DNA of 37,549 nt from Bacteroidia bacterium. GTDB taxonomy: Bacteria; Bacteroidota; Bacteroidia; Bacteroidales; JAPLDU01. Shown here one piece after another: positions 1 through 37,549 of the stretch. The notes below the pieces were generated by a model. The model saw nothing but the letters and a program-made list of their open reading frames with translations. It ran no database searches and had not been told where the DNA came from. The stretch covers positions 22,441-59,989 of the forward strand of contig JAPLDU010000002.1 in the NCBI GenBank assembly GCA_026391255.1. The letters are read 5' to 3'. Numbering within the stretch: the stretch's first letter is position 1; each line of letters opens with the position of its first letter. Both the position numbers and the translations under genes were made by a program.

Positions 1-24
1 GCTTAATAAAATTACTCTTTTCAT
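1..24 (-). CDS. N-terminus of a third CarboxypepD_reg/TPR paralogue (partial, runs off left edge)
   Basis: Read on the minus strand from position 24, the last visible codons give MKRVILLS, identical to the start of the signal peptide of the TPR gene at 202-2703. The surrounding bases 1-48 are identical to 2680-2727, including an alternative upstream ATG at 48. This is therefore the start of a further tandem copy transcribed leftward out of the window. Only eight codons are visible, so its length and integrity are unknown. Confidence 0.75.
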
Positions 25-204
25 AATATTATTTTTATATTTACTCATTTTAAACCTCCCCTGACCCCATCCTGAATAAGGAGGGAAATTTTCATTCTTC
101 TTTTTCTGTGATTCTCTGCATAAACTAAAATCCAATTACACTCCAACTTTATAGCTTTATATCTTTATGACTTTATGAACTTTACAAACTTTATAACTCA
201 ATTA
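1..204. repeat. Copy A of a ~200-bp duplicated block (gene start plus intergenic spacer)
   Basis: Positions 1-204 align with 2680-2880. The block holds the start of one TPR gene, the spacer and the stop-codon end of the next. Outside a hairpin-like core (55-92 here, 2734-2767 in the other copy) I see only a few differences, such as one base in the stretch before 141. The core is rebuilt: CCTCC...GGAGG arms with different loops. The spacer ends in a CTTTAT-type array with units at 147, 155, 163, 171, 180 and 189. The block is more conserved than the coding repeats on either side. Confidence 0.85.
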
Positions 205-2703
205 CTGTTTCAGCAACTCCTTTATTTTCGCCACATCCGGATGTGTAACCCCTAATTTTTCAAATTCATCAAAATCATCTAAACAGACATCCTTATATTT
301 TTTTGTTTTATCATAAGGATATTCCTTGTCTTTTATTTCCATATAAATATCCTTAGCCTCCTCGTATTTGCCCTGGAAAAGATAGCTGTGTGCAAGATTT
401 TTTCTGGCACCCAATAAACTGTTGTCATTTTTTAATGCTAACCGGGCATATCTTTCAGCTTCGGTATATTGTTTTGCAAGCAACTGGTAACGGGACATGC
501 AGGCACATTCAAATGCCAGGTTGGTTTTAAAAGTTGAAACTGAATCTGCAAGTTGTTGATAGATATTTATGCATTCACTGGCATAATCAATTGACCGGGT
601 TAAATCTGCTTTGTATTGAGTCCATGCAATGTCATCGAGTATATATGCCAGGTTGGGTCTGACCTGAGGATTTGAAGTAGCTAATTCTCTATATAAAATC
701 AAAGCTTCCGAATAATTTGCTATAGATTTATCTTTTTGATTCATTTCATCATATAACTGACCCAACCAAAATAACGTTTTTGCTAAATCAAGGTTAAAAT
801 CCCGTGGACTTGTTTTTGCCAACTCCTTATATATATTTAATGCCTCTATAAAATTTGCTTCTGCTTTTTTGTATTGTTTCATACCAGATTGTGAACTGGC
901 TAAGTTGAAAAGTGTACTGGCTAAATCAGGATAATAACGCTGTGAATTTGTTTTGACTAATTCCCTGCATATAGGTAAAGCTTCCATAAAAAAGGATTTC
1001 GATTTTTCGTACTGAGACATCATTAGCTGCAATGTACCCATATTGTTTAATATCCTGACCAAATAAAAACTAAACGCCAATGGATTTAATTTAACTAATT
1101 CTTTTTGTATAATTAAAGCTTCTTCATAACACGATTCAGCCTTTTCGTATTCAGATCTATGTGAATATAAAATGGCCAGGCCATTGATGGATGAAGATAA
1201 ATTCGGATTATACATTTGTGGATTATATTTTGCAAGTTCACGCAATAATTTCAATGATTCATTTAAATTGATTTCTGCCTTATCAAATAAATTCATCTTT
1301 ATCTGCAGATATCCTGCATTACCAAGTGTTGTAGCTAAAAAAATATTATTTTCCTGAGGTTTTGTTTTGACTAATTCTCTAAAAATGTGAATTGCTTCAA
1401 AATACTCATTTAATGCTTTATCATATTGGTTCATTCCGCTATATAAATCAGCCAGGTTTTTATGCGTTACTGCTAATCCGGAATTTCCTTCGGCAGAATC
1501 TGACTTTAAAAGCTCCTTGCTAACGATCAGTGCTTTATTTAAATTAGTTTCTGCTTTATCAGGTTGTTTCATATCTGCCTGTAATAGTGCAAGGTTATTT
1601 AGTATTGGATATAGGTCAGCATTATAAAAATCAGGATTTGCTTGTACTAATTCAGTTTGAATATTCAAAGCTTTAGTGAAATTAGATTCCGCTTTATCAT
1701 ATAAATTCATAGCGTACTGCAATCTTGCCAGTCCGTTAAGAGCCTTGGATTGTTCAGAATTTGTTTTGGCTAATGATAAAGTTGAATTACACCATTTGAT
1801 AGCTTTGTCGTATTGATTCTGAATGGTGAGATATTTAACATATTCAAATACAATATTGAAACTTGATGTATCTGCATTTATCGCTATTTCGTATGTTTTC
1901 TCGGCATCGGAAAAGCGAAAATCATTTGCATATAAATCAGCCTGAAACATCAACTTGCTAATATTTTGCTTTATTATGCTGTCGGTTTGTGACAACATCA
2001 TCTTTTCTTCATTAATAATATTTTCAGATTTTATTCTCTGCTTTTTTGCTTTGGCAATTTCATTTTCAGAGTTGACGGTTTCTAGTATTCGTATAGCTTT
2101 CTCTATATTGCCAAGTTTAAAAGCATCAAAAGCCTGCCGGTGAATCAGTGAACAATCATCAAAGTTTTCGTGCGCAAACTTAGAAGCCAGTTCTTCCAAT
2201 TGCTTCTGCTGGTTCTCGAATTGTTCAGCGAGGGTTTTTGCCTGTTCTGCGTAGGATTTTGCATCAATCTCTGCTTTATCCTTTTGTTCTTGAAGGGATT
2301 TGATCCGGGATTCATATCCTTTTGTAAGTCCGACCAGTGAAATATCGTAAAATTTCAAAGTGTTTTGGGCGATCAAACCTTCGGGGCACATCACAATCTT
2401 GGTTTTATCATTGATATTATTTGTGATCACCCAGTTATTCACGACATCCTTATTCACAATTTCGTAGCCTTTTTTTGAAATTTCCGAAACAATAATCCTG
2501 TCACCGGGTTTTTTTGTTGTAAAAACCATTTTGAATAAACCTGCGTTATCAGATAGCTCAGGAGTGGTTCCAAGGGCTTTGAGCTGAACGCCGGGAATGG
2601 GTTTGTTGCCGCTGTTCTGCTCGGTAACAATGCCTTTTACGCTGGTTTGTGCATTGAGAAGCAATGGCAAACATAATATGCTTAATAAAATTACTCTTTT
2701 CAT
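202..2703 (-). CDS. Exported CarboxypepD_reg-like / coiled-coil / TPR protein, paralogue 1
   Basis: The 833-residue protein is read from MKRV at 2703. The frame is open eight codons further up, but MKRV begins a clear signal peptide ending in NAQ. Domain order: signal peptide (about 1-19), a CarboxypepD_reg-like beta domain (about 20-95, with GIVTEQNSGNKPIPGVQLKA), a heptad-rich coiled coil (about 120-180), then TPRs to the C-terminus. The TPRs are the long, roughly 48-residue variety (NPxxYNxDLAxxLNNLAxLQ...YDKAExNYxEALxIxREL), a variant common in bacterial STAND/NLR-like and caspase/TIR-associated sensors (family knowledge). It probably acts in the periplasm or at the cell surface as a protein-binding scaffold. 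It follows a paralogue (2877-5234) and a TIR-like gene on the same strand, so an operon is likely. No catalytic motif is seen and the function is unknown. Confidence 0.85.
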   Translation of the reverse strand: MKRVILLSILCLPLLLNAQTSVKGIVTEQNSGNKPIPGVQLKALGTTPELSDNAGLFKMVFTTKKPGDRIIVSEISKKGYEIVNKDVVNNWVITNNINDKTKIVMCPEGLIAQNTLKFYDISLVGLTKGYESRIKSLQEQKDKAEIDAKSYAEQAKTLAEQFENQQKQLEELASKFAHENFDDCSLIHRQAFDAFKLGNIEKAIRILETVNSENEIAKAKKQRIKSENIINEEKMMLSQTDSIIKQNISKLMFQADLYANDFRFSDAEKTYEIAINADTSSFNIVFEYVKYLTIQNQYDKAIKWCNSTLSLAKTNSEQSKALNGLARLQYAMNLYDKAESNFTKALNIQTELVQANPDFYNADLYPILNNLALLQADMKQPDKAETNLNKALIVSKELLKSDSAEGNSGLAVTHKNLADLYSGMNQYDKALNEYFEAIHIFRELVKTKPQENNIFLATTLGNAGYLQIKMNLFDKAEINLNESLKLLRELAKYNPQMYNPNLSSSINGLAILYSHRSEYEKAESCYEEALIIQKELVKLNPLAFSFYLVRILNNMGTLQLMMSQYEKSKSFFMEALPICRELVKTNSQRYYPDLASTLFNLASSQSGMKQYKKAEANFIEALNIYKELAKTSPRDFNLDLAKTLFWLGQLYDEMNQKDKSIANYSEALILYRELATSNPQVRPNLAYILDDIAWTQYKADLTRSIDYASECINIYQQLADSVSTFKTNLAFECACMSRYQLLAKQYTEAERYARLALKNDNSLLGARKNLAHSYLFQGKYEEAKDIYMEIKDKEYPYDKTKKYKDVCLDDFDEFEKLGVTHPDVAKIKELLKQ

Positions 2704-2880
2704 AATATTATTTTTATATTTACTCATTTTAAACCTCCAACCAATCCTGAATCAGGAGGGGAATTTTCATTCTTCTTTTTCTGTGATTCTCTGCATAAAC
2801 TAAAATCCAATTAGACTCCAACTTTATAGCTTTATATCTTTATGACTTTATGAACTTTACAAACTTTATAACTCACTTAC
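2680..2880. repeat. Copy B of the ~200-bp duplicated block
   Basis: Partner of positions 1-204. Here the core contains a perfect small palindrome, TCCTGA-A-TCAGGA, at 2745-2757 inside CCTCC/GGAGG arms. The CTTTAT-type array follows up to the stop codon of the upstream TPR gene at 2877. It separates two tandem TPR paralogues, so it probably lies inside one transcript. Confidence 0.85.
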
Positions 2881-5234
2881 TGTTTCAGCAACTCCCTTAT
2901 TTTTGCCACATCAGGATGAGTGATACCCGCCTTTTCAAATTCATCAAAATCTGCCAGAAACATATCTTTATATGTTTTTGACGGATCCATTTGAAATGCC
3001 TTATCTTTCAATTCCATGTATATTTTTTTCGCCTCTTCAAATTTCCCCTGGAAAAGTAAAGCAGAAGCAAGGTTGGTTATCATCCATTGCTGAGTACTAT
3101 CTAATAGTAAACCTTTACGAACCGAAGTCTCCGCCAGGGCAAACCGTTTGTTTTTGATCTGTAAGAAAGAAAGATTCCCGTATGTATTAGCGATCCAACC
3201 CTGGTAGAGATTTGGGAATTTACCTGCCAGTTCGTTTCCTGATTTCATGCCTTCATTAAAAAAGGTTTCCGCTTTATCACTTTTATTCACAGTATATAAT
3301 AATGTGGCATAACTGAGCTGAGCCGCTACCAGGCCCTGGTTGAATTCATCAGGGTCCGACCGGGCTAATTCCCTGAATAAATCAATGGCTTCCAAGTAAT
3401 TTGTTTCAGCTTTGTCATATTCAAGAATTTTAAGTTGTAAATAGGCAAGATTGTTTAAATTCCCGGCTAAATCTTTATTATAAACCTGAGGACTTATTTT
3501 TACCAGCTCCCGGTATAAACTTATTGCTTTATTATAATTACTCTCAGCTAAATCGAATTTCTGCATATTATCCTCCACGCTGGCCAGGCATGACAGAGAA
3601 ATACCATAGATAACATTATTTACAAGTGGGTTTGAATTGACCAGGTCTTCGGTAATTTTCAGGGCTTCGGAATAAAATGCTTCCGCATCTTCAAATTGAT
3701 TCATTTCATTTTTTAAATTGCCATAACCGGTTAGTAACCTGGCTAAATAAGAACTATATGCCTGGTTATTTGATTTTACCAAATCTCTCATCAGTGTCAG
3801 AGCTTCTTTATAATACGATTCAGCTATCATATAATCTTTGGTTTGGGTTTTTAGCTGTCCCAGGCCGAAAAGAGTCCAGGTTAAATCAAAATTATAATTA
3901 TAATTATGTGGATTTAATGTGACTAATTCCCGCCGGATATTGAGGGCTTCCTTATAATCAGACTCAGCCTCATCAATCTTATGAACTTTGACCAGTAACT
4001 GAGCATAATTATCAAGACAAATAGCTAATTTTGGATTATTATTTGCAGGGTCATTTTTTACCAACTCCCTGAAAATATTAATGGCTTCGTTAAGAATTTC
4101 TTCAGCCTTGTCAATTTGGTTTGTTTCATCATAATAAACTGCCACACTGATCAGGGTCAGGGATAAATCTGAATTATAAAGCGAAGGGTTTGCCGTTGCA
4201 TATTCCCGTCTTAATTTAAGGGCAGCGAAATAGGAATTTTCAGCCTTTTCAAACTGGTTCAGATATTCATAGTTAATCCCCAGTCTAAGTAGAATTTTAG
4301 CTTTATCAGGACCGGTCTTTGCGAGCCTGAGGGCTCTGTTATTCCAATTTAAGCTTTCGGTTATCTTCCTTTGCCTGAGCAGATAATCTGCATAGGAACA
4401 TATATTATTAAAATTGGTAGAGTCAGCGTTAACGGCAGTTTCATAGGATTTCTCGGCATCATCAAACCGAAACAGGTTAGAATATAAATCGGCCTGGAAT
4501 ATGAGCTTACTGATGTTCTGGCTGATCACGCTGTCTGATTCATTCACCAGTTTCATTGCTTTGCCTTTTTGTTGCTTTGCTTTGCTGATTTCAGCCTCCG
4601 AGTTTATACTTTCTAAAATCCTGACGGCTTCCTCAATATTTCCGAGCTTAAATAATTCAAATGCTTTCTTATGTATGGCAGAACAATCGTCAAAATTCTC
4701 CCTCGCGAATTTATCGGCCAGCTCTTCTAATTGCTTTTGCTGGTTCCCGTATTGCTCTTCCAGGGTTTTAGCCTGTTCCCCGAAAGTTTCGGCATTAATC
4801 AGAGCTTTGTCCCTTTGTTCTTCCAGGGCTTTTATCCTTGACTCGTAGCCTTTGGTAAGTCCGGCCAGTGAGATGTCGTAATATTTAATTGTATTCTGAG
4901 CTATCAGGCCTTCGGGACACATGACAATCTTGGTCCTTTCATTTGGATTACCTGGTATCAACCAGTTGTTCACCACATCCTTATTGACGATTTCGTAACC
5001 TTTTTTTGAAATTTCAGAGACAATGATCCGATCACCGGGTTTTTTGGCTGTAAAAACCAGTTTGAACAAACCTGCATTGTCAGATAGCTCCGGAGTGGTT
5101 CCAATGGCTTTTAACTGCACTCCGGGAATGGGTTTGTTGCCGCTGTTCTGCTCGGTGATAATGCCTTTTACCGTTGTCTGGGCAGTCAGAAACAAAGGCA
5201 CCCATAACATGATGAAAAATAATTGTTTTTTCAT
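2877..5234 (-). CDS. Exported CarboxypepD_reg-like / coiled-coil / TPR protein, paralogue 2
   Basis: The 785-residue protein is read from MKKQLFF at 5234. The frame stays open to 5342, but the upstream part is low-complexity spacer, and MKKQ starts a signal peptide ending in LTAQ. The layout matches paralogue 1: a CarboxypepD_reg-like domain nearly identical over about 70 residues, the block CPEGLIAQNTxKxYDISLxG, a coiled coil ending in FDDCSxIHxxAF, then long-type TPRs that have diverged much further. Both proteins end in FDEFEKxGxTHPDVAKIxELLKQ. The conserved ends with divergent middles suggest a shared anchoring or assembly role and paralogue-specific binding surfaces (inference). The stop is 149 bp from the start of paralogue 1, and the start lies 129 bp after the stop of the TIR-like gene. 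Confidence 0.85.
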   Translation of the reverse strand: MKKQLFFIMLWVPLFLTAQTTVKGIITEQNSGNKPIPGVQLKAIGTTPELSDNAGLFKLVFTAKKPGDRIIVSEISKKGYEIVNKDVVNNWLIPGNPNERTKIVMCPEGLIAQNTIKYYDISLAGLTKGYESRIKALEEQRDKALINAETFGEQAKTLEEQYGNQQKQLEELADKFARENFDDCSAIHKKAFELFKLGNIEEAVRILESINSEAEISKAKQQKGKAMKLVNESDSVISQNISKLIFQADLYSNLFRFDDAEKSYETAVNADSTNFNNICSYADYLLRQRKITESLNWNNRALRLAKTGPDKAKILLRLGINYEYLNQFEKAENSYFAALKLRREYATANPSLYNSDLSLTLISVAVYYDETNQIDKAEEILNEAINIFRELVKNDPANNNPKLAICLDNYAQLLVKVHKIDEAESDYKEALNIRRELVTLNPHNYNYNFDLTWTLFGLGQLKTQTKDYMIAESYYKEALTLMRDLVKSNNQAYSSYLARLLTGYGNLKNEMNQFEDAEAFYSEALKITEDLVNSNPLVNNVIYGISLSCLASVEDNMQKFDLAESNYNKAISLYRELVKISPQVYNKDLAGNLNNLAYLQLKILEYDKAETNYLEAIDLFRELARSDPDEFNQGLVAAQLSYATLLYTVNKSDKAETFFNEGMKSGNELAGKFPNLYQGWIANTYGNLSFLQIKNKRFALAETSVRKGLLLDSTQQWMITNLASALLFQGKFEEAKKIYMELKDKAFQMDPSKTYKDMFLADFDEFEKAGITHPDVAKIRELLKQ

Positions 5235-5254
5235 TTTATTATTTTTTATTTTGT

Positions 5255-5335
5255 AACTATTCAGGTTGTTTAGACTATAGACTGTCAGTCTTTTAGGCTG
5301 TAGGATTTTAGGACGTAGACTATTCGTCATTTCGT
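5255..5335. repeat. Degenerate 7-8-base repeat tract in the spacer
   Basis: Between the TIR-like gene and TPR paralogue 2, roughly seven-base words built around TTTAGGN/TAGACTN recur (tagacta, tagactg, tttaggc, tgtagga, ttttagg, acgtaga). The tract is too degenerate to give a certain period. It resembles the clearer short tandem arrays elsewhere in the window. Confidence 0.4.
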
Positions 5336-5363
5336 AAATCAATTATTTAACTCACAATAATTA

Positions 5364-6449
5364 TTATTTTTTAAGGATAATCTTCCATTCCTGTGTTTCA
5401 GAAGGTGTACCGGTAAAATCCCAGGTTTGATATCCTGTTTTCCATGCAGTTAACCGTTGTTCTTCAGCCTGTTTCCAAAATGGAATATCAATTCTGAATT
5501 TCCCATTTCCATCTGTTTTTGCAATCATGTCTTTTACATTGATCACTACATCTTTCAGAGGAATGTTATTCTCGTCCCTTACTACGCCGAATATTACCGC
5601 TAATGAATTATCCCTGTGAATATTAAGTTCGACCAAGTCGCTGGTACTAACCATTGTGTCAATACGTACGAATCCATTGGCTTCAAAAATTAATTTTAAC
5701 AGTTTGTGTTTGTATTTAGATGGAATTTGTTTAAAAATGACTTCATCTTTGATTTCAAGATTTTCTGTTTTATCCCCATAGGTTAATGTTACTTTCCCCT
5801 GCCTAAAAGGAAAACCGGGTACGGAATTTGATTCCGACACTTTCACCGTCATATTGGCAGGCTGAAAATAATAATAAGTCATGATTGCACCTCCCAGTAC
5901 CAATAGTGGCAATAGAAAATAGTATACAGCGTATTTGATAATCTTTGACAGATCAATAGATTCAGGTTTAATAACAAGGCCTTCATTTTCAAGTTTATCT
6001 AATTGCCTGTTTATTTTCACAAATAATTCGTCCATATTTTCGTATGTGTCGTAAAAATGGTCGAGGCTATCAATGTATTTTCTGAATTCCTTAATCTCAA
6101 TGGTTTCATCCGGGTCAGTTTTAAAATAGGTATAGATTCGTGGTTTTTTAATTTTGCCCCGGCAAGCTAAATAAGCCTGATGAGCATGATCAAACTCTTC
6201 TTTGGTATACCGTCCGAGTTTGGTGTGAAAAAGAAATATTGCGATTTCACTTGTCCGGATATAGCGATTGTACTCATTTTGTGTTCTATCCACTGTCATA
6301 GAACTGATAAAATCCTTCCATGTGGTCAATTCGAGGAAGATACGTTTATCATGCCAATCTTTATTTTTCCTGCTGATAAATAATTCGACCTGTAATTTGT
6401 CCTGGTCCAGTTCTGCAGATGAGGCTAAAAAGATTCTGATTTTTTTCAT
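5364..6449 (-). CDS. TIR/DUF4062-like protein with one TM segment and a C-terminal CarboxypepD_reg-like domain
   Basis: 361 residues. Residues 1-130 (KIRIFLASSAELDQDK..., RIFLELTTWKDFISSM, EYNRYIRTSEIAIFLFHTKLGRYTKEEFDHA, KPRIYTYFK) match the pattern I associate with the TIR-like/DUF4062 fold found in bacterial effectors. E159-160-type numbering cannot be assigned safely, but the acidic residues of YTKEEF sit about where TIR NADases carry their catalytic glutamate (tentative). A single hydrophobic helix follows at about 170-192, with lysines before it, predicting a cytosolic N-terminus. After a beta-rich linker, residues 279-361 form a CarboxypepD_reg-like domain (VIFGVVRDENNIPLKDVVINVKD) that would be outside. 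It is first in a run of same-strand genes encoding exported TPR proteins with the same kind of domain. A cytosolic effector with an external sensor arm is the inferred architecture. No good TAnnTTTG box is seen upstream; a one-mismatch version lies near 6523-6530. Confidence 0.7.
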   Translation of the reverse strand: MKKIRIFLASSAELDQDKLQVELFISRKNKDWHDKRIFLELTTWKDFISSMTVDRTQNEYNRYIRTSEIAIFLFHTKLGRYTKEEFDHAHQAYLACRGKIKKPRIYTYFKTDPDETIEIKEFRKYIDSLDHFYDTYENMDELFVKINRQLDKLENEGLVIKPESIDLSKIIKYAVYYFLLPLLVLGGAIMTYYYFQPANMTVKVSESNSVPGFPFRQGKVTLTYGDKTENLEIKDEVIFKQIPSKYKHKLLKLIFEANGFVRIDTMVSTSDLVELNIHRDNSLAVIFGVVRDENNIPLKDVVINVKDMIAKTDGNGKFRIDIPFWKQAEEQRLTAWKTGYQTWDFTGTPSETQEWKIILKK

Positions 6450-6650
6450 AATAGTTCATTTACTTAATTAACTGATAATTGACTTAAGTTTATCCAGTAT
6501 TCGAAAAACCTAATAAAATCAAACATGTTAAATTGGTCAATAACTTGAATCCATTGTTATCCATACCATTTAGTGAATTTATAAATTAATGGATAAATAT
6601 TCCTTATCAAAAGTACAAATAAAAAGTGGTATAATTTGTTATTCTCGAAA

Positions 6651-6959
6651 TTATTTTGTCTGAACATACTTCATTGCTTCTTCAGCAAATTTCGTCCATT
6701 TGTCTTTATTTTCATATGAAACCTGAACCCATTCTTTCATCGGTCGTTTTTTGCCCGATGGATCAAATAACTCTGAACCGTTTAAATTCAGTGCCTTTTT
6801 ATGTATGTCACCTGCGAGTTTAAATACCATTTCGTTCCTAAAGAAGCAAATAAATGCTTTTCCGTTAATTTTAAAACAAGGTTTACCAAACATCTGGCTT
6901 TGTTCTGCACCATTCAGATTTTGTCCGATGGTGGTATAAAGCGTTTCTTCTGTTGTCAT
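6651..6959 (-). CDS. TfoX N-terminal-domain family protein
   Basis: 102 residues, the usual length of the single-domain TfoX_N family. The diagnostic run is visible: QMFGKPCFKINGKAF (the family's MFG-x-P motif), then FRNEMVFKLAG, a leucine-rich helix, and LFDPSGKKRPMKEWVQVSYE near the C-terminus. Full-length TfoX/Sxy proteins regulate competence in gammaproteobacteria; stand-alone N-domains like this one have no settled role. The gene is monocistronic, separated by about 200 bp from the TIR-like gene downstream. It has no signal peptide and is probably cytosolic. Confidence 0.8.
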   Translation of the reverse strand: MTTEETLYTTIGQNLNGAEQSQMFGKPCFKINGKAFICFFRNEMVFKLAGDIHKKALNLNGSELFDPSGKKRPMKEWVQVSYENKDKWTKFAEEAMKYVQTK

Positions 6960-7413
6960 ATCGATTTTACACTTTTAAATTGTCAAAATAAATATCCATT
7001 ACCAAAAATTTTAAGTTTTCCCAATCACCCAGGCATTGCATAAAAAACCGGTATCCTGAAAATTCAGTATCATGAATAAAATGCAACAATCTGTCAATCA
7101 TATCAGACAATGTTATTCTACGACTTCGGCTATTCAAAATTTATCTCTTTAAAATTCCTTACTATTACTCAAAGATAAAAAAGTTTATTCATATTTTCCT
7201 GAGATAAAGAATATTTCCCGATATAATTGTTATCTTTGCACAGTTCAAATTGAATTCATCTGTAAATAAGAATGGATTTGGTATAATCACCAAGAGTCAT
7301 GTATGCTGGTTGATATTTTCAATTCATACTTCTGTCAGAAATTCACCCTCAGAGTCTTCACACTTGAATCAGAAAAAAAATTTTACTTATATAATTATTT
7401 TATTCCAGAAATC
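6960..7413. other. Gene-poor spacer carrying a promoter
   Basis: 454 bases between the divergent TfoX-like gene and the small ORF at 7414. The only structure I can support is the TAnnTTTG-type promoter at 7232-7239 (listed separately). ORFs here are short, overlap each other and have no recognisable product. Confidence 0.5.
7232..7239 (+). promoter_or_regulatory. Bacteroidota-type promoter -7 element (TATCTTTG)
   Basis: TATCTTTG fits the TAnnTTTG -7 consensus of Bacteroidota sigma factors. It would start a transcript near 7246 toward the small ORF at 7414, leaving a leader of about 170 nt. No convincing -33 element was confirmed. Confidence 0.5.
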
Positions 7414-7578
7414 ATGTCAATGTACGACAAAAAACAACCAGTTTTTAAATCGCCGGATGTATCAAAATTGCAGGCCGTGATTATTGATTCGAGAACCGTG
7501 CTTTATATAGCTCTTAAGGCTGATCCTGAGGTAGCAAGGAAAAATTACTTTTCTCGGTTTGACCATCCGAAAACCTAA
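7414..7578 (+). CDS. Small conserved-looking protein of 54 residues
   Basis: I take MSMYDKKQPVFKSPDVSK at 7414 as the start. The frame is open back to 7303, but the upstream residues look non-coding. The sequence VFKSPDVSKLQAVIIDSRTVLYIALKADPEVARKNYFSRFD resembles short Bacteroidota proteins of unknown function: a VIID-x-RT-x-x-YI core followed by an ADPEVARxxY helix. That is a recollection of a pattern, not a database hit. There is no signal peptide or membrane segment. A -7 element lies about 175 bp upstream. The protein is short, so this could still be chance. Confidence 0.45.
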   Translation: MSMYDKKQPVFKSPDVSKLQAVIIDSRTVLYIALKADPEVARKNYFSRFDHPKT

Positions 7579-7701
7579 GCCATCTGAAGCAGATTCATTA
7601 AGCTCTTATATTCATTTCTGAGACCGGAAGTGTTTTAATATAGCACAATCACAATATATGACATTCACTGTGCATCCTTTGCTGCTTCGCACTCATGGCG
7701 C

Positions 7702-9054
7702 TTAATTATCTCTTATACACCGAACCGAATAGCCATAAGTATTTCCACTGTTATCCCTGCTCACCTGTGAAAGGCCGTAATTCAGACTGCGACTCCATGC
7801 GCCCAATGAACCAAAACCGGTTGCTGACCACCAGTAGCCGTCACTGCCAAGATAGTTAAACAATCCATTACTGAGGCGATTGCCACCGGGTAAGGCAGTA
7901 AATCCGCTACTGTTATCAGCTCCTGTATTTGGATTACTCCAATGCACCGTTCCGGCTTCTTTAAGTTTACCTCCTTCGGTCGTTCCTCTCTCTCCTGTTG
8001 AATCTGCCTGCGACTGGCTCATCCCTAGAAACATTTCCAATTGCTTCCATTCGGCATCTCCGGGAATATGCCATCCTAAAGGACAGATACCCTGCACACC
8101 GCTCGGATTGGCATTGCTGCCTGCAGCGCCTTTCATAACTGCTGCCCATGTATATAAATATCCATATATACTTGCATTGGAGGCAGAGTTATTATAGGAA
8201 CAATAAGCAAAGTAAGTATTAGTCAAATGCGACCAGTTATCTGAATCTGTAACCTTAGTTATTGAAGAACCATCATCAAATCTGGTTGTTCTCAGATTTT
8301 CCGACATCCATACCTGGTCACCTATTTTTATGGTACTGTAAACATTGCCATCAATGTCGGTCACATTAATCAGTGTCGAAAACGATATATCATTTCCATA
8401 ACCTGTTCCCCATCCATTGGTGGCATAGGCCCGCACATAATATGTCATATTCGGGTCAAGTCCTGTTATTGAACTTGTAAAGCTTCCGTCAGGTATTCCA
8501 TCAGTGGTTTTACTATCGTTTATGGTAGGGTCGGACATTGCGTTCCAGCATACTCCGCTTGCTATTATCTGTGAGTTTCCTGTATCAGTAATAATGCCTC
8601 CGCAGGTTGCCCCGGAATAAGAAATATTGCTTACCGCGCTGGTGGTTAAAACCGGAACTCTGGAATACTGTGTTGTAAACGAAATAGTGTTCCCATAGCC
8701 TGTACCTCCGCTGTTGGTTGCATAGGCCCGTATAAAATAAGTGGTACCAGGACTTAATCCTGTCACAGAACTTGTATAAGATCCGGAACCATATCCATCC
8801 ATCGTTTTACTATCTGATATTGTTGGCTTCGAGTTAAAGCTCCAGCATACACCCCTGGCAGTAATTGCTGAACCCTCATCACCAGTAATAACCCCACCAC
8901 AGATTGCACTTACAGGAGTTATACCGGTTACCTGAGAGGTTGTCAAAACAGGTAGCTCGGTTTTATCCTTCTCACAACTGTTTATAAGAATTAAAACAAT
9001 TGAAAAAAGAATCAGTTTAAAGTTCATAAAGTTTATAAAGTTCATAAAGTTCAT
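7702..9054 (-). CDS. FISUMP-domain surface lipoprotein with two Fn3-like repeats
   Basis: 450 residues. The N-terminus MNFMNFINFMNF is encoded by a nonamer DNA repeat; the true signal peptide begins at the third methionine (9027), FKLILFSIVLILINSC, ending in a lipobox cysteine followed by EKDK. Two repeats of about 95 residues follow (PVLTTSxVxxI...GVCW...TDG...GSxTSSxTGLxPxxTYxxRAYATN...GTGYGNxISF), resembling fibronectin-type modules. Residues about 230-450 are a FISUMP (Fibrobacter succinogenes major paralogous) domain: VTDIDGNVYSTIKIGDQVWMSENLRT..., CPLGWHIPGDAEWKQLE, GGxLKEAG, FTALPGGNR, WWSAT, and a C-terminal GYSVRCIRDN. FISUMP proteins are surface or secreted proteins of unknown biochemical role. 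It is transcribed alone. Choosing among the three in-frame ATGs is not possible from sequence. Confidence 0.85.
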   Translation of the reverse strand: MNFMNFINFMNFKLILFSIVLILINSCEKDKTELPVLTTSQVTGITPVSAICGGVITGDEGSAITARGVCWSFNSKPTISDSKTMDGYGSGSYTSSVTGLSPGTTYFIRAYATNSGGTGYGNTISFTTQYSRVPVLTTSAVSNISYSGATCGGIITDTGNSQIIASGVCWNAMSDPTINDSKTTDGIPDGSFTSSITGLDPNMTYYVRAYATNGWGTGYGNDISFSTLINVTDIDGNVYSTIKIGDQVWMSENLRTTRFDDGSSITKVTDSDNWSHLTNTYFAYCSYNNSASNASIYGYLYTWAAVMKGAAGSNANPSGVQGICPLGWHIPGDAEWKQLEMFLGMSQSQADSTGERGTTEGGKLKEAGTVHWSNPNTGADNSSGFTALPGGNRLSNGLFNYLGSDGYWWSATGFGSLGAWSRSLNYGLSQVSRDNSGNTYGYSVRCIRDN

Positions 9055-9058
9055 TTTG
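9023..9058. repeat. Nonamer array (AACTTTATG-type, 4 units) overlapping a start codon
   Basis: On the plus strand the units are ttcataaag, tttataaag, ttcataaag and ttcattttg. On the minus strand they read ATGAACTTT-type words that supply three in-frame ATG codons at the start of the FISUMP lipoprotein. The word equals the consensus of the larger array at 23036-23098. Confidence 0.8.
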
Positions 9059-9130
9059 TTATTATTTAAATTCCCATTTTGAAATCTGTTGAAACCGGTA
9101 TAATCTAAAGTGACTGACGTAAGTGATTTT

Positions 9131-10299
9131 TTAATAATCTCTGTTTATTTTCCTTCCAAAAACACCGATTCCGATCGTAATATACTGCATATTACCACCA
9201 AAGCCATTATATGATTTTGAAAACTGAGGGAAGTTATACGCATATCTGATTCTGATAAACCAGTAATTCTGTTGAGAACCTATTGACAACGGAGAAAAAT
9301 AAGATTTTCCCAATCTTATATAAAGCTAAGTTCATAATTTTTCAAATCAGGTTTAATATTCAGGTCATTTTCTGTCGGGGAAACCGATGTTGAAGAAATG
9401 CCGGCAAACGGTGCAAGTTTAAAATGTTTACTTTCATGAACAATATATCCGAAAGATGCTTCAGGCAAATAAACTCTTACCTGGGAATTTTTATTCCAGA
9501 TATCACCATTACCGGTAAAGTCATGTTTGGTACGACTAAAACCAATATAATCTCTTAAGTATAATGAAATATTTTTATAATACACATCAAATGCTACCCC
9601 AATAGGAATATTGTCTGAAAAATCATTTTTAAGGTCGCCTGAAAAGATTCCATAACCACTGAAAATTTCAAATGAATATGCCCATTTTGAAGGAACATAC
9701 TCCTGCCTGATATATTTCCTGGTAAAACTGATTAAATCATTATCGTGATATTTTTGAATAAATTTATCAGCACGATAATTCAGTGTATCCTGTGTAATAT
9801 CCTTTGTTTCCTTTGTTATTAATAGCAAATAAAGATTCATTATTAAGAAATCCTTATCCTGCTCTGAAATTGAAGAATTTTTAATCCAACTAATTATAAG
9901 TTGTTTATTTGAATATGTTTTTTCTTTTAACCTGAAAGAGAGATTATCCGGTTGCGGAAATATTTTTGTATGTAATGTACTACAGATTGAATCATAATGC
10001 TTAATATTCTGAATGAGTTTATCGTAGTTTTTTGTCCAGTATAATATTAACCATTGCTCAAACGGGTATAATGCCACATAATCATCGCCGGATAATTGTT
10101 TTGTAAGATAATCTTCAATCTCTGCAACCTTAGAAATATCACCGGAAAGAAACTTATCAAGAAGCAAATTTCTACCTTTACAAATTAAAACCCATTTTGG
10201 ATTTGCAGAGTTTAAGATTTCATTTTTGATACTATCTGTTTGAGCAAAAATGACCTTCAATATCAATAGCAAAATGGTTATTAAAAATCCTTTTTTCAT
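9131..10299 (-). pseudogene. Frameshifted gene for an exported protein with a C-terminal beta-barrel
   Basis: The frame from MKKGFLI (10299) encodes a signal peptide ending in FAQ, a helical region of about 170 residues (DKFLSGDISKVAEIEDYL...), then beta strands typical of outer-membrane barrels (WAYSFEIFSGYGIFSG, SLYLRDYIGFSR, LPEASFGYIVHESKHFKLAPFAGISST). It stops at 9316 after NYELSFI. The adjacent frame carries on from about 9325 to 9131 with LYIRLGKSYFSPLSIGS, WFIRIRYAYNFP and GNMQYITIGIGVFGRK, exactly what the missing last strands should look like. One extra base near the TTT at about 9322-9326 rejoins them as ...ELSFYIRLGKSYF. Either the gene is damaged or the assembly lost a T. The frame is open up to 10362, but those residues are not signal-like. 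The family is not recognised. Confidence 0.75.
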
Positions 10300-10424
10300 A
10301 TCAAATATGGTTTTGTGTAAATCCATGCCGCCCAATGATCTTGTAATTGACATTTGCCACATTAATTTTAATAAACAAAAATAGTAACTTTATATAATTC
10401 ATAATAGGCACAACACACGTGAAA

Positions 10425-10961
10425 TTATTTAATAAACTTCAGTGAAGCCACCACTTTCTTTGCTGTTTCAATTTCAGAATTAATATCAGTACCCAGGCAG
10501 CCCTGTTGTTCAGAATATTTACCCCTGTAATCAATATAAGAAGAAAATATCAAACAAGATTTATTTGCAGTATCACAAATTGCATAATTATAATGCATGG
10601 TCACCTCGCAACCCATTGATGCATCTCCGCTCTGAGTATAGTAAAAAGAATGTCCATTTAAATTTACTTTTTGGATGGGTGCCTGATTATATCCTGACCA
10701 TTGTCGCAAAAAACCGCTACAACAAGTGTCTGATTTTTTCAGTGTAATATACAATCTATTAGCTATGACAGCAGAGTGTTTAACAGGCAAATCAAGTACA
10801 TAATCTGCATATGAAGTTGAGTCTTTAACAATATGATAATTTCCCGGTATGGACAAACTAAAATGAAAATCTGAGTTTATATATTTTTCCCATTTGATCC
10901 GATCCTGTCCGGCAAGTATGGCAGGCAGAAGCAATATAATACAACAAAGTACATTATTCAT
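10425..10961 (-). CDS. Small secreted protein of unknown function
   Basis: 178 residues with a clear signal peptide (NVLCCIILLLPAILAGQ). The mature part begins IKWEKYINSDFHFSLSIPGNYHIVKDS, a pattern reminiscent of lipoprotein-like domains that start 'sxxFxFsvPxgw', and carries six scattered cysteines that could form disulfides in the periplasm. It ends EIETAKKVVASLKFIK. I do not recognise the family. It lies on the same strand as its neighbours, but a 19-bp inverted repeat at 11035-11129 separates it from the hemerythrin gene, so it is probably a separate transcript. Confidence 0.65.
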   Translation of the reverse strand: MNNVLCCIILLLPAILAGQDRIKWEKYINSDFHFSLSIPGNYHIVKDSTSYADYVLDLPVKHSAVIANRLYITLKKSDTCCSGFLRQWSGYNQAPIQKVNLNGHSFYYTQSGDASMGCEVTMHYNYAICDTANKSCLIFSSYIDYRGKYSEQQGCLGTDINSEIETAKKVVASLKFIK

Positions 10962-11034
10962 TTAAATAGCATCAGTCAAAAATCCAATCAAAAAAAATAA
11001 GTACTTAAAATTCAATATCGTTTAGTTAAGAATG

Positions 11035-11129
11035 GAACGCAGATAACGCTGATAAATATGATAAACACAGATAATTATTAACATACTATTAATCTTAAAA
11101 AATCATAAAAATCAGCGTTATCTGCGTTC
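11035..11129. repeat. Interspersed inverted repeat with 19-bp perfect arms
   Basis: Left arm 11035-11053 (GAACGCAGATAACGCTGAT) is the exact reverse complement of right arm 11111-11129. The 57-base middle is AT-rich and contains related words (gataaatatgataaacacagataa). It sits between two same-strand genes. It resembles 'AACGCAGAT...ATCTGCGTT' hairpin elements I recall from several environmental genomes; that link is unverified. It could also act as a transcription end signal for the hemerythrin gene. Confidence 0.8.
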
Positions 11130-11187
11130 TATTTATTTTTTGTTAACTAACAACATTGATTTCAAATTGATTATAATTTATTCAGGT

Positions 11188-11742
11188 TTATTTTAAATAT
11201 ATACTTTTTAGTTCATTAAGCAAATGATGATATTCTTCATGTTTGCCTATACCTATCTTTTCTATTTCCAGTTTTTCAAAAGCATTATATATTTTGGATT
11301 GTTCCTCTTCATTCAGCACCTTATCAGCCATCATAAACAGAATATTGTTTTCTTTTTCTATATGATTTCTCAGGAGCTGAACATAATTTCTGGAACTTGA
11401 AATAATATTACTTATTGCTGACTTATTTCCTCCTTTAAATTCTTCAAATGCATTACTCAATGATTTTATATGACCCCTGCCCACCTGATGTTCATAAAGC
11501 ATTACTGCAATTGGTCCTCCTTCATTAGGTATTCCATGATCTACCAATGCAGGGAAAAAAATATCCTCTTCTTTACCATGGTGGCATTTATCGGCAAACC
11601 CTCTGATGAAATCAATTATTTTCTCAAAATGAACAATATTCAGTTCATCACCGGTTTCAATACCAGTGTAAATTTTTTCCATAATATTCAGCATAAGTTT
11701 TATGCCTTCATGTTCATCTTTTAATTGTTGTGTTGCTTTCAT
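11188..11742 (-). CDS. Hemerythrin-like (HHE) protein
   Basis: 184 residues forming the four-helix HHE-type diiron domain. Candidate iron ligands are H11 (LKDEHEGI), H38, H54/H55 with E58/E59 (CHHGKEED), H85 and H91 (YEHQVGRGH), and H127 with E131 (NHIEKEN). There is no signal peptide, so it is cytosolic. It starts only 19 bp after the stop of the NO-reductase gene, so the two are almost certainly cotranscribed. In NO-reductase loci, hemerythrin-like proteins are commonly linked to binding O2 or NO, or to repair of nitrosylated iron centres (family knowledge). Which of these applies here is inference. Confidence 0.88.
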   Translation of the reverse strand: MKATQQLKDEHEGIKLMLNIMEKIYTGIETGDELNIVHFEKIIDFIRGFADKCHHGKEEDIFFPALVDHGIPNEGGPIAVMLYEHQVGRGHIKSLSNAFEEFKGGNKSAISNIISSSRNYVQLLRNHIEKENNILFMMADKVLNEEEQSKIYNAFEKLEIEKIGIGKHEEYHHLLNELKSIYLK

Positions 11743-11761
11743 TTCATTATCCTCCGATATA

Positions 11762-14023
11762 TTACTGATTTTCTTTTTGTTCTTTATTAATTGACCATCC
11801 GGTTTTTAGCCCGATAACAAACCATGCAAGTGCCAATGCGCCTAAGCTGAAAATGGTATCACCTATGATTCTTAACCAACGAAGTGTTTGTAAGGTGGGA
11901 TTCTGCATAAATTCTGCAGAACGTGCAAACCACATTCCATGTTTAATACATGCGATAGTCTGTAATATTCCCACTGGCAGGATACTTATCAGTACCATGA
12001 GTAAGAGTCCTATGTTAATGGTCCAGAATGCAAAACTGATCACATTATTTTTCCACTCATATTTGCGTGTTAAACCTTTAAGTACAAAAAGCATTAACCC
12101 GATTCCAAGCATACCATAGACTCCGAATAAAGATGTATGAGCATGAACAGGAGTTGTATTTAGTCCCTGCATATAATATAAAGCAATGGGAGGATTGATA
12201 AGAAACCCGAAAAGACCGGCACCCACAAGATTCCAGAAGCTTACGGAAATTAAAAAATAGATTGGCCATTTATATGTTTTTACCCATTGCGTAGCCCTGC
12301 TGATTTTTAAATTATGATAAGCTTCAAAGCCCATCAGAATGAGGGGAACCACTTCGAGTGCGCTAAAGGATGCACCAAGCGCAATCACCGCTGTGGGAGT
12401 ACCGGTGAAGTACAAATGATGGAAAGTTCCTATTATTCCTCCACTCAGATAAACTATGGTAGCAAACAATACACCGGAAGTTGCATATTTAATATTCAGC
12501 AATCCCATCCTTACAAAAAGGAAAGCAGCAATAACGGTAGCAAATACTTCGAAGAAACCTTCCACCCAAAGGTGTACCACCCACCATCTCCAATATTCTG
12601 CTATTGACAGATGAGTTTGTTGACCCCACATCAGACCGGCTCCGTAAAACCCTGCAATGGCAATGGATGAAATAACGAACATGGTCAGCAACTGCCTGTT
12701 TTCAGAAGGTTGTTTTATGGCGGGTAATAAAGCACGGAACATAAGAATCAGCCAGATGATTAAACCAATAAAAAGAAACAATTGCCAGAATCTGCCAAGG
12801 TCGACATACTCGTATCCCTGGTGGCCGAACCAGAAATTCTGTGCAAGTCCGAGTTTCTGCATAATACCCATCCATTCGCCTGCAAGTGATCCAACAACAA
12901 TAATAAGCAAAGCAATAAAAAGAAAATTCACTCCTAACTTTTGATATTTCGGTTCTACGCCTGATACGGCGGGCGCTATATAAAGACCTGTAGCCAGCCA
13001 TGAAGTCGCAATCCAGAATATTGCTAATTGCAGATGCCAGGTCCGCGATACGGAATAAGGAAGAATTGTATCCAGTTTTAAACCATAAAAGCCCTTGCCT
13101 TCTACACCGTAGTGTGCCGTAATCACTCCTAATAAAACCTGAACAAGAATAAGAGCAGTAACAACCCAAAAATATTTTAAGGTAGCTTTCATAGAAGCGG
13201 TAGGATTAAGACCAATTAACGGATCGTTCTGTGGCAGCAGCGAAACATCGAGCACACCTGATTTGTTACGCGCATGGTAATAAGCCAGCAAACCAACTCC
13301 AACAAGAAGCATGATGACACTAAAACCCGTCCAGAGAATTATTCCCGGTGATGGTACATTGCCGACTTTTTCATCGGGGGGCCAGTTATTTGTATAAGTC
13401 AGATCCGAACCTGGCCTGTTGGTAATGCAGGCCCAGGCTGCCCAGAAAAAAAATGCATTCATATCCCGCATCCGTATTGAGTCTTTAATAGAATTTGCAG
13501 GAATTGCATATGCCTGCCTTTCTTTTTCTAGAATCGGATCGTTCATAAATAGACTGCTATAATGTTTGCAATTACTTTGAATCGCTTTGGCTCTGTCATT
13601 TGATATTTTAATAAAACCCGTAATGTTGTCATAAGTATTTGTCCTTAAAGCATTCTGAAGTCTGATCTTAAGCATGGCTTGTTTTTCCGGGCTTAGTTTG
13701 TCAAAAGAGGATGCAAAATCATTTATTGCCCATTTATTTATAAGAAAATCGGATTCCTTATGCAACCAGTCAGCTGACCAGTCGGGTGCAACATACGCAC
13801 CATGCCCCCATACTGTGCCTACTTCCTGTCCGCCAATTGACTGCCAGACATTCTGACCATCCTGAATATCCTTGGCTGTGAACAGAACTATACCATCTTC
13901 GGTGATTACTTTAACCGGTACCGGTGGTTTCTCATTATATATCTCATGGCCATAAAAGCCAAGGATTGAAAAGCAAATTACAAGAATTGCTATAAAACTG
14001 ATCCAGAGGTTTTTTGTTTTCAT
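11762..14023 (-). CDS. norZ: Quinol-dependent nitric oxide reductase (qNOR)
   Basis: 753 residues, the length of qNOR: an N-terminal extension of about 220 residues (one TM, then a periplasmic cytochrome-c-like fold with no CxxCH motif) fused to a 12-TM NorB domain. All metal ligands can be placed: H330 and H629 for low-spin heme b, H627 for heme b3, and H484, H535 and H536 for the non-heme FeB. The two glutamates special to NORs are present: E488, four residues after H484, and E557, twenty-one after H536. The lysine/tyrosine pattern of a proton-pumping oxidase is absent. It reduces 2 NO to N2O using quinol at the inner membrane. No other denitrification gene is nearby, so detoxification of NO is the likely role. 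It leads a two-gene operon with a hemerythrin-like protein. Confidence 0.95.
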   Translation of the reverse strand: MKTKNLWISFIAILVICFSILGFYGHEIYNEKPPVPVKVITEDGIVLFTAKDIQDGQNVWQSIGGQEVGTVWGHGAYVAPDWSADWLHKESDFLINKWAINDFASSFDKLSPEKQAMLKIRLQNALRTNTYDNITGFIKISNDRAKAIQSNCKHYSSLFMNDPILEKERQAYAIPANSIKDSIRMRDMNAFFFWAAWACITNRPGSDLTYTNNWPPDEKVGNVPSPGIILWTGFSVIMLLVGVGLLAYYHARNKSGVLDVSLLPQNDPLIGLNPTASMKATLKYFWVVTALILVQVLLGVITAHYGVEGKGFYGLKLDTILPYSVSRTWHLQLAIFWIATSWLATGLYIAPAVSGVEPKYQKLGVNFLFIALLIIVVGSLAGEWMGIMQKLGLAQNFWFGHQGYEYVDLGRFWQLFLFIGLIIWLILMFRALLPAIKQPSENRQLLTMFVISSIAIAGFYGAGLMWGQQTHLSIAEYWRWWVVHLWVEGFFEVFATVIAAFLFVRMGLLNIKYATSGVLFATIVYLSGGIIGTFHHLYFTGTPTAVIALGASFSALEVVPLILMGFEAYHNLKISRATQWVKTYKWPIYFLISVSFWNLVGAGLFGFLINPPIALYYMQGLNTTPVHAHTSLFGVYGMLGIGLMLFVLKGLTRKYEWKNNVISFAFWTINIGLLLMVLISILPVGILQTIACIKHGMWFARSAEFMQNPTLQTLRWLRIIGDTIFSLGALALAWFVIGLKTGWSINKEQKENQ

Positions 14024-14626
14024 ATTATATTTATTATCAATTATATAATCAAATATTCCTGCAAATAATGAACAAAATTAATCAGAAATATTTTAGTTTG
14101 CAATTGTTTGGATTTTTATTTTTTAAGATGATCAGAAGCCACTTCTGATAAGAAAAACTGAATCAGATTCTGTCCACAATGTTCAATATTTAAAATTCAG
14201 AATATCCAATAAAGAAATTAGGTAATGTATCTGAACAGAGCAGAGTATATAACTCTGAACCATGGAAGGATTTAAACACATATCAGCAAAGTTCAAAGAG
14301 TTGACACCTTATGTTAATAAGGATTAACAGACAACCCGATGGCATTTTAATATTCAGAAAAATACAAATATTTCTATTATTTTGATCCCCTGACGGGGAA
14401 TCCATTCTTTAAGATAAATCCATTCTATTGAAATTGATCTCCTCCGGAGATTATAGGAATTTTGAATTTTACGGAAAATATATAGAAGTATCATAATAAA
14501 TTTCAAAGAGCCCTGTCTGAATCCTTGAGAAGTACTGATTCACCATCGATATATCGCTCTATTAACAATAATTACAAGCAATTTATATCAATACCCAATG
14601 ATGGAACCTTACCTGCAATAATTACG
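14024..14626. other. 603-bp gene-free region with small hairpin elements
   Basis: No plausible gene. It contains the norZ promoter, a perfect 8-bp inverted repeat at 14131-14149 (ATCAGAAG-CCA-CTTCTGAT), and two GC-rich mini-hairpins in AT-rich surroundings: CCCC-TGAC-GGGG at 14387-14398 and ATCTCC-TCC-GGAGAT at 14437-14451. The last two resemble the hairpins at 34177-34304 and may belong to the same interspersed family. The rest shows nothing I can name. Confidence 0.6.
14073..14080 (-). promoter_or_regulatory. Promoter -7 element of the norZ-hemerythrin operon
   Basis: On the minus strand this reads TAATTTTG, matching TAnnTTTG. A TTG at about 14101-14103 lies 20 bases upstream, the expected -33 spacing. 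The start codon follows about 50 bases downstream. Confidence 0.55.
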
Positions 14627-15388
14627 TTATAATGAAATGGAATACCCGATGGCTATTAATAAATAACCATTATGGCTTTCACCTTCCTGTTTATCTTTCT
14701 GATCAGTAGTCAATCCATAGGCTCCGCGAACATCGAGAAAAATATTACCGGGACCGGCTTCCTGCATAAATCCGATACCCCCCGTCAGTCCGAAATTAAA
14801 TGGTTTGATACTGCTCGTTACATCTGAAGAGGCATCAAACGATTGGGCAGTTTCAACCACCGGCATTGTCTCAGCCCTATCGGCATAAATAATACTTGAT
14901 CCACTGGTCTTTTGTTTAGCATTCAACAAAAATCCGAAATATGGTCCAAAATCTATATAAAACTTTGATTTTTCCCCTGTTGAAATGGAATATTTCAGCA
15001 TAACAGGAATCTCGGCATAGTTCAGAATAGATTCATTATTAAAATCAGCATAAAGGTATGTCCCGGCAGGCGCCTGCGGGTTAAATGATGAGGCATCAAT
15101 GGCCTGTAGCCCATTTCTTTTTCCGCCTTCGCTGGAATACAATGCATCGGCACGCAAAACAAGACCAGATCCCAAATAACAGGAAGCTGTCAAACCAAAA
15201 GCTTCGCCCAAACGCGAAGTATAATCACGACTCATCTCATTGTTATTGCCACCACTGAGCTGGGGTATATTTAATCCTCCAAAGATACCCAGGGTAAATT
15301 TAGCTCCATTCTGTTCAGATTGAGTTTGTGCAAATAAAATGGCTGACAGACAGATAAAAACAAATGTGGTTACAAATAATTTTCTCAT
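14627..15388 (-). CDS. Outer-membrane beta-barrel protein (PorT/OMP_b-brl family type)
   Basis: 253 residues with a signal peptide ending ILFAQ. The remainder alternates amphipathic strands and loops, as in the roughly 8-stranded Bacteroidota 'outer membrane protein beta-barrel' family: FTLGIFGGLNIPQLSG, AFGLTASCYLGSGLVLRADALYSSEGG, YAEIPVMLKYS, FYIDFGPYFGFLLNAK, FNFGLTGGIGFMQEAG, NIFLDVRGAYGLT, and a final GYLLIAIGYSISL ending in a hydrophobic residue. The exact function is unknown; members act as small porins or as assembly factors. It is a single gene, flanked upstream by the heptamer array at 15535-15870, which lies between it and the divergent cytochrome operon. Confidence 0.8.
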   Translation of the reverse strand: MRKLFVTTFVFICLSAILFAQTQSEQNGAKFTLGIFGGLNIPQLSGGNNNEMSRDYTSRLGEAFGLTASCYLGSGLVLRADALYSSEGGKRNGLQAIDASSFNPQAPAGTYLYADFNNESILNYAEIPVMLKYSISTGEKSKFYIDFGPYFGFLLNAKQKTSGSSIIYADRAETMPVVETAQSFDASSDVTSSIKPFNFGLTGGIGFMQEAGPGNIFLDVRGAYGLTTDQKDKQEGESHNGYLLIAIGYSISL

Positions 15389-15534
15389 AATTTAAATAAA
15401 TAAATTGTATTTCAAAAAAACATCTGACGCATGTCACATAAAAGAATAAACACCATGTCCGGCGAATATAAAAATAAAATTTCAGGAACAAATAATACAA
15501 AGACTATTTAACAAACATTTTCAATATTATTATA

Positions 15535-15870
15535 GAGTGATGAGTGATGACTTACGACTTACGACTTACGACTTATGAGTTACGACTTACGACTTACGAC
15601 TTACGAGTTACGACTTATGAGTTATGAGTTACGACTTACGACTTACGACTTACGAGTTACGACTTATGAGTTACGACTTACGACTTACGAGTTACGACTT
15701 ATGAGTTACGACTTACGACTTACGACTTACGACTTACGACTTATGAGTTACGAGTTACGACTTATGAGTTACGACTTACGACTTATAACTTATGACTTAT
15801 AACTTATGACTTATAACTTATAACTTATGACTTATGACTTATGACTTATGACTTATGACTTATGACTTAT
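15535..15870. repeat. Heptanucleotide tandem array, 48 units in perfect phase
   Basis: 336 bases divide into exactly 48 heptamers with no insertion or deletion; I checked the phase at every 60-base line. The first two units are GAGTGAT, and the rest follow [G/A]A[C/G]TTA[C/T]. The left part mixes GACTTAC, GACTTAT, GAGTTAC and GAGTTAT; the right quarter (from about 15782) uses only GACTTAT and AACTTAT. Seven is not a multiple of three, so the open frame across it is a by-product. It lies in the divergent intergenic region between the outer-membrane barrel gene and the cytochrome operon. Confidence 0.95.
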
Positions 15871-16021
15871 GACTTCAAGCCAGACAACCTGATTAATTGA
15901 AGATTTTAATCAGTGATCAGATTATTATTATTTTAAAATATCATCAGTTAAAAATGAAAGAAAAATATATTTTTACAGAAATATTTCAAATGAATACAAG
16001 AATAATGTTAAATATGAGAAT

Positions 16022-17383
16022 ATGAAAATATTAGTACAATTAAAAAGGGATGGAATCTCATACTGCACCATGAATAGTACTGAAACCAGTAGTGTTTTAG
16101 TCTGTCTCAGGAAACTGTTCATTCTGAACCTTGCATTGATGGTGAATATTGGCCTGATCAAAGCATTACCCAGTTATGCCAGGCAAACGGGAATGTCATG
16201 TACTGCATGCCATACTTCATTTCCGGAACTTACCTCCCTGGGCAGACAATTTAAACTCAATGGTTATACTATGACGGGTATGCAGACCATTGAATCCAAA
16301 GAGGACAGTGACCGTGTGACCAGGCTGAAACTGCTCAGTACATTACCCTTATCGGCAATGTTTCAATCATCATTCACGAATATTGCAAAAGATGTCATAA
16401 GCACTCAGAATAATTCAGTTTCTTTTCCACAACAGTTTAGTTTGTTCTTTGCAGGGCAGGTAACCCCGCACATAGGAACCTTTATTCAAATGACATATGA
16501 TGGTCATACTTTTGGTATGGATAATGCCGATATCAGGTTCTCCAACCAGGCAAGTATAGGGACCAGGAACCTGATTTACGGACTTACATTAAACAACAAT
16601 CCTTCAGTGCAGGATGTCTGGAATACTTTACCGGCATGGAGGTTTCCCTCATCATCGTCGGATGCAGCACCTACCCCTGCTAAATCAACCATCATGGAAA
16701 ACCTGAGTACCCAGGTGGCCGGATTAGGGGCATACACTTTATTTAACAACTTATTGTTTGCAGAATTGACAGTTTACAGGTCGGCACAACAAGGGGCTCC
16801 CAATCCGGCAGACTCATCAAGTACAATGACAATAGACGGTATAGCGCCATACTGGCGACTGGCATTACAACACCAATGGGCCGATAATTATTTTGAACTT
16901 GGCACATTCGGAATTGCTTCAAAACACTTTTTACATGGTATATCCGGTAATATGAACAAATTTACTGATGTCGGATTTGATTTCCAGTATGAACGGAGAT
17001 TAACTTTTGGATCATTCGCCCTGCACAGTTCACTTATTAACGAGACTGAAACCATAGATACTTCAACTACTCAACATATCAATTTAAATTTTCACTCTTT
17101 TAAAGTGGATGGGAGTCTTTATCTGAACAAAGGTCTCGGTGCAACCATTGGTTATTTTGCCACAACAGGTTCAGAAGATGCATCAGTCGGAAGTGTCACC
17201 AACAAACCAAACAGCAATGGCATTATCTTACAGCTTGAATATTTACCCTGGTACAATACCAAATTTACCATACAATACGTTATGTACAATAAATTTGACG
17301 GGGGTACCGGTAATTATGATGGTTTTGGCAGAAAAGCAGCCAACAATAATACCCTTTATATTTTAGCCTGGCTTAATTTTTAA
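16022..17383 (+). CDS. Fused monoheme cytochrome c / outer-membrane porin (Cyc2-like architecture)
   Basis: 453 residues. After a hydrophobic export segment (about 30-48) comes ARQTGMSCTACH (C60, C63, H64), one c-type heme site, followed by TSFPELTSLGRQFKLNGYTMTG. The remaining roughly 370 residues are beta-barrel strands (FSLFFAGQVTPHIGTFIQMTYDG, YWRLALQHQWADNYFELGTFGIA, VGFDFQYERRLTFGSFALHSSL, KFTIQYVMYNKFDGG) and end in LYILAWLNF, with the terminal aromatic expected of an outer-membrane barrel. A single N-terminal heme joined to a porin is the design of the Fe(II) oxidase Cyc2, though other such fusions have unknown electron donors. Start is uncertain: 16022, or MNSTETSS at 16070, which gives a shorter leader before the signal helix. 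It is 24 bp upstream of a cytochrome c gene. Confidence 0.75.
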   Translation: MKILVQLKRDGISYCTMNSTETSSVLVCLRKLFILNLALMVNIGLIKALPSYARQTGMSCTACHTSFPELTSLGRQFKLNGYTMTGMQTIESKEDSDRVTRLKLLSTLPLSAMFQSSFTNIAKDVISTQNNSVSFPQQFSLFFAGQVTPHIGTFIQMTYDGHTFGMDNADIRFSNQASIGTRNLIYGLTLNNNPSVQDVWNTLPAWRFPSSSSDAAPTPAKSTIMENLSTQVAGLGAYTLFNNLLFAELTVYRSAQQGAPNPADSSSTMTIDGIAPYWRLALQHQWADNYFELGTFGIASKHFLHGISGNMNKFTDVGFDFQYERRLTFGSFALHSSLINETETIDTSTTQHINLNFHSFKVDGSLYLNKGLGATIGYFATTGSEDASVGSVTNKPNSNGIILQLEYLPWYNTKFTIQYVMYNKFDGGTGNYDGFGRKAANNNTLYILAWLNF

Positions 17384-17407
17384 ACTAATTTACCTTAAAA
17401 TTCCTTT

Positions 17408-17788
17408 ATGATGAAAAAGCATTTATTATTGGTCGTTTTATCGTTGGCAATTATTTCAGTTATTGGCATTGGTGCAGGTATAGAACAATCAAATCCTCAG
17501 AACAAAGATATGGGCATTGGTCCTGTCAAAAATGTGGTACTTGGCACCATTGACAAGAAAATGGCAGACGAGGGAAAAATTATCTTTACAAACAAATGTG
17601 CCATTTGTCATGAAATGGATCAGAAAAAGGTCGGCCCGCCGCTCAGAAATATTACAAAAGAGCGTACACCTGAATATATTATGAATCTGCTTTTAAATTC
17701 CGCCCAGATGCAAAAAGAAGATCCAATCGTGAAAAAGTTGCTTAAAGATTACAACAATGTTCCGATGCCCGACCCCGCTATCAAATAA
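17408..17788 (+). CDS. Periplasmic monoheme cytochrome c, apparently truncated by an in-frame stop
   Basis: A 126-residue class I cytochrome c: signal peptide or anchor (about 1-24), heme site CAICH (C64, C67, H68), GPPLRNI, and an axial methionine in VPMPDP (M120). The TAA at 17786-17788 interrupts it. The same frame continues past the stop as TQARSVLEYLRSVAK to a TAG at 17834-17836, which is precisely the C-terminal helix such cytochromes need (usually ...ARxLLEYLRSV). The intact gene would be 142 residues (17408-17836). It is probably cotranscribed with the cytochrome-porin and would shuttle electrons to or from it. Loss of the last helix would likely destabilise the fold, unless the stop is read through or is a sequence error. 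Confidence 0.85.
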   Translation: MMKKHLLLVVLSLAIISVIGIGAGIEQSNPQNKDMGIGPVKNVVLGTIDKKMADEGKIIFTNKCAICHEMDQKKVGPPLRNITKERTPEYIMNLLLNSAQMQKEDPIVKKLLKDYNNVPMPDPAIK

Positions 17789-17985
17789 ACCCAGGCCAGG
17801 TCAGTGCTTGAATACCTGCGATCAGTAGCTAAATAGTGTCTGTCTTTATAATCCGATTTTTTGAATTCAGAATATCGATTAACGATTTATTATTTTAGAT
17901 GTACCTGATAATCTGAAATCTAAAATCTTCAATCCTTGTTCTTAAATCGCAAGAATTGACATAATGTATTGCCCCTGATTAACTA

Positions 17986-18966
17986 TTATCTGGCGGGAGT
18001 GTACCTGTTCACCTTGTTTTTTACCGGGGGTAAAGTCTGGAGGTAGGCAAAAATGGCGGCCAGGTCATCTTCTTTCATGCCGGAATACATGGTCCATGGC
18101 ATAAGAGTATTAAATGCCCCGGATTTTACCACGGGGGATTTATAAGCTGAATCTGTGTAACTTTTAAACAATGAGATGAATGTATTTACATTCCATGCCC
18201 CGATACCGGTTTCCTTATCCGGGGTAATATTTGCAGACCTAAGGATACTGTCGCCGGGCATCCTGAATTCAAACCCACCTGCAAATTCCATTCCCTCCAC
18301 TGCTTTGCCTTTAACCTGCCTTGTATGACATTCGGCACAACCAGCAGCATTGACCATATATTTACCATATTCAACTTTATTTAGTTTAGAAGGAGTACTG
18401 GTAAAAGCCGGTTTTTGGGGAATTGTATTTATTATAAAATTCATGGGAAAAGAGGCAACGGATGCGGGAACATCATTTTGTATCCCTTTCAGTGACCGGA
18501 TATAAGCAATGATTGATAATACATCCTCCCTGTCCATTTTCCCTAAATTAAGATAGGGCATTACCGGAAACAGGGCTTTGCCTTCTTTAGTGACACCTGA
18601 GGTAATTGCTCTGAATAATTCTCCGTCAGTCCAGCTTCCGATCCCGGCCGGTGTGATATTTGAGGCATAAAATTTACCGGGGAAGCCTTCATCCGGACCA
18701 AACAATTCTCCGCCCATTCCTTCAGTACCTTTCACTAACGGACCAGCATATTTTGACCAGTCACGCTTTGAATGGCAATCGATACACACACTTACATGAT
18801 TTGCCAGGTAGGCACCCCTTTCAATTCTTTGAGCAGTAAGCTCCACCTTCATTTCAGGAGCTTTGCCAACTGAAGGCAACATTGTTTTGACATATACCAA
18901 AAGGCCTCCGATAATAACTATGATACCCAAAACAATAAATACCAGAATTTTAACAATTTTATTCAT
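17986..18966 (-). CDS. Membrane-anchored diheme cytochrome c
   Basis: 326 residues. An uncleaved-looking N-terminal helix (about 5-27) anchors two cytochrome c domains. Domain 1 has CIDCH (C61-H65) with candidate axial methionine M136 (FPVMPYLNLGKM). Domain 2 has CAECH (C210-H214) with M289 (LMPWTMYSGM). Each ends in a DxxAIxAYLxxL helix. The layout resembles cytochrome subunits of alcohol/sorbitol dehydrogenases and other diheme electron carriers, but no dehydrogenase gene is beside it. It converges on the cytochrome-porin operon from the opposite strand, suggesting one redox module split over two transcripts (inference). Confidence 0.88.
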   Translation of the reverse strand: MNKIVKILVFIVLGIIVIIGGLLVYVKTMLPSVGKAPEMKVELTAQRIERGAYLANHVSVCIDCHSKRDWSKYAGPLVKGTEGMGGELFGPDEGFPGKFYASNITPAGIGSWTDGELFRAITSGVTKEGKALFPVMPYLNLGKMDREDVLSIIAYIRSLKGIQNDVPASVASFPMNFIINTIPQKPAFTSTPSKLNKVEYGKYMVNAAGCAECHTRQVKGKAVEGMEFAGGFEFRMPGDSILRSANITPDKETGIGAWNVNTFISLFKSYTDSAYKSPVVKSGAFNTLMPWTMYSGMKEDDLAAIFAYLQTLPPVKNKVNRYTPAR

Positions 18967-19036
18967 ATTATCAAAATTTAAACATTCTGAGTAGAGTCTG
19001 GTTTAAATCAAATAAAAATGACTATTTGGACAGATC

Positions 19037-19067
19037 TTGATAATAAACAAAAAATCCATTATGTTTG
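19037..19067 (+). promoter_or_regulatory. Promoter of the GT-C/TPR gene
   Basis: TATGTTTG at 19060-19067 matches the TAnnTTTG -7 element, with TTG at 19037-19039 twenty bases upstream. The start codon at 19111 leaves a leader of about 38 nt. Confidence 0.6.
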
Positions 19068-19110
19068 TTCCGAATGACCCTGATTGTTGTATTATTGAAC
19101 ATTTTTTAAA

Positions 19111-21135
19111 ATGAAGGCTAAGCAAAAAATAATCCGGAACCAGAAAAATATTCCTGGTATTCAGACTGATAAGGAAATGAAAGGCTTAAGCAAAAACTGG
19201 CTTGGAATATCAATAGCCCTGCTGGCATTTGTACTATATTCACAAAGTATCGGATTTCAATATACTCTTGATGATAAACCTGTTACTGTTGATAATAATA
19301 TTGTAACCCAGGGAATAAAAGGAATTCCAAAAATACTGGTGACCGATTACTGGTACGGTTGTAAAGACGGTTTAAGAGTACCTCAGTACAGACCAGCCTC
19401 TTTGATTATGTTCGCCATTGAATATCAATTATTCCCGGGAAATCCACATATTAATCACCTGATCAATGTTTTGTTGTACTCTCTCACCTGTTGGATATTA
19501 TTTTTATTCCTGGCCCGTCTGTTCCATTCCAAATACCTGATATATTCTTTTATCGGTTGTCTTCTGTTTGTCATTCACCCTATCCATACTGAAGTGGTTA
19601 ACAGTGTTAAAAGCAGGGATGAAATCCTCTGCTTTCTTTTTGCATTGTTATGCCTATTTTGGATAATGCAATATATGGATACAAGAAAATCAGTTTTTTT
19701 ATTACTGTCTTCATTAAGTTTCACAGGTTCATTATTTTCAAAAGAAACCGGCGTTGCATTTATAATGATTATTCCACTGCTTCTCTACTGTTTTACACAG
19801 GCGAGAAGAAAAGATTACATAAAAATATCATTTATTTTTGCTGCTATAACGGTCGCTTTTCTGTTAATCCGCTATCAGTTTGTCCGATCAGTGCCATCCA
19901 ATCTGATGAATTCTGAAATTCAAAACACACTGAATATTGCTCCTGATTTTTTAAGTGAAAAAACCACCGCATTTTTTATTTTACTTAGATATATTCTGTT
20001 ACTGATCGTCCCTCATCCGTTATCTTATGATTATTCTTATTCTCAGATCAAAATACACCAACTCTCTGATCCGGGAGCTATTCTGGGCCTATTGGTCTAT
20101 TTGGCAATTTTTATAATTGGAATAATGAATCTGCGTAAAAATAAAATCATTGCATTTGCATTGTTTTTTTACCTGATTACTCTTGCCCCGGTTTCAAACA
20201 TTTTTATCCTGATTGGTTCCACGATGGCCGAAAGGTTTTTGTACACTCCATCCATGGGATTCTGTATGATTCTGATTTTCCTGATGATAAAACTGAATAA
20301 TGCTGACATTCCAAAAAATAAACAACTGACCCCTGGTCTCTGGATGAAAAGTAACCTGGTCATGTGCACAATTCTATTAATCATCGTCGGATTATTTACT
20401 GTAAAAACATTTATAAGAAGCCGGAACTGGAAGAATGATGCAGAATTATTCGGTCATGATGTCAGAATTGCAGAAAACAGCGCCAGGGCACAATTTAACT
20501 GGGGTTCGGCCCTGTTAAACGAAATGTATCCCGATGAGAAAAATCCCGGAAAGAAAAGAGAAATCAATGAACAGGCAATTAATGCATTTAACAAAGCAAT
20601 TCAGATTTTTGATAAAGGTACGGTATATTATTATTTATTAGGGCAGGCCTATCTGAACAACGCTGATTATGATAAAGCGATCAGGAATTATGAGATTTAC
20701 AGAAAGAATAAGAAAAATCCGGAAATGGAATTCTATAATAATTTAGCATATTTATATTTACAGACAAAACAATATAATAAATCCATTGAAGTATCAGATA
20801 TTGTACTGGCAAAAAAGCCTGACTCAAAGGAAGCTTTAATAAACAAGGGGGTTGCACTGATGAACAGTGAAAATTATTCCGATTCAAAAATATTGTTTGA
20901 AAAGGTTCTCAAAATGGATCCGGAAAATGCATTAGCAATTTGTAATATGGGATGTGACTACGCTAATTTAAAAGACTATAAAACATCCCAGGAATACTTT
21001 AAAAAAAGTTTGGAACTTGACAGCACCAATTCAAATATCTATTATTATATAGGATTAAATTATCAAAATATGGGTGATTTATTGAATGCCGGAAAGTACT
21101 TTGATAAAGCAAACAAACTGAAGGCCCGGCAATAA
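19111..21135 (+). CDS. TMTC/DUF1736-like GT-C membrane glycosyltransferase with C-terminal TPRs
   Basis: 674 residues. The first luminal/periplasmic loop has the acidic pair of GT-C enzymes (QYTLDDKPV, D54-D55), followed by YRPASLIMFAIEYQLFPGNPHINHLINVLLYSLTCWILF and HPIHTEVVNSVKSRDEIL, a signature shared with the DUF1736/TMTC family. About ten hydrophobic segments run to residue 440. After about 455 come roughly five canonical 34-residue TPRs (YYYLLGQAYLNNADYDKAIRNYEIY and onward). Eukaryotic TMTC proteins O-mannosylate cadherins; bacterial relatives are mostly uncharacterised. A role in O-glycosylating exported proteins with a polyprenyl-phosphate sugar donor is a family-based inference, and Bacteroidota do O-glycosylate periplasmic proteins. 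It is transcribed alone. Confidence 0.8.
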   Translation: MKAKQKIIRNQKNIPGIQTDKEMKGLSKNWLGISIALLAFVLYSQSIGFQYTLDDKPVTVDNNIVTQGIKGIPKILVTDYWYGCKDGLRVPQYRPASLIMFAIEYQLFPGNPHINHLINVLLYSLTCWILFLFLARLFHSKYLIYSFIGCLLFVIHPIHTEVVNSVKSRDEILCFLFALLCLFWIMQYMDTRKSVFLLLSSLSFTGSLFSKETGVAFIMIIPLLLYCFTQARRKDYIKISFIFAAITVAFLLIRYQFVRSVPSNLMNSEIQNTLNIAPDFLSEKTTAFFILLRYILLLIVPHPLSYDYSYSQIKIHQLSDPGAILGLLVYLAIFIIGIMNLRKNKIIAFALFFYLITLAPVSNIFILIGSTMAERFLYTPSMGFCMILIFLMIKLNNADIPKNKQLTPGLWMKSNLVMCTILLIIVGLFTVKTFIRSRNWKNDAELFGHDVRIAENSARAQFNWGSALLNEMYPDEKNPGKKREINEQAINAFNKAIQIFDKGTVYYYLLGQAYLNNADYDKAIRNYEIYRKNKKNPEMEFYNNLAYLYLQTKQYNKSIEVSDIVLAKKPDSKEALINKGVALMNSENYSDSKILFEKVLKMDPENALAICNMGCDYANLKDYKTSQEYFKKSLELDSTNSNIYYYIGLNYQNMGDLLNAGKYFDKANKLKARQ

Positions 21136-21147
21136 GATGCTAAATTA

Positions 21148-21179
21148 ATTTGAAAATTTGAAAATGTGCAAATTTGAAA
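21148..21179. repeat. Octamer array ATTTGAAA (4 units)
   Basis: Units attTGAAA-type at 21148, 21156, 21164 (degenerate, atgtgcaa) and 21172 are in phase, just downstream of the GT-C/TPR gene's stop codon. Confidence 0.75.
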
Positions 21180-21282
21180 ATTAAATCCGTTTCACGGGAA
21201 TAATATTTGCGATAACATGTTGGTAAGTTTTGTTTCCTAAACGTCTATCTGAGTTTATTTTATTGTTAATTTTAGTTAGTAA

Positions 21283-21297
21283 TGTAAACCAATTACA
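21283..21297. promoter_or_regulatory. Candidate MarR operator, TGTAA-N5-TTACA
   Basis: A perfect inverted repeat with five-base arms lies eight bases upstream of the -7 element at 21306. Its position between the -33 and -7 regions of the regulator's own operon fits MarR-type autorepression. The arms are short, so chance remains possible. Confidence 0.5.
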
Positions 21298-21305
21298 ATT
21301 TTACC

Positions 21306-21313
21306 TACTTTTG
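21306..21313 (+). promoter_or_regulatory. Promoter -7 element of the marR-RND operon
   Basis: TACTTTTG matches TAnnTTTG. The ATG of the MarR gene is at 21321, only seven bases beyond, so transcription should begin at or next to the start codon and yield a leaderless or nearly leaderless mRNA. Confidence 0.6.
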
Positions 21314-21320
21314 CCCGCGT

Positions 21321-21821
21321 ATGAAAGCAATTCACGGTAATATTGTTGAACAACCGTTGGGCAGAGTTTTTTCCCATATCGGAAAGAATTATTTGCATAT
21401 ACTTAATACCGAACTCGGCCATCTTGATATCTCGAGGAGTTACTATGTACTGCTTGTGATCGATAACCGTAATGACACTGTTACCCAGCAGGATCTTGCC
21501 GGCCTGCTTGACACCGATAAGGTTAGCATGGTTCGTATTATTGATTATCTGTCGGACAATGGATATGTTAAACGTACAAGAAATCAGATCGACAGAAGGA
21601 AATACTGCTTAGTCCTTACGCAGAAAGCTAAGAAAGCGCTTCCGGGAATAAAGAATTCTATTGACAATGTGAACAGAATTGCATTAAAAAACCTGAAACC
21701 ATCTCAGGTCGAAGAATTTTACAATATATTGGAAATAATAAAAAATAACCTGAAATCCGGAAGTCCCCTGGGAGTTGATCATTCAGTTGTCAGGGATTCA
21801 GGGAAATCAGTACGCAAATAA
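21321..21821 (+). CDS. MarR-family transcriptional regulator
   Basis: 166 residues. A dimerisation helix precedes a winged helix-turn-helix: VTQQDLAGLLDTDKVSMVRIIDYLSDNGYVKRTRNQIDRRKYCLVLTQKAKKALP. The order is helix-turn-helix (about 54-85) and then a beta-wing with the typical D-x-R-R basic tip (about 90-105). It is the first gene of a MarR-MFP-RND-TolC operon (gap to the next gene 19 bp). It probably represses that operon and is released by a pump substrate. The dyad TGTAA-N5-TTACA near its promoter is a candidate operator. The ligand is unknown. Confidence 0.88.
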   Translation: MKAIHGNIVEQPLGRVFSHIGKNYLHILNTELGHLDISRSYYVLLVIDNRNDTVTQQDLAGLLDTDKVSMVRIIDYLSDNGYVKRTRNQIDRRKYCLVLTQKAKKALPGIKNSIDNVNRIALKNLKPSQVEEFYNILEIIKNNLKSGSPLGVDHSVVRDSGKSVRK

Positions 21822-21840
21822 GTAACAACAACTCAGACTT

Positions 21841-22887
21841 ATGAATTATCTCAGATTTGCCGGTTTATTGGTAATTGCCCTTGTTTTATACTCATGTAAA
21901 AAAGATGTAAAAGAACAAAATGCAAAAAAGGGAATTCCCCCAGTGATCGTAGACGTGATGATTGCCGGAGATGTAGATTTTCCATCAAACATTCAGGTAA
22001 ATGGGACAGTGCTATCGGAGGAAATGATAGAAATGCATCCTGAAATCAGCGGTCGCATCACTTTGCTGAATATCCCCGACGGGGCAACGGTCACGGCTGG
22101 TACGGTACTTGCAAAGATCAACGATGCTGACTTACAGGCTCAGATGGAACAGCAGAAAGTACAGAAGGATCTTGCGGAAAAAACAGAACAACGCCTGAAA
22201 AAATTGCTCGATGTCAACGGCGTGGATCAGGCAACTTATGATGCAGCTTTAAGCCAGTTAAACTTATATGATGCTAATATCAAGGTTTTACAGGCACAAA
22301 TAGATAAAACCGTTATCAAAGCGCCGTTTAACGGACGATTGGGATTACGGCTGGTGAGCGAAGGAGCCTATGTAACCCCTTCAACCCTGATCGGAACTTT
22401 GCAGCAGACAGATAAGATTAAAATCGATTTCACGGTTCCTGAGACTTACGAAAACCTTTTGAGCATTGGAAAAACGGTCACTATTCAAACCACAGGTTCA
22501 AAGGAAAATCGTACTGCAGTCATCAGCGCTATTGAACCACAGATTAACACGGTGACCAGAAACATTAAAGTGAGGGCAAGACTGGAAAACTCAAACATCC
22601 GGCCCGGTGCATTTGTAAAAGTGCTGCTCAATGAAACGGGGAAAAGAATTGTAGTTCCTTCCAACGTAATCATTCCCGATGCATTATCCAACCAGGTAGT
22701 GGTCGTTAAAAAAGGCAAAGCTACCTTCAGGAATGTGGAAACCGGGACCAGAAATTCAGATGTTGTGGAAATCACCAACGGTCTTAATCCCGGCGATACT
22801 GTGGTAGTAAGCGGCGTTCTGTTTGTCCGCCCCAATGCCCGAGTCAAAATACGTAAAGTAATCAGTATGACTGGGGCAAAGCAGTGA
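21841..22887 (+). CDS. RND efflux periplasmic adaptor (membrane fusion) lipoprotein
   Basis: 348 residues, normal for the AcrA/MexE family. Lipobox VLYSC puts the acylated cysteine at C19. The order is typical: a first beta-barrel strand pair, a split lipoyl half (GRITLLNIPDGATVTAGTVLAKIND), a short coiled-coil hairpin (about 98-145), the second lipoyl half (AQIDKTVIKAPFNGRLGLRLVSEGAYV), a beta-barrel domain and a membrane-proximal domain ending GDTVVVSGVLFVRPNARVKI. It bridges the inner-membrane RND pump and the TolC-like channel encoded downstream. Its stop codon overlaps the first unit of a heptamer array. Confidence 0.93.
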   Translation: MNYLRFAGLLVIALVLYSCKKDVKEQNAKKGIPPVIVDVMIAGDVDFPSNIQVNGTVLSEEMIEMHPEISGRITLLNIPDGATVTAGTVLAKINDADLQAQMEQQKVQKDLAEKTEQRLKKLLDVNGVDQATYDAALSQLNLYDANIKVLQAQIDKTVIKAPFNGRLGLRLVSEGAYVTPSTLIGTLQQTDKIKIDFTVPETYENLLSIGKTVTIQTTGSKENRTAVISAIEPQINTVTRNIKVRARLENSNIRPGAFVKVLLNETGKRIVVPSNVIIPDALSNQVVVVKKGKATFRNVETGTRNSDVVEITNGLNPGDTVVVSGVLFVRPNARVKIRKVISMTGAKQ

Positions 22888-22934
22888 TGGGTAATGAGTG
22901 ATGAATTATGAGTGATGAGTGATGAGTGATGAGT
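22886..22934. repeat. Heptamer array GATGAGT (7 units)
   Basis: gatgggt, aatgagt, gatgaat, tatgagt and then gatgagt x3 run in perfect phase, starting within the stop codon of the adaptor gene. It is the first of four distinct arrays in this 250-bp spacer. The word equals the first two units (GAGTGAT rotated) of the 15535-15870 array. Confidence 0.9.
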
Positions 22935-22956
22935 ATAAGGTATTAGGAATAGAAAT

Positions 22957-22996
22957 GAACAATCGAACATTTGAACAATCGAATAATCGAATAAAC
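22957..22996. repeat. Octamer array GAACAATC (5 units)
   Basis: gaacaatc, gaacattt, gaacaatc, gaataatc and gaataaac run in phase. The same GAACAxxx word family recurs at 26220-26251 and 26412-26443. Confidence 0.85.
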
Positions 22997-23035
22997 AATT
23001 ATGTCAATATCACTTCTAAAAAATTTACGGATTTT

Positions 23036-23098
23036 AACTTTATGAACTTTACGAACTTTATAAACTTTACAAACTTTATAAACTTTACGAACTTTATG
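23036..23098. repeat. Nonamer array AACTTTATG (7 units)
   Basis: Seven in-phase nonamers AACTTTA[TC][GA]: ATG, ACG, ATA, ACA, ATA, ACG and ATG endings, a mirror-symmetric order. The same nonamer encodes the start of the FISUMP gene at 9023-9058. An open frame across it (NFMNFTNFINF) is a by-product of the nine-base period. Confidence 0.9.
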
Positions 23099-23102
23099 AA
23101 CT

Positions 23103-23130
23103 ATTGCCTAATGCCTATTGCCTAATGCCT
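23103..23130. repeat. Heptamer array ATTGCCT/AATGCCT (4 units)
   Basis: Alternating attgcct and aatgcct, twice, ending seven bases before the RND pump start codon. A two-unit relative (agtgcct, attgcct) occurs near 30425-30438. Confidence 0.85.
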
Positions 23131-23137
23131 AATTAAA

Positions 23138-26100
23138 ATGAATATTTCCGAATTATCAATCAGGAGACCTGTACTGGCAACAGTGATGAATTTATTCATC
23201 ATTTTGTTCGGAGTGATCGGATTTACCTACCTTGGTGTCAGGGATTATCCTGCCATTGACCCGCCCATGATTACCGTGACTACATCGTATACCGGAGCTA
23301 ATTCTGATATCATAGAAAGCCAGATTACCGAACCGCTTGAAAAATCAATTAACGGAATTCCCGGCATCCGCACCATATCATCGACAAGTTCGGTGGGAAG
23401 AAGCAGTATCAACGTTGAATTCAATATTAAATCTGATCTTGAAGCAGCCGCAAACGATGTGCGCGACAAGGTTAGCCAGGCCGTACGTAACCTGCCTGTT
23501 GATATTGATGCTCCTCCCGTAGTTACAAAATCTGATGCCAACAGCGATTTTATTATTTTACTGGCCGTTCAGAGCCCTACCAAGGGATTGCTTGAACTCA
23601 GCGATTATGCGGAAAATGTTTTGCTGAATAAATTTCAGACCATTCCCGAAGTCAGTGCGGTGAATATTGTGGGACAAAAGCGCCCGGCCATGCGCTTGTG
23701 GGTCGATCCTGACAAGATGAATGCTTATAACATTGCCTTTAATGATATTTCCGATGTACTGAACAAAGAAAATGTTGACATTCCTTCCGGTAAGATTTAT
23801 GGTAATAAAACTGAACTTACTATCAGGGCATTGGGCAGACTCACCACCGAAAAAGACTTCAGTGATCTGATTATCAGGGAAGATGCCAACGGTATTATCC
23901 GTTTGAGTGATGTTGCAAAAGTAGAGCTGGGCCCTGAGCAGTATGAGCAAAGCTGGAGACTAAATGGAGTAAGCGCCGTTGGCCTGGCAATCGTACCTCA
24001 ACCCGGAGCAAATTATATTAATATTTCCAATGAGTTTAACAAAAGACTCGATGATATAAAAAAATCACAAAAGGGTGATATCATTTTTACAACCCTGATT
24101 GATAATACCGTCAATGTTCGGAAATCGTTAAGCGAAGTCGGTCAAACTTTAATGATAGCCATAAGTCTGGTAATATTTGTCATATTTTTCTTTTTCAGAA
24201 ACTGGCTGATAGCCATTCGTCCTCTTATCGATATTCCGATTTCACTTATTTTCACCTTTTTCGTCATGTACTTTGCAGGGTTCTCGGTGAACATTCTTAC
24301 CCTGCTGGCGATCATCCTGGCCACAGGACTGGTAGTGGATGACGGGATAGTAGTCACAGAAAATATTTTCAGGAAGATTGAAAGAGGGGTACCTGTATTC
24401 CAGGCCGCAATAGACGGGAGCAAGGAGATATTCTTTGTAGTAATTGCCACCTCCATAACACTTGCAATAGTATTTCTTCCCGTATTATTTTTACAGGGGT
24501 TTGTGGGAAGCCTGTTCAGGGAATTCGGAGTAGTGCTTGCCTGTGCTGTTCTTGTTTCTGCCTTTGTATCTCTTACTATTACCCCGGTTCTGAATGTTTT
24601 CCTGAACAGAAAAAATGCACAGCACGGACGCTTTTACCAAAAAACCGAACCTTTTTTCAGTGGGATGGAAAGCGGATATAAGAGGCTTATTGAGCGGTTT
24701 ATCAGACATCGGAGGATTGGATGGGTTATTGTCGGAATTTGTCTGATAGTAGTGGTAATTATCGGGAAGAACATTCAAAGCGAACTTGCACCTCTTGAGG
24801 ATAAAAGCATGATCCGACTCCAGATGACAGGCCCTGAGGGTGCCAGTTTTGGTGATATGACAGCTACCGGAGATAAAATCGGGAATTTTCTCATCGATTC
24901 AATTCCTGAAAGAGCTTTTTCATTTATATCCATTCCCGGATACAGCAGCGCCGGGGTAAACGGCGGTAACGGCAGAATAGGTCTGGTACTTCCTTCTCAA
25001 AGGGACAGGAGCCAGAGTACCATTGTAAAGGAACTGAATAAAAAACTGGCACGTTTCAATAATGTCCGCATCTTCCCGATTGAAGAGCAGACTATTTCCG
25101 TGGGTTTGAGTTCAAGAGGCTCTTTACCTGTGCAGTTTGTCGTGCAGAATCTTGATTTTAATAAATTGAAATCTGTTGTGCCAAAATTTATGGACGAAGC
25201 CAGAAGTGACAAAACATTTCAGAATGTGGATGTCAACCTGAAATTCAACAAACCTGAGCTTGATCTAAGCATTGACAGGATAAAGGCCAGGGAATTCGGC
25301 ATTACTGTCAGCGATATTGCCCTGGTTTTACAGAGCGCATTCAGCGGCGGGCGACTTGCTTACTTCATCATGAACGGTAAACAGTACCAGGTAATCTGCC
25401 AGGTAGCCATGCATGACAGGCAGCAACCGGCTGATATCACAAATTTATATGTAAGAAATAATAACGGAAATAATATTCCTTTATCAGCCGTGACAAATAT
25501 TATCAGCAATGCAAATCCGCCATCATTATATCATTTCAACCGGTATAAATCGGCAACCATTTCTGCCTCGCTGGCCGAAGGAAAAACCGTCGGCGACGGG
25601 GTAAAATCCATGCAGGCCATTGCCGGCAGATTGCTGGATGATAGTTTCCAGACATCCCTGAGCGGCCCGTCACGTGACTTTGCCGAAAGTTCCTCAAATA
25701 TATCCTTTGCATTTATCCTTGCACTGGTACTGATATTCCTGGTGCTGGCCGCACAATTTGAAAGTTTCAGAGACCCGCTTACTATCATGCTCACAGTCCC
25801 ACTGGCTGTTGCGGGAGCATTATTAAGCCTTTGGATATTCGGACAGACACTGAATATATTTTCCGAGATAGGAATGATCATGCTTATCGGGTTGGTGACC
25901 AAAAACGGGATACTGATCGTCGAGTTTGCCAATAAGAAAAGAGAACAGGGCATTCCAATGAACCAGGCTGTTGTAGAAGCTGCTGCACAGCGGTTAAGAC
26001 CGATATTAATGACCAGCTTAGCCACTTCATTAGGCGCTCTGCCAATTGCTTTAAGCCTCGGAGCAGCCTCTACCAGCCGTATTCCTCTTGGTATCGTCGT

Positions 26101-26212
26101 AGTGGGTGGTATCATGTTTTCATTAATACTTACCTTATTTGTGATACCGGCTGTTTACACATATATCTCAGGAAAGCATGAAGTAAAAGAGGAAGAAATG
26201 ATCGAACTTTAA
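23138..26212 (+). CDS. RND multidrug efflux transporter (HAE-1/AcrB type)
   Basis: 1024 residues, the standard length. The start MNISELSIRRPVLATVMNLFIILFGVIGF is the first TM helix with the family's N-terminal amphipathic segment. Two large periplasmic loops follow TM1 and TM7. The proton-relay aspartates D401 and D402 lie in TM4 (ATGLVVDDGIVVTENI), and the matching lysine of TM10 is in GLVTKNGILIVEFANKKREQG. The repeated GFVGSLFREFG and PIALSLGAAS elements are present. It exports drugs or other amphiphiles, driven by the proton gradient, together with the adaptor and TolC-like channel on either side. The closest substrate class cannot be read from the sequence. Confidence 0.95.
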   Translation: MNISELSIRRPVLATVMNLFIILFGVIGFTYLGVRDYPAIDPPMITVTTSYTGANSDIIESQITEPLEKSINGIPGIRTISSTSSVGRSSINVEFNIKSDLEAAANDVRDKVSQAVRNLPVDIDAPPVVTKSDANSDFIILLAVQSPTKGLLELSDYAENVLLNKFQTIPEVSAVNIVGQKRPAMRLWVDPDKMNAYNIAFNDISDVLNKENVDIPSGKIYGNKTELTIRALGRLTTEKDFSDLIIREDANGIIRLSDVAKVELGPEQYEQSWRLNGVSAVGLAIVPQPGANYINISNEFNKRLDDIKKSQKGDIIFTTLIDNTVNVRKSLSEVGQTLMIAISLVIFVIFFFFRNWLIAIRPLIDIPISLIFTFFVMYFAGFSVNILTLLAIILATGLVVDDGIVVTENIFRKIERGVPVFQAAIDGSKEIFFVVIATSITLAIVFLPVLFLQGFVGSLFREFGVVLACAVLVSAFVSLTITPVLNVFLNRKNAQHGRFYQKTEPFFSGMESGYKRLIERFIRHRRIGWVIVGICLIVVVIIGKNIQSELAPLEDKSMIRLQMTGPEGASFGDMTATGDKIGNFLIDSIPERAFSFISIPGYSSAGVNGGNGRIGLVLPSQRDRSQSTIVKELNKKLARFNNVRIFPIEEQTISVGLSSRGSLPVQFVVQNLDFNKLKSVVPKFMDEARSDKTFQNVDVNLKFNKPELDLSIDRIKAREFGITVSDIALVLQSAFSGGRLAYFIMNGKQYQVICQVAMHDRQQPADITNLYVRNNNGNNIPLSAVTNIISNANPPSLYHFNRYKSATISASLAEGKTVGDGVKSMQAIAGRLLDDSFQTSLSGPSRDFAESSSNISFAFILALVLIFLVLAAQFESFRDPLTIMLTVPLAVAGALLSLWIFGQTLNIFSEIGMIMLIGLVTKNGILIVEFANKKREQGIPMNQAVVEAAAQRLRPILMTSLATSLGALPIALSLGAASTSRIPLGIVVVGGIMFSLILTLFVIPAVYTYISGKHEVKEEEMIEL

Positions 26213-26251
26213 AGTAATCGAACAGACGAACAGACGAACATACGAACATTA
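26212..26251. repeat. Octamer array GAACAGAC-type (5 units), left of a MITE-like element
   Basis: aagtaatc, gaacagac, gaacagac, gaacatac and gaacatta in phase, beginning at the last base of the RND stop codon. The array on the other side of the inverted-repeat element starts with the same order (taataatc, gtacagat, gaacagat, gaacatta). Confidence 0.85.
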
Positions 26252-26407
26252 AGCCCACTCCGATAAGTGGAAATTTTAGATTAAAGTCATATAACAAGTT
26301 GATTATCAATTACCATTACCTTAAGGTAGTGGCAAGTCAAATCGCTGAAATATAGGGCTTTAGCCAAATTTGTTTCAAAAATAAAGACTTTTCGAAGCGG
26401 ACTTAAT
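26248..26407. mobile_element. MITE-like element with imperfect terminal inverted repeats, no ORF
   Basis: The left end AAGCCCACTCCGATAAGT (26251-26268) and the reverse complement of the right end (26387-26404, AAGTCCGCTTCGAAAAGT) match at 14 of 18 bases, and the pairing extends outward to ATTAAG...CTTAAT. The interior of about 115 bases encodes nothing. A third, solo end with the same core (AGTCCACTCCGAAAAGT) lies at 28524-28540. It looks like a non-autonomous element that landed in an octamer array. The outer TTAA could be a duplicated target, but that is ambiguous because it also extends the palindrome. Confidence 0.6.
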
Positions 26408-26507
26408 AATCGTACAGATGAACAGATGAACATTAGAATAATTGAATTATCATATTATCAAATTATCACATTATCACATTATCACATTATCACATTATCA
26501 CATTTCT
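26404..26507. repeat. Drifting octamer array (13 units) up to the TolC-family start
   Basis: In perfect phase: taataatc, gtacagat, gaacagat, gaacatta, gaataatt, gaattatc, atattatc, aaattatc, acattatc x4, acatttct. Many neighbouring units differ by a few bases, so the word changes gradually. It ends three bases before the ATG at 26511. Confidence 0.92.
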
Positions 26508-26510
26508 AAG

Positions 26511-27806
26511 ATGAAAAAGTATATAGTTTCAATATTTGTTTTATTGTCGTTCATTTTACATGCGCAATTGCCACTTACCTTAAGAAGTTCAATCGATACT
26601 GCCCTGAAAAACAGTTATGATATTCAGATTGAAAGAAACAATTTTGAAATTTCTAAAATCAACAACTCCTTCGGTGTGGCAGGCGGTTTCCCTGTTGTGA
26701 ATGCCGGTGCTGCCGGTAATAAATATACTGATCATGTCAGTCAGAATAATAACGGCGTTCCGGGAACTGAGACATATAGTAACAATGGAAATTCGGTAAA
26801 TGCAGATATTTCAGCCAGCATGACATTATTTAACGGGTGTAAAATAATCGCTACAAAAAAAAGACTTAATTACCTCCAAAAACAAAATGAGATTACCCTG
26901 AATCTGCAAATCCAGAATACGATTGCAGGAGTCAAGATGCAATATTATGATATTATCAGGCAGGAAAGCTACCTGGCAACCATCCGTAATTCGTTAGAGG
27001 TTTCCAATAAAAAACTGGATATCATCAAAGAGAAAAAGATGGTCGGAATGGCCAGTGACGTTGATATGTTGCAGGCAAAGACTGATGTAAGTCTGGCAGA
27101 GCAGAACTTAATTTTACAACGGTCGACCGTCGACCAGTCAAAAACTGAGCTTTTATCCCTGATGAACGCAAAAAACAAAAATACTTTCGAAGTGGAAGAT
27201 AATATTACAGTTGATTCTACTCTTGTTTTCGAGAAGATACTAATTGATTTGAAAAACAATTTGCAATACCTGTCAGCCGAACAGGAGGTGATGATCAGCG
27301 AGCAGTCAGTTAGGGAAATCTCATCACAGCGCTATCCGTCATTAAAGGCCAATGCCGCATATAATTATTCGAAGACTAATAATGATGCCGGCTCAGTGCT
27401 GATGAATAAAAATACCGGCCCAGAAGCAGGACTGACTTTACAGATTCCTATATTCAACGGTTTCATTTACAAATCCCAGAGATCAGTTGCAGAACTTACA
27501 CTGAACAATGCTAAACTGCAGAAAGAAAGCCTGCTCAATTCCCTGACCTACCGTGCTGTCAATCTTTATCAAATTTACAGCACGGCTTTACAACAGATCG
27601 TTTCCCAGCAAAAAACCTGCACTATGTCAAAGCAACTGGTTGACCTGGTGATGAAGAATTTCCAGGTGAACCAGGCAACCATACTCGATGTAAAAGCCGC
27701 CCAGTCAAGCCTCGAGAATGCATCATATCTTTTAGTCAACCTGAAATACTCGGCAAAAATCGCTGAAATCGAACTGAAGGAACTTGATTATAAATTGGAA
27801 TACTGA
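26511..27806 (+). CDS. TolC-family outer-membrane efflux protein
   Basis: 431 residues from MKKYIVSIFVLLSFILHAQ, a signal peptide. The frame is open back to 26442, but that part (HYHIIKLSHYHII) is the translated octamer array and is rejected as coding. Two OEP halves are visible: LRSSIDTALKNSYDIQIERNNFEISKINNS with the first coiled-coil and barrel strands (about 20-210), then ISEQSVREISSQRYPSLKANAAYNYSKT and the second half, ending NLKYSAKIAEIELKELDYKLEY. It forms the trimeric exit duct of the pump. It is the last gene of the MarR-MFP-RND-TolC operon, 298 bp after the RND gene because of the arrays and the MITE-like element. Confidence 0.92.
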   Translation: MKKYIVSIFVLLSFILHAQLPLTLRSSIDTALKNSYDIQIERNNFEISKINNSFGVAGGFPVVNAGAAGNKYTDHVSQNNNGVPGTETYSNNGNSVNADISASMTLFNGCKIIATKKRLNYLQKQNEITLNLQIQNTIAGVKMQYYDIIRQESYLATIRNSLEVSNKKLDIIKEKKMVGMASDVDMLQAKTDVSLAEQNLILQRSTVDQSKTELLSLMNAKNKNTFEVEDNITVDSTLVFEKILIDLKNNLQYLSAEQEVMISEQSVREISSQRYPSLKANAAYNYSKTNNDAGSVLMNKNTGPEAGLTLQIPIFNGFIYKSQRSVAELTLNNAKLQKESLLNSLTYRAVNLYQIYSTALQQIVSQQKTCTMSKQLVDLVMKNFQVNQATILDVKAAQSSLENASYLLVNLKYSAKIAEIELKELDYKLEY

Positions 27807-27826
27807 TATTGCTGAATGGTGATTGG

Positions 27827-27850
27827 CCTGCCCTGAGCGAAGTCGAAGGG
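27827..27850. repeat. Short interspersed motif CCCTGAGCGAAGTCGAAGGG
   Basis: The 20-base motif at 27831-27850 is preceded by CCTG. It interrupts a local GAATGGTGA-type repeat: gaatggtga occurs at 27813-27821 and again from 27852. I recognise it, and its spurious translation STSLRAGQ, as a short sequence scattered through many environmental genomes; this is recollection, unverified here. Confidence 0.6.
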
Positions 27851-27866
27851 TGAATGGTGAAAAGTG

Positions 27867-27883
27867 ATCCGTCTGAGGCGGAT
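27867..27883. repeat. GC-rich 17-bp palindromic element, copy 1
   Basis: ATCCGTCTGAGGCGGAT, a near-perfect palindrome (ATCCGCCT/AGGCGGAT with one mismatch). A perfect relative lies at 30392-30408. It is followed by GATTTGAA octamers at 27881-27896. Confidence 0.7.
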
Positions 27884-27958
27884 TTGAAGATTTGAAGATT
27901 GAATCTACCAGGCTTTATGAAAATCATTATCAATTAATGAAATTGATGAATAATTTTA

Positions 27959-27988
27959 TATTTTTGTGCATTGATCATACAATCAATG
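27959..27988 (+). promoter_or_regulatory. hicBA promoter -7 element and dyad operator
   Basis: TATTTTTG (27959-27966) matches TAnnTTTG. Two bases later comes a perfect inverted repeat, CATTGAT-CATACA-ATCAATG (27969-27988), covering the expected transcription start. HicB antitoxins autorepress by binding such dyads, so this is the likely operator. Confidence 0.65.
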
Positions 27989-28002
27989 ATTTATTATAAG
28001 AT

Positions 28003-28254
28003 ATGATTAATTCAAAACAAATGAAACAGTTAACTTACCGAATATTATTAAATCGTGAACCTGAGGGTGGTTACACAGTCAATGTACCTTCATTACCCGG
28101 ATGCATTACATATGGTGAAACAATCGACGAAGCTATTTCGATGGCCAGAGAAGCCATTGAGATATATATAGAAAGTCTTGTTGAACACAATGAGCCGATT
28201 CCTGATGAGGCCAATACACTTGAATATTCTTTGACTCTTACGGCTTCTGCATGA
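28003..28254 (+). CDS. hicB: HicB-family antitoxin
   Basis: 83 residues from 28003; MKQLTYRILL at 28021 is an equally good start and better matches the family's beginning. It has the partial RNase H-like HicB fold: YRILLNREPEGGYTVNVPSLPGCITYGETIDEAISMAREAIEIYIESLVEHNEPIP, with the hallmark PSLPGC and GxTxxEAxxxA runs. It neutralises the HicA nuclease encoded next and likely represses the operon through the dyad at 27969-27988. No separate DNA-binding HTH or RHH tail is obvious in the 15 residues after the core, so how it binds DNA is unclear. Its stop overlaps the first possible hicA start by four bases (ATGA). Confidence 0.9.
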   Translation: MINSKQMKQLTYRILLNREPEGGYTVNVPSLPGCITYGETIDEAISMAREAIEIYIESLVEHNEPIPDEANTLEYSLTLTASA

Positions 28255-28463
28255 GTACCATGCCATCAATTACGCCAAAAGACCTGATAAAAATATTGCG
28301 ATTTCATGGTTTTATATTAGATCGCTGTCACGGTAGCCACCAGGTGTGGTTACATCCGGTTAGTGGTAAACGTGTTGTTGTTCCAATGCACAAAAAAGAC
28401 ATTCCCATTAGTACATTATATGCTATTCTTAAACAAGCCGGAATTGATAAAACAGAGATATAA
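28251..28463 (+). CDS. hicA: HicA-family mRNA interferase toxin
   Basis: 70 residues from the overlapping ATG at 28251; MPSITPK at 28260 is an alternative. It has the dsRBD-like HicA fold: TPKDLIKILRFHGFILDRCHGSHQVWLHPVSGKRVVVPMHKKDIPISTLYAILKQAGI. The catalytic histidine is H30 in GSHQVW. Translational coupling with hicB keeps toxin synthesis tied to antitoxin. Antitoxin-first order is common in this family. No key residue is missing, so the pair looks intact. The transcript probably ends in the AT-rich hairpin at 28493-28516. Confidence 0.92.
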   Translation: MSTMPSITPKDLIKILRFHGFILDRCHGSHQVWLHPVSGKRVVVPMHKKDIPISTLYAILKQAGIDKTEI

Positions 28464-28492
28464 CAGAAGCTATTATATATATTTATTTAAAC

Positions 28493-28516
28493 GAAAATTA
28501 ATATTTGTTAATTTTC
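28493..28516 (+). terminator. AT-rich hairpin after hicA
   Basis: GAAAATTAA-TATTTG-TTAATTTTC, 9-bp perfect arms, 30 bases after the hicA stop. The stem lacks GC and has only a weak T-run after it, so termination strength is doubtful. Confidence 0.45.
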
Positions 28517-28523
28517 AAATTTT

Positions 28524-28540
28524 AGTCCACTCCGAAAAGT
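28524..28540. repeat. Solo end of the MITE-like element
   Basis: AGTCCACTCCGAAAAGT matches the terminal repeats of 26248-26407. I do not see an opposing end before 28687, so this is either a remnant or a shorter member of the family. Confidence 0.5.
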
Positions 28541-28637
28541 AATTGTAAAAATACCAATCATAGCTAAAGTCCAGGATACCAATAATTTGTAATAACTACG
28601 ACCTTAATGCCGGGGAATTCAGAAAAACATGGATACG

Positions 28638-28672
28638 TTCCAGGTTTGGATATCTTAAGAAATAACCTGGAA
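28638..28672 (-). terminator. Hairpin downstream of the T9SS cargo gene
   Basis: TTCCAGGTT and AACCTGGAA, 9-bp perfect arms with a 17-base loop, 15 bases beyond the stop codon on the minus strand. The loop is long and no U-tract follows directly, so it is a weak candidate. Confidence 0.4.
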
Positions 28673-28686
28673 ATTTTCATCATCCC

Positions 28687-30258
28687 CTATTTTTCTATAA
28701 TAATTTTCCTGACCACAACACTGGTCGGACTGATCAGTTTTAACATATAGATTCCACCTGAGAGATCATACACTTCAACAGAATGAATTCCATTTACATT
28801 GTAGAATTCTTCCCTGATTTTTTTCCCACTTATATCATATAATTGCATCCTTGTACCGGAAAATGATCCTGGGAACGAAATATAAATATGTTCTTTTGCC
28901 GGATCCGGATAAATATTAATTTCATCATAATTCCTGCTTTCATGAATTATTTCTGAAATACTATCACATGAAAAGACCGACAAACAATAATTAACCGCAG
29001 TGCTTGTGGTTGTATGATAACCCTGGGTCATAGAATATTCATCAAATGAAGTCAGGAAGCCTGAAGACAGTGATGCCGTCCGTCTGAAAAAAGTGTTCAC
29101 AGGGTAATAATTAATATAACCTGTATATGAACTATCCAGGCAGTTTGAAAACGAATGGTCGGTATGTGCAATCATTGTCTCATCGTTGCTGAACAGAAAC
29201 CCGCAATTGTGACGGTATAAACTTGTAATATGTCCAAAGGTAAAATCAACACTTGCCGATGGATTTTTGGTAACATGATCTCCAATCACATTTCCCGCTG
29301 AATCAAATTGCAGGGCAAAATTACTGTGTTCCCCTTCTGGCGAAATAAACACGTCTTCATTGTACCCGGCACACATGGCTGTAGACTTTCCGCTTAGTTT
29401 TTCCATGATCCATTCTATGTTAAAACTGCTGTCCATTTTAAACAATGCGTGTTCATTTCCAAAGTCATTTCCAACTAAATAATACTTCCCTGAAGGCGTT
29501 TTATCCAATTGCACAAATTCATATTTATCAAACCCGATGAAGTTAGAATCAACCATGTAATAATAACTTTGCAGTAGATTTCCTGCAGTATCTAACAATG
29601 AAACTACAGGACGCCCCGGAACCTGCCCGACAACTTCGTTCGTGTAATAATACCGGCCTACGCAGATCAGTAAATTATTTTCATACAGCATGTCATTAAA
29701 ATGAGTAGAAGCCGGATTGGAATTATTCATTCTGTAATACTTCGTCCATTGATGATTTCCGTTGGGTGATAATTTTGTTATTATTGCATGTGCGCTGTCT
29801 GTCCATAATGTTGTGTAAGTATTTCCCAAAAGATAATAACCTGTGGCAGATTGTACCAGTTTGGTATATTTTATCTGCGGGTCGGTAAATTGTATGGTAT
29901 TATTCCAAACCATGGTTCCGGTAGAATCAAATTCATATAACATATGATTAATATCGTCGAGCAGAAGATAAATAACAATATTATTTAATGAGTTTGTGAT
30001 TGCGCTGATGCTGCTGATTGAGCCGATATAAGGAGGAGATGAAAATGTGTTTACCACTTCTCCCATTTTATTGAAATAACGTATGGAAATATAATCATCA
30101 GGGCAATTAGGCAACCATGTAACCGTATAAAAAGAACCGTTCTGACCCGGCACCACCTGCCATGCCTGTTCACTAATTGAAGTTACAAAAGAATACGATT
30201 GAGCTTCCATGATCAGGTAAGCCAGCGTAAAAAATGATAATATCAGAAATTTTTTCAT
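28687..30258 (-). CDS. Secreted protein with T9SS type A sorting domain
   Basis: 523 residues. Signal peptide MKKFLILSFFTLAYLIMEAQ. The main part (about 20-440) consists of repeated strands with WxxxY/GxxxW spacing, such as GTMVWNNTIQF, NGNHQWTKYY and DSSFNIEWIM, which read like a beta-propeller of PQQ- or delta-60-type blades; I do not name a family. The C-terminal 75 residues form a Por sorting domain: NIYPDPAKEHIYISFPG, MQLYDISGKKIREE, and SGGIYMLKLISPTSVVVRKIIIEK. T9SS would export it, with cleavage of the tail. It shows no relation to the neighbouring ABC or HicBA genes. Confidence 0.85.
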   Translation of the reverse strand: MKKFLILSFFTLAYLIMEAQSYSFVTSISEQAWQVVPGQNGSFYTVTWLPNCPDDYISIRYFNKMGEVVNTFSSPPYIGSISSISAITNSLNNIVIYLLLDDINHMLYEFDSTGTMVWNNTIQFTDPQIKYTKLVQSATGYYLLGNTYTTLWTDSAHAIITKLSPNGNHQWTKYYRMNNSNPASTHFNDMLYENNLLICVGRYYYTNEVVGQVPGRPVVSLLDTAGNLLQSYYYMVDSNFIGFDKYEFVQLDKTPSGKYYLVGNDFGNEHALFKMDSSFNIEWIMEKLSGKSTAMCAGYNEDVFISPEGEHSNFALQFDSAGNVIGDHVTKNPSASVDFTFGHITSLYRHNCGFLFSNDETMIAHTDHSFSNCLDSSYTGYINYYPVNTFFRRTASLSSGFLTSFDEYSMTQGYHTTTSTAVNYCLSVFSCDSISEIIHESRNYDEINIYPDPAKEHIYISFPGSFSGTRMQLYDISGKKIREEFYNVNGIHSVEVYDLSGGIYMLKLISPTSVVVRKIIIEK

Positions 30259-30391
30259 AATCTATAAGACGGAGAATAACTGTGATGGTTGTGATGAAAA
30301 TTCAATAATTAATATAATTGTAAATTAAAAACTTGAGCAAGGTATTGCTAGTTTAAATAGCGAATTATTCACAATCAATATTCATTTTCAA

Positions 30392-30408
30392 ATCCGCCTC
30401 AGGCGGAT
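30392..30408. repeat. GC-rich 17-bp palindromic element, copy 2
   Basis: ATCCGCCT-C-AGGCGGAT, a perfect 8-1-8 palindrome in an AT-rich spacer, related to 27867-27883. It lies between a T9SS cargo gene and the end of the ABC operon. Confidence 0.7.
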
Positions 30409-30440
30409 CAAATCCACTATCTAGTGCCTATTGCCTGTTT

Positions 30441-31586
30441 TTAATGCCACCTGAACATTTTCAGACCGGCAATAAAAAGGATAATTCCTCCGCCGGAAAG
30501 GATCATAGCTGGGATTGCTATTTGCGTTAAGCCTGCGCCCTCGGTGAAAATACTCCTGATCCCGTCGGCAAGCATGGTTAATGGCATGTTTTTGATCACG
30601 GTAATACTCCAGTCGGGGAAATTATGATAACTGAAAAAAATGCCCGAAAGAATCATCATGGGCATTACCACCACATTGATGAGACCATTGCCCACCTCGG
30701 TATTCCGGGTATGTGAAGAAATAAAGACAGCCAGTCCAGCAAATGCAATATTTCCTGCAATAAAAATGAGGAAGAGCGCTGGTATACTTCCCTGGATGGA
30801 GATGTGAAAAACAAGCGCTGCAAAGATGAACAACAGAACGGATTCAATAAAATTCATCCCCGTTCTGACGGTAATCAAAGCAGACAGGAATGCGGTCTTT
30901 TTCATGGGTGTGGCTACCATCCTTCTCAGTAGTTTCTTCGACCGCTTATCAATAATATTATAACTGATCCCCCACATGGAGGACATCATCACTCCCATTG
31001 CCATGAGTCCCGGTATCAGGAAATCTATATAGCGTGTACCTTTCAGAGTCATGGGAACAATCATATCAGTATTCTCCGAAACCTGGGTACCCGGTCTGGA
31101 GATAAACTTTGATAATTTCAGGTAGGTGAGCTGGGCATCGGGATTCAGGGGATCAAAATGATATTCGAGCTGACCGTTTTTCTCCATCAGGACAAGATTC
31201 AGTTCCCCCTGTTTCAGTTTCACCATTGCCTCCTCCCAGGCCATTGTCAGAAACAAAACCGATAAATTACCGAGTTTATCATCCCTGATGGTGATCTGCC
31301 TGCAATTTTTGTAATGCGGATCAATCACATTTTTAGCCTGGTTGTTTTTCAAAAAATCACTGATCAACAGTTTCTTACCAACAGGTAGTTGCACACGGGT
31401 ACTATCATCAATAATGGCGACCTTCCTGATACTATCGCTTTTCTGTGTAAAAGCTATGCCTAAACCAAGTGACATGAGGATTGGAAAAATGATCCCCCAG
31501 AAAAGAACACCCGGTTCACGGATTGTTTCTTTCAGGTGGGCCAGGATCAACTGGCTGAACTGGTTCTCCCGTATTCGCTCAATCAT
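30441..31586 (-). CDS. ABC-2 type transporter permease
   Basis: 381 residues. One N-terminal TM helix (LFWGIIFPILMSLGLGIAF) is followed by a large extracytoplasmic domain (about 50-180), then five TM helices: LIPGLMAMGVMMSSMWGISYN, FIESVLLFIFAALVFHI, IPALFLIFIAGNIAFAGLAVFIS, VVMPMMILSGIFFSYHNFP and IPAMILSGGGIILFIAG. This is the ABC-2 (YhgE/DrrB/NodJ-like) arrangement. Its start overlaps the end of the ATPase gene by eight bases, so the pair is translationally coupled. It exports an unknown substrate; lipids, drugs and peptides are all plausible for this class. Confidence 0.9.
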   Translation of the reverse strand: MIERIRENQFSQLILAHLKETIREPGVLFWGIIFPILMSLGLGIAFTQKSDSIRKVAIIDDSTRVQLPVGKKLLISDFLKNNQAKNVIDPHYKNCRQITIRDDKLGNLSVLFLTMAWEEAMVKLKQGELNLVLMEKNGQLEYHFDPLNPDAQLTYLKLSKFISRPGTQVSENTDMIVPMTLKGTRYIDFLIPGLMAMGVMMSSMWGISYNIIDKRSKKLLRRMVATPMKKTAFLSALITVRTGMNFIESVLLFIFAALVFHISIQGSIPALFLIFIAGNIAFAGLAVFISSHTRNTEVGNGLINVVVMPMMILSGIFFSYHNFPDWSITVIKNMPLTMLADGIRSIFTEGAGLTQIAIPAMILSGGGIILFIAGLKMFRWH

Positions 31587-32508
31587 TGAGATGTCTTCCT
31601 GTTAAAGTGGTAAAAAGATCGTCAAGTGTTTTCTTTCTCCAGATGAGGTTACCCGGCTGCAGGTCGTGTTCCCTCAGGAAACTCAACAACCGTAGCAGGT
31701 CGGTTTCGATATTTTTCACAAAGGCAATTGCCTTCCGGCTATTATCATCCCATTGGATATTGAAGTCGAGACTATGATCCAGTCCTTCCGGAAACGGGCT
31801 GTTGAGAGTAAACTCGATCATCATGTCATCATTACCGTCCCTAAGCAATTGATGCAACGATCCTTCACGAAGAACCTGACCGTGGTCGATGATCATCACA
31901 TAATCGCATAATTGCTCAGCCTCCTCCATATAATGCGTAGTAAGGATAAGAGATGTCCCGGTATCCTTTTTCAGTTTCCGCAGTATTTCCCATACTTCCC
32001 GGCGGGCATTGGGATCAAGGCCGGTAGTCGGCTCATCGAGCAGCAGAAGCTTAGGCTTATTTAACAATGCAATGCCAAGGGCAAGCCTTTGCCTCTGTCC
32101 GCCTGATAAATTAACCACATAAGATTTTCGTTTTTCTTCGAGTCCGGTCATTTCTATGATTTCATTGACGCGTCCGCGGTCGAGTCTGAAAAAACTGGCA
32201 AACAACATGAGAGTCTCAGCAACGGTCAGCTTATCAATAAAATGTGTTTCCTGCAATGAGATGCCGATGATGTTCTGAAGCTCTTTCTCATTGCCATTCC
32301 AGCTTTTTCCCTCAATATATATTTCACCTTTATCTGGCTTCTGAATTCCTTCGATCATCTCGACAAGGGTAGTTTTCCCGGCGCCGTTCGGGCCAAGAAG
32401 GGCAAGAAACTCACCCGGTTGTATCCGCATGCTGATTCCCCTGACAGCCTGAACTGTTTTGAAGGATTTCCAGACATCAATGACTTCGGTGATCGCCTGT
32501 TTATTCAT
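31579..32508 (-). CDS. ABC transporter ATP-binding protein (DrrA/CcmA-like)
   Basis: 309 residues. Walker A GPNGAGKTT (39-47), Q-loop SLQETHF, signature LSGGQ (134-138), Walker B LLLLDEP with catalytic E159, D-loop TTGLD and H-loop H192 (TTHYMEEAE) are all intact. An extra C-terminal domain of about 90 residues (after 220) is typical of the DrrA-type exporters that pair with ABC-2 permeases. It powers the permease encoded by the overlapping downstream gene. The divergent gene at 32716 shares the intergenic region; no clear -7 element was found for the ABC pair. Confidence 0.93.
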   Translation of the reverse strand: MNKQAITEVIDVWKSFKTVQAVRGISMRIQPGEFLALLGPNGAGKTTLVEMIEGIQKPDKGEIYIEGKSWNGNEKELQNIIGISLQETHFIDKLTVAETLMLFASFFRLDRGRVNEIIEMTGLEEKRKSYVVNLSGGQRQRLALGIALLNKPKLLLLDEPTTGLDPNARREVWEILRKLKKDTGTSLILTTHYMEEAEQLCDYVMIIDHGQVLREGSLHQLLRDGNDDMMIEFTLNSPFPEGLDHSLDFNIQWDDNSRKAIAFVKNIETDLLRLLSFLREHDLQPGNLIWRKKTLDDLFTTLTGRHLND

Positions 32509-32629
32509 TGATTAATATTCAAAATAAAACTCTGCAAAAAAAAACAATATTATTCAAGTTTGGTTTAAAGAAATACTGATTCAACATTTTTTGACAACAT
32601 TGTTAAATAAGTGTGAATTATGTAGGTAT

Positions 32630-32658
32630 TTTCTGAAATTTTGTAACAATTTCAGAAA
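32630..32658. promoter_or_regulatory. 11-bp inverted repeat in a divergent promoter region
   Basis: TTTCTGAAATT-TTGTAAC-AATTTCAGAAA, perfect arms, midway between the divergent ABC operon and the TIGR03118-like gene. It could be an operator or an RNA hairpin. A weaker dyad, TTGACAA-CA-TTGTTAA (one mismatch), lies just to the left near 32591-32606. Confidence 0.5.
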
Positions 32659-32715
32659 TCTCTGGTTATAACTTCACCTCCTAATTATCTAATTACAAAT
32701 TTAATTCAAATTAAA

Positions 32716-33825
32716 ATGAAAAATTCAACAATGAATATATTCAGAATGATTTACAACAAAATCATTAAAAGAAATTTCACAGGTATAATAATTATTATAT
32801 TATCGATAATTGTTTATCAGGGATGCAAAAAAGATAATGCTTCGCCGGCAGTATCAAATTACCAGACGGTGAAGCTGGTCGCAGATACAGCAGGTTACAG
32901 TGCCGGAAGAATTGATGCCAGTCTTCTCAATGCCTGGGGAATTGCAATAGGACCTACCGGTGAAATCTGGATTTCCGTCAATCATTCAGGATTGGCAGTA
33001 ATTTACGACAACAACGGAGCTCAGATATCAGCGCCGGTGAATATTCCGCTTGGAGCAGCTCCGAACGGCGCCTCACCAGACGGAGTGATATACAACAATA
33101 CTTCCGATTTCAGTATTCCGGGAAATGGAACAAGCTTGTATATTTTTTCAACAGAGGATGGATTACTCTCGGCCTGGAATGTAAGCACAGTCAATTCTAC
33201 TATGACGGTTGCTGACAGGTCAGCAGCCGGTGCAGTATATAAAGGTATAGCAATGGCTTCTGACGGAGGAGCAAATTTTATTTACGCCACTGACTTTTAC
33301 AACGCTAAGATTGATGTGTTTGATAAGGATTTTGCTTTAGTTACTACAAAACCGTTTAACGATCCGGGCATACCGACAGGCTTTGCTCCCTTTAACATTC
33401 AGAATATCGGCGGTCAGTTGTTTGTTACTTATGCGAAACAACTTGCACCTGATAATCATGATGATCAGGCAGGGCCTGGCAATGGTTATGTTGATATATA
33501 TACTACTGCCGGTATTTTGGTTAAACGATTTGCCACTCAGGGCACTTTAAATTCTCCCTGGGGAATTGCACAGGCGCCGGCAGCTTTTGGACAGGTTGCA
33601 AATGCAATTCTTATCGGAAACTTCGGTGACGGGCATATTAATGTATATAATCCGAATGGTGTGTACCAGGGTCAATTGTCAAACAATGGCACGGTAATAA
33701 GCATACCGGGACTGTGGGCCATCACATTTGACAATGTTTCTCCGGCCAATCCTGACCAGTTATTTTTTACAGCAGGCCCGGGCAGCGAAGCTCACGGTTT
33801 ATTCGGCTATCTGACAAAGATATAA
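32716..33825 (+). CDS. TIGR03118-family lipoprotein (NHL/beta-propeller-like)
   Basis: 369 residues. A lipobox-type segment IVYQGCKKD (cysteine near residue 37) follows a hydrophobic stretch. The mature part matches the pattern of TIGR03118: LVADTAGYSAGRIDASLLNAWGIAIGPTGEIWISVNHSGLAVIYD, GAPNGASPDGVIYN, FIFSTEDGxLSAWN-type, YKGIAMA...FIYATDFYNAKIDVFDKDF, FAPFNIQNIGGQLFVTYAKQ, GPGNGYVDIYTTAG, LNSPWGIAQAP...ANAILIGNFGDGHINVYNPNG and LWAITFDN. The family is predicted to be a secreted propeller and has no known biochemical activity. It is transcribed alone; a long hairpin (33878-33930) lies downstream. Confidence 0.85.
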   Translation: MKNSTMNIFRMIYNKIIKRNFTGIIIIILSIIVYQGCKKDNASPAVSNYQTVKLVADTAGYSAGRIDASLLNAWGIAIGPTGEIWISVNHSGLAVIYDNNGAQISAPVNIPLGAAPNGASPDGVIYNNTSDFSIPGNGTSLYIFSTEDGLLSAWNVSTVNSTMTVADRSAAGAVYKGIAMASDGGANFIYATDFYNAKIDVFDKDFALVTTKPFNDPGIPTGFAPFNIQNIGGQLFVTYAKQLAPDNHDDQAGPGNGYVDIYTTAGILVKRFATQGTLNSPWGIAQAPAAFGQVANAILIGNFGDGHINVYNPNGVYQGQLSNNGTVISIPGLWAITFDNVSPANPDQLFFTAGPGSEAHGLFGYLTKI

Positions 33826-33877
33826 GAAGCTGTTTTGAATTTATTATTATCTCAAAATTTTGTTATATTTTACTTTT

Positions 33878-33930
33878 TACCTACCCCTAACCCCTCCCTG
33901 CTGGCAGGGAGGGGACGAAGGGGAGGGTAA
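33878..33930. repeat. Long GC-rich inverted repeat downstream of the TIGR03118 gene
   Basis: An inner perfect stem, CCCCTCCCTGC-TG-GCAGGGAGGGG (33891-33914), is enclosed by outer arms pairing TTACCTACCCCT with AGGGGAGGGTAA (10 of 12). This is the CCCCTCCCT/AGGGAGGGG type of interspersed palindrome. The CCTCC/GGAGG cores in the TPR spacers (55-92, 2734-2767) look like degenerate relatives. It could terminate transcription from the left. Confidence 0.75.
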
Positions 33931-34176
33931 ATAAATTAAAATTATACATTAATAATCAAACTCTTAATAAAAATCATAACTGCTTCTAAGTTGGAAAAAT
34001 AAACAATTGTTATCCGTTTGTTTTTCTGAACATTCAGTACTTCCTTACTTCCTTAACTTAACAGGATATTAGGATTGGCTTGTTATCCGATTAATCAATA
34101 CATTTTATTATAAATATTGTCCGGTATAATATTTATGTCGTCACTACGTGACTTAAATGCTGCAATTTACTTCCTG

Positions 34177-34304
34177 CTACAAAGATTCCATCCCTACGGG
34201 ATTGGATTAAAGATTTGATGTTTCAGATTAACCCCGTCAGGGGTGAAATCTTTGTAGAAAAATATTCATAACAATAATAAGTCCTGTAGGGGCGAAATCT
34301 TTTG
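34177..34304. repeat. Hairpin element CTACAAAGAT...ATCTTTGTAG plus a partial copy
   Basis: Positions 34177-34257 form one element. The left end (CTACAAAGATTCCATCCCTA) and the right end pair over about 24 bases with few mismatches, each carrying a GC clamp (CCCTACGGG, CCCCGTCAGGGG). A third half-unit, CCTGTAGGGGCGAAATCTTT, follows at 34283-34302. Similar mini-hairpins at 14387-14451 may belong to the same family. There is no coding content. Confidence 0.7.
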
Positions 34305-34438
34305 GAAACGTACACAATCGAGGGATTTGAGATGCTTATAAATGTTTTCTCCGAACATCAGTGATTTTAATTATAAATTAACAAATATAAAATCTTGTTA
34401 TAAAACATATTGTTTATTGGTATGTTTAATTATTTTAT

Positions 34439-34453
34439 TTAGAATCATTCTAA
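34439..34453. promoter_or_regulatory. 7-1-7 palindrome resembling a Fur/PerR-family box
   Basis: TTAGAAT-C-ATTCTAA is a perfect 7-1-7 palindrome. Fur-family sites share this layout (PerR box TTATAATNATTATAA, Fur TGATAATNATTATCA). It lies 11 bases upstream of the cupredoxin start codon. A near -7 element, TATGTTTA (34421-34428, seven of eight consensus bases), lies just before it, so the box would cover the transcription start. Confidence 0.6.
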
Positions 34454-34464
34454 TTTATTAAATT

Positions 34465-35100
34465 ATGAAAGCAATTGTATTAAGTATTATGTGTTTTGTT
34501 GCGTTGAATATCAGTGTATTCGCAACCAATTACAGTGTGACCATCAGCGGTACAAGTTATGTTCCAAACCTGACGGTTGTTAACACCGGAGATCAAATAA
34601 CCATTGGCGCAAGTACAATGCATCCTTTGGTACAAGTGAGTAAGGCTACATGGAATGCCGGAAATTCGGCAACACCATTATCGGGAGGCTGGGGTACCCA
34701 GACTTCTGATTATACATTTACAGCGGGCACACCGGATACCATTTATTTTTTATGTTCTGTTCATTTCGCCCTTGGTATGAAAGGTAGGATTGTTATACAG
34801 GGCCCAAACCAGGTTGCAGAACTGACACAGTTACCTGTTGTTCTGTTTCATAATCCGGCTACCAACAGTTTTCTTTTCACCTTTAACAAACCCATGAAAG
34901 GAAATCTGACGATCAGGATGGTAAATATGAATGGGCATATCATTTCAGGCTACAATGGAAATTATGATCAGACGCAGGGAAATACTTTTGAGTTCTCATA
35001 TCCGGCAGACCTGTCGTCAGGAATATATATCCTTGACCTGATTGCCGGCAATGAAAGATTCAGCAGAAAAGTACTAATAGCCGGTGAATCCCGAAGATAG
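34465..35100 (+). CDS. Secreted type-1 copper (cupredoxin) protein with T9SS sorting domain
   Basis: 211 residues. Signal peptide to about residue 20 (NISVFA). The cupredoxin domain (about 21-113) has the full blue-copper ligand set: H53 (TMHPLVQVS), then C97-x2-H100-x4-M105 (FLCSVHFALGMKG). The C-terminal 80 residues are a type A Por sorting domain (FHNPATNSFLFTF, IRMVNMNGHIISG, LSSGIYILDLIAGNERFSRKVLIAG), so the protein goes to the cell surface through T9SS. An electron-carrier or copper-binding role at the surface is likely. The first domain is a paralogue of the start of the next gene, 66 bp downstream. A Fur-family-like box at its promoter suggests metal or peroxide control. Confidence 0.88.
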   Translation: MKAIVLSIMCFVALNISVFATNYSVTISGTSYVPNLTVVNTGDQITIGASTMHPLVQVSKATWNAGNSATPLSGGWGTQTSDYTFTAGTPDTIYFLCSVHFALGMKGRIVIQGPNQVAELTQLPVVLFHNPATNSFLFTFNKPMKGNLTIRMVNMNGHIISGYNGNYDQTQGNTFEFSYPADLSSGIYILDLIAGNERFSRKVLIAGESRR

Positions 35101-35166
35101 TCGTATTAATGTAGTAAATGAAAACGCTGTAAATTTTTTATCCCTCATTATTTATCCAATCAGGTC

Positions 35167-37549
35167 ATGAAAAAAATTATTTTTTCAATAGTTGTTTGTA
35201 TTATAATTATTAATGCAATTAAAGCAACCAATTTCACAGTGACAATTGTAAATTTTACCTATTCGCCGGCACTGACAACTGTCAATGTAGGAGATGTGGT
35301 CACCATCGATGCCAGTACTTTGCATCCTCTTGTACAGGTAAGCGCTGCAACATGGAATGCAAACCTGGCAACACCGTTACCGGGAGGCTGGGGAGTGAAA
35401 ACGTCAAATTATACTTTTACAATTACCACCACCGATACGATATATTTTGTATGTCAGAATCATGTAAGCATAGGAATGAAAGGAAGGATAGTTGTAAGTG
35501 TACCTAATTCCCCGCCGGTATTTACTTCAACACCTGTAACAACGGGCACACAAGGAATAGTCTATACTTATAATATTACTTGTTCAGATCCCAATGTCGG
35601 TAATACGCTGACTATTACATGTCCCACAAAGCCTTCCTGGCTGACATTTACTGCGACAGGCAGCACGGCAGTGCTGACAGGCACTCCGGGTGCAGGAAAT
35701 GTTGGTAACAATTCCGTGGTACTTCAGGTCACTGATGGTATTGCTTCACCGGTACAGCAATCATTTACCATAGTAGTTGCAGCCAATTCTCCACCCTCGT
35801 TCACATCCACACCGGTAACATCTGCTACACAAAGCCTGGTGTACACTTATAATATCACTTGTTCAGATCCGAATGTCGGGAATGTGCTGACAATAACCTG
35901 CCCGACAAAGCCTTCCTGGCTGACATTTACACCAAGTGGAAGTACAGCAGTACTGACAGGTACCCCGGGTGCAGGAAATGTCGGCAACAATTCCGTGGTG
36001 CTCCAGGTTACTGACGGTATAGCAACCCCGGTGCAACAGTCATTTACCATTGTGGTAATTGCTGAAAACCCACCATCATTCACTTCTTCCCCTGTAACAG
36101 CCGGCACACAAGGAATAGTCTACACATATAATGTCACCTGTACTGATCCTGATGCGGGAAATACGCTTACCATTACATGCCCGACCAAACCTTCCTGGCT
36201 GACATTTACACCAACCGGAAGCACGGCAACGCTTACCGGCACTCCGGGAGCTGGCAATGTTGGAAATAATTCCGTGGTGCTCCAGGTAACTGATGGTATT
36301 GTATCACCGGTACAGCAATCATTCACCATAGTAGTCGCAGCCAATTCTCCACCCCAGTTTACATCATCTCCTGTAACAAATGCCACACAAAGCCTGGTTT
36401 ACACTTATAATATCACTTGTTCAGATCCGAATGTCGGTAATGTTCTGACTATAACCTGCCCCACAAAGCCTTCCTGGCTGACATTTACACCAAGTGGAAG
36501 CACAGCAGTACTTACCGGTACACCGGGTGCAGGCAATGTTGGGAACAATTCTGTAGTGCTGCAGGTCACTGATGGTATTGCAACACCTGTAATGCAATCA
36601 TTTACAATAGTTGTGGTAGCAGCAAACCAGCCATCATTCACAACCACCCCGGTAACAACCGGAACTCAGGGTGTTTCATATACGTACAATATTACATGTA
36701 CTGATCCTGATGTTGGCAATGTACTCACCATTACCTGCCCGACAAAGCCTTCGTGGCTGACATTTACATCAACCGGAAGCACGGCAGTGCTTACGGGCAC
36801 TCCGGGTGCTGGAAATGTAGGAAGCAATCCGGTAGTTCTGCAAGTTACTGATGGAATAACATTGCCTGTTCAACAATCATTTACCATAGTTGTTGCAGCG
36901 GATAATCCTCCTTCATTCACATCCACTCCAATAACAACCGGCACACAAGGTATAGTCTATACTTACAATATTTCCTGTACTGATCCTGATGTGGGCAATG
37001 TGCTGACCATTACCTGCCCCACAAAGCCTTCCTGGCTGACATTTACACCAAGCGGAAGCACAGCAGTACTCACAGGTACACCGGGTGCAGGCAATGTTGG
37101 TAATAATTCCGTGGTACTCCAGGTAACTGACGGTATAGCAACCCCGGTGCAACAATCATTTACCATTGTTGTAACAGCAGAAAATCCTCCATCATTTACA
37201 TCTACCCCAATAACAACGGGCACACAAGGAATAATCTATACCTATAATATAACTTGTACTGATCCTGATGCTGGCAATACACTGACCATTACCTGCCCGA
37301 CCAGGCCTTCCTGGCTTACATTTACACCATCAGGAAGCACGGCAACGCTTACAGGCACGCCCGGAGCAGGTAATGTTGGTAATAATTCCGTGGTGGTCCA
37401 GGTCACTGACGGTATCGCAACGCCTGTGCAACAATCATTTACCATTGTGGTAACAGCAGAAAATCCTCCATCATTTACATCGACCCCAATAACAGCGGGC
37501 ACACAAGGAATAGTCTACACATATAATATTTCATGTACTGATCCTGATG
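35167..37549 (+). CDS. Large cupredoxin protein with tandem He_PIG-like repeats (partial, runs off right edge)
   Basis: At least 794 residues are open to the window end. MKKIIFSIVVCIIIINAIKA is a signal peptide. A cupredoxin domain with ligands H53, C96, H99 and M104 follows (LHPLVQVSAATWN; FVCQNHVSIGMKG), paralogous to the preceding gene. From residue 116 on come 93-residue repeats resembling the putative-Ig He_PIG family (PPxFTSTPVTTGTQGIVYTYNI, LTITCPTKPSWLTF, GTPGAGNVGNNSVVLQVTDGIAxPVQQSFTIVV), each with a cysteine pair that may form a disulfide. The C-terminus, perhaps with a T9SS domain, is outside the window. It is probably a surface fibre or adhesin carrying copper. Minus-strand open frames across the repeats are not genes. 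Confidence 0.88.
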   Translation, partial: MKKIIFSIVVCIIIINAIKATNFTVTIVNFTYSPALTTVNVGDVVTIDASTLHPLVQVSAATWNANLATPLPGGWGVKTSNYTFTITTTDTIYFVCQNHVSIGMKGRIVVSVPNSPPVFTSTPVTTGTQGIVYTYNITCSDPNVGNTLTITCPTKPSWLTFTATGSTAVLTGTPGAGNVGNNSVVLQVTDGIASPVQQSFTIVVAANSPPSFTSTPVTSATQSLVYTYNITCSDPNVGNVLTITCPTKPSWLTFTPSGSTAVLTGTPGAGNVGNNSVVLQVTDGIATPVQQSFTIVVIAENPPSFTSSPVTAGTQGIVYTYNVTCTDPDAGNTLTITCPTKPSWLTFTPTGSTATLTGTPGAGNVGNNSVVLQVTDGIVSPVQQSFTIVVAANSPPQFTSSPVTNATQSLVYTYNITCSDPNVGNVLTITCPTKPSWLTFTPSGSTAVLTGTPGAGNVGNNSVVLQVTDGIATPVMQSFTIVVVAANQPSFTTTPVTTGTQGVSYTYNITCTDPDVGNVLTITCPTKPSWLTFTSTGSTAVLTGTPGAGNVGSNPVVLQVTDGITLPVQQSFTIVVAADNPPSFTSTPITTGTQGIVYTYNISCTDPDVGNVLTITCPTKPSWLTFTPSGSTAVLTGTPGAGNVGNNSVVLQVTDGIATPVQQSFTIVVTAENPPSFTSTPITTGTQGIIYTYNITCTDPDAGNTLTITCPTRPSWLTFTPSGSTATLTGTPGAGNVGNNSVVVQVTDGIATPVQQSFTIVVTAENPPSFTSTPITAGTQGIVYTYNISCTDPD
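35512..37549 (+). repeat. Tandem 279-bp coding repeats (7 complete, an 8th cut by the edge)
   Basis: Units begin at 35512, 35791, 36070, 36349, 36628, 36907, 37186 and 37465, each exactly 279 bases after the last. Codons differ mostly at third positions and at a few residues (NVGN/DAGN, TPSGS/TPTGS, ITCSDPN/VTCTDPD), so the array has been kept the same length. Recombination between units, and assembly collapse or expansion, are both possible. Confidence 0.95.

What the first reader, a model, noticed from the sequence alone, without database searches (positions are those of the whole stretch)
15535..15870. A 48-unit heptanucleotide array with no indels
Exactly 336 bases form 48 heptamers built from about five permitted words, with zonation: mixed GACTTAC/GAGTTAY on the left, only [GA]ACTTAT on the right. 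Simple replication slippage usually leaves identical units or phase breaks. Here the words vary but the phase never does. It resembles the heptanucleotide STRRs known in heterocystous cyanobacteria but uses a different word. It separates two divergent genes for outer-membrane proteins, so copy number could affect promoter spacing.
Basis: seen in the sequence. Interest (0 to 1): 0.75.

Follow-up and report, generated by a model that had tools for sequence, protein, structure and literature searches.

The report
Polar seven-base repeat array between genes
A stretch of 48 seven-letter DNA words between two bacterial genes is real, and it is the longest one found of many short-repeat tracts in this genome that follow a simple rule, seen in distant bacteria too: G-bearing words come first and C-bearing words last, read along either DNA strand.

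Summary
The array is real: 15535-15870, 48 heptamers in one unbroken phase, 46 of them RASTTAY, plus two GAGTGAT at the left. It is not unique. The same genome (an uncultured Bacteroidales, sole held member of its family) has 476 exact three-unit RASTTAY matches against 0 for a reversed control. About 75 arrays were read; none lies inside a called gene. Arrays of this word also occur in Cyanobacteria, Gammaproteobacteria, Chloroflexi and others.

In this genome's intergenic 7-9-mer tracts, G-biased words lie at the left and C-biased words at the right on either strand (357 tracts, rho -0.45, p 4e-19; unselected replicate of 125, rho -0.57, p 3e-12). The rule does not depend on gene direction, is absent from repeat-free spacers and recurs in other phyla (47 G-to-C adjacent tract pairs, 0 C-to-G). 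Published Xanthomonas GGGAATC heptamers show the same convergent layout, so the kind is known; the generality appears new.

Most likely this is slippage- and repair-grown intergenic DNA with an intrinsic 5'-G to C-3' polarity, not a promoter-spacing switch. Copy-number variation could not be tested.

The parts
15535..15548 (+). two GAGTGAT units, left edge of the array (C-free words)
   Evidence: GAGTGAT lies left of RASTTAY cores in 14 loci vs right in 1
15549..15779 (+). left zone: 33 units mixing GACTTAC, GACTTAT, GAGTTAC and GAGTTAT, with block duplications of about six units
15780..15870 (+). right zone: 13 units of only GACTTAT/AACTTAT
15871..15877 (+). degraded last unit GACTTCA
14627..15388 (-). 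left divergent gene, outer-membrane beta-barrel protein (OMP_b-brl_2), 253 aa; its start codon is about 147 nt from the array
   Evidence: Pfam PF13568 E 5e-22; distance
16022..17383 (+). right divergent gene, 453 aa, no Pfam/NCBIfam match, CxxCH motif near the N-terminus; its start codon is about 145 nt from the array
   Evidence: distance; motif read from the sequence
22883..22934 (+). second heptamer tract in the window, (AGTGATG)n with GAATTAT/GGTAATG variants, same word family

Best explanation
The array is the longest found member of a genome-wide population of intergenic tandem tracts of 7-9-base words. Shown: units are gained or lost whole and in multi-unit blocks, so phase is kept while point-mutated words spread locally. 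Shown: the population is polar; on either strand one meets G-biased (mostly C-free) words first and C-biased words last, and this array's GAGTGAT/GAGTTAY-left, RACTTAT-right zonation is an instance. Inferred: the arrays grow and turn over by slippage and end-primed repair synthesis in which 3' ends carrying G/T/A words are favoured (such words can fold back on themselves through G-T and A-T pairs, their complements cannot), so growth proceeds inward from both sides of a spacer and leaves a head-to-head layout. Inferred: the array is tolerated filler with variable length, not a dedicated regulatory switch; any effect on the two flanking promoters is incidental.
For: Whole-unit phase and block duplication. 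476 exact three-unit matches in the genome vs 0 for the reversed control. About 75 distinct arrays read (79 rows, of which L043, L072 and L081 are also listed on the other strand), none inside a called ORF, no bias to gene orientation. Polarity: 357 intergenic tracts, Spearman position vs GC skew -0.45, p 4e-19; adjacent tract pairs 137 vs 39; repeat-free spacers show none, 193 spacers, p 0.36. Replicate on 416 kb not chosen for this word: rho -0.57, p 3e-12; all four gene configurations significant when combined, including convergent (p 1e-8) and divergent (p 7e-4). Within arrays, GAGTTAY precedes GACTTAY in 16 of 16. RASTTAY arrays left-half minus right-half skew 49 vs 16, p 2e-5. Other species: G-to-C 47 pairs vs C-to-G 0, loci 59 vs 9; holds when neither tract is RASTTAY-like. 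Distances to the 5' and 3' neighbouring genes, medians 35 and 139 nt, match the 28 and 160 nt (averages) reported for Xanthomonas GGGAATC repeats (PMC4692102). + strand RNA folds far better than shuffles, z -11.7; - strand does not, z +2.0.
Against: The growth mechanism is not observed. The two arms in this genome usually carry different words (inverted 6-mer similarity 0.014 at gaps up to 30 nt, below shuffled 0.054), which speaks against simple fold-back copying. As single-stranded DNA neither strand of the window array folds better than shuffles (z -0.6 and -0.3). Arrays also share one strand per contig (89 same vs 16 opposite pairs) and their sense strand tends to be the negative-GC-skew strand (p 4e-4), which the model does not predict; no such preference was reported in Xanthomonas. 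The polarity can equally be stated as 'C-words upstream of genes, G-words downstream', so selection on transcripts is not excluded.
Confidence: 0.6

Rival explanations
1. Selection on transcripts: G-free (C-word) leaders are tolerated upstream of genes because they lack ATG and structure, and C-free words downstream; the arrays otherwise arise at random.
For: The polarity rule is geometrically the same as this gene-centred rule in all four gene configurations.
Against: Repeat-free spacers of the same genome show no gradient. Convergent spacers, with no leader, are as polar as others (rho -0.53) and divergent ones, with no trailer, are polar too.
Confidence: 0.15
2. Contingency locus: slippage changes the distance between two divergent promoters and switches the outer-membrane barrel and the CxxCH protein on or off.
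For: Divergent position about 145 nt from both start codons; surface protein on one side; repeat length far beyond slippage thresholds.
Against: Sister arrays lie in all configurations without bias. No copy-number data. The only TAnnTTT promoter-like sites (partial matches to the Bacteroidota -7 motif TAnnTTTG, recalled from general knowledge) lie outside the array, so unit changes would alter only the distance between two promoters.
Confidence: 0.1
3. A dedicated element or enzyme inserts the repeats: a Y1/REP transposase, a telomerase-like reverse transcriptase such as DRT10, or end joining.
For: Four Y1 transposase genes in the genome; DRT10 shows bacteria can make tandem-repeat DNA (PMC12632851); head-to-head G-strand layout resembles fused telomeres; REP-like TCCGCCTNNGGCGGA palindromes sit a median 20 nt from tracts vs 733 for random positions.
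Against: No reverse transcriptase (PF00078) and no Ku (PF02735) found in a 97.5% complete genome. After masking tandem repeats, flanks of different arrays share only short stretches (54-65 bp at 78-81% identity at most, in a few pairs), so there is no common cassette.
Confidence: 0.08
4. Assembly artefact: a collapsed or wrongly extended array.
For: At least eight sister arrays are cut by contig ends, so arrays do break this assembly.
Against: Longest exact internal repeat is only 55 nt; unique flanks on both sides within one 60-kb contig; same word in dozens of other loci.
Confidence: 0.04

Closest known systems
GGGAATC / GGGGA(T/C)T heptamer repeats of Xanthomonas and Nostoc (Rehm et al. 2015, PMC4692102)
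   Same: Mostly intergenic heptamer arrays, dispersed, mixed words within a consensus, no fixed gene orientation; in Xanthomonas 70-75 pairs in convergent orientation, and close to the 5' neighbour (averages 28 vs 160 nt; medians here 35 vs 139).
   Different: Words here have no G-runs and cannot form G-quadruplexes. Tracts of 7, 8 and 9 bases mix in one spacer. Arrays here are co-oriented per contig, while none was seen relative to replication in Xanthomonas. Few paired repeats were reported in Nostoc PCC 7120.
TAACTGA direct repeats of Beggiatoaceae, Cyanobacteria and some Bacteroidetes (MacGregor 2015, PMC4679880)
   Same: Intergenic heptamer arrays, up to 43 copies in Bacteroidetes and Cyanobacteria, other heptamers in the same spacer; the word read on the other strand (rotation CAGTTAT) differs from GAGTTAT by one base.
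   Different: In Beggiatoaceae they sit just before start codons in one orientation and related words are rare as repeats; here no start-codon orientation and many related words.
Long simple sequence repeats of prokaryotes (Mrazek 2007, as cited in PMC4679880) and cyanobacterial STRRs
   Same: Over-represented heptanucleotide tandem repeats outside genes.
   Different: Those descriptions (read here only at second hand) give no G-to-C polarity.
DRT10 / telomerase (PMC12632851)
   Same: Makes tandem-repeat DNA; telomere repeats are C-free on the 3' strand, as the left-hand words mostly are here.
   Different: No reverse transcriptase detected in this genome.

Membership tests
Intergenic heptanucleotide SSR / LSSR / STRR | head-to-tail 7-base units, more than chance | tested here: met
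Intergenic heptanucleotide SSR / LSSR / STRR | many dispersed copies in one genome, outside genes | tested here: met
   476 three-unit matches; no array inside a called ORF of 70 codons or more
Intergenic heptanucleotide SSR / LSSR / STRR | copy number varies between strains | not testable with these tools
   no second strain; only genome of its family held; flanking 453-aa gene not found in 294 other genomes of the order at E 1e-30
Xanthomonas-type convergent heptamer repeats | G-strand arrays facing each other | tested here: met
   adjacent pairs G-to-C 36 vs C-to-G 11 in G000, 47 vs 0 in other species; at least some G000 exceptions are an unrelated inverted-repeat element
Xanthomonas-type convergent heptamer repeats | G-tracts able to form G-quadruplex | tested here: not met
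   RASTTAY units contain no G-run
Phase-variation contingency SSR | unit number changes expression of an adjacent gene | not testable with these tools
   needs strains or reporters
Phase-variation contingency SSR | consistent placement at promoters or in reading frames | tested here: not met
   sister arrays in all gene configurations
MITE / REPIN-type mobile cassette | shared flanks or termini between copies | tested here: not met
   masked flanks share only short stretches in a few pairs
Telomerase-like (DRT10) product | reverse transcriptase in the genome | tested here: not met
   PF00078 absent

The most novel reading that the evidence does not exclude
A word-independent process shared across bacterial phyla builds intergenic DNA by adding C-free short-word repeats to 3' ends from both sides of a spacer and joining them, giving head-to-head, telomere-fusion-like islands; the heptamer array is one arm-to-arm product.
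Probability: 0.13. Interest if true: 0.85.

Novelty: new variant of a known kind. Interest (0 to 1): 0.5.

Why it matters
Heptamer tandem repeats have been noted in scattered bacteria for decades without an accepted origin. A polarity rule that holds across words, periods and phyla, and in words that cannot form G-quadruplexes, points to a 5'-to-3'-directed growth process rather than to regulation or G4 structure. It makes the origin question testable by mutation-accumulation or long-read comparison.

Tried and rejected
Coding repeat: stops in all six frames of the array. Start-codon (Beggiatoa-type) or terminator role: no orientation bias to genes. Polar chromosome motif (AIMS/KOPS-like): isolated GACTTAY/GAGTTAY words in genes show no strand bias (49:61 and 39:42). 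Mobile cassette: no shared flanks beyond short stretches. Fold-back copy of one arm: arms carry different words in this genome. Reverse transcriptase or Ku-based addition: both families absent. Orthologous spacer in relatives: no ortholog of the 453-aa gene in 294 other genomes of the order. The word being special in the order: the reversed control word is found in more other Bacteroidales genomes than RASTTAY is, so RASTTAY abundance is specific to this genome.

Full report
OBSERVATION. The window array is exactly as described in place and phase: 48 heptamers from 15535 to 15870 with no indel, TRF period 7 with 0% indels, against a chance expectation of 0.01 three-unit matches in the window. 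Words: GACTTAC 16, GACTTAT 15, GAGTTAC 10, AACTTAT 4, GAGTTAT 1, and GAGTGAT 2 at the left edge. GAGTTAY is confined to the left 34 units; the last 13 units (15780-15870) are only GACTTAT/AACTTAT. Word order in the left zone repeats in blocks of about six units (lag 6 identity 0.50 vs 0.33, p 0.037; lag 12, p 0.02; not corrected for the 14 lags tried). The longest exact internal repeat is 55 nt, so assembly through it is plausible, but the unit number is unverified; at least eight sister arrays end at contig ends.

GENOMIC SETTING. That genome has 476 exact three-unit RASTTAY matches and none of the reversed control word. I read 79 array rows in fetched stretches (about 75 distinct arrays, because L043, L072 and L081 are listed on both strands): none lies inside an ORF of 70 codons or more, and they show no preference relative to gene direction (23 tandem-sense, 20 tandem-antisense, 12 divergent, 12 convergent, 12 at stretch edges). 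In a one-per-family sample of 118 other genomes of the order only six have any four-unit match, and twelve have the reversed control word, so the abundance of this word is specific to this genome. Yet seven-unit RASTTAY arrays turn up in Nostoc, Hassallia and Scytonema, Gammaproteobacteria, Chloroflexi, Lentisphaeria, Elusimicrobia, Patescibacteria and many Bacteroidota, so the word is not foreign to cyanobacteria.

ONE MEMBER OF A REPEAT-FILLED INTERGENIC LANDSCAPE. In 825 kb of stretches TRF finds 565 non-redundant tracts, mode at period 7 (147), then 8 (87) and 9 (36), with multiples. In 416 kb chosen without regard to this word the density is 0.53 tracts per kb. Neighbouring tracts use related words (GAATAGT, GAGTGAT, GARTTAY, GATTTAY, GACTTGT, RACTTAY, GACTATT, AACTTTATR), and on the RASTTAY sense strand several have fixed sides: GAGTGAT left in 14 loci vs right in 1, GAATTAY 32 vs 10, GACTTGT 9 vs 0, AACTTTAYR 0 vs 7.

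THE POLARITY RULE. GAGTTAY precedes GACTTAY in 16 of 16 arrays that hold both, and RASTTAY arrays have a more positive GC skew in the left half than in the right (49 vs 16, p 2e-5). More generally, across 357 intergenic 7-9-mer tracts GC skew falls with relative position in the spacer (rho -0.45, p 4e-19; mean +0.36 in the first fifth, -0.39 in the last), and adjacent tracts run left-skew over right-skew 137 to 39. Repeat-free spacers show nothing. The unselected replicate gives rho -0.57, p 3e-12, and combined data are significant for tandem, convergent and divergent gene pairs alike. Because G-left/C-right is unchanged by reverse complementing, this is a symmetric (dyad) rule: reading either strand 5' to 3', G words come first. 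In 115 loci from other species the class counts are 47 G-to-C and 0 C-to-G pairs, loci 59 vs 9, including Cyanobacteria 10:2 and assorted other non-Bacteroidota 7:0. The direction of the effect persists when neither tract is RASTTAY-like: 37:13 in other species, 44:17 in the unselected stretches of this genome. Several of the C-to-G exceptions in this genome belong to a dispersed inverted-repeat element that TRF picks up (AAATCACAAA...). These other-species loci were chosen for containing RASTTAY, so frequency estimates there are conditional; the direction of the rule is not.

STRAND BIAS. Arrays also share a strand within contigs (89 same vs 16 opposite pairs, 0 of 20,000 permutations as low), and after correcting for gene direction their sense strand is the negative GC-skew strand (30 contigs, Mann-Whitney p 4e-4). 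If the leading strand is G-rich, as is usual in bacteria (general knowledge, not tested here), the sense strand is the lagging one. Isolated words in genes show no such bias. This is unexplained and was not seen in Xanthomonas.

MECHANISM. Shown: whole-unit and block copying; intergenic restriction; dyad polarity; independence from gene direction. Inferred: polarity implies a 5'-to-3' process acting inward from both sides of a spacer, most simply repair or replication synthesis primed by 3' ends that carry G/T/A words. Such words can pair with themselves through G-T and A-T pairs whereas their complements cannot; the + strand as RNA folds at z -11.7 and the - strand at +2.0. That asymmetry is computed with RNA energies, repetitive sequence inflates z-scores, and as DNA neither strand folds better than shuffles, so this is only a pointer. 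Arms usually carry different words in this genome, against simple fold-back copying. No reverse transcriptase and no Ku were found; four Y1 transposases are present, but arrays share no common cassette: masked flanks match only over short stretches. Selection on leaders and trailers is the main rival; the lack of a gradient in repeat-free spacers and its presence in convergent and divergent spacers weigh against it.

COMPARISON. The closest described system is the GGGAATC heptamers of Xanthomonas (PMC4692102): intergenic, dispersed, 70-75 convergent pairs, and closer to the 5' than the 3' neighbour (averages 28 vs 160 nt; medians here 35 vs 139). TAACTGA repeats (PMC4679880), up to 43 copies in some Bacteroidetes and Cyanobacteria, are a one-base relative of GAGTTAT read on the other strand. 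So the kind is known. What I did not find described in the papers searched is the word-independent polarity across phyla in AT-rich words without G-runs, or zonation within single arrays as its expression. The literature search covered open-licence papers only, so this is not proof of novelty.

VERDICT. Real, not unique, not evidently regulatory; a long and clear example of a polar class of intergenic heptamer repeats whose origin is open and now testable.

Noticed in passing
window 145-198 and 2820-2873: Identical 8-base AACTTTAT tracts (54 nt) with near-identical flanks next to the 3' ends of two TPR-protein genes of 841 and 821 aa, likely a gene duplication that carried the repeat along.
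   Followed up: no
L207:16674, L208:6051, L215:13052 and others (about 100 motif hits in sampled stretches): A dispersed AT-rich inverted-repeat element (AAATCACAAATCTCAAAATACAAATAAC...GTTTTTTGTGATTTG), apparently about 170 nt and often next to ACGAGCCAGAACC; MITE-like, and with polarity opposite to the tandem tracts.
   Followed up: partly
G000 genome-wide, e.g. C66:74864, C29:38559: TCCGCCTNNGGCGGA palindromes (62 forward and 59 reverse matches, overlapping in part) lie a median 20 nt from the nearest tandem tract versus 733 nt for random positions; REP-like, and four Y1 transposases are present.
   Followed up: partly
G000, 30 contigs: RASTTAY arrays share one strand per contig and prefer the negative-GC-skew strand; unexplained by the polarity rule.
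   Followed up: partly
window 35536-37549: 279-bp tandem repeat, about 7 copies, running off the window end; probably a repeat-domain surface protein.
   Followed up: no
window 11188-14023: Quinol-type nitric oxide reductase (NorB-like) next to a hemerythrin protein, with cytochrome c genes beyond the array; a nitrosative-stress or respiration neighbourhood.
   Followed up: no
contig ends of C16, C27, C58, C68, C76, C91, C98, C129: RASTTAY arrays lie at contig ends, so this assembly truncates them and true array lengths are underestimated.
   Followed up: partly
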